41,449 bases of DNA from Desulfovibrionales bacterium (GTDB lineage Bacteria > Desulfobacterota > Desulfovibrionia > Desulfovibrionales > Desulfomicrobiaceae): NCBI GenBank assembly GCA_012727715.1, contig JAAYGN010000065.1:1-41449 (forward strand), written 5' to 3'. Below the pieces are notes generated by a model, which did no database searches, was not told the origin of the DNA, and saw only the letters and a program-made list of their open reading frames with translations. Positions 1 through 41,449 of this stretch are shown here, piece after piece; the first letter of the stretch is position 1; the number at the start of each line of letters is the position of its first letter. The position numbers and the translations under genes are program-made.

Positions 1-1339
1 CCCCCTGGAACCAGAAGTGAACACCATGGACCCATTGGAAAAACGCATGCTGGCCAAAGGCATAGAGCCTTTTTCTGTGTCAGCCATGCGCCAAACCGGA
101 TCTGTGAGTAATCTCATCTATTCTTCCATTGGCGTAGCCTACAAGGACAAGCCTGAAGAAATCATTCCCCGTATTGTCCCTGATTCTTTAAGTGAACTAG
201 AATACGCCCTGGTTTCTGCTGTGTTTCGCCTGACCAGAGAAAAACAGCCTCGCATCGCCCTGGCTGCCACTGAAGACTTTGGTCTTCTTCATCAAGTGCT
301 GGTCCAGGAAAAATATCAAGTCCGGCCCGTATCTTTGCAGGATCAAGAGCTCTTGCCCGTGGACACAGATATTGTGCTTATCTTTAACCCCATGGACCTC
401 AATGAACGTCAGCTCTGGGATATCCGCGAAGCTCTGGCTGCGGGCCAAAAAACCATCTTGGCCGTGCAGTCCACACAATGGGACTATAACATGGCTCAAG
501 GACAGATCACTATTCATCGCCTACCCGTAGCAACAGGATTGGAGCCCCTGTTAAAGGATCTTGGCATCAGTATTGAGCCCAAGGTGCTCATGGACGAGCA
601 ACACACCGCCGTGCGCGTGGCCCGAAGCCAGGTTGATCAGCTTTTTGGTACGGGCATGAGCCTCAATCTACCCATGCAGATTATTCTCACCAAAGAGCAA
701 ATGAATGCGGATGATCCTGTTACCGCGCATTTGGACAATATTTTTTACATGTGGGGTTCAGCCCTTCGTCTGGATGAAGAAATCCTGAACACCAATAAAC
801 TGACAGCCACTGTACTGGCTACATCCAGCCCCAAGTCATGGCTGGTGGATGTGCCCATGACCCTGACCCAAAATCTGACCAGCCCGGTCCAAGGAGAGCA
901 AAAGGCCTATCCAGTTATGGTCCGCCTCACAGGCCAATTCCCTGCCAACACCAAGGCTGCTCCATCCCCTGCTCTTGAAGACGATCCAGAGGCAACCAAC
1001 GATTTGGAAGAGATGATGGTGACCCGCGAACATCAGCCAGGAGAACTTATACTCTTGGGTGGTGCGGCCATGTTTAATGATAGTTTGTTACAAAATAATA
1101 TTGATTTGATCATGAATACCGTTGATTCCATGGCCTATGGATCGGAACTGATCCAGATTCGAGGGAAAAAAGCACCATCGCGGATTATTCTTGGTCTTTC
1201 TCCCCACAGCGCGACGGTGTGGAAAATTCTGACCTATTGTCTCCCATCCCTGATCATAGCCGCTCTCTTTGGGCTGCGCACCTGGTCACGGCAACGAAGA
1301 CGCATCATTTTTTCTCAAACTTTGGGGAGCAAGGCATGA
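1..1339 (+). CDS. GldG-like ABC transporter auxiliary protein, 5' truncated
   Basis: The reading frame is open to the left edge of the window, so the start is missing; the GTG at 17 is only an internal codon that could be mistaken for a start. The visible 440 residues match the GldG / ABC-type uncharacterised transport family (ABC_transp_aux). An extracytoplasmic domain with alternating strands and helices (for example around residues 110-150) is followed by one C-terminal membrane segment at about residues 408-428 and a short basic tail. Such proteins accompany ABC-2 type permeases, and the ATPase and permease genes are expected just upstream. The stop overlaps the next gene start (ATGA at 1336), which indicates translational coupling. 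The substrate is unknown. Family assignment is from sequence style and context. Confidence 0.8.
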   Translation, partial: PLEPEVNTMDPLEKRMLAKGIEPFSVSAMRQTGSVSNLIYSSIGVAYKDKPEEIIPRIVPDSLSELEYALVSAVFRLTREKQPRIALAATEDFGLLHQVLVQEKYQVRPVSLQDQELLPVDTDIVLIFNPMDLNERQLWDIREALAAGQKTILAVQSTQWDYNMAQGQITIHRLPVATGLEPLLKDLGISIEPKVLMDEQHTAVRVARSQVDQLFGTGMSLNLPMQIILTKEQMNADDPVTAHLDNIFYMWGSALRLDEEILNTNKLTATVLATSSPKSWLVDVPMTLTQNLTSPVQGEQKAYPVMVRLTGQFPANTKAAPSPALEDDPEATNDLEEMMVTREHQPGELILLGGAAMFNDSLLQNNIDLIMNTVDSMAYGSELIQIRGKKAPSRIILGLSPHSATVWKILTYCLPSLIIAALFGLRTWSRQRRRIIFSQTLGSKA

Positions 1340-2307
1340 ACACACGAAAAATTATCTTGCTGACAACTTTTTTTATTTTTCTGGTCCTCGTCTTGTGGTA
1401 TCAAAAAACAGCCCAACCCCCTGAAGATCTCATTACAACAGACAGTCTGTATCGCTTTGTGCCTGAGGATCTTAATTTGCAAACTATTGATGCTCTGACC
1501 ATAACTCAACCTGATGGCCCGGGAATCCGCTTGGAAAAAAAGGAGAATCAATGGCAATTGCCTCAATGGGGAGGAGTACCAGCCAACAAGCACAATGTGG
1601 ATCGTTTGCTTGAGGCCCTGGGTACCTTGCGCGGGGAACTTCGTTCCAGTGACCACAGCATTCTCGCAGATTATGCACTCAAAGAAGATCAGGCTCTGAG
1701 CTTGGCCCTTCTGCACAATGGTACGGAACAATTACATCTTTTGGTGGGCAAAGGGGACTTTCGCAACCTTTTTCTACGTATGCACAATAGTACTGAAGTC
1801 TATGTTGCTCCAGGTATGATCCTCAGCCACTTGGGTGCTTATGGTGGCGCATTATCTGAACAATTCTGGATTGAAACCACTTTGCTGTCTCTGAATATAA
1901 AAGACATTAGTGAGTTACATCTGGATACCCCTGAGGCCAAAGCAATATTGCAAAGAGTAAGCTCGAACCAAAAGGATATGGACACGGAAATAGATCAAGA
2001 TAACTGGAAATTTACACAAATAAAGGAAAGCGGACTGACTCAAGCACAAATGGAGGCTATCCTTCTTGTGCTGGATCAGGTCAGTGTTGTGGAAGTCTTG
2101 CCCTTGGATAGCCCTGAACGGGAAGAGTTGGCCCAGCCAACCCATGTCCTTGAAATTGTCGCCAAGACCAAAACCTTACGCCTGGAAGCAGTGCAAGGGA
2201 TATCTTCCAAGTTGATCCGAGAAAAAAACTCTCCCCATATGTACAAAATACACGACACGACTTTTGAGCGTCTCTTCCCACCAGTGACCATAGAAAGCAC
2301 AAAATAA
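1336..2307 (+). CDS. DUF4340 domain membrane-anchored protein
   Basis: This 323-residue protein starts at the ATG at 1336, which overlaps the preceding stop codon. A longer frame from 1219 would run through the end of the neighbour and is unlikely. It has an N-terminal membrane anchor at residues 5-23, rich in Leu, Phe and Val, followed by a long extracytoplasmic region with the repeating beta-strand pattern of DUF4340 (for example the L-x-K-x-x-x-x-W motif near residues 63-72). DUF4340 proteins usually follow GldG-like genes in ABC-transporter operons, as here. The exact role is unknown; inference is a periplasmic accessory component of the same transporter. A terminator hairpin follows directly. 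Confidence 0.8.
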   Translation: MNTRKIILLTTFFIFLVLVLWYQKTAQPPEDLITTDSLYRFVPEDLNLQTIDALTITQPDGPGIRLEKKENQWQLPQWGGVPANKHNVDRLLEALGTLRGELRSSDHSILADYALKEDQALSLALLHNGTEQLHLLVGKGDFRNLFLRMHNSTEVYVAPGMILSHLGAYGGALSEQFWIETTLLSLNIKDISELHLDTPEAKAILQRVSSNQKDMDTEIDQDNWKFTQIKESGLTQAQMEAILLVLDQVSVVEVLPLDSPEREELAQPTHVLEIVAKTKTLRLEAVQGISSKLIREKNSPHMYKIHDTTFERLFPPVTIESTK

Positions 2308-2314
2308 AGACTAC

Positions 2315-2339
2315 AGCCCCTATTTTTGGGGCTTTTTTA
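2315..2339 (+). terminator. Rho-independent terminator after the DUF4340 gene
   Basis: The stem AGCCCC / GGGGCT closes a short AT-rich loop and is followed directly by a run of T residues, 8 bases after the stop codon. This is a standard intrinsic terminator and separates the transporter operon from dnaK. Confidence 0.85.
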
Positions 2340-2353
2340 CTTCATTGACAATG

Positions 2354-2378
2354 ATTTTGTCGATTTTTTTGACAAAAT
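2354..2378. promoter_or_regulatory. 8-N9-8 inverted repeat upstream of dnaK
   Basis: A perfect inverted repeat, ATTTTGTC then nine bases then GACAAAAT, lies 110 bases before the dnaK start. Its right arm overlaps a TTGACA hexamer at 2369-2374 that could be a -35 element, although no good -10 follows at 17 bases. The arm-spacer-arm geometry resembles the HrcA operator CIRCE (9-N9-9), but the arm sequence is different. It could be an operator or a minor hairpin; the function is inference. Confidence 0.35.
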
Positions 2379-2487
2379 GGGGCTCTTGCCCTTTACAAGT
2401 GTTTTTTAGGCGTTAGTTTGTGGCCAATTTCAAAATACAAAATACCAACTACTTTTTTCATTTCATGTTACACGAGGAGAATAGAAC

Positions 2488-4398
2488 ATGGGTAAAATTA
2501 TAGGAATCGACCTGGGCACAACCAATAGCTGTGTCTATGTCATGGAAGGCAAAGAAGCCAAATGTATTACCAACCCTGAAGGTGGCCGCACCACGCCATC
2601 TATTGTTGCCTTTACCGATCAAGACCGTCTGGTAGGTGAAATTGCCAAGCGTCAGGCTGTTACCAATGCTGACAAAACAGTGTTCGCAGTCAAGCGTCTC
2701 ATGGGCCGTTCCATGGATGATCCCAAACTCAAAGACTGGGTCTCCAAAAGCCCCTATAAAATTGTTTCTGGCCCCAGCAACGACGCCTATGTACAAATTG
2801 CTGATAAAAAATATAGCCCGGCAGAAATTTCAGCCCTTATCTTGCAACGCTTAAAACAAGATGCTGAAGCTTATTTGGGTGAGCCAGTGACCGAAGCTGT
2901 GATCACTGTTCCCGCCTATTTTAATGACTCCCAACGTCAGGCCACCAAGGATGCCGGCAAAATTGCTGGTTTGGATGTCAAACGCATCATTAACGAACCC
3001 ACAGCCGCATCCCTGGTCTATGGTTCAGACAAAAAGGCCAATGAAAAAATTGCTGTTTTCGATCTGGGCGGTGGTACTTTTGACATCTCCATTCTGGAAG
3101 TAGGCGATAATGTCGTAGAAGTCCGGGCCACCAATGGAGACACCTTCCTGGGTGGCGAAGATTTCGACCATGCTGTGATCACCTATTTGGTTGATGAATT
3201 TAAGAAAGAAAACGGCATTGATCTCTCCCAGGACAAGATGGCCTTGCAACGCCTCAAAGAAGCAGCAGAAAAAGCCAAAAAAGATTTGTCCACGTCCATG
3301 GAAACAGACATTAACCTGCCTTTTATCACTGCGGACCAAAATGGCCCCAAACATATGACCATGAAGCTCTCCCGCGCCAAACTGGAAGCTTTGTGTGAAC
3401 ACTTGGCTGCACGGGCCATAGAACCCTGTCGCAAAGCCCTGGATGACGCTGGCCTCAAAACCAGTGATATTAACGAAGTTATCTTGGTCGGTGGCATGAC
3501 CCGCATGCCTTTAGTGCAAAAAAAGGTGGGGGATTTTTTTGGTAAAGAGCCCAACCGCTCTGTGAATCCTGATGAAGTGGTGGCCATGGGTGCAGCTATC
3601 CAGGGTGGAATCTTGGCTGGTGATGTCAAAGACGTCCTTCTTTTGGATGTTACCCCCTTGTCCTTGGGTATTGAAACCCTGGGTGGGGTATTCACCAAAC
3701 TCATTGAACGCAACACCACTATCCCCACACGCAAAAGCAATACCTTTACCACAGCTGCAGATAATCAGCCCTCTGTATCTATCCATGTCCTTCAGGGGGA
3801 ACGTCCCATGTGCGCAGATAATATGACTTTGGGACGCTTCGAGTTGACCGGTATTCCAGCAGCTCACCGTGGAGTACCCCAAATTGAAGTTACCTTTGAC
3901 ATTGATGCCAATGGCATTGTCAATGTTTCAGCTAAAGATCTGGGTACAGGTAAGGAGCAATCGATCCGCATTACTGCTTCCAGCGGTTTAAGTGACGCCG
4001 ATATTGATCGCTTGGTCAAGGAAGCGGAAACCCATGCAGAAGAAGACAAGCAAAAACAAAAACTCATTGAAGTGCGTAATAGCGCGGACACCCTGATTTA
4101 TACGACAGAAAAATCTATTCGTGATCTGGGTGACAATATTGATGCAGAACTCAAGGCTGACCTTGAAGCCAAAGCTGAGTCTTTGAGAAAAACTCTTGAG
4201 TCTGAAGATGCTGATGCTATCCAGAAATCCATGGATGAACTCGCCCAGGCGTCCCACAAGTTGGCTGAAAAACTCTACGCCCAAAAGACTGACGCTGGGG
4301 CTGGACCTGCTGGTGATCCTGGTTTTGGAGCCCAGGATGCTGGTCCTCAAAAAGATGATGACGACGTGGTTGATGCTGATTACACAGAAGTAAAGTAG
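2488..4398 (+). CDS. dnaK: Chaperone protein DnaK (Hsp70)
   Basis: This 636-residue protein is a full-length Hsp70. It opens with the ATP-binding phosphate loop motif [11 protein letters not shown], and carries [13 protein letters not shown] and the [10 protein letters not shown] motif in the ATPase domain (residues 1 to about 385). The substrate-binding domain contains the linker [16 protein letters not shown], followed by the helical lid and an acidic tail ending in [14 protein letters not shown]. It folds nascent and stress-damaged proteins in the cytoplasm with DnaJ and GrpE. Neither partner gene is adjacent: dnaK stands alone, with an upstream terminator and its own downstream terminator. 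A good ribosome binding site (GAGGAG) precedes the ATG. No CIRCE element was found upstream. Confidence 0.98.
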
Positions 4399-4434
4399 GC
4401 ATTGACACAGCAATTTGCCGACTCCTATACTCAA

Positions 4435-4466
4435 GGTCTGGTCCGTAATGGGCCAGGCCTTTTTTA
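4435..4466 (+). terminator. Rho-independent terminator after dnaK
   Basis: A 10-base-pair stem (GGTCTGGTCC with GGGCCAGGCC, including G-T pairs) around a five-base loop is followed by a T tract. It lies 36 bases after the dnaK stop and closes a monocistronic unit. Confidence 0.85.
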
Positions 4467-4504
4467 TTATCCTTAATCCCTGACCAGTAGGTCTGTGCAT
4501 TACT

Positions 4505-6424
4505 ATGAAAACAAGGCATATCTTCTGTGCATTCTTACTTGTTATGGCTATGAGCTCAGTAGCTTGTGGTCCCAAAAAAAGGATTTACCTCCCACCCTAC
4601 TCCTCTGAAACTCAAACTCCCTTGCCTGGGTACAGGACCGAAGACCCACAAAAAGCGTTGCAAAGATATACCAAATATCTGGAAGAAACCAAACCTTCTG
4701 ATCCCAAACGCGCTGAAGCCTGGAAAAACACCGTGGGCAGTGCCGTACAATTGGGTGAGTACGAGCTGGCAGAAAGAAATCTTAACCAATGGCAAAAAGA
4801 AAACCGTGAGGCTCCTTCTTCTTGGGATTGGAATCAGGTTAATGCCCAGCTGGTTCTTGCTCGCCAAGGACACAATGCCTACACCTCCTATCTTGCTCAC
4901 CTCATCAATCGACAAGATCTGGACTGGACTACCCGGGAAGCGGCAGGCATGGAATTGGCCGAATATTTTTGGGCAGTAAAAGAACATGCCCTGGCTTTTG
5001 ATGCTCTTGGCCATTTGTACAAAGAAGCCCCAGATGATGACACAAAAAATCCTTTGGAATCTTTGGCCTTGACCTGGGCTGAATCCTTGTCCTTGGAAGA
5101 GTTACAACGTGTCCAGCAAACAACTTTGGGCGCTGACCCATCCATATATCCCTGGTCCATGGTCAGTTGGGCACATGGTATGAAATTATTAGAAAAAGAT
5201 AAGGGACAATGGGCTGCGGTTTGGCCCAGTCTGTCCGCTGTGGCGCGTACAACTTCCCTGGCCAATCGAGATTTTTTTCTGGCCAGCCTACGTAGTTTGG
5301 AACAAAAAATGGGCTCGGTCAGACAAAATATTGCACTGCTTTTACCCTTATCAGGACCTTACGCTCAGGTGGGCTGGCAGATTGCTAAAGGAGCGGGCTG
5401 CGCCTGGAGGGAGGGTCAAGTCGAAACCCAAGCCCCAGAAGTTAAAGTTATTAACACCGAATCCCCTACTTTTTTAGAAGAGCTCAAAGCTATTATAGGA
5501 AAAGATACCATTATAGGTGGCCCGTTACGTAAAGAAATTTGGGAACAAATCCGGGTGGCGGGGCTCAACCGCTGGACTCATTTTCTCACCTTTTTACCTA
5601 GCGTGGAAGATGAAGGAGTGGAGGCCTGGCGTTTTTTCAGTAGTCCAACAGATCAGGCCAGAGCGTTAGTGCGAGGATGTGCAGATCTCGGGGTCACATC
5701 CTATGCTATTCTTTATCCTGACGAACGCTTTGGCACAACCATGACTTCCATTTTCACCAATGAAGTTCACAATGCCGGGGCTCAAGTCCACATGGCTCGA
5801 AGCTATGATATCGATAATCCTCCGGTTTGGGGGAAAGCAGTAATTTCTGTTTTGGGTGCCAGTGGGAATAAAAATACCATGAACCCAGAACCATCCTTTC
5901 AGGCTATTTTTTTGCCTGACTCCCTGTCCAATGCGCAACAACTTGTTCCACTTTTGCACTATTATGAAGAAACCCGACTTTTTGTTTTGGGGCCACAACT
6001 TTGGGCCCAAAGCATGGGTGGAGCGCACCTCGAAGAAGATTATTTTGACTTGGCCATGTTTCCTGATGCCTGGGATCCCAATTTACCAACCTCCTCTGCA
6101 AAAAAACTGTGGCAATCCATGAAGCAAAGTGATGAAGGCCAGGCCGATCTCTGGGCAGCCCTGGGCTATGATTTTGTCCACTTCACGGCTTTGCTTGGCG
6201 GTAGCCATAGTTCTGCAGATGATTTCAACCAGGCTCTGACTCATGCTGCCAGCCGTATGCCTTGGAGCCTTGCCCCCATGCGCTGGATTGGTGGCAAGGT
6301 CAGTCAAGATTTATTTCTGTTCCAACCTACCCAGACAGGAATGGTTCGGGCTGACACAAAGACAATGCTCCAAGCCCGCGAAGTACGCCAACAGCAGCGC
6401 AACCAACGTCGTGGCGCACAATAG
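4505..6424 (+). CDS. LpoA/LppC-like lipoprotein, penicillin-binding protein activator family
   Basis: The 639-residue protein has a lipoprotein signal peptide: a hydrophobic core at residues 6-18 and a lipobox ending SSVAC, with the lipidated Cys at 21. Residues 50-260 look like a helical TPR-like region. From about residue 275 (IALLLPLSGPYAQVGWQIAKG) to the end it has a type I periplasmic-binding-protein fold typical of the LppC/LpoA family. LpoA of E. coli activates the peptidoglycan synthase PBP1a from the outer membrane. Activity here is inferred from the architecture only; a substrate-binding role for an ABC importer is possible but less likely, because no transporter genes are adjacent. 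It is the first gene of the long plus-strand run. Confidence 0.7.
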   Translation: MKTRHIFCAFLLVMAMSSVACGPKKRIYLPPYSSETQTPLPGYRTEDPQKALQRYTKYLEETKPSDPKRAEAWKNTVGSAVQLGEYELAERNLNQWQKENREAPSSWDWNQVNAQLVLARQGHNAYTSYLAHLINRQDLDWTTREAAGMELAEYFWAVKEHALAFDALGHLYKEAPDDDTKNPLESLALTWAESLSLEELQRVQQTTLGADPSIYPWSMVSWAHGMKLLEKDKGQWAAVWPSLSAVARTTSLANRDFFLASLRSLEQKMGSVRQNIALLLPLSGPYAQVGWQIAKGAGCAWREGQVETQAPEVKVINTESPTFLEELKAIIGKDTIIGGPLRKEIWEQIRVAGLNRWTHFLTFLPSVEDEGVEAWRFFSSPTDQARALVRGCADLGVTSYAILYPDERFGTTMTSIFTNEVHNAGAQVHMARSYDIDNPPVWGKAVISVLGASGNKNTMNPEPSFQAIFLPDSLSNAQQLVPLLHYYEETRLFVLGPQLWAQSMGGAHLEEDYFDLAMFPDAWDPNLPTSSAKKLWQSMKQSDEGQADLWAALGYDFVHFTALLGGSHSSADDFNQALTHAASRMPWSLAPMRWIGGKVSQDLFLFQPTQTGMVRADTKTMLQAREVRQQQRNQRRGAQ

Positions 6425-6446
6425 CTATCATCATAACGAGGATTAT

Positions 6447-6731
6447 ATGACCATAACCATTGATCAAATTCACGCCTTGGCCCGCCTTGCTCATTTTGAC
6501 CTCAGTCCTGAACAAGCATCGCAACTCGCTCAAGAAATAAGTGATATGCTCGGGGTCTTACAGCAAGTTCAAACAGTGGAAACAACAGGTGTTTCCCCTA
6601 TGTACACCCCTGTGGAACAACCCGGAAGACTGCGCGCGGATGAAGTGCATCAAGATTTTTCTCGTGCTCAGATTTTGGCAAATGCACCTGAAACCGATGG
6701 AAAACACTTCATTGTTCCCCGTATTATGTAA
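6447..6731 (+). CDS. gatC: Asp/Glu-tRNA amidotransferase subunit C
   Basis: This 94-residue protein matches GatC: an N-terminal helix with ALARLAHFDLSPEQ, a central helix, and a C-terminal section with NAPETDGKHFIVPRIM. GatC stabilises GatA and bridges it to GatB in the amidotransferase that converts Glu-tRNA(Gln) and Asp-tRNA(Asn) to the amidated forms. The start at 6447 is chosen because it has an upstream GAGGA and begins at the conserved first helix; the frame is open further upstream but overlaps the previous gene. gatA follows 33 bases later. gatB is not in the window. Confidence 0.93.
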   Translation: MTITIDQIHALARLAHFDLSPEQASQLAQEISDMLGVLQQVQTVETTGVSPMYTPVEQPGRLRADEVHQDFSRAQILANAPETDGKHFIVPRIM

Positions 6732-6764
6732 CAACCTGCATCGATATTTGACCAAGGAAATTCC

Positions 6765-8210
6765 ATGTCTCAATTAGCCAAACTTTCTTTAATTAAAATT
6801 CGCGATCTCTTGCAGACCAAAGAAGTCTCTGTCCAAGAAGTGCTTACTGCTTGTTTGGACCAAATCCAGACCACAGAGCCACAGATTGCTGCGTTGCTCT
6901 ACCAACATACCGAAAAGGCCAAAACTCAAGCCCAATGCCTGGATGCTCAGGGCCCAAATCCCCAAAAGCCTTTGTGGGGGGTGCCCATTACCATTGCAGA
7001 CAATATCAATACCGCAGACATACCCACGACCAGTGGTTCCAAAATGCTGGAAACCTTTGTGCCTCTTCAAGACGCGCATTGTGTAGCCAAGCTTAAAAAT
7101 GCTGGAGCCATTATTTTAGGAAAAACCAATGTGGATGAATTGGGACTAGGCGCAAGCACAGAAAACTCAGCCTTTGCAATCAGTAAAAATCCCTGGAACC
7201 CCGCCCATGTCCCAGGAGGATCTTGCGGTGGTTCTGCTGCCAGTGTGGCCAGTGGGCAATGTTTTGCCTCCATAGGCATTGATACAACTGGTTCTCTACG
7301 TCAGCCAGCCAGTTTTTGTGGTTTGGTGGGCTTCAAGGCCAGTTATGGTCGTGTCTCTCGCCATGGACTTATGGCTTGTGCCTCCTCCTTGGACCAAGCC
7401 GGTCCCATGACTCGCACAGTAGCTGACACGGCATTGATACTGGAAGTCATGGCCGGACACGATCCCCAAGATACTACCAGCTGTCAGACTTCTGTACCCA
7501 ACTTTATCCATGGTCTGAACGAAAATTCTTTACAGGGGCTACGCTTGGGGCTGCCTGCTGAATATTGGCAAGATCTTTCTTCTGAAGTAGATATGGTGTG
7601 CCGTAAAGTTCTTGATCTGGCCCAATCACTGGGAGCAGAACTTGTCCCTCTTTCTTTACCCCATACCCCATACGTTGATGCTGTAGCCACCATTCTGACA
7701 GCTGCTGAAGCAAGCTCCAACTTAGCCCGTCTTGACGGGGTGCGCTATGGATATCGTTATCAGCAAACACAGGACTTAAATGACCTCTATACATACTCCC
7801 GCTCCAAAGGTTTGGGCATGGAAGTTATGCGTACCGTTTTACTGGGTACTCATGTCTTGTCATCCACAAACTATGAGCCCTACTACAATCAAGCAGCTCG
7901 AATTCGTCGGCTCATACAGCAAGATTTTATCCACGCCTGGACATCTTGTGACCTTATTTGTGCGCCAACTTGTCCGACGACAGCTCCCCTTCTGCATGCA
8001 TCCAACAAACCACATCAGGCCATTGGGCTCACTGCAGCCGTAAATCTTGCAGGCCTCCCAGGCCTTACTCTCCCCGTGGGGCTGGGTGAAGAATCTACCT
8101 TACCCATAGGATTGCAGCTTATGGGACCCTACCTGGAAGAAGGAATTGTATTACGGACAGCAGCAACCTTGGAACAACATCTGCCAAGCTTGCAATTTCC
8201 TTTTGCATAG
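6765..8210 (+). CDS. gatA: GatA-family amidase subunit lacking the catalytic lysine
   Basis: This 481-residue protein is full length for GatA and colinear with the family from end to end. It should release ammonia from glutamine for tRNA-dependent amidation in the cytoplasm. The amidase-signature triad is Lys, cis-Ser and Ser. Ser153 (in PGGSCGGSA) and Ser177 (in TTGSLRQPA) are present. The lysine that belongs in GVPITI(K)DN is Ala78, encoded by GCA at 6996-6998. Thr175 replaces a glycine of the usual DTGGS oxyanion-hole segment, and Cys154 replaces the second Ser of GGSSGGS. The frame has no stop or frameshift. Either the subunit has lost amidase activity or it works in an altered way. A ribosome binding site (AAGGAA) precedes the ATG. 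Confidence 0.88.
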   Translation: MSQLAKLSLIKIRDLLQTKEVSVQEVLTACLDQIQTTEPQIAALLYQHTEKAKTQAQCLDAQGPNPQKPLWGVPITIADNINTADIPTTSGSKMLETFVPLQDAHCVAKLKNAGAIILGKTNVDELGLGASTENSAFAISKNPWNPAHVPGGSCGGSAASVASGQCFASIGIDTTGSLRQPASFCGLVGFKASYGRVSRHGLMACASSLDQAGPMTRTVADTALILEVMAGHDPQDTTSCQTSVPNFIHGLNENSLQGLRLGLPAEYWQDLSSEVDMVCRKVLDLAQSLGAELVPLSLPHTPYVDAVATILTAAEASSNLARLDGVRYGYRYQQTQDLNDLYTYSRSKGLGMEVMRTVLLGTHVLSSTNYEPYYNQAARIRRLIQQDFIHAWTSCDLICAPTCPTTAPLLHASNKPHQAIGLTAAVNLAGLPGLTLPVGLGEESTLPIGLQLMGPYLEEGIVLRTAATLEQHLPSLQFPFA

Positions 8211-8237
8211 AAGTAGGCCCATGTCGGCCGTGTCATC

Positions 8238-9281
8238 ATGAGTATAGCTATTGCATTAAGTGGCGGGGCTGATTCCCTGATGAGCATGCTTTTACTCCGA
8301 GAATCCGGGGTAAAAGTCATGGCCGTCCATGCCCTTTTTTTGCCGCAAAAAAATCAAGCCCTGATCCAAAGTTTGACCCAGATTTGTCAGCAGTTGGATC
8401 TGCCTTTACACATTATTGATTTGCGCCAAGAGTTTGAGCAACTGGTCATTGCTCCTTTTATTGCCGCCTATGCACAAGGCCTGACCCCTAATCCCTGTGC
8501 CACCTGCAATCCCGTCATAAAATTTGGTCTGCTCTTGGATAAAGTGCTGGCCTTAGGTGCCGAAGCCATGGCCACAGGACATTATGCTCGACTTCAAGAT
8601 AGCCCTGACGGGCCTTGTCTCTTTCGTGGCCGAGACCCAGCCAAGGACCAAAGTTATTTTTTATCCAGAGTGCCTCGCCAGTCTTTTAAGCACATTCTTT
8701 TTTCCTTGGCAGACTGGACCAAAACACAAGTACATGCAGCCCTGGCCAAGCAAAAGCTGGCCACTTGTGTCCAACAAGAAAGCCAGGAAATTTGTTTTAT
8801 TCCTGGTAATTATCGAGACTTTATGTGTGACCGAAACACCAGTTTGTCGGGGTCTGGCCCCATTGTTCTTTCCAATGGCACACAAGTGGGACAACATCAG
8901 GGACTGTGGAACTATACCTTGGGGCAACGTAAAGGTCTGGGCATAGCCTATTCTGAGCCGCTATATGTGCTGTCCAAAGACATGCAAAACAATCGTCTGG
9001 TGGTGGGCACCAAAGCTCAGGCTGTCAGTACACAATGCCAGACAGCCCCGCCCAATATACTGATTCCACAAGAGCAGTGGCCCAAGCAAACTGTGGTACA
9101 AACCATCTATCGACAGCAACCTGTGCCAGCTCTTGTGCAAACACATACCAAGGGCATGACTATTATTTTTGACCAGCCCCGCCCACTGCCCGCACCTGGG
9201 CAGATTGCCGCTGTGTACGCAAAGACCGGACAAGTTTTGGCTGGAGCTGTGCTTACCTCTGGAGAAAATGATGCGACCTGA
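8238..9281 (+). CDS. mnmA: tRNA-specific 2-thiouridylase MnmA
   Basis: The 347-residue protein is an ATP-dependent thiolase that makes 2-thiouridine at position 34 of Glu, Gln and Lys tRNAs. The PP-loop SGGADS lies at residues 8-13. The catalytic cysteine pair is Cys90 (in CATCNPVIKFG) and Cys186 (in ESQEICFIPG), as in the family. The C-terminal third, from LGQRKGLGI onward, is the usual beta-barrel region. The start at 8238 is 27 bases after gatA. Its end overlaps the start of mtaB by 14 bases. Nothing unusual is seen. Confidence 0.95.
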   Translation: MSIAIALSGGADSLMSMLLLRESGVKVMAVHALFLPQKNQALIQSLTQICQQLDLPLHIIDLRQEFEQLVIAPFIAAYAQGLTPNPCATCNPVIKFGLLLDKVLALGAEAMATGHYARLQDSPDGPCLFRGRDPAKDQSYFLSRVPRQSFKHILFSLADWTKTQVHAALAKQKLATCVQQESQEICFIPGNYRDFMCDRNTSLSGSGPIVLSNGTQVGQHQGLWNYTLGQRKGLGIAYSEPLYVLSKDMQNNRLVVGTKAQAVSTQCQTAPPNILIPQEQWPKQTVVQTIYRQQPVPALVQTHTKGMTIIFDQPRPLPAPGQIAAVYAKTGQVLAGAVLTSGENDAT

Positions 9282-10551
9282 TGCCGGTCAATATTTTTAT
9301 CTGACAACCCAGGGGTGCAAGGTCAACCAGTATGAATCCCAGGCCATTCGTGAACTCTGGACGCATTGGGGCGCCAGGGAAACTGTAGACCCCTGCCAGG
9401 CCGATTTTATACTTATCAATAGCTGTGCAGTCACTGAACGCGCTATTTTAGACTTGGAAAAACTGGTACGTTCTTTTGCCTCCCTTAAACCCAAGGCCAA
9501 AATTCTTGTTTTGGGTTGTGCTGTGGAAGCAGATACAAACCGTATCTTGAGTTTGCCTGGAGTTGATCTGGCCATATCACAACAAGACAAAAGATTTTTG
9601 AACCAAGAATCCACTTCCGGCCACAAATTTTCATCATTGCACATTGCTGATTATAACCGGGCACGCGCCGTGATCAAAGTGCAAGATGGCTGCTCCCATG
9701 GTTGCACCTATTGTATTATCCCCGCTACTCGTGGTCCATCTGTCAGTCGTCTGCCAGAGGAAATCTTGGCTGAGGTCAGGCAATTGCTCCAGGCAGGTCT
9801 GCGTGAACTGACCTTGTGTGGTATCAATCTGCGTCATTATGGGCGCGATCTCCATCCCAAAATAGATCTTTGGGATTTGGTAACACATCTTGATAATGAG
9901 TTACGCTCCCAATGGACAGGTCGTGCACGTATACGCCTCAGCTCCCTGGAACCAGGAGACCTGCACCCCAAAACACTGGAGACCTTGGCTAACTGCTCCT
10001 TGGTTTGCCCTCACCTCCATTTGTCCCTGCAAAGTGGCAGTCCACAGATTTTAAAACGCATGGGTCGCGGTCACTATGGACCAGAACAGGTTTTTGACTT
10101 CCTGGACAGCTTGAGCCATATTTGGCCTATGTTTGGTTTGGGCGCTGACATCATTACTGGTTTTCCTGGTGAAACAGAAAACTTGTTTCAGGAAACCTTA
10201 GAAGTAGTAACCCGGCTGCCCCTGTCTTACGCCCATATTTTTCCCTATTCCGAACGACCTGGCACTCCAGCGGCCACATTTCCCGATACAATACCCAACC
10301 ATCTCCGTCGAGAACGAGCCAAGACTCTTCGTCATAGAGTGCAGATCAGTCAGAACAAGTTTTTGCAAACTTTGCTCAAGGTATCCCCCATGCATGTGGT
10401 TCTTGAAGCAAAAGGTGCGGGCATGAATGAATTTTATATCGAATGCCAGGTACAGGGACAGGCGTTACCCGGTAGAAACCTGCTCCCTGTAACTCCTTTG
10501 GAAATAACTAAAAATGGGTTATGTGTTGGAGTTTTAGGAGAAGGATCATGA
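9268..10551 (+). CDS. mtaB: MtaB-type tRNA N6-threonylcarbamoyladenosine methylthiotransferase
   Basis: This 427-residue radical-SAM enzyme belongs to the MiaB/MtaB family and is predicted to convert t6A37 to ms2t6A37 in tRNA. The N-terminal cluster cysteines are Cys17 (TQGCKVNQYES), Cys53 (NSCAVTERA) and Cys84 (VLGC). The radical-SAM motif CSHGCTYC supplies Cys142, 146 and 149. A C-terminal TRAM-like segment starts near residue 375. The frame is open upstream to 9169, but the GGAG at 9260 and family alignment favour the ATG at 9268 or the next one at 9271. MtaB rather than MiaB is favoured by the QGCKVNQYES motif. It overlaps both neighbours, consistent with an operon. Confidence 0.9.
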   Translation: MMRPDAGQYFYLTTQGCKVNQYESQAIRELWTHWGARETVDPCQADFILINSCAVTERAILDLEKLVRSFASLKPKAKILVLGCAVEADTNRILSLPGVDLAISQQDKRFLNQESTSGHKFSSLHIADYNRARAVIKVQDGCSHGCTYCIIPATRGPSVSRLPEEILAEVRQLLQAGLRELTLCGINLRHYGRDLHPKIDLWDLVTHLDNELRSQWTGRARIRLSSLEPGDLHPKTLETLANCSLVCPHLHLSLQSGSPQILKRMGRGHYGPEQVFDFLDSLSHIWPMFGLGADIITGFPGETENLFQETLEVVTRLPLSYAHIFPYSERPGTPAATFPDTIPNHLRRERAKTLRHRVQISQNKFLQTLLKVSPMHVVLEAKGAGMNEFYIECQVQGQALPGRNLLPVTPLEITKNGLCVGVLGEGS

Positions 10552-11081
10552 GTACTCCACGTATTCCTGTGCCAGCCAAGGCTGTTTTGTCTGTACTCAG
10601 TTCTCAATGGGAACACTTTTGGACAGAACTTCTTCCCAAACTTGAAGAACTTTTGGGAGCCATTGACTATCAGTCCCCCCTGATCCCCTTTACCCAAACG
10701 TCCTACTATGACCAGGAGTTGGGCACCCCCATTACCAGGCGTCTGCTCTCCTTTGTCCAGCCCCTGGACATGGACAAACTCCCTGGTATTAAACTGGCGA
10801 CCAATGCACTGGAAGAGCAATGGACCCATAATGGATCTCGACTCTTTAATCTTGATCCTGGCTATATTACTCAAGAACGTCTGGTCCTGGCCACAGGTAA
10901 AAATTTTTCCCATCGCATTTATCTGGGCCAGGGAATTTGGGCCGATCTGACCCTTATTTTTCACAAGGGTGATTGGTTTGATTTGCCTTGGACTTTTCCG
11001 GATTATGCAACTTTGGAAATCAAAAACCATTTGACGCTGATCCGCAACCTCTACAAAAATAGTCTTCATCATAAAGGATAA
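10548..11081 (+). CDS. DUF4416 family protein
   Basis: This 177-residue protein has the look of DUF4416, a family common in Desulfovibrio-type genomes in front of yicC. The start at 10548 overlaps the mtaB stop (ATGA) and has a strong GGAGAAGG in front. It is soluble, with many aromatic residues, and conserved-looking segments around FTQTSYYDQELG (residues 48-59) and LVLATGKNFSHRIYL (residues 108-122). No catalytic motif is recognised and the molecular role is unknown. Placement between tRNA modification and RNA-turnover genes is suggestive but not proof of function. Confidence 0.8.
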   Translation: MSTPRIPVPAKAVLSVLSSQWEHFWTELLPKLEELLGAIDYQSPLIPFTQTSYYDQELGTPITRRLLSFVQPLDMDKLPGIKLATNALEEQWTHNGSRLFNLDPGYITQERLVLATGKNFSHRIYLGQGIWADLTLIFHKGDWFDLPWTFPDYATLEIKNHLTLIRNLYKNSLHHKG

Positions 11082-11084
11082 ATT

Positions 11085-11966
11085 ATGGCCAAAAGTATGA
11101 CTGGTTATGGTCGAACAACATCCCAAGCAGAGAACTGGATCATAACCTGGGAAATCCGTAGCCTGAACAGTCGCCATCTGGATTTAAAATGGAAAATTCC
11201 CCCCACCCTCTATGCCCAACAAAAACATTGGGAAAATGAAGTGAAGCACCTCGCCAGCCGAGGCGGGGTAGAACTTTTCTTACGCCTGAATATCACTGAT
11301 CCCAATCTGCAAAATATCACACTGGATACAACCCAGGCTTTAACCATGTTTGCCGAGCTCCAAACTCTGGCCCAAAATCATGATCTCCCCTTTACTCCTG
11401 ATCTCAACCGACTCATGGCTATTGCTCCTTTGTGGAAGGATTCGGGCAGTATCGATAATGAACAGCTGGTCCAAAGTTTAACCCAAACCTTACAACAGTC
11501 CTTGGCTGATTGGGATACGTCTCGTGTTATAGAAGGCCAGGCATTGGAAGATGATTTACGCACCCGCTTTGCCAATCTCAGTGTATTGGTAAAAAAAATA
11601 AAAGAACTTACTACAACCACTGCACCTGAACGCTTTTCGCTCCTTCAAGAACGGGTTCAGAAGTTAATTGCTGATACCGGCATCCACATTGATGAAGAAC
11701 GTATGCTGCAAGAGTTGGCCATTATTGCTGACCGCATTGATGTTTCTGAAGAATTGACCAGACTGGATATTCACCTTGAAAGTATAGACAGCTATTTTCA
11801 GCAATCAGGCCCAGTGGGTCGCAAACTGGATTTCATGGTTCAGGAATGTTTTCGTGAAATCAATACCTGTGGTAATAAAAGTCAAAATTCTGCCATCAGC
11901 CAGCTTGTGGTGGATTTTAAGGCAGAGCTGGAGAAGTGTCGGGAACAGATTCAGAATCTGGAGTAG
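11085..11966 (+). CDS. YicC/YloC family endoribonuclease
   Basis: The 293-residue protein has the YicC signature: an N-terminal MTGYGR motif (here [10 protein letters not shown]), the [16 protein letters not shown] segment, and the conserved C-terminal part with [24 protein letters not shown]. YicC/YloC proteins are reported as endoribonucleases that influence mRNA or sRNA turnover. The gene starts 4 bases after DUF4416. The next gene begins with GTG two bases after its stop, using a GGAG inside the end of yicC. Confidence 0.92.
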
Positions 11967-11968
11967 GT

Positions 11969-12226
11969 GTGGACAAGAAAAAGCTGCTTAACATTGGATT
12001 TGGCAATGCTGTGGTCATGAGCCGGGTCGTCGCTATTGTTGGCCCTGCCTCCTCACCCATGCGCCGCTTACGGGAAGAAGCCAAGCAGGCCGGGCGACTC
12101 ATTGATGCCACCCAGGGACGCAAAACCAGATCCCTGATCATCACTGATTCCAATCATTGCATCTTGTCCGCCATCCAGGCAGAAACCATCAGTCAACGTT
12201 TTATGGCTGGAGAAAATGATGAATAA
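11969..12226 (+). CDS. RemA/DUF370 family DNA-binding regulator-like protein
   Basis: This 85-residue protein matches DUF370, whose Bacillus member RemA is a DNA-binding regulator of matrix genes. Typical features are [19 protein letters not shown] at the start, [28 protein letters not shown] in the middle and a short acidic tail. The start is a GTG at 11969 with GGAG six bases upstream; the frame extends to 11936 but that would overlap yicC without a ribosome binding site. In many bacteria this family sits directly before gmk, as here. A regulatory role in this organism is inferred from the family. Confidence 0.88.
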
Positions 12227-12839
12227 TGCCGGAATAATGCTCATCATCAGTGCCCCCTCGGGTACAGGTAAAAGTACCTTGATTCGCCGTTTATCTCAGG
12301 AGTTTGATAGTTTTTCCTTTTCCATTTCCTGTACGACCAGAGCTCCCAGACCTGGAGAGCAGGATGGCCGTGAATATCATTTCCTTACCGAACAAGATTT
12401 TCTTGCGAAGCGTGATCAGGGCTATTTTGCCGAATGGGCTCTGGTCCATGACAATTTTTATGGTACTCCCAAACAAGCCACAGAGGACGTACTACAGGCA
12501 GGTCGCGATATTATTTTTGATATTGATGTTCAGGGAGCCCGACAGCTTAAAAAAAATATGGGGCAAGGTTGTTATGTATTTATTTTTCCACCTTCACCAG
12601 GCATCCTGGAAAAAAGACTGGCTGGACGTGGAACAGATAGCCGAGAGACTATCCAGCGTAGATTAAAAAATGCCAAAGAGGAAATTGCCAATAGCTCTTG
12701 GTTTGACCACTGGATTATCAACGACAATTTGGCGATTGCCCATGACCAGCTCCGAGCCATTTATCTGGCTGAAAAAACACGCCCCAAATATTTACACACT
12801 TGGCGTGAGAAATTTCAAACTGAGTGGCGATTGTCATGA
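12216..12839 (+). CDS. gmk: Guanylate kinase
   Basis: The 207-residue enzyme phosphorylates GMP to GDP. The P-loop [10 protein letters not shown] lies at residues 13-22, followed by the GMP-binding segment [20 protein letters not shown], the [10 protein letters not shown] motif and the lid region. The length is normal. It overlaps the end of the RemA-like gene by 11 bases and the start of pyrF by one ATGA. The first ATG at 12216 is followed by a second at 12219; either is possible. Confidence 0.96.
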
Positions 12840-13570
12840 CCAATACTCCAGCGCTGGTTGTTGCCCTTGACTTTCCCAATGCGCAGTCAGCATTTACTCT
12901 CGCCAGACAACTCCAGGGCATTGTTTCCTGGGTTAAGGTGGGCTTGGAATTATATTTAGCCGCAGGCCCCAGCTTAATATCTCAGCTCAAAGATATGGGA
13001 TTTCATATTTTTCTTGATTTAAAATTCATGGATATCCCCAATACTGTGCAAGGAGCTGTGGCCCAAGGGACAGCCATGGGCGTGGATATGCTGACCATTC
13101 ATCTGCTCGGTGGACAAAAGATGTGTGCTGCGGCTTTAGAAGGCCGTGCACAGACTTTGACTCCTGGCCAAATTCCCCCACTTATTTTTGGAGTCACCCT
13201 GCTCACCAGCTTGGGACCACAAGACTTAATCTGGGACCCGCATGGTTCTCCTGAAAAATTACAGCACGTTACCGTTACTTTGGCTCAAAAAGCCCATCAT
13301 TGGAATATAGATGGGGTCGTTTGCTCTGGTGCAGAAATTTCCGGTATTCGGCAAACCTGTGGTCCAGATCTTGGTATTCTGACCCCAGGCATACGCTTGC
13401 CCCACGCAGACAAAGGTGACCAATGTCGTGTTTGCACACCGGCCCAGGCAATTCGTGCTGGCAGTAACTTTCTTGTTGTTGGTCGCCCCATTACCAGAGC
13501 AACAAACCCTGTGCGTATGGCCCAAGACTATAACCAGGCCATGTACCAAGCTTTTGTGGAGGATATATGA
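12836..13570 (+). CDS. pyrF: Orotidine 5'-phosphate decarboxylase
   Basis: This 244-residue enzyme makes UMP in the last step of pyrimidine synthesis. The catalytic D-x-K-x-x-D array is seen in DLKFMDIPNT; further family motifs are HLLGG, VCSGAEI, LTPGIR and the phosphate-binding VVGRPIT near the C-terminus. Met replaces the His that is common in DLKFHDIPNT, at a position not known to be catalytic. The ATG at 12836 overlaps the gmk stop and begins right at the first strand; a GTG at 12824 in frame is less likely. Its stop overlaps the next start (ATGA at 13567). Confidence 0.94.
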   Translation: MTNTPALVVALDFPNAQSAFTLARQLQGIVSWVKVGLELYLAAGPSLISQLKDMGFHIFLDLKFMDIPNTVQGAVAQGTAMGVDMLTIHLLGGQKMCAAALEGRAQTLTPGQIPPLIFGVTLLTSLGPQDLIWDPHGSPEKLQHVTVTLAQKAHHWNIDGVVCSGAEISGIRQTCGPDLGILTPGIRLPHADKGDQCRVCTPAQAIRAGSNFLVVGRPITRATNPVRMAQDYNQAMYQAFVEDI

Positions 13571-14361
13571 GTGATTCCACCCCACAACAACAGCGCATGC
13601 GTATCAAGGGTATTTTTTCTTTGGAAAAGATTGCCAAGGTTGGTGCTGGAAGTACTGTTCGCAAAACACGACAGACCATGTACTGGTATGCAGAAGAAGA
13701 TGAGCAAGGCATCATTTGGGTTCAGCCTCTGAACACCAATTATATTCCTTCTGGACCCAAACAAGAAGTATCCAGAGATGAATTTCTGGACCAGTATACT
13801 CCTGAGCCAGAATTTTATACCTCAAAAGTTTATCCAACAATTCGCAAATTAAACCAGACTATTGCCAAAGCAGAACGCCATCGCACCAATGGTGATGGCT
13901 TTAGCGCTGAATATGAGTTCAATAATGCTTTACATGTTGATGTGGAGAATATTCGTGCCAACTTTGGCTTAGGCCTCACTTACCTAGATCGTGGGGACAC
14001 GCAAAAAGCTGACAATATTTTTGAACGACTGGTAAAAATAGATGCTGCTTTTGAAGCTGAACATAAACATTTATTCAATGATTTTGGGATAAATCTTCGC
14101 AAGAACAAAATGTACGATCAAGCTGTGAAATACTATTCCAAAGCCCTGGAATTGGCACCCCACGATGAAAATTTGCACTATAATATTGCACGAGCGTATT
14201 TTGCCAAAGCCAATCTACCCAAAGCAATTGAACATCTCAAAACAGCCCTTGCGTTGAACAAGGATCTGGAGGTTGCTCAAAAATTTATAGAATACCTGAA
14301 AAAAAATAACTTGCTCCCAGACAAGTCTTACCCTGGCCCTGGGACGTCAAACTCCCAATAG
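13567..14361 (+). CDS. TPR-repeat protein
   Basis: The 264-residue protein has an N-terminal region of about 95 residues without a recognised fold (KGIFSLEKIAKVGAGSTVRKT, then an aromatic stretch). This is followed by several tetratricopeptide repeats from about residue 100, the clearest being YDQAVKYYSKALELAPHDENLHYNIARAYF near residues 180-210. TPR arrays mediate protein-protein contacts. No signal peptide or membrane segment is visible, so it is probably cytoplasmic. It is the last gene of the plus-strand run, overlapping pyrF. The partner is unknown. Confidence 0.85.
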   Translation: MSDSTPQQQRMRIKGIFSLEKIAKVGAGSTVRKTRQTMYWYAEEDEQGIIWVQPLNTNYIPSGPKQEVSRDEFLDQYTPEPEFYTSKVYPTIRKLNQTIAKAERHRTNGDGFSAEYEFNNALHVDVENIRANFGLGLTYLDRGDTQKADNIFERLVKIDAAFEAEHKHLFNDFGINLRKNKMYDQAVKYYSKALELAPHDENLHYNIARAYFAKANLPKAIEHLKTALALNKDLEVAQKFIEYLKKNNLLPDKSYPGPGTSNSQ

Positions 14362-14394
14362 CATAGCGCCTAGCCTGTTAGAGCTGGCTATGCT
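14360..14394. terminator. Convergent hairpin between TPR and EVE genes
   Basis: AGCATAGC pairs with GCTATGCT around a 19-base loop that holds an alternative inner stem (TAGCC / GGCTA). It covers the stop codons of both convergent genes. T tracts are weak on both sides, so termination strength is uncertain. Confidence 0.5.
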
Positions 14395-14849
14395 TTGCTT
14401 AAATCCAGGATCAGATCAAAATGCTTCTTTGTTACGGGCATCACTGACAGGCGTGATCCCTTACGTAACAATTCCATGCCTTCCAACCCAGGGATACCTC
14501 GTAATACAGCCAGAGATAGTGGCTGAGCAAACTTTTCTACAAATTGGATATCCACCATAAACCAGAGTGGTTTTTCTGGAGTTGAACGTGGGTCATAATG
14601 CTGATCAAGGGGATCCCAGGCACTATGGTCTGGATAACTTTCCCTAACCACCTTGGCGATACCCACGACACTGGGTTTGGTCACACTATGATAAAAAAGC
14701 ACCAAATCCCCAATTTCCATTTCATCGCGCATAAAATTTCGCGCTTGATAGTTTCTCACGCCATCCCAGCTGGTTTGTTGCTGCGGCGCTGCCATTAGAT
14801 CATCAATGGAAAAACATCCGGGCTCTGTTTTCATTAACCAATATTTCAT
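14388..14849 (-). CDS. EVE domain protein
   Basis: The 153-residue protein is a single EVE domain (PUA-like fold). It begins with YWLMKTEP, continues with WDGVRNYQARNFMRDEM and GDLVLFYHS, and ends with a hydrophobic strand region. EVE proteins bind modified bases in DNA or RNA through an aromatic pocket; the bacterial role is unsettled. The start has AGGAG ten bases upstream. It is transcribed against the TPR gene and lies downstream of the qmo terminator, so it probably has its own promoter, although none is obvious. Confidence 0.92.
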   Translation of the reverse strand: MKYWLMKTEPGCFSIDDLMAAPQQQTSWDGVRNYQARNFMRDEMEIGDLVLFYHSVTKPSVVGIAKVVRESYPDHSAWDPLDQHYDPRSTPEKPLWFMVDIQFVEKFAQPLSLAVLRGIPGLEGMELLRKGSRLSVMPVTKKHFDLILDLSKA

Positions 14850-14880
14850 CCGCCTTCTCCTGACCGCTTTTTCAAATTAA

Positions 14881-14910
14881 AAAGGCCTCTCTGTTTCCAG
14901 AGAAGCCTTT
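14881..14910 (-). terminator. Terminator of the qmo operon
   Basis: On the minus strand, AAAGGCTTCTCTG pairs with CAGAGAGGCCTTT (one bulged base) around a short loop, followed by a T-rich tract. It lies 22 bases beyond the qmoD stop. It could also act weakly in the other direction. Confidence 0.85.
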
Positions 14911-14932
14911 GGTTTTTAAAAAGTAAACTGGC

Positions 14933-15595
14933 TTACCAATTGGAATCAGCAAAAGGATCTTCTGCACCACCTGAAAAGCCAAAATCATCGCCAGCAGCAG
15001 CTTCTGCTGGAGCACCAGGTGCAGCAGCACCGCCAGCAGCAGGAGCTGCTGCACCAGCTACACCGGCAACTACCACACCGGTCTTTTTCACTTCTTCAAC
15101 TTCTTGGAGCAAGGCTTCCAGTTTGCCGGTGAACTCCACAATACGCGCTTCAGTGGTCACAAAAAGCTCTTCAGCCTGGCCCTTTTTCTCATCTTCATAT
15201 TCTTTAACCTTGGCCTGCAGAGCTGCAATTTCACCGTCTTTTGCAGCCAAAGCCTGATTCAGATCTTCAATCTCTGCGGCCTGGTCATTAATAGTACCTT
15301 TGTAGTCAGCAAGCTTATCAAAGACCTCATTGATTTCGTCCATGGCCTTAACGGGCATGGGTGCAACAGAAACTGATTGCCCCAATTCCACGACCTGGCC
15401 CTTGGACATTTTGGTCAGCTCCGGATGTTGCTCATAAATCCAGGCTTTGGACAGAGCAGCCGCAAAGGGAGCAAAGTCGTCATCAAGGTCTTTTTGGGTC
15501 AAATAGCCCAACATTTCGGCAACAGAAGCATCCTCGTCACCTTTTAGATAGGCCACAAAAGTATCCATGGGAAAAATCTTGCGAGCTTCAGACAT
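14933..15595 (-). CDS. qmoD: QmoD-type accessory protein of the Qmo complex
   Basis: The 220-residue protein is the promoter-distal gene of the qmo operon. In Desulfovibrio vulgaris the gene in this place (qmoD) was reported to be needed for normal sulfate reduction. Residues 1-85 look globular, residues 85-165 form a heptad-rich coiled coil, residues 168-203 are an Ala/Gly/Pro-rich linker, and the end is an acidic motif DDFGFSGGAEDPFADSNW. There are no cysteines, signal peptide or membrane segment, so it is not a redox subunit. Inference: a cytoplasmic tether or assembly factor between Qmo and AprBA. A strong GGAGG precedes the start and qmoC lies 15 bases upstream. Confidence 0.85.
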   Translation of the reverse strand: MSEARKIFPMDTFVAYLKGDEDASVAEMLGYLTQKDLDDDFAPFAAALSKAWIYEQHPELTKMSKGQVVELGQSVSVAPMPVKAMDEINEVFDKLADYKGTINDQAAEIEDLNQALAAKDGEIAALQAKVKEYEDEKKGQAEELFVTTEARIVEFTGKLEALLQEVEEVKKTGVVVAGVAGAAAPAAGGAAAPGAPAEAAAGDDFGFSGGAEDPFADSNW

Positions 15596-15610
15596 GGTGT
15601 CCTCCTTTAA

Positions 15611-16837
15611 TTAAATAACAAAGATTTTGTCATCTTCAATGAGCTTTTCATCAATGGGTAAGCGGCCTGTATAACGAGCATAAATGAGCGCTGTGGTGCG
15701 ATACACCAAATGTCCTAATTTTGACCAGGGCAGATAAGCAATCAGCATAAAAACACTGACCAAATGAACATAGTATGTCAAAAATGCTAAAGGAGCCATA
15801 CCGGACAGACGGAAAACTTCCGCACCAATTCCAGTTAAGGTTACCACCCAAATTACACCCAGCAAATACCAGTCATAATAGTTGGAACGATACTTTTTGT
15901 CGTCAAGATTCAAACGACGCCGTGTGAGTAGGGTCAAGCCAACTAACAATAATACTGCACCGATATTGGCTAAAATTTTGACTGGATGCCAGAGGGGCAT
16001 GGGAGTATGCACCAGTGGCGCGATAAAGGTTATAACCTTACCACCCCAATGGAATGCTGCCACTGTCCCCGTAACAATAAAGCAAGCCAAAAAGCCATAA
16101 AAAAGAATCTGGTGCCCTTTGACTCGTTCATTGTCCTCGGAGCTATCTACGCAATCATTAAAACGGGTATGCTGAAGAATATCATAGCGTACGGTATCAA
16201 TAATTGCTTGGAGTATGGATGGCTTTTTATAGCCAATAACAAAAGTTGTCGGCATGTTTGCTTTAAAGCCATCAATCATATTTTTGATTCCTAACCCAAA
16301 ACAAATAACCACAAATATTGCTGTCAGGCCATACAAGGGATCAATGGTAAAATCACCGGGAAAAAGATTATCATACACAATTCGGCCATCTTCTGCCAAT
16401 GGGAAGAAGGTGCCCTTAATGGCAGCACGAATCATCCAGATAATTGCCCAGATTGTTGCTGGGATACCTGCCAAGATAGGCAAATATTTGGGAGAGCTCA
16501 TCCAGGTGCCAATGGCAGTAGGCGGTACCAGCTTACGATAGGCCATGTTGCGCATGGCCGACATCAAATCAGCAGGTTTTGCCCCACGAGGACATTGCTC
16601 GGAACAATTTCCACAATTATGACACAACCAAATATCTATGTCGTTAGTTAACTTGTCTTGCAATCCCCACTGAGCCCAGATCATTTCCTTTCGAGGATAG
16701 GGATTTTCAGCAGGAGACATGGGGCATACGACCGAGCAGGTGGCGCACTGATAACACTTCTTGAGATCAACCCCACCTACCTCCTGCAGTTCTTTGACAA
16801 ACTGCAGATTTGGCTCAATTCTCGTAGTTTTGGACAT
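15611..16837 (-). CDS. qmoC: Quinone-interacting membrane-bound oxidoreductase subunit C
   Basis: The 408-residue protein fuses an HdrC-like iron-sulfur part with an HdrE/cytochrome-b-like membrane part. Two [4Fe-4S] motifs are visible: Cys28, 31, 34, 38 (CYQCATCSVVCP) and Cys72, 75, 78, 82 (CHNCGNCSEQCP). About six membrane segments follow from residue 118 to 385, with several His residues (HTRF, FHWGGK, YYVHLV) that could bind heme. It carries electrons between menaquinol in the membrane and QmoAB. AGGAGG lies just upstream, overlapping the qmoB stop region. Confidence 0.95.
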   Translation of the reverse strand: MSKTTRIEPNLQFVKELQEVGGVDLKKCYQCATCSVVCPMSPAENPYPRKEMIWAQWGLQDKLTNDIDIWLCHNCGNCSEQCPRGAKPADLMSAMRNMAYRKLVPPTAIGTWMSSPKYLPILAGIPATIWAIIWMIRAAIKGTFFPLAEDGRIVYDNLFPGDFTIDPLYGLTAIFVVICFGLGIKNMIDGFKANMPTTFVIGYKKPSILQAIIDTVRYDILQHTRFNDCVDSSEDNERVKGHQILFYGFLACFIVTGTVAAFHWGGKVITFIAPLVHTPMPLWHPVKILANIGAVLLLVGLTLLTRRRLNLDDKKYRSNYYDWYLLGVIWVVTLTGIGAEVFRLSGMAPLAFLTYYVHLVSVFMLIAYLPWSKLGHLVYRTTALIYARYTGRLPIDEKLIEDDKIFVI

Positions 16838-16848
16838 ACACGCTCCTC

Positions 16849-19146
16849 CTAGTATCCCTTGAACGGATTGGGACCGAGTTTGATTATTTCCTCTACAAAT
16901 TGGTCAATCATAGCAGGAAGCTCATTATATTCATCAATTGCCACCTGCATCTGCTTCACCCGTTCGGCTTCAATTCCAAGTTTGCCCAAAGTTTCAGCAA
17001 CATTATCCATGCGTCGATTACACAATTCCGAACCCTTGACAAAGTGGCACTGGTAGTCCTCTCCATACTTACAACCTAGGAGTAAGCAACCGTCTGCTCC
17101 CTTGGACATCGCATCAGCAATCCAGATGGTATTCACAGAACCCAAGCATCGGACCGGAATAATACGTACATAAGGGCTCCATTTCTTACCACGCAATGCC
17201 GCCATATCCAAAGCAGGATAGGCGTCATTTTCACAAGCCAGGATAAGCATTCGCGGTCCACCCACAGCCATATCATCAGGTACTTCCACTTCTTTGATCA
17301 TGGAACCGATCTGATCAACATTATAGTTGTCAAAGGAAATGACACGTTCTGGGCAGGCACCCATACAGGTACCGCAGCGACGACAACGAGAAGTATTGGG
17401 CATTGGATTGCCCTTTTCATCCTCATCCAAGGCACCAAAAGGACACTCCTCAGTGCAACGCTTACATTGTGTACACCGCATTAAATTAAACTTGGGATAC
17501 GACAAATCACCGGAACGAGGGTGTACGGCCATACCTCTGTTTGCAGACTCCAGGCACTGAATGGCTTTCAGAGCTGCACCAGCTGCGTCGGTCTCAGCTG
17601 TCGCCAAAGTCATGGGCTGGCGCACTGCACCAGCTGCATAAAATCCTGTCCGTCTGGTCTCATATGGAAAGCAGATAAAGTTGGAGTCTGCATATCCGCT
17701 AAAGCGATCCAGATCGGGCATGGCTGGCCCCTGTCGATAAGTGAGACGCAAAACAGGATCCAATGCTGTGGTGGGAACCATGCCAGTGGGTAGAACAAGC
17801 ATATCTACTTCGATTTCAACTCTGGAACCTAACAAGGTATCCTCTAGTACCACCACAATATCATCGTCGCCGCCGTCTCGAATTTCCTGAACAATACCCT
17901 TGGTCATCATAATACCAGGATCATTTTGTGCTGCTTTGTAATACAGCTCATTAATACCAGGTACCATCATGTGTTCATAGACAATAAGAGCTACACCATT
18001 ATGGAGAAACTCTCGAACATAATTAGCCTGCTTCAGAGCTGTCAGAGAAGTAAGCTCAGCACTATATTCCAAATGCCTATAGGTATCTTGTTTAATAAAA
18101 TTTGTTTTTGGCGTATCGTCTTCTTCCTTTTCCTTGTTTTCAGCAGCAGCCAAAGCAGCTTCCTTGGCTTCCTGTTCCTGCACTGCAAAAGGTGCCAACT
18201 TATCACCAAAACTCAGTAGAAACATAACTTTACTGGGTGGATTACCATCAGACTTGCGAACAATATCTCCGCTTTTGGCCATGGCTTCAAATTCGCGTGA
18301 TGTTACTACGTTTTTAAGCTTTCCATAACCAAAGGGGGACAGAGTTGATGTATTTTGTGGGGTCCAACCAGTAGCCAACACGACAGAACCAATGGCTATT
18401 TCTTGTTCTTCTTTACCTGTGCGTACAATCACTTGATATTGGCCAGGTGCTCCTGCAATACTGACTACTTCAGAACCAAGTAACACGCTGATGTTATCCG
18501 ATGCTTCAACATCAGCAATTTTTTTGTCCACACCAGTGGTGTGTGCTTTATCATATGGATGTTGCATAGGAATGGTCTTGTACATATCTGCAGCTGCACC
18601 ACCAAGAACATCCTTTTTCTCAACCAAGGTAACGTCATAGCCAATGGAAGCAACGTTAAGTGCTGCTGTTAGCCCTGCCCATCCACCGCCTATCACCAAA
18701 ACGTGACGTACAACTTCCCAAGGTTCTGTTTGCGGGATTTTGGATTTTTGCAGTTTGACGACACCCATATTGACATAGTCAGCAGCCATTTTATGCAACA
18801 ATTCTGGTGGTTGACCGGGCACTAATGCCTGGCCACTGGGGTCATCATAACACAAGACGCACAGCTCACGCAGGCTTACACGACTGACCGTAATAGCTGG
18901 TCCAAACTCATAAAAATCCCAATCCACACGTGGCGAAGTGCCACAAACACAAACTGAATCAATGGTACCGGCATCAATATCTGCCTGAATTAACGATCGT
19001 CCTTCCACGCTGGCCAGCTTGGGGTGTACCTTGACTACAGGGCAAAGATCACCCCACTTCTTCTGTACACCAGCAACCAATTGCTCAATATCAAGCATGC
19101 CGCCAAGGCTCGATTCGTCAAAATATACACCTATTTTGTCGGCCAT
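16849..19146 (-). CDS. qmoB: Quinone-interacting membrane-bound oxidoreductase subunit B
   Basis: This 765-residue flavoprotein is related to HdrA with an MvhD-like tail. The FAD-binding motif VIGGGWAGLTAAL lies near residue 151. Two ferredoxin-type clusters are in CTQCKRCTEECP and CRRCGTCMGACP (about residues 565-610), and the C-terminal MvhD-like domain contains CENDAYPALD, PVRCLGS and LLLGCKYGEDYQCH. A Lys/Glu-rich insert (about residues 330-345) is probably a surface loop. The protein is cytoplasmic and part of the electron path from quinol to APS reductase. It starts 3 bases after qmoA with GGGAGG in front. Confidence 0.95.
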   Translation of the reverse strand: MADKIGVYFDESSLGGMLDIEQLVAGVQKKWGDLCPVVKVHPKLASVEGRSLIQADIDAGTIDSVCVCGTSPRVDWDFYEFGPAITVSRVSLRELCVLCYDDPSGQALVPGQPPELLHKMAADYVNMGVVKLQKSKIPQTEPWEVVRHVLVIGGGWAGLTAALNVASIGYDVTLVEKKDVLGGAAADMYKTIPMQHPYDKAHTTGVDKKIADVEASDNISVLLGSEVVSIAGAPGQYQVIVRTGKEEQEIAIGSVVLATGWTPQNTSTLSPFGYGKLKNVVTSREFEAMAKSGDIVRKSDGNPPSKVMFLLSFGDKLAPFAVQEQEAKEAALAAAENKEKEEDDTPKTNFIKQDTYRHLEYSAELTSLTALKQANYVREFLHNGVALIVYEHMMVPGINELYYKAAQNDPGIMMTKGIVQEIRDGGDDDIVVVLEDTLLGSRVEIEVDMLVLPTGMVPTTALDPVLRLTYRQGPAMPDLDRFSGYADSNFICFPYETRRTGFYAAGAVRQPMTLATAETDAAGAALKAIQCLESANRGMAVHPRSGDLSYPKFNLMRCTQCKRCTEECPFGALDEDEKGNPMPNTSRCRRCGTCMGACPERVISFDNYNVDQIGSMIKEVEVPDDMAVGGPRMLILACENDAYPALDMAALRGKKWSPYVRIIPVRCLGSVNTIWIADAMSKGADGCLLLGCKYGEDYQCHFVKGSELCNRRMDNVAETLGKLGIEAERVKQMQVAIDEYNELPAMIDQFVEEIIKLGPNPFKGY

Positions 19147-19149
19147 GAC

Positions 19150-20391
19150 CTACCTCCCTCTCACAGTCTGAACTGCTTTCATCGCTGCTCCAGTACCAGA
19201 TTGAGCCGACTTCATCACGTCCAGAGGTTGTTTTGCACAGCCTGCGGCAAAAATACCTCGTTCTTCTCCACCTATAATAAAACCCTCAGCATCAACTGGG
19301 ACATCAAAAGGTAAAGAATTCTCTGCCAGGCTAGGCTGCATTCCTGTGGCCAATACCACAAGATCAAAGCGCTCAACTGATTTTGTGCCAGTCACGGCAT
19401 CCTCAACGGTTAGCCACACATCGTCTCCAGCTTTATCCTGTTCAACAGCAGCGACTTTACCTTTAACTGCGTGTACTTTTTCATCAGCCAGGATTTTTGC
19501 TGCAAAATTTTCATACAGCCCCGGTGTACGTAAATCGATATAAAAAATTGTAATATCAGCACCTGGATTTTGCTCTCGAACATATTGAGCCTGCTTTAAC
19601 GATGCCATACAGCAAATATAGGAACAATATCCTAAATGATTTTCATCGCGCGAACCAGCACACTGCACAAAAGCAACTTTCTTGGGCGCGCGACCGTCAG
19701 AAGGTCTAACTACCTTTCCTTGAGTTGGACCAAAGGCTGATGCAATACGTTCCATTTGCATATTGGTAATACAATTTTTTATTTCACCTGCGCCGAGATT
19801 GGTCAGTCGGGTTACATCATAAGGTTTCCAACCAGTGGCAATGACTATGGACCCAACATTTAAGTTAATGACACGTGCTTCTTCACTTAAATCAAGATAT
19901 TCGTTTTCTGCTACCAGTGCTAAATCAGCATCACTCAGACTTGCCTTATCAACCACATAACGTTGAGGAAAAGCAAAAGGAGCATCCATGTAAACTGCTT
20001 TACGTGTCGTGAGACCAAACTCAAAATCACTGGGAGTTTCAGAAGTCAAAGCAGAACAAAGCTCAGATAGATCAGGGCTGTTGGGAGCAGAGTGTCGGGG
20101 CTGTATTGTCACCGTCACATCATAATTGCCCGCAGATCCTTCCACCTTGCTCACTTCTGCTAAGGTAAAAAATTTAACTTTAGGATTATTTTTGATCCGC
20201 TGATACTGGATTTCCAAGCCACACGATGGTGGGCACAGTTTTGGGAAATACTTGTTCAGCTGCATTACGCGTCCACCCAGAAATGCTGTCTTCTCAATAA
20301 TGAAGACCTCATGGCCGAGCTCTGCGGCCTCTAGGGCGGCGGTGATTCCAGCGAACCCACCACCGATGACCAGTATGCTGTTGCTAGCCAT
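19150..20391 (-). CDS. qmoA: Quinone-interacting membrane-bound oxidoreductase subunit A
   Basis: The 413-residue protein is an HdrA-like flavoprotein. The dinucleotide fold starts at once with LVIGGGFAGITAALEAAELG, followed by the Cys motif KLCPPSCGLEIQY and the region CAGSRDENHLGYCSYICCMASLKQA. It lacks the ferredoxin-type clusters of methanogen HdrA. The frame is open to 20454, but the ATG at 20391 is chosen because GGGAGGA lies just upstream and the FAD motif begins 8 residues later. It is first in the qmoABCD unit, which is separated from aprA by a terminator, so qmo should have its own promoter. Confidence 0.95.
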   Translation of the reverse strand: MASNSILVIGGGFAGITAALEAAELGHEVFIIEKTAFLGGRVMQLNKYFPKLCPPSCGLEIQYQRIKNNPKVKFFTLAEVSKVEGSAGNYDVTVTIQPRHSAPNSPDLSELCSALTSETPSDFEFGLTTRKAVYMDAPFAFPQRYVVDKASLSDADLALVAENEYLDLSEEARVINLNVGSIVIATGWKPYDVTRLTNLGAGEIKNCITNMQMERIASAFGPTQGKVVRPSDGRAPKKVAFVQCAGSRDENHLGYCSYICCMASLKQAQYVREQNPGADITIFYIDLRTPGLYENFAAKILADEKVHAVKGKVAAVEQDKAGDDVWLTVEDAVTGTKSVERFDLVVLATGMQPSLAENSLPFDVPVDAEGFIIGGEERGIFAAGCAKQPLDVMKSAQSGTGAAMKAVQTVRGR

Positions 20392-20437
20392 TAAGATTCC
20401 TCCCAGAACGTTCACGTTGAAGGCCATAAAAAATGAA

Positions 20438-20499
20438 TAGAATGGCCCAAACATAATCTATAACAGCAAGAGGTTACAGATCATGTATAGACCATTCTA
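20438..20499. repeat. 8-base inverted repeat in the qmo upstream region
   Basis: TAGAATGG at 20438-20445 and CCATTCTA at 20492-20499 are perfectly inverted, 46 bases apart, in the 124-base stretch between the apr terminator and qmoA. I found no convincing -35/-10 pair and no Rex-like site here. The repeat might flank the qmo promoter, or be chance. Confidence 0.25.
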
Positions 20500-20515
20500 C
20501 TTCCCGATACAGAAA

Positions 20516-20544
20516 AGGGGCTGTGGATTGGACCCACAGCCCCT
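20516..20544 (-). terminator. Terminator of the aprBA operon
   Basis: A perfect 11-base-pair stem (AGGGGCTGTGG with CCACAGCCCCT) around a short loop is followed on the minus strand by a short T tract. It lies 12 bases after the aprA stop. Confidence 0.88.
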
Positions 20545-20555
20545 CGGCCCATAAA

Positions 20556-22544
20556 CTAGTCAGGGATGATCTGATAGTAATGTCTCTTGAAAATCTCAGT
20601 TTCACCAGTGGCCGGATTGAACTTGGAGTTAACAAAGCACTTCCACTTGGCATCATCCAGACCCATGAAGTCCGCACGATAGTAGAAACCGGGATAACGG
20701 CTCTCCTGACGGAACCGAATGTGCTGCATATGCAGACGAACGGTCCAAAGTCTATGATACTGTTCCCAGCAACGTAACAGCTCATGTAGGTCACGAGCAG
20801 CCAGTTTCTGGGAGTCTTCTTCCAACATATCGAGCAGGTGGAAACCTGTGTCGAGCAATTTCTCGGAAGTAGTATAAAGAGTAGATACACCACCACCATA
20901 CTCATCTGTGCACTTGATCAAGCGCATCATGAAGTTATTTGGTGAAATGAAGTTCGGGTTGATAACCGGATCAGTGGATGCACCCTTGAATTCTTCGTAA
21001 GTGTACCAAGGCTGATAGATCTCTTTTTTCAAATCTTCAGCAGAAGCATTCAAAGTAGGAGCGAAATCCTTGTGATCAACACAATAGCGCACCATTTGTT
21101 TACCAACAATACGACCTTCAGCATGGGATCCGGAAGAGAACTTATGTCCGGAAGCACCAACACCATCAGCACAGGTAAACAGACCGTTGACAGTAGTCAT
21201 ACGGTTGTAAACCTTACCATTAGCAGCTTTAACTTTATATTCTTCAGGAACCCAAGGCTCGTTCGGACCAGATACCCAGATACCGCAACAGCCGGAGTGA
21301 GAACCAAGGAGATACGGTTCAGTGGGCATAATCTCAGATCCAACTTCTTCAGGCTTGATATTCATGGCTGCCCACAAGTTAGCCTGACCTACGCACATAT
21401 CCAGGAAGTCTTCCCAAGCTTCAGATTCCAGATGTTTCTGTTCAGCCTTGGACAAGTTAGCAAAGGTGGTCTGCAGAGCAGTAGCAGTATCCATATAGAT
21501 GGGACCGCGGCCTTCGCGCATTTCACGAAGCATCATGTGGTTACGCAAGCAGGTAGGAATAACATGACCCTTGGCATATCCACGATCTTCGTATGGCTTC
21601 AACATCGCACGGTTGGTGACACAATAATCTTCGCCCTTGGCGTTGGTAGCTTTTGCTTTAAAAAGCAGAAACCATGCACCAACAGGTCCGTAACCATCTT
21701 TAAAACGGGCTGGGACGAAACGGTTTTCCATCATGGTCATTTCTGCGCCAACCTGAGCACACATGGTGTAGGTAGAGCCAGCGTTCCAAACAGGATACCA
21801 GGCACGACCGAGACCTTCACCTGTGGAGCGAGGACGATAAACGTTAACTGCGCCACCACAAGCTACGGACATGGCCTTAGCTTTAATGATATACACTTTG
21901 TTTTCACGAACAGAAAAACCAACTGCACCAGCAATCTGGTTAGGTACTTTGGCGTCCAAAAGGAGCTTCACGATGAACAGGCGTTCGATATAACGGTCTT
22001 CACCCAAAGCATTTTTAGCAGCTTCAGCTACGATCACCTTGTAAGACTCACCATTGATCATAATCTGCCAGCGACCGGAACGCACAGGGTCATCGCCTTT
22101 ACGCAGAGACAGGCCTTCTTTTTTTGCAGAAGCGCCATCCAGGTTTTTCCCATCTTTTTTAATCCAGCAAGGCAGACCCCACTCTTCAAAAAGATGCACG
22201 GAATCGTCAACGTGACGGCCCAGGTCAAAAATCAAATCTTCACGAACCAGACCCATGAGGTCTGTGCGGACCATGCGCACATAATCATCTGCTTCGTTTT
22301 CTTTACCAATATATGTATTAATAGCGGAAAGACCCTGAGCAACAGCACCACCACGGTCCAAAGCAGCTTTGTCCACTAAAAGCATTTTTACGCCCAGAGG
22401 ATCGCCCCAGCGAACGGCTTCTACTGCGGTACCACAATTACCCATGCCGCCACCGACCATCAACAGATCGGTTTCAAGCTCCACTACTTCCGGCTCACCC
22501 AAAGGCAGGCCTTTAATCACATCTTTAATAGGAATTTGAGCCAT
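20556..22544 (-). CDS. aprA: Adenylylsulfate reductase alpha subunit
   Basis: This 662-residue flavoprotein reduces APS to sulfite and AMP in the cytoplasm. Near the N-terminus is the FAD-binding motif MVGGGMGNCGTAVEA (about residues 30-44), then DRGGAVAQGLSAINTY. Middle and C-terminal segments (GSHSGCCGIWVSG, FSSGSHAEGRIVGKQMVRY, WTVRLHMQHIRFRQESRYPGFYYR) are typical of AprA. The length is normal. AGGAGG precedes the ATG, and aprB ends 37 bases upstream. It receives electrons from AprB and, ultimately, Qmo. Confidence 0.98.
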   Translation of the reverse strand: MAQIPIKDVIKGLPLGEPEVVELETDLLMVGGGMGNCGTAVEAVRWGDPLGVKMLLVDKAALDRGGAVAQGLSAINTYIGKENEADDYVRMVRTDLMGLVREDLIFDLGRHVDDSVHLFEEWGLPCWIKKDGKNLDGASAKKEGLSLRKGDDPVRSGRWQIMINGESYKVIVAEAAKNALGEDRYIERLFIVKLLLDAKVPNQIAGAVGFSVRENKVYIIKAKAMSVACGGAVNVYRPRSTGEGLGRAWYPVWNAGSTYTMCAQVGAEMTMMENRFVPARFKDGYGPVGAWFLLFKAKATNAKGEDYCVTNRAMLKPYEDRGYAKGHVIPTCLRNHMMLREMREGRGPIYMDTATALQTTFANLSKAEQKHLESEAWEDFLDMCVGQANLWAAMNIKPEEVGSEIMPTEPYLLGSHSGCCGIWVSGPNEPWVPEEYKVKAANGKVYNRMTTVNGLFTCADGVGASGHKFSSGSHAEGRIVGKQMVRYCVDHKDFAPTLNASAEDLKKEIYQPWYTYEEFKGASTDPVINPNFISPNNFMMRLIKCTDEYGGGVSTLYTTSEKLLDTGFHLLDMLEEDSQKLAARDLHELLRCWEQYHRLWTVRLHMQHIRFRQESRYPGFYYRADFMGLDDAKWKCFVNSKFNPATGETEIFKRHYYQIIPD

Positions 22545-22581
22545 ATGTTCCTCCTAAAATTTTCGTTTGCTCAAAGCAGGC

Positions 22582-23070
22582 TTACGCAACAGCCGACTTG
22601 TAGGTGATCTTCATATCCGCTTCAGCTATCTCAAACTTCTTGCCCAAGGCTTCTTTTGGAGCCGTCAGAGCTGTCTCAGTATAGAGCAATTCATTTTCAA
22701 GATCGCCAGGTTCGGGCTTGCCAGCAAAAGGATCAATGGAACCTTCTGGAGTTGTGCGTACCGGGAATTTAAAACGCTTTACCTCACCATTGCGGAACTG
22801 AACAGTCCACATGATATCTTCGGCACTACGCAGAGGAATACAAGTTCCGCCCATGGGGGCAAAGTCGGCATAGGGACGTGCAGTGATAGCACCTTGAGGA
22901 CAAATTTTGATGCAGGAATAGCATTCCCAGCAGGCTGCAGGCTCCTGGTTGTACGCCTTCATCTCCACAGGGTCGAGGATCATCAGGTCATTAGGACAGA
23001 TGTACATGCAGGCAGTCTTGTCACCGCCCTTGCATCCATCACATTTTGCTGGATCGACATAGGTTGGCAT
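22582..23070 (-). CDS. aprB: Adenylylsulfate reductase beta subunit
   Basis: The 162-residue subunit carries two [4Fe-4S] clusters, bound by CDGCKGGDKTACMYICP (with the long spacing typical of AprB) and CWECYSCIKICP. A C-terminal tail wraps the alpha subunit in known structures. It passes electrons to the FAD of AprA. GGAGG precedes the start. The promoter and a Rex-like site lie about 70-110 bases upstream. Confidence 0.98.
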   Translation of the reverse strand: MPTYVDPAKCDGCKGGDKTACMYICPNDLMILDPVEMKAYNQEPAACWECYSCIKICPQGAITARPYADFAPMGGTCIPLRSAEDIMWTVQFRNGEVKRFKFPVRTTPEGSIDPFAGKPEPGDLENELLYTETALTAPKEALGKKFEIAEADMKITYKSAVA

Positions 23071-23142
23071 AATTCCTCCAAATAAAAAGTTAGAATAACT
23101 TAACCGCTAGGCCAAAACAAAATCCACTTTGAAGCATATAGC

Positions 23143-23160
23143 TTGTGAATCTTTTATCGA
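23143..23160 (-). promoter_or_regulatory. Rex-like operator over the aprBA promoter
   Basis: On the plus strand the site reads TTGTGAATCTTTTATCGA. One half-site (TTGTGAA) is perfect for the Rex consensus TTGTKAA-N4-TTMACAA and the other is degenerate. It covers the proposed -10 element and start region of aprBA. Rex is an NADH/NAD-sensing repressor known to control sat in Desulfovibrio vulgaris. Confidence 0.5.
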
Positions 23161-23179
23161 AGACAACTTTGGTAGTCAA
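23151..23179 (-). promoter_or_regulatory. Sigma70-type promoter of aprBA
   Basis: On the minus strand, TTGACT, a 17-base spacer and TAAAAG form a good -35/-10 pair, placing the transcript start near 23144. The 5' leader of aprB mRNA would be about 75 bases. Confidence 0.55.
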
Positions 23180-23227
23180 GCTAATATAATTGAGACTACT
23201 TTGCAACTAGTTCTTAATAAATAGACT

Positions 23228-23251
23228 GCAGGGCAGAATTTTCTGCCCTGC
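23228..23251 (-). terminator. Terminator after sat
   Basis: A near-perfect GC-rich hairpin (GCAGGGCAGA with TCTGCCCTGC, four-base loop) starts 7 bases after the sat stop. On the minus strand it is followed by an A/T-rich stretch with a modest T content. It separates sat from aprBA. Confidence 0.75.
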
Positions 23252-23257
23252 GATAAA

Positions 23258-24526
23258 TTACATCTTGGTTGCAGCAGCGTGGCTCTGCATTTTGATTTCC
23301 ACCTTTTCGGTCAGGCCAGCATAGTATTCTCGAAGGATATCCAAAACTTCATCGCGGCCAAAATGGTCTGCAACAGGAGCACCTTCGGACAGAGCCTTGC
23401 GCAGCTTGGTTCCGGAAAGTACAACACGGTCTTCCTTACTATGTGGGCAGGTGCGCAAAGAAGCCATGCCGTCACACTTGTAGCAATAGAAAGTCCAGTC
23501 AATCTTCATGGGCTGAGTGATCAAATCCTTGCCAGCTCCCAGGTTTTTGGGAATACGATCAAAGATTTCCTGAGCTTCAAACAAGCCATAGAAGTCACCC
23601 ACACCAGCGTGGTCACGACCAATCAGCATATCGGAAACACCATAATTCTGACGGAAAGTGGCGTGGAGCAGACCCTCGCGAGGACCTGCATAGCGCATAT
23701 CCAAAGGATAGCCGCCCTGTACAACATTAGCCTTTACAAAGTACTTGTCGATGAGCGTATCAATACATTTAATGCGCACTTCAGCAGGAATATCGCCAGG
23801 CTTCAAGTTGCCAACCAGTGAGTGAATGAATACGCCATCACATACTTCCACAGCAATCTTGGCCAAAAACTCATGGGAACGGTGCATGGGGTTACGCAGC
23901 TGGAGAGCAGCAACTTTGCTCCATCCCTTTTCTTCAAAGGTCTTGCGAGCTTCAGCAGGAGACATGTAGCAACCTGGGAATCTTTCCCGATAATCGCCTT
24001 CAGATAAAACTTTGACCGGACCAGCAATATTGTATTTCTTCTGGGCCATTACCATTTGTACACCAGGATGATCCTTGGGGGCAATTTCCCAAAACTTGTC
24101 GCCGGCAGACTCTTCGCCCTGCCCCTTATAAACTTTTTCGCATTCCCATTTCTTGTCAGCATCGGTCATTTCGTAGACTTCAGCGACCTTCATGGTTGCC
24201 ATGAATACACCCTTTTTAGGATCAAACAGAGCAATCTCTTCGCCAACTGCAACGTTTTCATCAGTGTCCAATGTTACAGGCACAGGCCAAAAAGTACCGT
24301 CAGCCAAAGTGAAGTTTTCACACACAGACTTCCAATCAGCTTTGGACATAAATCCATTCAGTGGACTAAAACCACCAATGCCCATCATGATCAAGTCACC
24401 TTTGGCACGAGGGCTAATTTCAATTTTCTTTAAACCTTCAGCCTTTTTTTGCTCGGCAGCTAATTCAGCGCCCTCTAGAAGACAGCAAACCAGACCTTTT
24501 CCACCATGCGGGGGTACGAGAGCCAT
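23258..24526 (-). CDS. sat: Sulfate adenylyltransferase (ATP sulfurylase)
   Basis: The 422-residue enzyme activates sulfate with ATP to APS and pyrophosphate. Active-site motifs are [12 protein letters not shown] (QxRNP and HxxH), [12 protein letters not shown], and a zinc-type Cys/His cluster in [15 protein letters not shown]. It is the homo-oligomeric type used by sulfate reducers. Two ATGs are possible. The one at 24532 touches the AGGAGG ribosome binding site, while the one at 24526 has the normal six-base spacing and is chosen (protein start [11 protein letters not shown]). A Rex-like site lies between the likely promoter and the start. Confidence 0.97.
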
Positions 24527-24547
24527 AGTCATCCTCCTAAATATAGT

Positions 24548-24565
24548 TTGTTTTTATTTTCACAA
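24548..24565 (-). promoter_or_regulatory. Rex-like operator upstream of sat
   Basis: On the plus strand the site reads TTGTTTTTATTTTCACAA: one half-site (TTCACAA) is perfect and the outer TTGT of the other is kept. It lies 22 bases before the chosen sat start, downstream of the candidate promoter. The D. vulgaris sat gene is an established Rex target, which supports the call. Confidence 0.6.
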
Positions 24566-24584
24566 AGCTCAAAACGGAGATTTC

Positions 24585-24613
24585 AATTTGCTTGCCGTTG
24601 AGCATATTGTCAA
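24585..24613 (-). promoter_or_regulatory. Candidate promoter of sat
   Basis: On the minus strand a perfect TTGACA is followed after 17 bases by CAAATT, a weak -10. No better -10 is seen at 16 or 18 bases. The start point would be about 50 bases before the sat ATG, just ahead of the Rex-like site. Confidence 0.4.
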
Positions 24614-24716
24614 CCTCTTTTGTGATTTTTTTATCAATCTACCCTTTAACGGTATGAAAATGTAACCAACTTATTGTGTTTACACGCTCATAGCAAGATT
24701 GTCTTTCAATAAAATA

Positions 24717-24745
24717 TTGACCAAGAGCGATAAATAACATAAATT
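24717..24745 (+). promoter_or_regulatory. Candidate promoter of the AroA-like fusion gene
   Basis: TTGACC, a 17-base spacer and TAAATT form a reasonable sigma70 pair in the 267-base region shared with the divergent sat gene. The region between this and the sat promoter shows no other clear signal. Confidence 0.45.
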
Positions 24746-24793
24746 TATAGAATATATAAGAGTAAAACATCTTTCAAGCCAAAACAACAGCAC

Positions 24794-26431
24794 ATGTTTG
24801 ACCCAAAAAATCGTCCAACCCTGACCGAAGAGCTTATGGAGCTTGACCGGCGAATAACAACATTACTCGCGTCAAGAACCAATCTTTTAGCTCGCGCAGC
24901 CTTGTCGAGAAAATCAAAAAAAGCTGGTATTACTGATCCGAGCCAAGAAAAAAAATTGTGGCAAGTCTGGAGTGATGCGGCCAAATCAGATAATTTGGAG
25001 GTACAGTTTGTTAAAAAAATTTTCCATTTGTCTAACAATTTGGCCTACGCTCGAGCAGAGCGCAATGCATCTGCTGAAAAACCTCTTTGCCTTTTTCCAC
25101 GACGCCAACCTGTCAATATTCATATTGACGCCCCACGAGACCAAATCCTTCGGAGTATGATGTTTGTTTTGGGGGCCACAAGTTCAGCTCCCCTGTCCAT
25201 AGCTTCCTGCCAGGGAAACAGCAACGTTGTGGAACTTATTAACGCCCTAAATCTGTGCGGCTTCAACATTGTTTATGACAATGGACAATGTACGATATCC
25301 CCTGTGCCCACATGGAGCATGGACAATAAAGTCGTTTATGCCGGCCAAAGCAAATTTCATCTCTACTTGCTCCTCTGCCTAACCTTGGGACGAGTCAATC
25401 GTGTCAAAATAACTGGAGCTACCAAACTAAAACTGCACGATTTGCGCTCGGTTCAAGATTTTTTACCACATCTGGGAGCACGGCTGACAATTGTTGAGCC
25501 CCATAGTTTTGGGGTACCCATTCGGATTGAGGCGAGCGGCCAGATTCCAGATGAAATTACAGTACCCCCGGGACTTTCCAAAAAATTCATTCTGGCCCTT
25601 GTTGTGGCCACCACAACTTTTCACAAAAAATGTGTCTTGCGGCTGCACAACTCCTATACCAATAGTAAACTACTCCGAAAAGGCATTGGTTTTCTTCAAC
25701 ATTACATCTCAGAAATCCAGTTTGATGGGTCACAAATTATTATTCCGGAAATGTCTCCAGAGTTAGCCTTTTCGCGAGTGGATATTCCTGTTGATCCCCT
25801 CATGAGTTTATACTTGTTATCTTTACCCTTTTTTACTGAAGGAAAAGTAATCCTTCAAGGAAAGTGGCCAACTCAGGATCCACATCTACAAGAAATCCTG
25901 GATATACTTCTTGAAATTGGTTTGCATATTGAGGTTGGCCCTGAGCAAACATCCTCTCGTATGGGTAAAGCACCAGCAAACATTGCCATTGATCTTGTAA
26001 ATTTTTCAGAATATCTTCCCTTACTCTTATCCTTGGCGCTGGGAATGAATACAAAGTGTACTCTGACCATGGATCCCAAGCATGAAGACATGGCCCATGC
26101 CTTGGATTTGCTCGAAAATATTGGCATTCAGTACACCCTTGAATCTGGCATGCTGACCCTGTTGCCAACCACGAAAAAGACTCATGATATGTACTGGCAA
26201 AGTCCTGGTCCCTATTGGACTCTTGCCGGGGCATTGATCTCTTTTATTCGTCCTGGATTATGTATAGCCAATGCCGATAATATCCTCTCCGCATGGCCCT
26301 GGTTTTGGAAAATGTTCATGAATCTTCCTGAGCCACAAAACTTCCTTTACCCTCCACGGGATAAAAATCTACCAGACCAAAGTGATAATGAAAAACCACA
26401 GCGGAAACGAATTAAAATTACAAGAAATTAA
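24794..26431 (+). CDS. Chorismate mutase-like / EPSP synthase-like fusion, synthase motifs lost
   Basis: This 545-residue protein has two parts. Residues 1-100 resemble an AroQ-type chorismate mutase helix bundle (LMELDRRITTLLASRTNLLARAA, then a charged second helix). Residues 105-520 can be laid over EPSP synthase (AroA): ITGATKLKLHDLRSVQDFLPHLGA, PPGLSKKFILALVVA, LHNSYTNSKLLRKGIGFL and DIPVDPLMSLYLLSLPFFTEGKV fall where AroA motifs should be. The catalytic signatures are absent: the GSKS phosphate loop is APRDQ, and NAGT is GQSKF. It may be a non-catalytic AroA relative, a regulator of aromatic synthesis, or an enzyme with another substrate. The ribosome binding site is weak. Fold assignment is moderate, function unknown. 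Confidence 0.6.
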   Translation: MFDPKNRPTLTEELMELDRRITTLLASRTNLLARAALSRKSKKAGITDPSQEKKLWQVWSDAAKSDNLEVQFVKKIFHLSNNLAYARAERNASAEKPLCLFPRRQPVNIHIDAPRDQILRSMMFVLGATSSAPLSIASCQGNSNVVELINALNLCGFNIVYDNGQCTISPVPTWSMDNKVVYAGQSKFHLYLLLCLTLGRVNRVKITGATKLKLHDLRSVQDFLPHLGARLTIVEPHSFGVPIRIEASGQIPDEITVPPGLSKKFILALVVATTTFHKKCVLRLHNSYTNSKLLRKGIGFLQHYISEIQFDGSQIIIPEMSPELAFSRVDIPVDPLMSLYLLSLPFFTEGKVILQGKWPTQDPHLQEILDILLEIGLHIEVGPEQTSSRMGKAPANIAIDLVNFSEYLPLLLSLALGMNTKCTLTMDPKHEDMAHALDLLENIGIQYTLESGMLTLLPTTKKTHDMYWQSPGPYWTLAGALISFIRPGLCIANADNILSAWPWFWKMFMNLPEPQNFLYPPRDKNLPDQSDNEKPQRKRIKITRN

Positions 26432-26636
26432 CGCTCTTGAAGATCAAATTACGGCACTTCGAACAGAACAGGCCGACATACAAAAGCAGATTAAAGAACT
26501 TTTATTTACCGAAGATATCAAGGCTGGCATTACTTTCGAGACTGATATTTTTACACTGCAACAGTCAAAGCTGCGCATAGATACAGAAATTCAGTTTGCC
26601 CAAGCTCGCATTGGACGTTTAAAAATTTCTCTTTAA
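26388..26636 (+). CDS. Small coiled-coil protein, hypothetical
   Basis: This 82-residue ORF starts inside the end of the AroA-like fusion gene (a GTG at 26382 is a second start option) and ends at 26636. The sequence is strongly helical, with heptads such as INALEDQITALRTEQADIQKQIKELL and a second helix RIDTEIQFAQARIGRLKISL. There are no cysteines, membrane segment or known motif. The 44-base overlap suggests coupling to the upstream gene. I do not recognise a family. The ribosome binding site is poor, so some doubt remains that it is translated. Confidence 0.55.
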   Translation: MKNHSGNELKLQEINALEDQITALRTEQADIQKQIKELLFTEDIKAGITFETDIFTLQQSKLRIDTEIQFAQARIGRLKISL

Positions 26637-26683
26637 TTGGCTACCTTTGTTCACGTAGTACTGAAACTCAACGTTATTTTGGA

Positions 26684-26710
26684 AGTCCAGCCATAACCAA
26701 AGGCTGGACT
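26684..26710. terminator. Hairpin after the coiled-coil gene
   Basis: AGTCCAGCC pairs perfectly with GGCTGGACT around a nine-base loop, 47 bases after the stop. No T tract follows on either strand, so it may be a weak or factor-dependent terminator. Confidence 0.4.
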
Positions 26711-26767
26711 CAAAAATATGCCAAGCTCTTTTATAGTATCAATATCCCTAAGTTTTTTCTAAAAAAT

Positions 26768-27631
26768 ATGAAGACAACCCTACGTAGTTATTCTTTTTCC
26801 ATCCCGTGGAACCTCTTTCTCCTCACCATAGGCAGTATATTAATAGCCGTGTCCATCAAGTCTGTGGCAGTACCGCATGGCTTGGTTACTGGTGGAGTAT
26901 CGGGCATCAGCCTGCTTATCTATTATTTTACCCAAACATTGACCCCAGGTCTGTGGCTACTCATCCTCAACATTCCCATTGCCTTCATTGGCTGGCTTAT
27001 GGTCAGCCGCAGATTTCTGCTCTATACAGCTTACGGGATGCTGGCCATTTCCCTGTTTATTGAGCTCATCCCCTTTACCTTCCCTGTACAGGATAATTTA
27101 CTGGCAGCTATAGCTGCCGGGGCACTTCTTGGTGCTGGAACAGGAACAACTCTGCGCTCCTTGGGGTCCTCAGGTGGACTAGACATCCTGGGTGTTATTT
27201 TACATCAAAAATTTGGATTTCGCATTGGACAAGTTAGCTTTTTATTTAATGTCGGTGTGTTTACTCTTAGTTTTGCGCTCATGAACACCGACCTCGTACT
27301 GTACTCACTCATTCTGGTCTTTGTTAGTGCCCAAATTACAGATTATGTGCTCAGCATGTTCAACCAACGTAAATTGGTCTTTATCATATCCAATCACGCT
27401 CCAACCATTGCTCGGGCTATCATGGATGAAACGCATCGAGGAGTAACTCTTCTTGAAGGTCGTGGAGGGTACACAGATTTACCCAAGCAAGTAGTGATGA
27501 CTGTGGTCAACAATGTCCAACAAAAAAAGCTTGAAGAATTGATCTTTACACGTGATCCTGAGGCATTTGTCATTCTTGAAAATACTTTTAATGTTATTGG
27601 TAAAGGCTTTTCCAAACGAAAAATTTATTAA
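26768..27631 (+). CDS. YitT family membrane protein
   Basis: The 287-residue protein has the YitT arrangement: five to six membrane segments between residues 15 and 200, with the glycine-rich motif VPHGLVTGGVSGISLLIYY (about residues 34-52) and a similar GSSGGLDILGVIL (about 133-146). A C-terminal cytoplasmic DUF2179 domain follows (GVTLLEGRGGYTDLPKQVVMTVV, residues 220-242). The function of the family is unknown; transport has been suggested. It stands alone in the plus orientation. No clear ribosome binding site is seen. Confidence 0.9.
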   Translation: MKTTLRSYSFSIPWNLFLLTIGSILIAVSIKSVAVPHGLVTGGVSGISLLIYYFTQTLTPGLWLLILNIPIAFIGWLMVSRRFLLYTAYGMLAISLFIELIPFTFPVQDNLLAAIAAGALLGAGTGTTLRSLGSSGGLDILGVILHQKFGFRIGQVSFLFNVGVFTLSFALMNTDLVLYSLILVFVSAQITDYVLSMFNQRKLVFIISNHAPTIARAIMDETHRGVTLLEGRGGYTDLPKQVVMTVVNNVQQKKLEELIFTRDPEAFVILENTFNVIGKGFSKRKIY

Positions 27632-27732
27632 ATATCCTTCTCAAATATAATGAGTACTGGCAGGTAAAGCCCCATATTTTCTCTGTTTCAAATTTTTATT
27701 GTGCAACCTAACCCTTTGTCACAAAAAATATT

Positions 27733-29127
27733 ATGACACATCTATCCTGTCGTTTTTTCTGCATTTTTACCTTAGTACTCATTTTTATTGGTGGATGTGC
27801 AGCCAAAACGAGCCTCAAAGAGGAACAACCTGATCATACTACTCCCCCAATTCTTCAGCCCCAGCATGTAGCACTCCTGTCCGACCTGACTTTCAATAAC
27901 CCGCAATTAGTCTGCGCAGCTGTGCCCTTGTCCAACAATCCTTTGCTTGAGGAGTCAGAGCAACAAAGGCTATACTTCCAAGCCTTGAAACATTTTTTTG
28001 CACCATGGAAAATGACCCAAACTTCCTTCACTACAGAGCAGGCTTTTTGGGGAGTCCGTGGACTGGGAAGCAAACAAGGCTATGCTGAAAACTTACAGCC
28101 CTATCCCCGTGACCGCTGGGAAAGAATTGTTGCATTGCAAAACATGTCAGCCTTTCCATCTCTGGCCCAGGCTGGCATTGTCACCCGCAACACAGCTTTG
28201 CGTGTCTTGCCATCCTTGCGTCCATTCTTCCTGGACCCATCCAAGCCAGGGGAAGGTTTTCCTTTTGATCACTTCCAAGCCTCTGCCCTATGGCTGGGTA
28301 CACCTGTTTTGATTTGCCATATTTCCACAGACAAGGCCTGGTATTTTGTGGAAACTGCCTTTGCCAGTGGCTGGGTACGCGTTGAAGACATTGCTTTGGC
28401 TCAAAAAGAATTTTGCACTGATTATGAAAGCCAAAACATGGCCGCAATCTTATTGGATGAAACGTCTTTTTTGTCAGGAAATCGCCTACTGGGTCAAACA
28501 CATATTGGTGCTATTTTTCCTTTGGTTCATCAAAAAAACAATATGGTTACAATCAAAGTACCTACCCAGAATTCGTCCGGTCAAGCTCATATTAACCTTG
28601 TGGGACTCAATGTGTTACAGGCCGCCCCCATGCCTCTATCCATGACCTCAAAAAATATAGCCATGCTGGCTGATGCCATGTCCGGACAATTGTATGGATG
28701 GGGCGGTATGTTTGAAAACCGAGACTGCTCTTCAACCATGCGTGATCTATTTTTACCCTTTGGCATCTGGCTGCCACGCAACTCTGCATACCAAGCGCAA
28801 AAGGGAGGAAAGTTTATCTCCCTTGAAGGCTTAAATCCCGAACAAAAGCTTGCCACTATTCATAATCAAGGCCGACCCCTGGCCTCACTTCTTTGGCTAC
28901 CCGGACATATTGGGTTATACTTAGGGGCTGACAGGCACAAAGAACCCCTTATACTCCATAATATGTGGGGGGTGCGCACCATTGGTGCAGATGGGCGGGA
29001 AGACAGAGTTATTGCTGGAAAACTGGTTATTTCCACATTACGGCCCGGTGAAAATCGCGCTGATGTCCAAAAAGACTCTTTTTTAGGGCGTATCCGTGGA
29101 CTGACCCTCTTAGGTAAACACAACTAA
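27733..29127 (+). CDS. SH3-type NlpC/P60 lipoprotein, putative peptidoglycan hydrolase
   Basis: This 464-residue protein has a lipoprotein signal with lipobox IGGC (Cys22). The middle (about residues 130-290) contains SH3b-type segments found in NlpC/P60 proteins (RVLPSLRPFF; GWVRVEDIALAQ). The C-terminal NlpC/P60 domain has the likely catalytic Cys332 (in NRDCSSTM) and His392 (in GHIGLYLG). A third polar residue may be the His in ILHNMWG. It is predicted to cleave peptide stems of peptidoglycan from the cell envelope. No operon partner is obvious. Length and domain order fit the SH3b1/SH3b2-NlpC group of Proteobacteria. Confidence 0.85.
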   Translation: MTHLSCRFFCIFTLVLIFIGGCAAKTSLKEEQPDHTTPPILQPQHVALLSDLTFNNPQLVCAAVPLSNNPLLEESEQQRLYFQALKHFFAPWKMTQTSFTTEQAFWGVRGLGSKQGYAENLQPYPRDRWERIVALQNMSAFPSLAQAGIVTRNTALRVLPSLRPFFLDPSKPGEGFPFDHFQASALWLGTPVLICHISTDKAWYFVETAFASGWVRVEDIALAQKEFCTDYESQNMAAILLDETSFLSGNRLLGQTHIGAIFPLVHQKNNMVTIKVPTQNSSGQAHINLVGLNVLQAAPMPLSMTSKNIAMLADAMSGQLYGWGGMFENRDCSSTMRDLFLPFGIWLPRNSAYQAQKGGKFISLEGLNPEQKLATIHNQGRPLASLLWLPGHIGLYLGADRHKEPLILHNMWGVRTIGADGREDRVIAGKLVISTLRPGENRADVQKDSFLGRIRGLTLLGKHN

Positions 29128-29584
29128 CTCAGAAAGTACGTCTTTTTATTTGGCTTTTGTTGAAGAGCAAGTTAGAAAATGCTGCATACCACAAGGTTAG
29201 GTGCACTATCCGCCTGGAGGACGAACATTCTTAAAAAAGACGAAATATACTATTTTCTAAGGGAGAATTAAAATAATTTTACGCTGAGCAAGGTCAATTT
29301 GATACAAGCAAATTTTTCTTGCACTCTGCTAAAGAACTTCTAAGCGCACAGCATTGTGAAAATAGGGACAAAGCAAGGCCTCCTTTGCTTATCCTCAAAC
29401 ACCAGGTAATAGTTAACATCTTTCTTAATTGTGACTTCAGGAAGAGCTGATGAGTACATGTGTTGTATAGATAAAAAGTCAGCTGCTACTCTGCTGATTT
29501 GTGGCATGTTTATACATCAGCGCTCCCCCAACAATGGCCACCTCTGTTTTTGAGCTGGCTTTATCTTGAAGCAAGAGGGTCAAA
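29128..29584 (+). other. 457-base non-coding region before the molybdopterin oxidoreductase
   Basis: No ORF above 60 codons and no RNA gene is recognised. It holds a Rex-like site at 29354-29371, an imperfect inverted repeat around 29371-29391 (AAGCAA / TTGCTT) and a small one around 29480-29499. A 20-codon GTG-initiated ORF at about 29200 has no support. The long leader suggests regulated expression of the downstream operon. No convincing promoter was found. Confidence 0.5.
29354..29371 (+). promoter_or_regulatory. Rex-like site upstream of the molybdopterin oxidoreductase
   Basis: The site reads TTGTGAAAATAGGGACAA: a perfect first half-site and the outer ACAA of the second. It has the same half-perfect pattern as the site before sat. 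It is 213 bases upstream of the start, so the promoter would have to be near it. Confidence 0.35.
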
Positions 29585-31666
29585 ATGGCAATGAAAACAA
29601 AGTTTAGTGTATGCGGTATGTGCTCAGTGCGCTGCCCCATTCAGGTTGATGTGCAAGATAGCAAGGCTATCCGCATTGAAGGCAATCAATTTGCACTCAA
29701 AGGAGGCCTCTGTCCTCGTGGTGCAGCTGGCATTGCTTTGGAGCAAGATCCAGAAAAACCTCAAACACCCCTTATTCGTGTTGGAGCCCGGGGTGAGGGC
29801 AAATGGAAAGCTGTCTCTTGGGATGAAGCTTTTGATTATGTAGCCGACAAACTCAAAACTATCATGGCTGAGCATGGTCCCCGATCTGTGCTCTGGTCTG
29901 ACCGAGGCGGACCTTTTCCAGACTTACCCAAAGCCTTTATGCGTGGCCTTGGCTCGCCAAACTATTGCAACCACGACGTGGCCTGTGCCCGTAACGTGCA
30001 ACACGGAGCCATGTCCACCATTGGGTTGGGACGCAAGGGTGTGGCCTACGACCTGCGTAACGCCAAGCATATTATCCTCCAGACTCGTAATATCATGGAA
30101 GCTGTCAATGTTGCTGAAGTCAATGCCACCTTGGATGGTATGGCAGGTGGTGCCAAACTGACAGTCATTGATATCCGTGCCTCAGTCAGTGCCAGTAAAG
30201 CTGATAATTTTTTCATGATCCGACCAGGCACAGACTATGGTTTTAATTTGGCAGTCATCCATACCCTGATCAATGAAAATCTCTATAACAAAGAATATGT
30301 GGATCAATTTGTAGAAGGCTTTGAAGAACTCCAATCCTTTGTCCAACCCTATACAGCCGAGTGGGCAGCTGAAGAGTGTGGGGTCCCTGCTGAATCTATT
30401 CGTGATTTGGCCAGGCAATTGGCAGCAGCAGCGCCCAGTGTGATTTGGCATCCAGGCTGGATGGTCGCTCGCTATAGTAATTCCTTTCAGGTCTGTCGCA
30501 CAGCATATATTATCAATGCTCTCTTGGGCTCCATTGGCGCCAAGGGCGGGTTACCCTTTGTTAATTCTCCCAAGGACGTCGGACGTAAAGGGCTAAAAAA
30601 ACTCGTTGATCTCTTTCCCAAACCCGAAGAAAAACGAGCTGATGGCGTGGGCTGGAAGCACCCCCAATTTGATGCTGGCCCTGGGCTGGTCAACCAGGCG
30701 TATGATGCGATTGTTACTGGCGATCCATATCCCATTAGAGCCTATCTATGTTGGCGCCACGACCCCATTATGTCCATGCCTGATCCAGCAGCCTTGAAAA
30801 AGAAATGGGAAGGCTTAGATCTTTTAGTCAGTATTACTTTTTCCTGGTCTGATACAGCTTGGCATTCTGATGTGGTCTTACCTCTGTCCACCTATTTGGC
30901 CAGAGAAAGTATTATTGCCGGGAAATCCGGTCTCAAACCTCAATTTTTTGTCCGCAAAAGAGTGCAAGAACCTACCTTTGACTCCAAGGCTGATTGGGAA
31001 ATCATCAGTGGCTTGTCCAAGCGCCTCGGCTTGGACGCCCTGGTTTTTGATCGTATTGAAGACATCTGGAACTACCAACTTGAAGGCACAGGCGTAACCA
31101 TTGATGACTTTGATGCCAAAGGATTTGTGGAGCTGGCTGACAAGCCTTTGTACCGCCCCATAAGTGAGGCGAAGTTACCTACCCTGTCAGGCAAAATTGA
31201 AATGGTCAGTGGAAAATGGACTCAGGCTGGGCACAACACTTTACCTGAATACAAATCGCCACAGTCACCTCCAGCAGGACTTTTTCGCATCACTTTTGGA
31301 CGAGTGGCCATACATACCCAAGGACATACGGTAAATAACCCCCTTCTCTTTGAATTGATGCCTGAAAACATAGCCTGGATGCACACCAGTCGAGCAGAGG
31401 AGCTGGGTATTGTTAATGACGAACTCATAGAAATTGTTGCTGCTGACGGTAGTACCGGGCGTATCAAGGCCTTTGTCACTGACTGTATTCACCCTGAAGC
31501 ACTCTTTATGGTCCATGGATTTGGGCATAGGCTGCCAGTTGAATCAAGAGCCTTTGGTAAAGGTGTAGCTGACAATGAACTCATGCCCGGAGGATTGGAA
31601 AACTGGGATAAGGGCGGTGGGTGCATTTCCATGCAAGAACATTTTGTCAGCGTGCGTAAAATCTAG
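29585..31666 (+). CDS. Molybdopterin oxidoreductase catalytic subunit (PhsA/PsrA-like, cytoplasmic)
   Basis: This 693-residue protein belongs to the DMSO-reductase superfamily (bis-MGD cofactor). An N-terminal [4Fe-4S] site is formed by Cys10, 13, 17 and 43. The likely Mo/W ligand is Cys134 in HDVACARN, as in thiosulfate/polysulfide-type enzymes. The C-terminal cofactor-binding domain begins near residue 560 (FRITFGRVAIHTQGHT). There is no Tat or other signal peptide, so it should be cytoplasmic, unlike PhsA or PsrA. It forms a pair with the ferredoxin-like subunit 10 bases downstream. The substrate (thiosulfate, polysulfide, tetrathionate, other) cannot be told from sequence. An AGAGGG ribosome binding site precedes the start. 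Confidence 0.85.
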   Translation: MAMKTKFSVCGMCSVRCPIQVDVQDSKAIRIEGNQFALKGGLCPRGAAGIALEQDPEKPQTPLIRVGARGEGKWKAVSWDEAFDYVADKLKTIMAEHGPRSVLWSDRGGPFPDLPKAFMRGLGSPNYCNHDVACARNVQHGAMSTIGLGRKGVAYDLRNAKHIILQTRNIMEAVNVAEVNATLDGMAGGAKLTVIDIRASVSASKADNFFMIRPGTDYGFNLAVIHTLINENLYNKEYVDQFVEGFEELQSFVQPYTAEWAAEECGVPAESIRDLARQLAAAAPSVIWHPGWMVARYSNSFQVCRTAYIINALLGSIGAKGGLPFVNSPKDVGRKGLKKLVDLFPKPEEKRADGVGWKHPQFDAGPGLVNQAYDAIVTGDPYPIRAYLCWRHDPIMSMPDPAALKKKWEGLDLLVSITFSWSDTAWHSDVVLPLSTYLARESIIAGKSGLKPQFFVRKRVQEPTFDSKADWEIISGLSKRLGLDALVFDRIEDIWNYQLEGTGVTIDDFDAKGFVELADKPLYRPISEAKLPTLSGKIEMVSGKWTQAGHNTLPEYKSPQSPPAGLFRITFGRVAIHTQGHTVNNPLLFELMPENIAWMHTSRAEELGIVNDELIEIVAADGSTGRIKAFVTDCIHPEALFMVHGFGHRLPVESRAFGKGVADNELMPGGLENWDKGGGCISMQEHFVSVRKI

Positions 31667-31676
31667 GGGGGCAGTC

Positions 31677-32135
31677 ATGAGTATCTATAGAATGAAATTA
31701 GACAAGGATCGATGCATCCATTGCAAGGCCTGCGAGGTGCATTGTAAAGTTGTGAATAACAACCCCTTTGGCATTAAATTCGGCAAGCATACCAGCAAGG
31801 GACCAGTACTTAAAGACGGCAAAATTGTCCTCAAAGCTTCCTACCAATGCTGTTATCATTGCGAGGATCCAGCCTGTGTGGAAGCCTGTCCCACCGAAGC
31901 CATGGTCCGCCGTGAGTCTGATGGAATTGTTTACGTTATTAAAGAATTATGTATTGGCTGTGAATCATGCGTCACTGCTTGTCCCTGGAACATTCCTGTA
32001 CTTTTGGAAGAAGAAAATATTATTGGCAAGTGTGACTTCTGTATGGACCGCCTTGATGCTGGACTACAACCAGCATGTGTGACTGCATGCACTACCCACG
32101 CCTTAACTTTAGAGCGGAAAAAAACAAAAAAATAA
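31677..32135 (+). CDS. Four-cluster ferredoxin-like electron transfer subunit (DmsB/PhsB-like)
   Basis: This 152-residue subunit has Cys motifs for four [4Fe-4S] clusters: CIHCKACEVHC, CCYHCEDPACVEAC, CIGCESCVTAC and CDFCMDRLDAGLQPACVTAC. It passes electrons to or from the molybdopterin subunit. The frame is open upstream inside the previous gene, but AGGGGGG before the ATG at 31677 and the family N-terminus (YRMKLDKDRCIHC) set the start. No membrane-anchor gene follows, so the electron partner is probably soluble. A strong terminator follows. Confidence 0.93.
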   Translation: MSIYRMKLDKDRCIHCKACEVHCKVVNNNPFGIKFGKHTSKGPVLKDGKIVLKASYQCCYHCEDPACVEACPTEAMVRRESDGIVYVIKELCIGCESCVTACPWNIPVLLEEENIIGKCDFCMDRLDAGLQPACVTACTTHALTLERKKTKK

Positions 32136-32154
32136 AACATCATTGTGTAAATTA

Positions 32155-32210
32155 CTAACAATGCCCTGAGGACTACATCTGTTCTCAGGGCATTGTTAGT
32201 TTTATTTTTT
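32155..32210 (+). terminator. Strong terminator after the Fe-S subunit
   Basis: A perfect 16-base-pair stem (CTAACAATGCCCTGAG and its complement) around a 13-base loop is followed by a long T-rich tract. It ends the two-gene oxidoreductase operon. Confidence 0.95.
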
Positions 32211-32288
32211 CAATTTGCAAGATTTCTTAAAACTATTGTAAAATACAGATGCCTGCTCTAAGCTGCAAATAATAACCAAAACCATCTC

Positions 32289-35200
32289 ATGGAAGTACCC
32301 ATGGCATCATGCACAGTATCTCCAAACAAAATACTCATACAATACTTTATCACGCCAATAATTTTGTGGCTAATCATCATGCATGGGTCCATTGCTGCGG
32401 CGAGTCCTTTGACTCTAGCGGAACAGGACTGGCTTAAGGCCCATGAGTCCATTACCTTTGTCAGCCAAACCCAATATCCACCTTTTGAATTTATCGATAA
32501 AGATGGTCAGAGCCAAGGAATGTGCCTGGATCTGGTGCGCTGGATAGCCAACGAATTTGAATTTACTCCCACATTTAAAAATATGTCCTTCCAGGAAGCG
32601 CAGCAGGCTGTTCTGGATGGCCAGGCTGATGTACTGACCAGCCAATTCTACAGCCAGGAGCGCGACCAAGTCTTTGATTTCTCTCAAACTACCTGGAAGG
32701 TACCAGCCTTAATCTTTGTCTCGGCTGAAAGACCTGATATTACTTCTATCAATGATTTACATGACAAACATATTGCCATGCTCCGTGGGGATTATGCTGA
32801 TGAATTTCTACGCTCCAAGGGTGTCTCCTATCACCCCGTAATCACCCACAATTTTGCTGAAGCCACAGACCTCGTCCTGGCAGGCAAAGCTGATGCCATT
32901 ATCGGCGACCTGCCCATTGTGCTTCACCATCTCTATTCCAACAACTTAGAAAAACAAATGAAAACTGTCGGTCAACCGCTGTATGTTGGACAAAACAGCC
33001 TCGCTGTGGCCGAAGGGCGCCAGGAACTGGTGAGCATCCTGAATAAAGGCATTACTCTGGCCAAAAAACAAGGTGTACTTGAGTCCATTGAAAAAAAATG
33101 GAGTGGTACACAGCTACCCACACCATCAAGCCACTCTACTGCGCCTCTAAACCTTTTTTTTGCTTTGGCTATAGTCTTGGCCTTGGTCGGCCTCCTGGTG
33201 TTCTGGGTTGTTCATTTGCGAAATCTCTTGCGCATACGTGCTGCAGAACTGCGCGAAGTTCGAGATACCCATGCCTTAGTTTCTACAGTACTGCCAAAAA
33301 ATACAATAATAAAACAAGCCTCAATCCTTCTTGCTATTTTGATACCTGGATTCTGGGCTGGTAACTTTATTATCCAGCAGACCATTATTCTGCCTAAATA
33401 CCTGGCCTATGAACAACAAGATGCCCAAAATAAAATATCCACTGCCTTACGTATTATTAATCGAGAAACACGTGAAATAGAGAAACGGGTGAGTACCTGG
33501 CCCATGTGGGATGACACAATTTCCCATATTATCAAGAATAAAAGCATCTTGGAAGACAACAACTTGGATATTGCCAATATATCCGAGCAATCAGAACTTG
33601 ATGTTCTGATAGTTATTGATGCTCAAGGCCATGTTGTCTGGTCCGATGGATATAATCCCATAACCAGAAAAGAAATTACCTTGCAAGAATTGAATATCAC
33701 CTCACTGACCCAGGATGACTCTTTACTCTCTCCCTTAAAATCAACGATTACCTGGTCCGGAGTCCTTCTCACAGAATTTGGGCCCATGATTGCTATTGTC
33801 TCACCCATCTTGCCTGAAGATAGACTTGGTCCGCCGCAAGGTGTGTTGATCATGGGACAATTTTTTCGTCAGGACGTTTTTAATGATCTGGCAGTCATCC
33901 TTGGAGGACGACTGGATATCGTCTCTTCCAGCAGTTCAGACTGGTCAGATGCAGAAAAAAAGGTTGTTCAGCAACTGGTCCCTGGAGAAACACTCATTGT
34001 AGAGTCCAGTGCAGATACTTTGATTGGTTATGCCCAGCTATCAACTCCCATGGGATATCCCAGCCTTTTGCTGCGCCTGGAATATACTCGAGATGTGATC
34101 CAGCAAACCCAGACCATCATTCGTCTAGCGTCAAGCGTTGTCCTGGCAGTAGTATTTTTTCTCTTTGTGGGCATAACGCTCTGGTTTGTACTCGCGTTAC
34201 GGGAAATCCTCCGGCGCCAGATCCATGTGGAAGAATTGGTCGAATTGCGGACTACAGCCCTCAAGGAAAGTGAAGGAAGATACCGCGAGTTATACCAAAG
34301 TATGACCAATATCATTGAAGACACCAATGCCGGGACTTGGGTCTGGAATGTTGTTGCACATGAGCTATACTTGGATGAACGCTTTGTCAGTCAATTAGGA
34401 TACTCCTTAGCCGAGCTGCAACCCAATATTTTGGACAATTGGGTCCAATTACTCCATCCCGAAGACCTGGAGGAAGCAGAAACTATCTTGCACCAATACA
34501 TTGCAGGTGAACTCCCTTTTTTTGAATGTGAAACCAGAATACAACATAAAAATGGATCTTATATTTGGGTTTTGGATCGAGGCAAGATAACCAGTTGGAC
34601 TGCAGACGGACAACCAGCCATCATCTCTGGAATGCATATGAATATTACTGACCGCAAACTCGCTGAAAAAGCCTTGTTGGAAAGTGAACGGAGTAAATCA
34701 GTATTGCTTAAAAATATTCCTGGTATGGCCTATCGTTGTCAATATGAACGGGAATGGACCATGGAATTTGTATCTGATGGCTGTCTGCCCTTAACTGGGT
34801 ATGAAGGTAATGACCTTATTAATAACAAGCATCTCTCATTTAATGATCTCATTGCACCTCAATACCAGGAAATAGTCTGGGAAATATGGTCCACCTGTGT
34901 GGCAGAACATCGTCCTGCACAAATGGAATATGAAATTATCACTGCGAGTGGGGATAAAAAATGGGTATGGGAGCAAGGCCAAGCGCTGTTCACTCCCCAG
35001 GGCGAGGTTGAAGCCCTGGAGGGACTGATCTTAGATATCAGTGATCGCAGACAAATGGAGCAGAGTCTGGCCAAAGCCAAAGACCAGGCCGAGGCTGCCA
35101 ACTTGGCGAAATCCTCATTTTTAGCCAATATGAGTCATGAAATTCGCACCCCCATCAATGGTATTGAGGGTATGCTTCAAGCCTTGCAAGATACTGATTT

Positions 35201-36239
35201 ACAAGAGGAGCAAATAAAATATACCACCTCGGCCCTGCAATCCTGCAAACGTCTTGGGCGTTTGCTTGCAGATATTTTAGATTTGTCGCGCATTGAAGCT
35301 GGCAAAATGAACATACACATCGCGCCCATGAGCATGGCATCCTTGTTTCAACAAGTGCACGACCTTTTTTCTCCCCTGGTTACTGATACTGATGTTGAAC
35401 TCCTTTTTACTCTAGATCCCTCCTTACCGAAACGTATTCTGGGCGATGCTGCTCGCTTACAACAAGTCTTGGTCAACCTGGTGGGTAATGCCTGCAAATT
35501 TACTTCTTCTGGTCAGGTGGACACCCAAGCCTGGGCCTTACCTCCCTTACGAAGCGGATATTGCCGCATATTTTTCTCTGTCTCAGATACTGGCATTGGC
35601 ATAGCTGATGATAAACTGGCCAACTTGTTTAAACCCTTTTCCCAACTTGGTGCAGGATATACCCGTACGCACCAGGGTGCAGGCCTGGGACTATCCATTT
35701 GTCAACGCCTGGTGGCCCTCATGGGCGGAAGTATTACCGTACAAAGTGAAGTAGGACTTGGAAGCTGTTTTGCCTTTGCCCTGGAATTTCCCATTGATAC
35801 TGAAACACAATCTGCACAAGCAATTCTCACTGTGGACAATGCCAACATCTTACCAGGACTGCACATCCTTTTGGTGGAAGATGATCCCATCAGTGCCATG
35901 GCTGCTCAGATTATTTTAAAAAAGCGTGGTGCTCAGGTCATCCATGTTGAAGATGGACAACAAGCCCTCAATGATCTTCAAAAAAATGAATATGATCTTA
36001 TCCTCATGGATGTACAGATGCCCATAATGGATGGTGTTGAAGCAACCAAACGCATCCGGGCGGGTGAAGTTGGCAAGAAGGCCCAGCAAACCCCCATTGT
36101 TGCCATGACCGCCTACGCCATGAATGGGGATCGCAACAATTTTCTGCAGGCAGGGATGGATGGCTACCTGTCCAAACCCATGGTCATTAAGGATCTTCAA
36201 GCAACCATACACCAAGTTCTTGTAAAGCCCAAAACATAA
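32289..36239 (+). CDS. Hybrid sensor histidine kinase (SBP-CHASE4-PAS-PAS-HisKA-HATPase-REC)
   Basis: This 1316-residue protein has a signal segment (residues 15-37), then a family-3 solute-binding domain (about 44-270; YPPFEFIDKDGQSQGMCLDLV). Membrane segments lie at about 287-309 and 343-365. A second extracytoplasmic domain of CHASE4 type follows (about 366-605; VSTWPMWDDT), with a third membrane segment at 613-638. Two PAS domains occupy 660-925. The kinase core has the phospho-acceptor His950 (FLANMSHEIRTP), N box VNLVGNACKF and G2 box GAGLGLSIC. The C-terminal receiver has Asp1241 (LILMDVQMP) and Lys in YLSKPM. It should sense an amino-acid-like ligand plus a second signal. No response-regulator gene is adjacent. 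The SBP part could also bind an organic acid. Confidence 0.93.
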   Translation: MEVPMASCTVSPNKILIQYFITPIILWLIIMHGSIAAASPLTLAEQDWLKAHESITFVSQTQYPPFEFIDKDGQSQGMCLDLVRWIANEFEFTPTFKNMSFQEAQQAVLDGQADVLTSQFYSQERDQVFDFSQTTWKVPALIFVSAERPDITSINDLHDKHIAMLRGDYADEFLRSKGVSYHPVITHNFAEATDLVLAGKADAIIGDLPIVLHHLYSNNLEKQMKTVGQPLYVGQNSLAVAEGRQELVSILNKGITLAKKQGVLESIEKKWSGTQLPTPSSHSTAPLNLFFALAIVLALVGLLVFWVVHLRNLLRIRAAELREVRDTHALVSTVLPKNTIIKQASILLAILIPGFWAGNFIIQQTIILPKYLAYEQQDAQNKISTALRIINRETREIEKRVSTWPMWDDTISHIIKNKSILEDNNLDIANISEQSELDVLIVIDAQGHVVWSDGYNPITRKEITLQELNITSLTQDDSLLSPLKSTITWSGVLLTEFGPMIAIVSPILPEDRLGPPQGVLIMGQFFRQDVFNDLAVILGGRLDIVSSSSSDWSDAEKKVVQQLVPGETLIVESSADTLIGYAQLSTPMGYPSLLLRLEYTRDVIQQTQTIIRLASSVVLAVVFFLFVGITLWFVLALREILRRQIHVEELVELRTTALKESEGRYRELYQSMTNIIEDTNAGTWVWNVVAHELYLDERFVSQLGYSLAELQPNILDNWVQLLHPEDLEEAETILHQYIAGELPFFECETRIQHKNGSYIWVLDRGKITSWTADGQPAIISGMHMNITDRKLAEKALLESERSKSVLLKNIPGMAYRCQYEREWTMEFVSDGCLPLTGYEGNDLINNKHLSFNDLIAPQYQEIVWEIWSTCVAEHRPAQMEYEIITASGDKKWVWEQGQALFTPQGEVEALEGLILDISDRRQMEQSLAKAKDQAEAANLAKSSFLANMSHEIRTPINGIEGMLQALQDTDLQEEQIKYTTSALQSCKRLGRLLADILDLSRIEAGKMNIHIAPMSMASLFQQVHDLFSPLVTDTDVELLFTLDPSLPKRILGDAARLQQVLVNLVGNACKFTSSGQVDTQAWALPPLRSGYCRIFFSVSDTGIGIADDKLANLFKPFSQLGAGYTRTHQGAGLGLSICQRLVALMGGSITVQSEVGLGSCFAFALEFPIDTETQSAQAILTVDNANILPGLHILLVEDDPISAMAAQIILKKRGAQVIHVEDGQQALNDLQKNEYDLILMDVQMPIMDGVEATKRIRAGEVGKKAQQTPIVAMTAYAMNGDRNNFLQAGMDGYLSKPMVIKDLQATIHQVLVKPKT

Positions 36240-36371
36240 AAGAGCTTTACCCAGGTCATGTCCAATAAGAAAAAAGAATCATGACCCGAACAGATGTTGG
36301 AGACCATAGTCCGGAACATTGCGGCTGCTCGGGTAATGGAGCGCATCCATGCATCCAGGTAAAGACGGTGT

Positions 36372-37223
36372 TTAACGTCGGTTGGAAATAAAAACCTTGG
36401 TCCAAGCCAGGGTCAAAGCAATGGCAAACAGCCCAGCCACTACGCCAAGGGCCACGTCATACATGGGCGGAGCAGCCAAGGCCAGACGGATAAATAAGGT
36501 CGAAAGGGCATAGCCGGAATTGCGAAAAACTGCGTGAAAGGAAGGCCGAAAGCATTGAGAAATAAGCACCAATAAAATATCTGTAAAAATGAGCAAAGTG
36601 TAAAATACAGGGAAGAAATCAATATGGGGCAAGCCGGTGAATTGGTTGTACACATTGGTCAAACCCAAAATTACAAACACAGTTAAAATAACAAGGGCAA
36701 TACCTTTTTTAGCGGCCACAAAGCGAAACAAATCATGGGGTAAACCCATGTCCTGTTTTTTTACGGGCTGCACTCGATAATACATACCTAAAAGAGCAAA
36801 GACCACCAACGCCCCAAATCCATAGCCCAAAATATGCAAGACAGGGGTAATTTCCATCACAGTTATGGGCTCGGAAAAAGCAGACAACTCCTTGAACGCA
36901 TCGCGCAACAAAATCAGGGATAAAATTTCAAATTGTTTGCCCACGGATTTGGAAAAGGAACAGGGCAGGGTAAAGATGAGGCTGACCACTTCCAAGATCA
37001 AAACCAGGGAGAAAGCCAGGTTCACCGCATGAAAATGATTGACAGGGGTGTGTGCTGCCAACACATTGGGCAACAACCCCTGCCGATTCAGCTCAATAAG
37101 ACCAAGGCCCAGCAAAAAGACAAAAACCAAAACCAGGGCCAGACGGCGATGCAAACGTTCATGTTCCCAAAAATGGTGCAGGGGATCAAAAACATAGGTG
37201 ATATATTCAAAAAATCTGTCCAT
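36372..37223 (-). CDS. Polytopic membrane protein of unknown function
   Basis: This 283-residue protein has about six or seven membrane segments (near residues 18-37, 58-82, 119-145, 170-187, 198-220 and one or two more before the end). The N-terminus is a cytoplasmic-looking YITYVFDPLHHFWEHERLHRR. The third loop has an amphipathic stretch PCSFSKSVGKQFEILSLILLRD. I do not recognise the family. It follows the selW-like gene by 26 bases (11 if the GTG at 37238 is the start) and so probably ends the molybdenum-hydroxylase maturation operon. Roles in selenium, sulfur or molybdate movement, or electron transfer, are possible guesses only. Confidence 0.75.
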   Translation of the reverse strand: MDRFFEYITYVFDPLHHFWEHERLHRRLALVLVFVFLLGLGLIELNRQGLLPNVLAAHTPVNHFHAVNLAFSLVLILEVVSLIFTLPCSFSKSVGKQFEILSLILLRDAFKELSAFSEPITVMEITPVLHILGYGFGALVVFALLGMYYRVQPVKKQDMGLPHDLFRFVAAKKGIALVILTVFVILGLTNVYNQFTGLPHIDFFPVFYTLLIFTDILLVLISQCFRPSFHAVFRNSGYALSTLFIRLALAAPPMYDVALGVVAGLFAIALTLAWTKVFISNRR

Positions 37224-37249
37224 AAGTCCCGAATACACCCTTTAGCAAG

Positions 37250-37492
37250 TTATTCATCCTGGCTTTGCAAGCAGGCAACAATGGCCTCGACCACCCAATC
37301 GTGTGTCGGTAACCGCTTGCTCCACTGGGAGGAAGAAACAAGATGCTTCTCCAGCCAAATATCATATTGTCCCTGGCCACCTGGCTCCAAAACAACCGAC
37401 AGTTGACATTCTTCTTGTAAACGCTGCGCAAGACTTGCGGCCCGGAGCTCATAGCCCTTTCACCTGGCGCAATAAATAATACGAACCTGCAT
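37250..37492 (-). CDS. SelW/Rdx-type selenoprotein with in-frame UGA (Sec)
   Basis: This 80-residue gene is split by a UGA at 37460-37462 in normal ORF calling. Read with Sec at codon 11, it starts MQVRIIYCARU and goes on KGYELRAASLAQRLQEE, matching the Rdx (SelT/SelW/SelH) family: strand, Y-C-x-x-C/U redox motif, then helix with LRAA. The rest (VVLEPGGQGQYDIW, then a C-terminal helix) follows the SelW pattern of EPGxxGxF/Y and the length is right. A SECIS-like hairpin follows the UGA. The TAA stop is at 37250. It lies 15 bases after mocA and inside a cluster for selenium-dependent molybdenum hydroxylases. The ribosome binding site is weak, so coupling to mocA is likely. Predicted role: selenol-based redox protein in the cytoplasm. 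Confidence 0.85.
37427..37462 (-). promoter_or_regulatory. Bacterial SECIS-like element following the UGA codon
   Basis: On the mRNA, the UGA is followed after 24 bases by an apical loop AGUCU. The stem is CGCAA / UUGCG with GUC at the tip (13-base hairpin at 37427-37439). A G in the first two loop positions and a UGA-to-loop distance of roughly 16-37 bases are the known requirements for bacterial SECIS elements read by SelB. The loop resembles the GGUCU loop of E. coli fdhF. Confidence 0.7.
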
Positions 37493-37507
37493 TGGACAAA
37501 ACCGAAG

Positions 37508-38104
37508 TTAGTGTTTGCTGCCAACGGCCTCTACCAAGGCCAAGTAGTCATCCATGGTATCCACATCTTGAAAAAACCTGGGACTGTGCACTTCCACCTT
37601 GCAAATCTCCTGGCTGTAGCGCTGCAAAAGAAGGCGCGCGCCCATATCCCCCCGCAAATCCAAGGCTTCTTGCATCAACTTGCGCCCCAAAATAACCGGA
37701 TTACCGGGCTGTCCCTGGTACACAGGCATAACGCCTTGAGGAGCATTGATGCAAAAACAAGCGATAAGATCATTGATAAGTCTGGAACTAACATAAGGCT
37801 GATCACCCAACAAGAACATGACCCCATCCGCGTCCAGGCTCTGCTCAAGGCCTGCCTTCAAAGACGTGCTTTGACCCAAGGCATAATGATGATTGATGAC
37901 CACGGTCAACCCCGTGGTATCCAGAGCCGGCAAAATCAGCTCATGTCCATGACCCAAAACCAAAATTATGCTTTGCAACTCGGACTCACGCGCAGCATTG
38001 ATCACATGCTGCACCAGAGGTTTACCTTCCAAAGGTAAAAGCTGCTTGATCTGTCCCATACGTTGGGCCAGGCCGGCAGCCAGAATCACCCCGCAAACAA
38101 TCAT
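37508..38104 (-). CDS. mocA: MocA/MobA-like nucleotidyltransferase
   Basis: The 198-residue enzyme is of the MobA-like NTP transferase family. The nucleotide-binding loop LAAGLAQRMGQIKQLLPL is at the N-terminus, with FLLGDQPYVSS and PVYQGQPGNPVIL downstream. MocA adds CMP to molybdopterin to give the MCD cofactor used by molybdenum hydroxylases; the specificity here is inferred from the family and the neighbouring hydroxylase gene. The start at 38104 overlaps the yqeC stop (ATGA); the open frame upstream to 38167 lies inside yqeC. Confidence 0.88.
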   Translation of the reverse strand: MIVCGVILAAGLAQRMGQIKQLLPLEGKPLVQHVINAARESELQSIILVLGHGHELILPALDTTGLTVVINHHYALGQSTSLKAGLEQSLDADGVMFLLGDQPYVSSRLINDLIACFCINAPQGVMPVYQGQPGNPVILGRKLMQEALDLRGDMGARLLLQRYSQEICKVEVHSPRFFQDVDTMDDYLALVEAVGSKH

Positions 38105-38871
38105 GCCCCAACCTCCAGGACACTTGGATGCCCTGTAGCTGTCCCCAAAACAATGCGCTGTAGCCAAGATTTTTGACCCTGCACAAGGTGTACAATTTCT
38201 CGACCCTGGACCAGGGCCTGGGGATCATCTGCCTGGTTCAACCATAGCAATTTTTTGGCCTGAACAGGACTATTTTTAAAAAGACCCAGGGGATGATTGA
38301 CCAATTGGACTACAGACTGAGCACTGATCACTGCACCCAAGGCTAGACCAGTAAGCTGGGCATAAATCTCACTGTGAAAGACCCATGTTTTAGACAAAGG
38401 TTGTCCCACAGCCTTAAGACCCACCATCCCCAAAACATGGCTGCTCACTTGGGGAATCACAGGTTCATGAGCAGCTGGAGCTTTGAGGGGCAGGCCCCGT
38501 GCCCCGTCAGCTTCAACAAGAATCCAGTCAAAAATCTGTGCATGAATCAGTTCTTGAATCAATGCTGGGGATAAGCCCAATACCTTGGCACCAACCTGCT
38601 TCTCCCCCAAGACCAAGGGCTTGGGGTCACCAGAAAACTGAGAGCATCTCTCCAGCCATTGGGATTCACTGGCCCTGAGCATGAGCTGTCCCTGGTCCAT
38701 GGTGGGTAGGAAAATTTTTGTGGTTGTGGTACACAACACCCGTCGCCCCTGGCTGACCAATTCACGAGCCAGACGGTACATGGCCGAAGTCTTCCCCCCA
38801 GCGCCCACAATGGCCAAAACCCCCTGATCAGGCAGATCCAGGGCAGTAGCCATGGTCTGGGCCAGACTCAA
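38101..38871 (-). CDS. yqeC: YqeC, selenium-dependent molybdenum hydroxylase maturation protein
   Basis: This 256-residue protein has a P-loop-like motif VGAGGKTSAMYRLA at residues 22-35, then TTTTKIFLP and VEADGARGLPLKAPAAHEPVIP, which are typical of YqeC. YqeC and YqeB were linked by comparative genomics to a labile selenium cofactor in certain molybdenum hydroxylases and tend to co-occur with selD. The ATP-binding fold is visible; the reaction is not known. It overlaps yqeB (ATGA at 38868-38871) and mocA. Confidence 0.9.
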   Translation of the reverse strand: MSLAQTMATALDLPDQGVLAIVGAGGKTSAMYRLARELVSQGRRVLCTTTTKIFLPTMDQGQLMLRASESQWLERCSQFSGDPKPLVLGEKQVGAKVLGLSPALIQELIHAQIFDWILVEADGARGLPLKAPAAHEPVIPQVSSHVLGMVGLKAVGQPLSKTWVFHSEIYAQLTGLALGAVISAQSVVQLVNHPLGLFKNSPVQAKKLLWLNQADDPQALVQGREIVHLVQGQKSWLQRIVLGTATGHPSVLEVGA

Positions 38872-39677
38872 GAAGAAAACTCCATAATAACTTTGAGCAC
38901 AGCATTCCCCAGGGCACGGCCTTTGTCAGAAATAATATGTAAAAAACGAGTATCCCCACGTGGATCAATATCGCCCAATTTCAAACCACGCGGCACCACG
39001 CCATGGGGTCGAATTTGTCCGCGCAACAGCCCAGAGATTTCAGCCACAATGGCTGCGCCAGCCACATGGCCTAAAATTTGACCCTTGGTAACCATATCGC
39101 CAAGGGCACAGGCCCAGGTTAAGGGGCCATCTACCGGGGCGCGTAAAACCCGCTCCTTGGTAAATCCCCCAGTATCACCGGGAATTCCAGTATTGGGACG
39201 GGCCTCACCTGTGGTTATAATTTGGCCCAGATCCTGGCCGCGCTGGGTCTCCACCACCACATGCACATCCTGACCAGCCTTAAAACCTGGCCCCATACCA
39301 ATGACCAAAGGCGCTTCAGTCATGCTTGTGCCCAAATTACGCTTGGCAATAATGGCATCCACCACCACATGGGGAGTCAGAGTACCCAAAGAGGCCCAGG
39401 TCGGGTCCACCAGAATCGGAATCTGTCCCTGCTCCCAAAGCAAGGTGGCCTCGTGCACATTTGCCACCAGCTGGCCTGGCACTTGCTCCACCACACTGGT
39501 TCCGTCATACACAGCCTCGCAAAAGCTGATGGTCCGACGCACCGCCAGGGGACGCGCAGTTTCCAGGATCAGAATACGGCGCAAACCAGCCTGAAACAAG
39601 GTCCAGGCCACGGCTGACCCCATTTCTCCGCCACTTTTAATGGCCACCACCAAATTATTCAGGCTGCGTGTGCCCAT
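38868..39677 (-). CDS. yqeB: YqeB, selenium-dependent molybdenum hydroxylase maturation protein
   Basis: The 269-residue protein has a Rossmann-like start (VVAIKSGGEMGSAVAWTLFQAGLRRILILET) and the conserved run RRTISFCEAVYDG, VDPTW, DAIIAKRNLGT and APLVIGMGPGFKAGQDVHVVVET. This is the EF2563/YqeB family, associated with selenium-dependent molybdenum hydroxylases. Its biochemical role is not established. AGAGG lies upstream of the ATG. It follows the hydroxylase gene after a 55-base spacer that holds a perfect palindrome. Confidence 0.92.
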   Translation of the reverse strand: MGTRSLNNLVVAIKSGGEMGSAVAWTLFQAGLRRILILETARPLAVRRTISFCEAVYDGTSVVEQVPGQLVANVHEATLLWEQGQIPILVDPTWASLGTLTPHVVVDAIIAKRNLGTSMTEAPLVIGMGPGFKAGQDVHVVVETQRGQDLGQIITTGEARPNTGIPGDTGGFTKERVLRAPVDGPLTWACALGDMVTKGQILGHVAGAAIVAEISGLLRGQIRPHGVVPRGLKLGDIDPRGDTRFLHIISDKGRALGNAVLKVIMEFSS

Positions 39678-39701
39678 GGTTTTAACCTCTAAATAGGCAA
39701 G

Positions 39702-39727
39702 ATGGCGCAGGGCATGCCCTGCGCCAT
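39702..39727. repeat. 26-base perfect palindrome between hydroxylase gene and yqeB
   Basis: ATGGCGCAGGGCA and its exact complement meet without a spacer and start 5 bases beyond the hydroxylase stop. On the transcript it would fold into a GC-rich hairpin with a minimal loop. No T tract follows on the minus strand, so an mRNA-stabilising or attenuating role within the operon is more likely than full termination. Confidence 0.7.
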
Positions 39728-39732
39728 GATCA

Positions 39733-41449
39733 TCAGGAATGTAAGGCCTTGAAGACTCGCTCAGGAGTCATGGGAATGGATTTGAACCGATGTCCAGTAG
39801 CATTGGCCACGGCATTGGCCACTGCCGGGGCCGGACAAATAAGACTGCATTCACCAGCGCCCTTGGCCCCGTAAGGACCTGTGGGGTCGCTGGATTCCAC
39901 AATAATGGAGTGAATTTCAGGAATATCCTCTGCGGTGGGCAGCATATAATTATGCATGCTGGACTGGTATTGCCGTCCCTGTTCAGAATAAGTGATCTCT
40001 TCACTCAAGGCATAGCCGATCCCCTGTACCGCGCCCCCTTCGATCTGACCTTCCACAATCAAGGGGTTAATGGCCTGGCCCACATCATGAGCTGCCACCA
40101 TTTTGATGACCCGAGTCTGACCGGTACGGGTATCCACTTCCACTTCTGCAAAACAGGCATGCCAGGGCGGAGCATTATCCGGTACAATACGCCCAACGCC
40201 AATGAATTGCTTGTTACGCACATGGGCGTGGTACGCGAGCTCTTCAATGGTGACAGAATTGCCCTTGCCTTCTTGCACTTCGTCCAAATGACAAAGGCCA
40301 GAGCCTGAACATGCTCCCAAATGGCTGGCTTTAGGCGTAATGACCCCATTTTTGATCTCCAGATGTTCTGGAGCAATATTAAAAAAGCTGGCTGCATAAT
40401 CCAAAATCTGTTTACGGGCATCATCAGCAGCAGCTTTGACTGCTGTCCCTGCTGCGTAACAGGTGCGGCTGGCATGGCCGCCAATATCAAAGGGTGTGCT
40501 CTGGGTATCGCCATAGGTCAGACCCACGGTATCCATGTTCAGGCCCAAAGCTTCAGCCGCAATTTGCACCAGGCTGGTGCTGGTGCCGGTACCCATGTCC
40601 GGCACTCCTGAAGCTACCCGAGCTGAACCATCAGCCTCAATAGTCACGTAAGCATTGTCGTAATCCACGCAAAAAGGCCAGGCATTACTGACATGGGTAC
40701 CCACGGCCATGCCCAGGCCGCGCACCTTGGTTGCGCCTGGTTCATTGAGTTTGCCCAGACGATGCCAGCCAATACTTTCAGCGCCGCGGCGAATGCATTC
40801 TGCCAGTTCTGAAGTGCCGCAAGCATAGGGCAGACACCACGGATCACCAGCCTGCATGATATTTTTCAAACGCAGCTCCATGGGATCCATGCCCAGAGCT
40901 TGGGCCATCATATCCACAGCCTGTTCCATGGCCAGGTTGCCCTGGGGATTGCCAAAGCCGCGCATCGCCCCGCCACTGGTGCGGTTGGTGTACACACTAT
41001 GGCCATGATAACGCTGGTGCGGAATACGATAAATGGCCAGGGTCATGGCTCCGCACACTCCTGGACACTCCGCCCCGAAAGTACAGTAGGCACCGGTATT
41101 GAAGACACTCTTCATGTCCAGAGCCTGGAAGGTGCCGTCTTTTTTGGCGCCCAATTTGATGCTCACATAGGCTGCATGGCGTGTATCCGAGGCAATAAAA
41201 TCTTCCTTACGAGTATAAATCAATTTTACCGGGCGCTTGGCCATAAGGGCCAGGGCCATGGCAATGGGCTCGGCCTTGCCGCTGAGACCAATGCGAACCC
41301 CAAAACCTCCACCCACATAGGGTGGCGCTAAGACTCGAATTTTTCCAGCCGGAATATCAAAAATCTTGGCCAAAATCACGCGTGAAGGGTGAGGAGTCTG
41401 GGTCGTGGACCACACCGTGACATTCCCATTGCCTTCCACCTGGGCCACA
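39733..41449 (-). CDS. Molybdenum hydroxylase large subunit (xanthine dehydrogenase/aldehyde oxidase family), 5' truncated
   Basis: The frame is open to the right edge of the window, so the N-terminal part is missing; 571 residues are visible. Motifs of the molybdopterin-binding domain are PPYVGGGFGVR, GGAMRGFGNPQGNLAMEQ (the Mo-cofactor loop, normally RGxGxPE), and KGAGECSLICPAPAVANAVANATG with the catalytic Glu in GAGE. The family oxidises aldehydes, purines or N-heterocycles. Linkage to yqeB, yqeC and mocA suggests a selenium-dependent hydroxylase with MCD cofactor rather than a standard xanthine dehydrogenase. Two consecutive TGA codons end the gene. Confidence 0.9.
   Translation of the reverse strand, partial: VAQVEGNGNVTVWSTTQTPHPSRVILAKIFDIPAGKIRVLAPPYVGGGFGVRIGLSGKAEPIAMALALMAKRPVKLIYTRKEDFIASDTRHAAYVSIKLGAKKDGTFQALDMKSVFNTGAYCTFGAECPGVCGAMTLAIYRIPHQRYHGHSVYTNRTSGGAMRGFGNPQGNLAMEQAVDMMAQALGMDPMELRLKNIMQAGDPWCLPYACGTSELAECIRRGAESIGWHRLGKLNEPGATKVRGLGMAVGTHVSNAWPFCVDYDNAYVTIEADGSARVASGVPDMGTGTSTSLVQIAAEALGLNMDTVGLTYGDTQSTPFDIGGHASRTCYAAGTAVKAAADDARKQILDYAASFFNIAPEHLEIKNGVITPKASHLGACSGSGLCHLDEVQEGKGNSVTIEELAYHAHVRNKQFIGVGRIVPDNAPPWHACFAEVEVDTRTGQTRVIKMVAAHDVGQAINPLIVEGQIEGGAVQGIGYALSEEITYSEQGRQYQSSMHNYMLPTAEDIPEIHSIIVESSDPTGPYGAKGAGECSLICPAPAVANAVANATGHRFKSIPMTPERVFKALHS

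Follow-up and report, generated by a model that had tools for sequence, protein, structure and literature searches.

A selenoprotein W-like gene with a predicted selenocysteine codon beside selenium-dependent molybdenum cofactor genes

The window, by which we mean the whole stretch of 41,449 nucleotides that was analysed from a sulfate-reducing bacterium, carries on its minus strand a short selW-like gene between a mocA-type gene and the gene of a conserved membrane protein (Table 1). The ordinary ORF list of the window does not contain this gene, which the standard code cuts short at an in-frame UGA. The initial annotation had described a frame with a UGA and then open sequence up to a TAA, and direct reading bore this out: an ATG and nine codons precede the UGA, which is codon 11, and 69 sense codons follow it before the TAA. 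The membrane protein gene starts 26 nt after the selW stop, with an alternative start at 37238. By eye, no Shine-Dalgarno-like stretch was evident in the window sequence before the selW ATG, and since 15 nt separate the mocA stop from this ATG, it is possible that selW is translated in a coupled fashion with mocA. Scanning the window against Rfam at the gathering thresholds gave 0 matches.

Table 1. Features of the window discussed in the text, with their positions and the values on which they were assigned.
Feature	Position	Strand	Basis or remark
QmoC	within 15611-24532	minus	513.7 bits, over cut-off 300
AprA	within 15611-24532	minus	1094.6 bits, over cut-off 641.75
Sulfate adenylyltransferase	within 15611-24532	minus	459.4 bits, over cut-off 387
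Conserved membrane protein, 283 residues	36372-37223	minus	in 22/22 genomes of the taxonomic family
selW-like (Rdx family) selenoprotein gene, predicted	37250-37492	minus	80 residues, predicted selenocysteine at position 11
Predicted bacterial SECIS hairpin	37426-37440	minus	5 pairs, 37439-37435 with 37431-37427; loop GUC, 37434-37432
In-frame UGA, predicted selenocysteine codon of CARU (CxxU)	37460-37462	minus	CxxU by UGA in 17/17 genomes over the Rdx cut-off, window genome included
mocA-type molybdenum cofactor cytidylyltransferase	37508-38167	minus	TIGR03310, 190.5 bits, over cut-off 186.45
yqeC (selenium cofactor biosynthesis)	38101-38871	minus	TIGR03172, 188 against 73.05 bits; upstream of selW
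yqeB (selenium-dependent molybdenum cofactor biosynthesis)	38868-39677	minus	TIGR03309, 315.5 against 220 bits; upstream of selW

Upstream of selW, mocA, yqeC and yqeB (37508-39677) and a partial XdhA-like molybdenum hydroxylase (39733-41448, minus strand) follow one another consecutively, and we take this row as pointing to a selenium-dependent molybdenum cofactor trait next to selenocysteine (Sec) decoding in the same genome. Elsewhere in the window, the minus strand carries the sulfate-reduction genes of Table 1, together with two frames at 16849-20454 that match HdrA-type models below the cut-off and which we take to be, probably, QmoB and QmoA. A molybdopterin oxidoreductase of 693 residues is encoded on the plus strand (29585-31666); its best model is that of the thiosulfate reductase PhsA (498.4 bits, below the cut-off of 694).

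With cysteine substituted for the UGA codon, the translation scored 37.6 bits against the Pfam family Rdx (PF10262), well over the cut-off of 22.6, which upholds the family membership claimed in the initial annotation. TIGR02174, the second model against which the translation was to be checked, gave 28.2 bits in an NCBIfam scan of the same Cys-substituted sequence, below its cut-off of 34.2; given this, the SelW-like assignment rests on Pfam Rdx, the fold and the CxxU motif. A six-frame search for Rdx through stops, covering the whole assembly of 2.53 Mb, returned three matches at E≤1, among which selW (30.5 bits, E 9.9e-7, one TGA inside) was the only one over the cut-off, the other two (L002, L003) being dropped. 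As the sole Rdx match over the cut-off in the whole assembly, selW is more than a chance similarity.

The predicted structure points the same way. An AlphaFold model of the protein, with Cys in place of Sec, has a mean pLDDT of 88; its elements follow one another as strand, helix, strand, strand, strand, helix, and a further short helix (55-58) comes ahead of the last one. Foldseek searches with this model gave 21 matches at E≤0.001, which are chains of the PDB entries 2ojl, 2obk, 2p0g, 2fa8, 3dex and 2oka. All six were also found by a sequence profile built from 11 sequences (the window copy and 10 relatives), which matched eight distinct PDB sequences at E≤0.1, with 2oka as the best (3.2e-7); several of these matches bear SelW-related names, mouse SelW included. 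The modelled protein thus appears to adopt the thioredoxin-like fold of the SelW type.

The UGA occupies the known Sec site of the CxxU motif, here CARU, as had been proposed from its redox position. An Rdx gene over the cut-off is present in 17 of the 22 genomes of the taxonomic family, window genome included (one further locus, L039, scored below the Rdx cut-off and is excluded from the counts for the family and the order). All 17 encode CxxU by means of a UGA, since in 15 genomes the Rdx match spans one TGA, and in the other two, both of the genus g4, it begins just after the TGA and the residues ahead of it read CGLU and CSLU. Across the order, 17 of 297 drawn genomes have an Rdx match at E≤0.001, all of them with CxxU, and these are the same 17 genomes of the taxonomic family. 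Cys-containing orthologues, which the initial annotation had proposed to look for in relatives, were absent from these 297 genomes, and the frame decay at the UGA position that would have spoken against the gene was not seen in relatives, which keep both the UGA and the open frame. This conservation of the UGA and its flanks argues against the UGA being an ordinary stop, with the downstream similarity a leftover or an overlapping frame the true gene. Two other open frames do cover the place (37207-37524 on the minus strand and 36933-37406 on the plus strand), yet neither matches an NCBIfam family at 1e-10, and we consider an ordinary stop extremely unlikely. Read correctly, the window has here a true gene whose stop is recoded, invisible to an ORF list made with the standard code.

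The genome also has most of what Sec decoding would need. In the assembly (271 contigs, 91.87% complete), selA (620.5 bits) and selD (334.1 bits) scored far above their cut-offs, selD having an in-frame UGA of its own, and tRNA-Sec (selC) was found at 86.4 bits and was also called by ARAGORN as tRNA-SeC with the anticodon tca. Of the four genes selA, selB, selC and selD that the initial annotation had named, it is selB that is present in part: an N-terminal piece matches profile positions 1 to 257 (304.7 bits, above the cut-off), and its frame (L005, on contig G000:C216, near base 40) runs to about residue 263, where it meets a stop no more than 40 nt from the contig end. A domain search of the assembly did not find the SelB wing domain, and a search by contig end for the rest of selB gave no good second copy. 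We read the partial selB as an assembly break rather than a true disruption, which would be the alternative. In the taxonomic family, 20 of the 22 genomes have selA, and the two without it are 63% and 85% complete. The presence of tRNA-Sec, selA and selD, together with a codon placed where CxxU proteins are known to have Sec, leaves next to no room for the idea that the UGA is read through as a standard amino acid. General read-through would also sit badly with the stop codons further on: leaving g4 aside, 12 of 15 selW genes have another TGA as the first in-frame stop beyond the Sec codon, near the end of the Rdx match, where it presumably acts as a true stop. The UGA of selW is almost certainly read as selenocysteine.

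A SECIS-like hairpin at the right distance was part of the initial claim. Such a hairpin is present and conserved in relatives, but as a stand-alone argument it is weak. It lies about 20 nt after the UGA in the window, and the outermost pair of the relatives' stem (37440 with 37426) is C.C in the window copy. Five stretches of the window with all or part of the hairpin (59, 41, 39, 24 and 23 nt) fold no better than shuffles, with z values from +0.8 to +1.7, against -2.4 and -1.1 in two relatives (L026 and L030), and for the window hairpin the folding energy comes to -5.1 kcal/mol, versus -7.5 for one relative. Of the 1508 TGAs of the window, moreover, 523 are followed within range by a 5-bp stem whose loop has an early G. 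Because of this frequency and of its unremarkable fold energy, the hairpin alone is no evidence. We aligned it in 15 genes (the window copy and 14 relatives; 14 distinct rows), leaving out the two g4 genes (L037 and L038) here and in the synonymous test below because of their differing hairpin; by eye, these genes seem to bear a different hairpin at the same place. The six-pair stem around the loop GUC is paired in 83 of 84 cells (98.8%), the sole unpaired cell being the window's outermost pair, and in two genes (L023 and L026) it lies one codon nearer the UGA. In L026 an A-U pair has become C-G by changes in both partners, and in three rows G-U takes the place of A-U. This covariation amounts to one event and is weak, since values like these are attained by 27 of 500 shuffles.

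The synonymous sites tell much more. The hairpin codons, 18 to 22, are nearly frozen: GCC in 15/15 genes, GCA in 14/15, AGT in all 12 serines (12/12), CTT in 14/15 and GCG in 15/15. Their mean synonymous entropy is 0.14 bits, versus 1.42 in the 14 other conserved columns of four- or sixfold degenerate codons (two genes, L033 and L034, are cut short at the 5' end by the start rule, so that columns before the UGA come from 13 of the 15 genes). All five hairpin columns are lower than every other column, a ranking with a chance of 1 in 11628 by exact count, for columns that share one tree. The neighbouring membrane protein gene served as a control. Of 15 genes tried, located by motif, 14 were used, and their genomes are partly but not wholly those of the selW set. 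Nine of the 129 such columns of this gene are as low, the mean over all of these columns is 1.02, and its lowest run of five columns sums to 1.32 versus 0.70 for the hairpin. A hairpin with a G at the start of its loop thus follows the UGA and seems to be under selection, as indicated by its pairing and its frozen synonymous sites. The latter are the strongest evidence for the predicted SECIS. More generally, frozen synonymous sites offer a clean comparative test for bacterial SECIS elements where folding energy fails.

The window copy is a divergent one, 30-45% identical to the SelW of 10 relatives. Several features would fit a selenoprotein gene that once worked and is now decaying as selection relaxes, its hairpin weakened and its Sec decoding perhaps lost. 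It has the lowest Rdx score in its genus (30.5 bits as above, versus 37.5-54.8 for the others with the gene). At three positions (43, 55 and 58, by eye) it differs from residues otherwise invariant, the outer hairpin pair is missing, no flavodoxin gene neighbours it (see below), selB is incomplete in the assembly, and selW is missing from two further genomes of this genus, both of them 99% complete. Against such decay, the 69 codons after the UGA are still open, of the 17 columns without variation among the other 10 rows of the alignment, 14 are retained by a count by eye, the hairpin codons are identical to the consensus, and selA, selD and tRNA-Sec score far above their cut-offs. We therefore regard decay as very improbable.

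In relatives, selW stands in a different neighbourhood. It adjoins a flavodoxin-like gene and the membrane protein gene in 12 of the 13 other genomes of the genus that have selW, and the order selW, flavodoxin-like gene, membrane protein gene was seen in all 10 of these 12 that were closely inspected; in the exception (G009) the membrane protein gene lies on a different contig. The flavodoxin-like protein of one relative (L050) matches Flavodoxin_2 with 146.7 bits. Among the loci L040-L050, where a Flavodoxin_2-type gene separates selW from the membrane protein gene, two (L041 and L047) are followed by a protein starting with a stretch like MPALFVGHGNPMNAI. In the window, no flavodoxin gene separates selW from the membrane protein gene, and none was found in the window's genome by a search made without a positive control on an assembly that is, as noted, somewhat incomplete. 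A search at 1e-8 of 14 stretches from relatives gave no match to mocA, yqeC or yqeB. The membrane protein is 79-84% identical to that of the window in nine aligned genomes of the genus, and it matches no Pfam family over the cut-off (best 12.1 against 25) and no PDB entry in a profile search at E≤1 (0 matches); the AlphaFold model obtained for it is a poor one (pLDDT 47.8). Both genomes of the genus that lack selW still have the membrane protein, and the flanks that were fetched show no selW and no flavodoxin gene. A strict partnership between SelW and the membrane protein is unsupported, given that the latter is also present where selW is missing.

To our knowledge, the function of the SelW-like family in bacteria is unclear, and the gene order of the relatives, a mild new point, provides candidates for its partners. 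One could imagine that SelW, the flavodoxin-like NAD(P)H oxidoreductase and the membrane protein form a dedicated redox module, in which the flavin enzyme would reduce the selenoprotein or be served by it at the membrane, and that the selW of the window, now behind yqeB, yqeC and mocA, may serve the maturation of a selenium-dependent molybdenum hydroxylase. We offer this scenario as a speculation that is unlikely to hold.

We consider it highly probable that the gene encodes an 80-residue Rdx/SelW-like selenoprotein of thioredoxin fold. SelB would bind the hairpin some 20 nt past the UGA and deliver Sec-tRNA-Sec, so that codon 11 would be decoded as selenocysteine within C-A-R-U; insertion by SelB and a hairpin is described as the standard bacterial mechanism (PMC9312934). 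The Cys/Sec pair, placed after the first strand, would then alternate between a selenenylsulfide and the reduced form, and the protein would probably act as a thiol oxidoreductase, a redox role suggested by its family and fold.

The SelW-like selenoprotein of the window is a further member of a family already known to use Sec. SelW-like selenoproteins with CxxU have long been described in bacteria, and Desulfotalea psychrophila and Geobacter sulfurreducens are listed for the Deltaproteobacteria (PMC1794560); 427 such selenoproteins and 56 Cys homologs are reported in the samples of PMC2398784, and bacterial ones are also tabulated in PMC9312934. One paper lists D. orale with six selenoprotein genes, and another names Desulfomicrobium solely in citing work on [NiFeSe] hydrogenase; neither SelW nor Rdx appears by name in the passages of these two papers. 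Compared with the bacterial SelW-like proteins (PF10262), the window copy has the same CxxU motif, length, fold and succession of a UGA and a hairpin, whereas its sequence is divergent and it is preceded by mocA, yqeC and yqeB, and the family is seen here in Desulfomicrobium and its kin. With Campylobacter SelW it shares a length of about 80 residues and a UGA read as Sec, which is predicted here from the gene itself and which in C. jejuni is backed by ribosome profiling and proteomics, where the full-length protein was seen past the UGA (PMC11955535); by the Campylobacter SelTWH model (NF041051, 36.7 bits, below the equivalog cut-off of 88), however, the window copy is related rather than an equivalog. 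The modelled Rdx fold is also that of mouse selenoprotein W (2npb; TMq 0.72, E 1.4e-3 for the model, and E 2.5e-5 for the profile), but in eukaryotes the SECIS is placed in the 3' UTR (PMC2398784), whereas the predicted hairpin of the window lies inside the frame.
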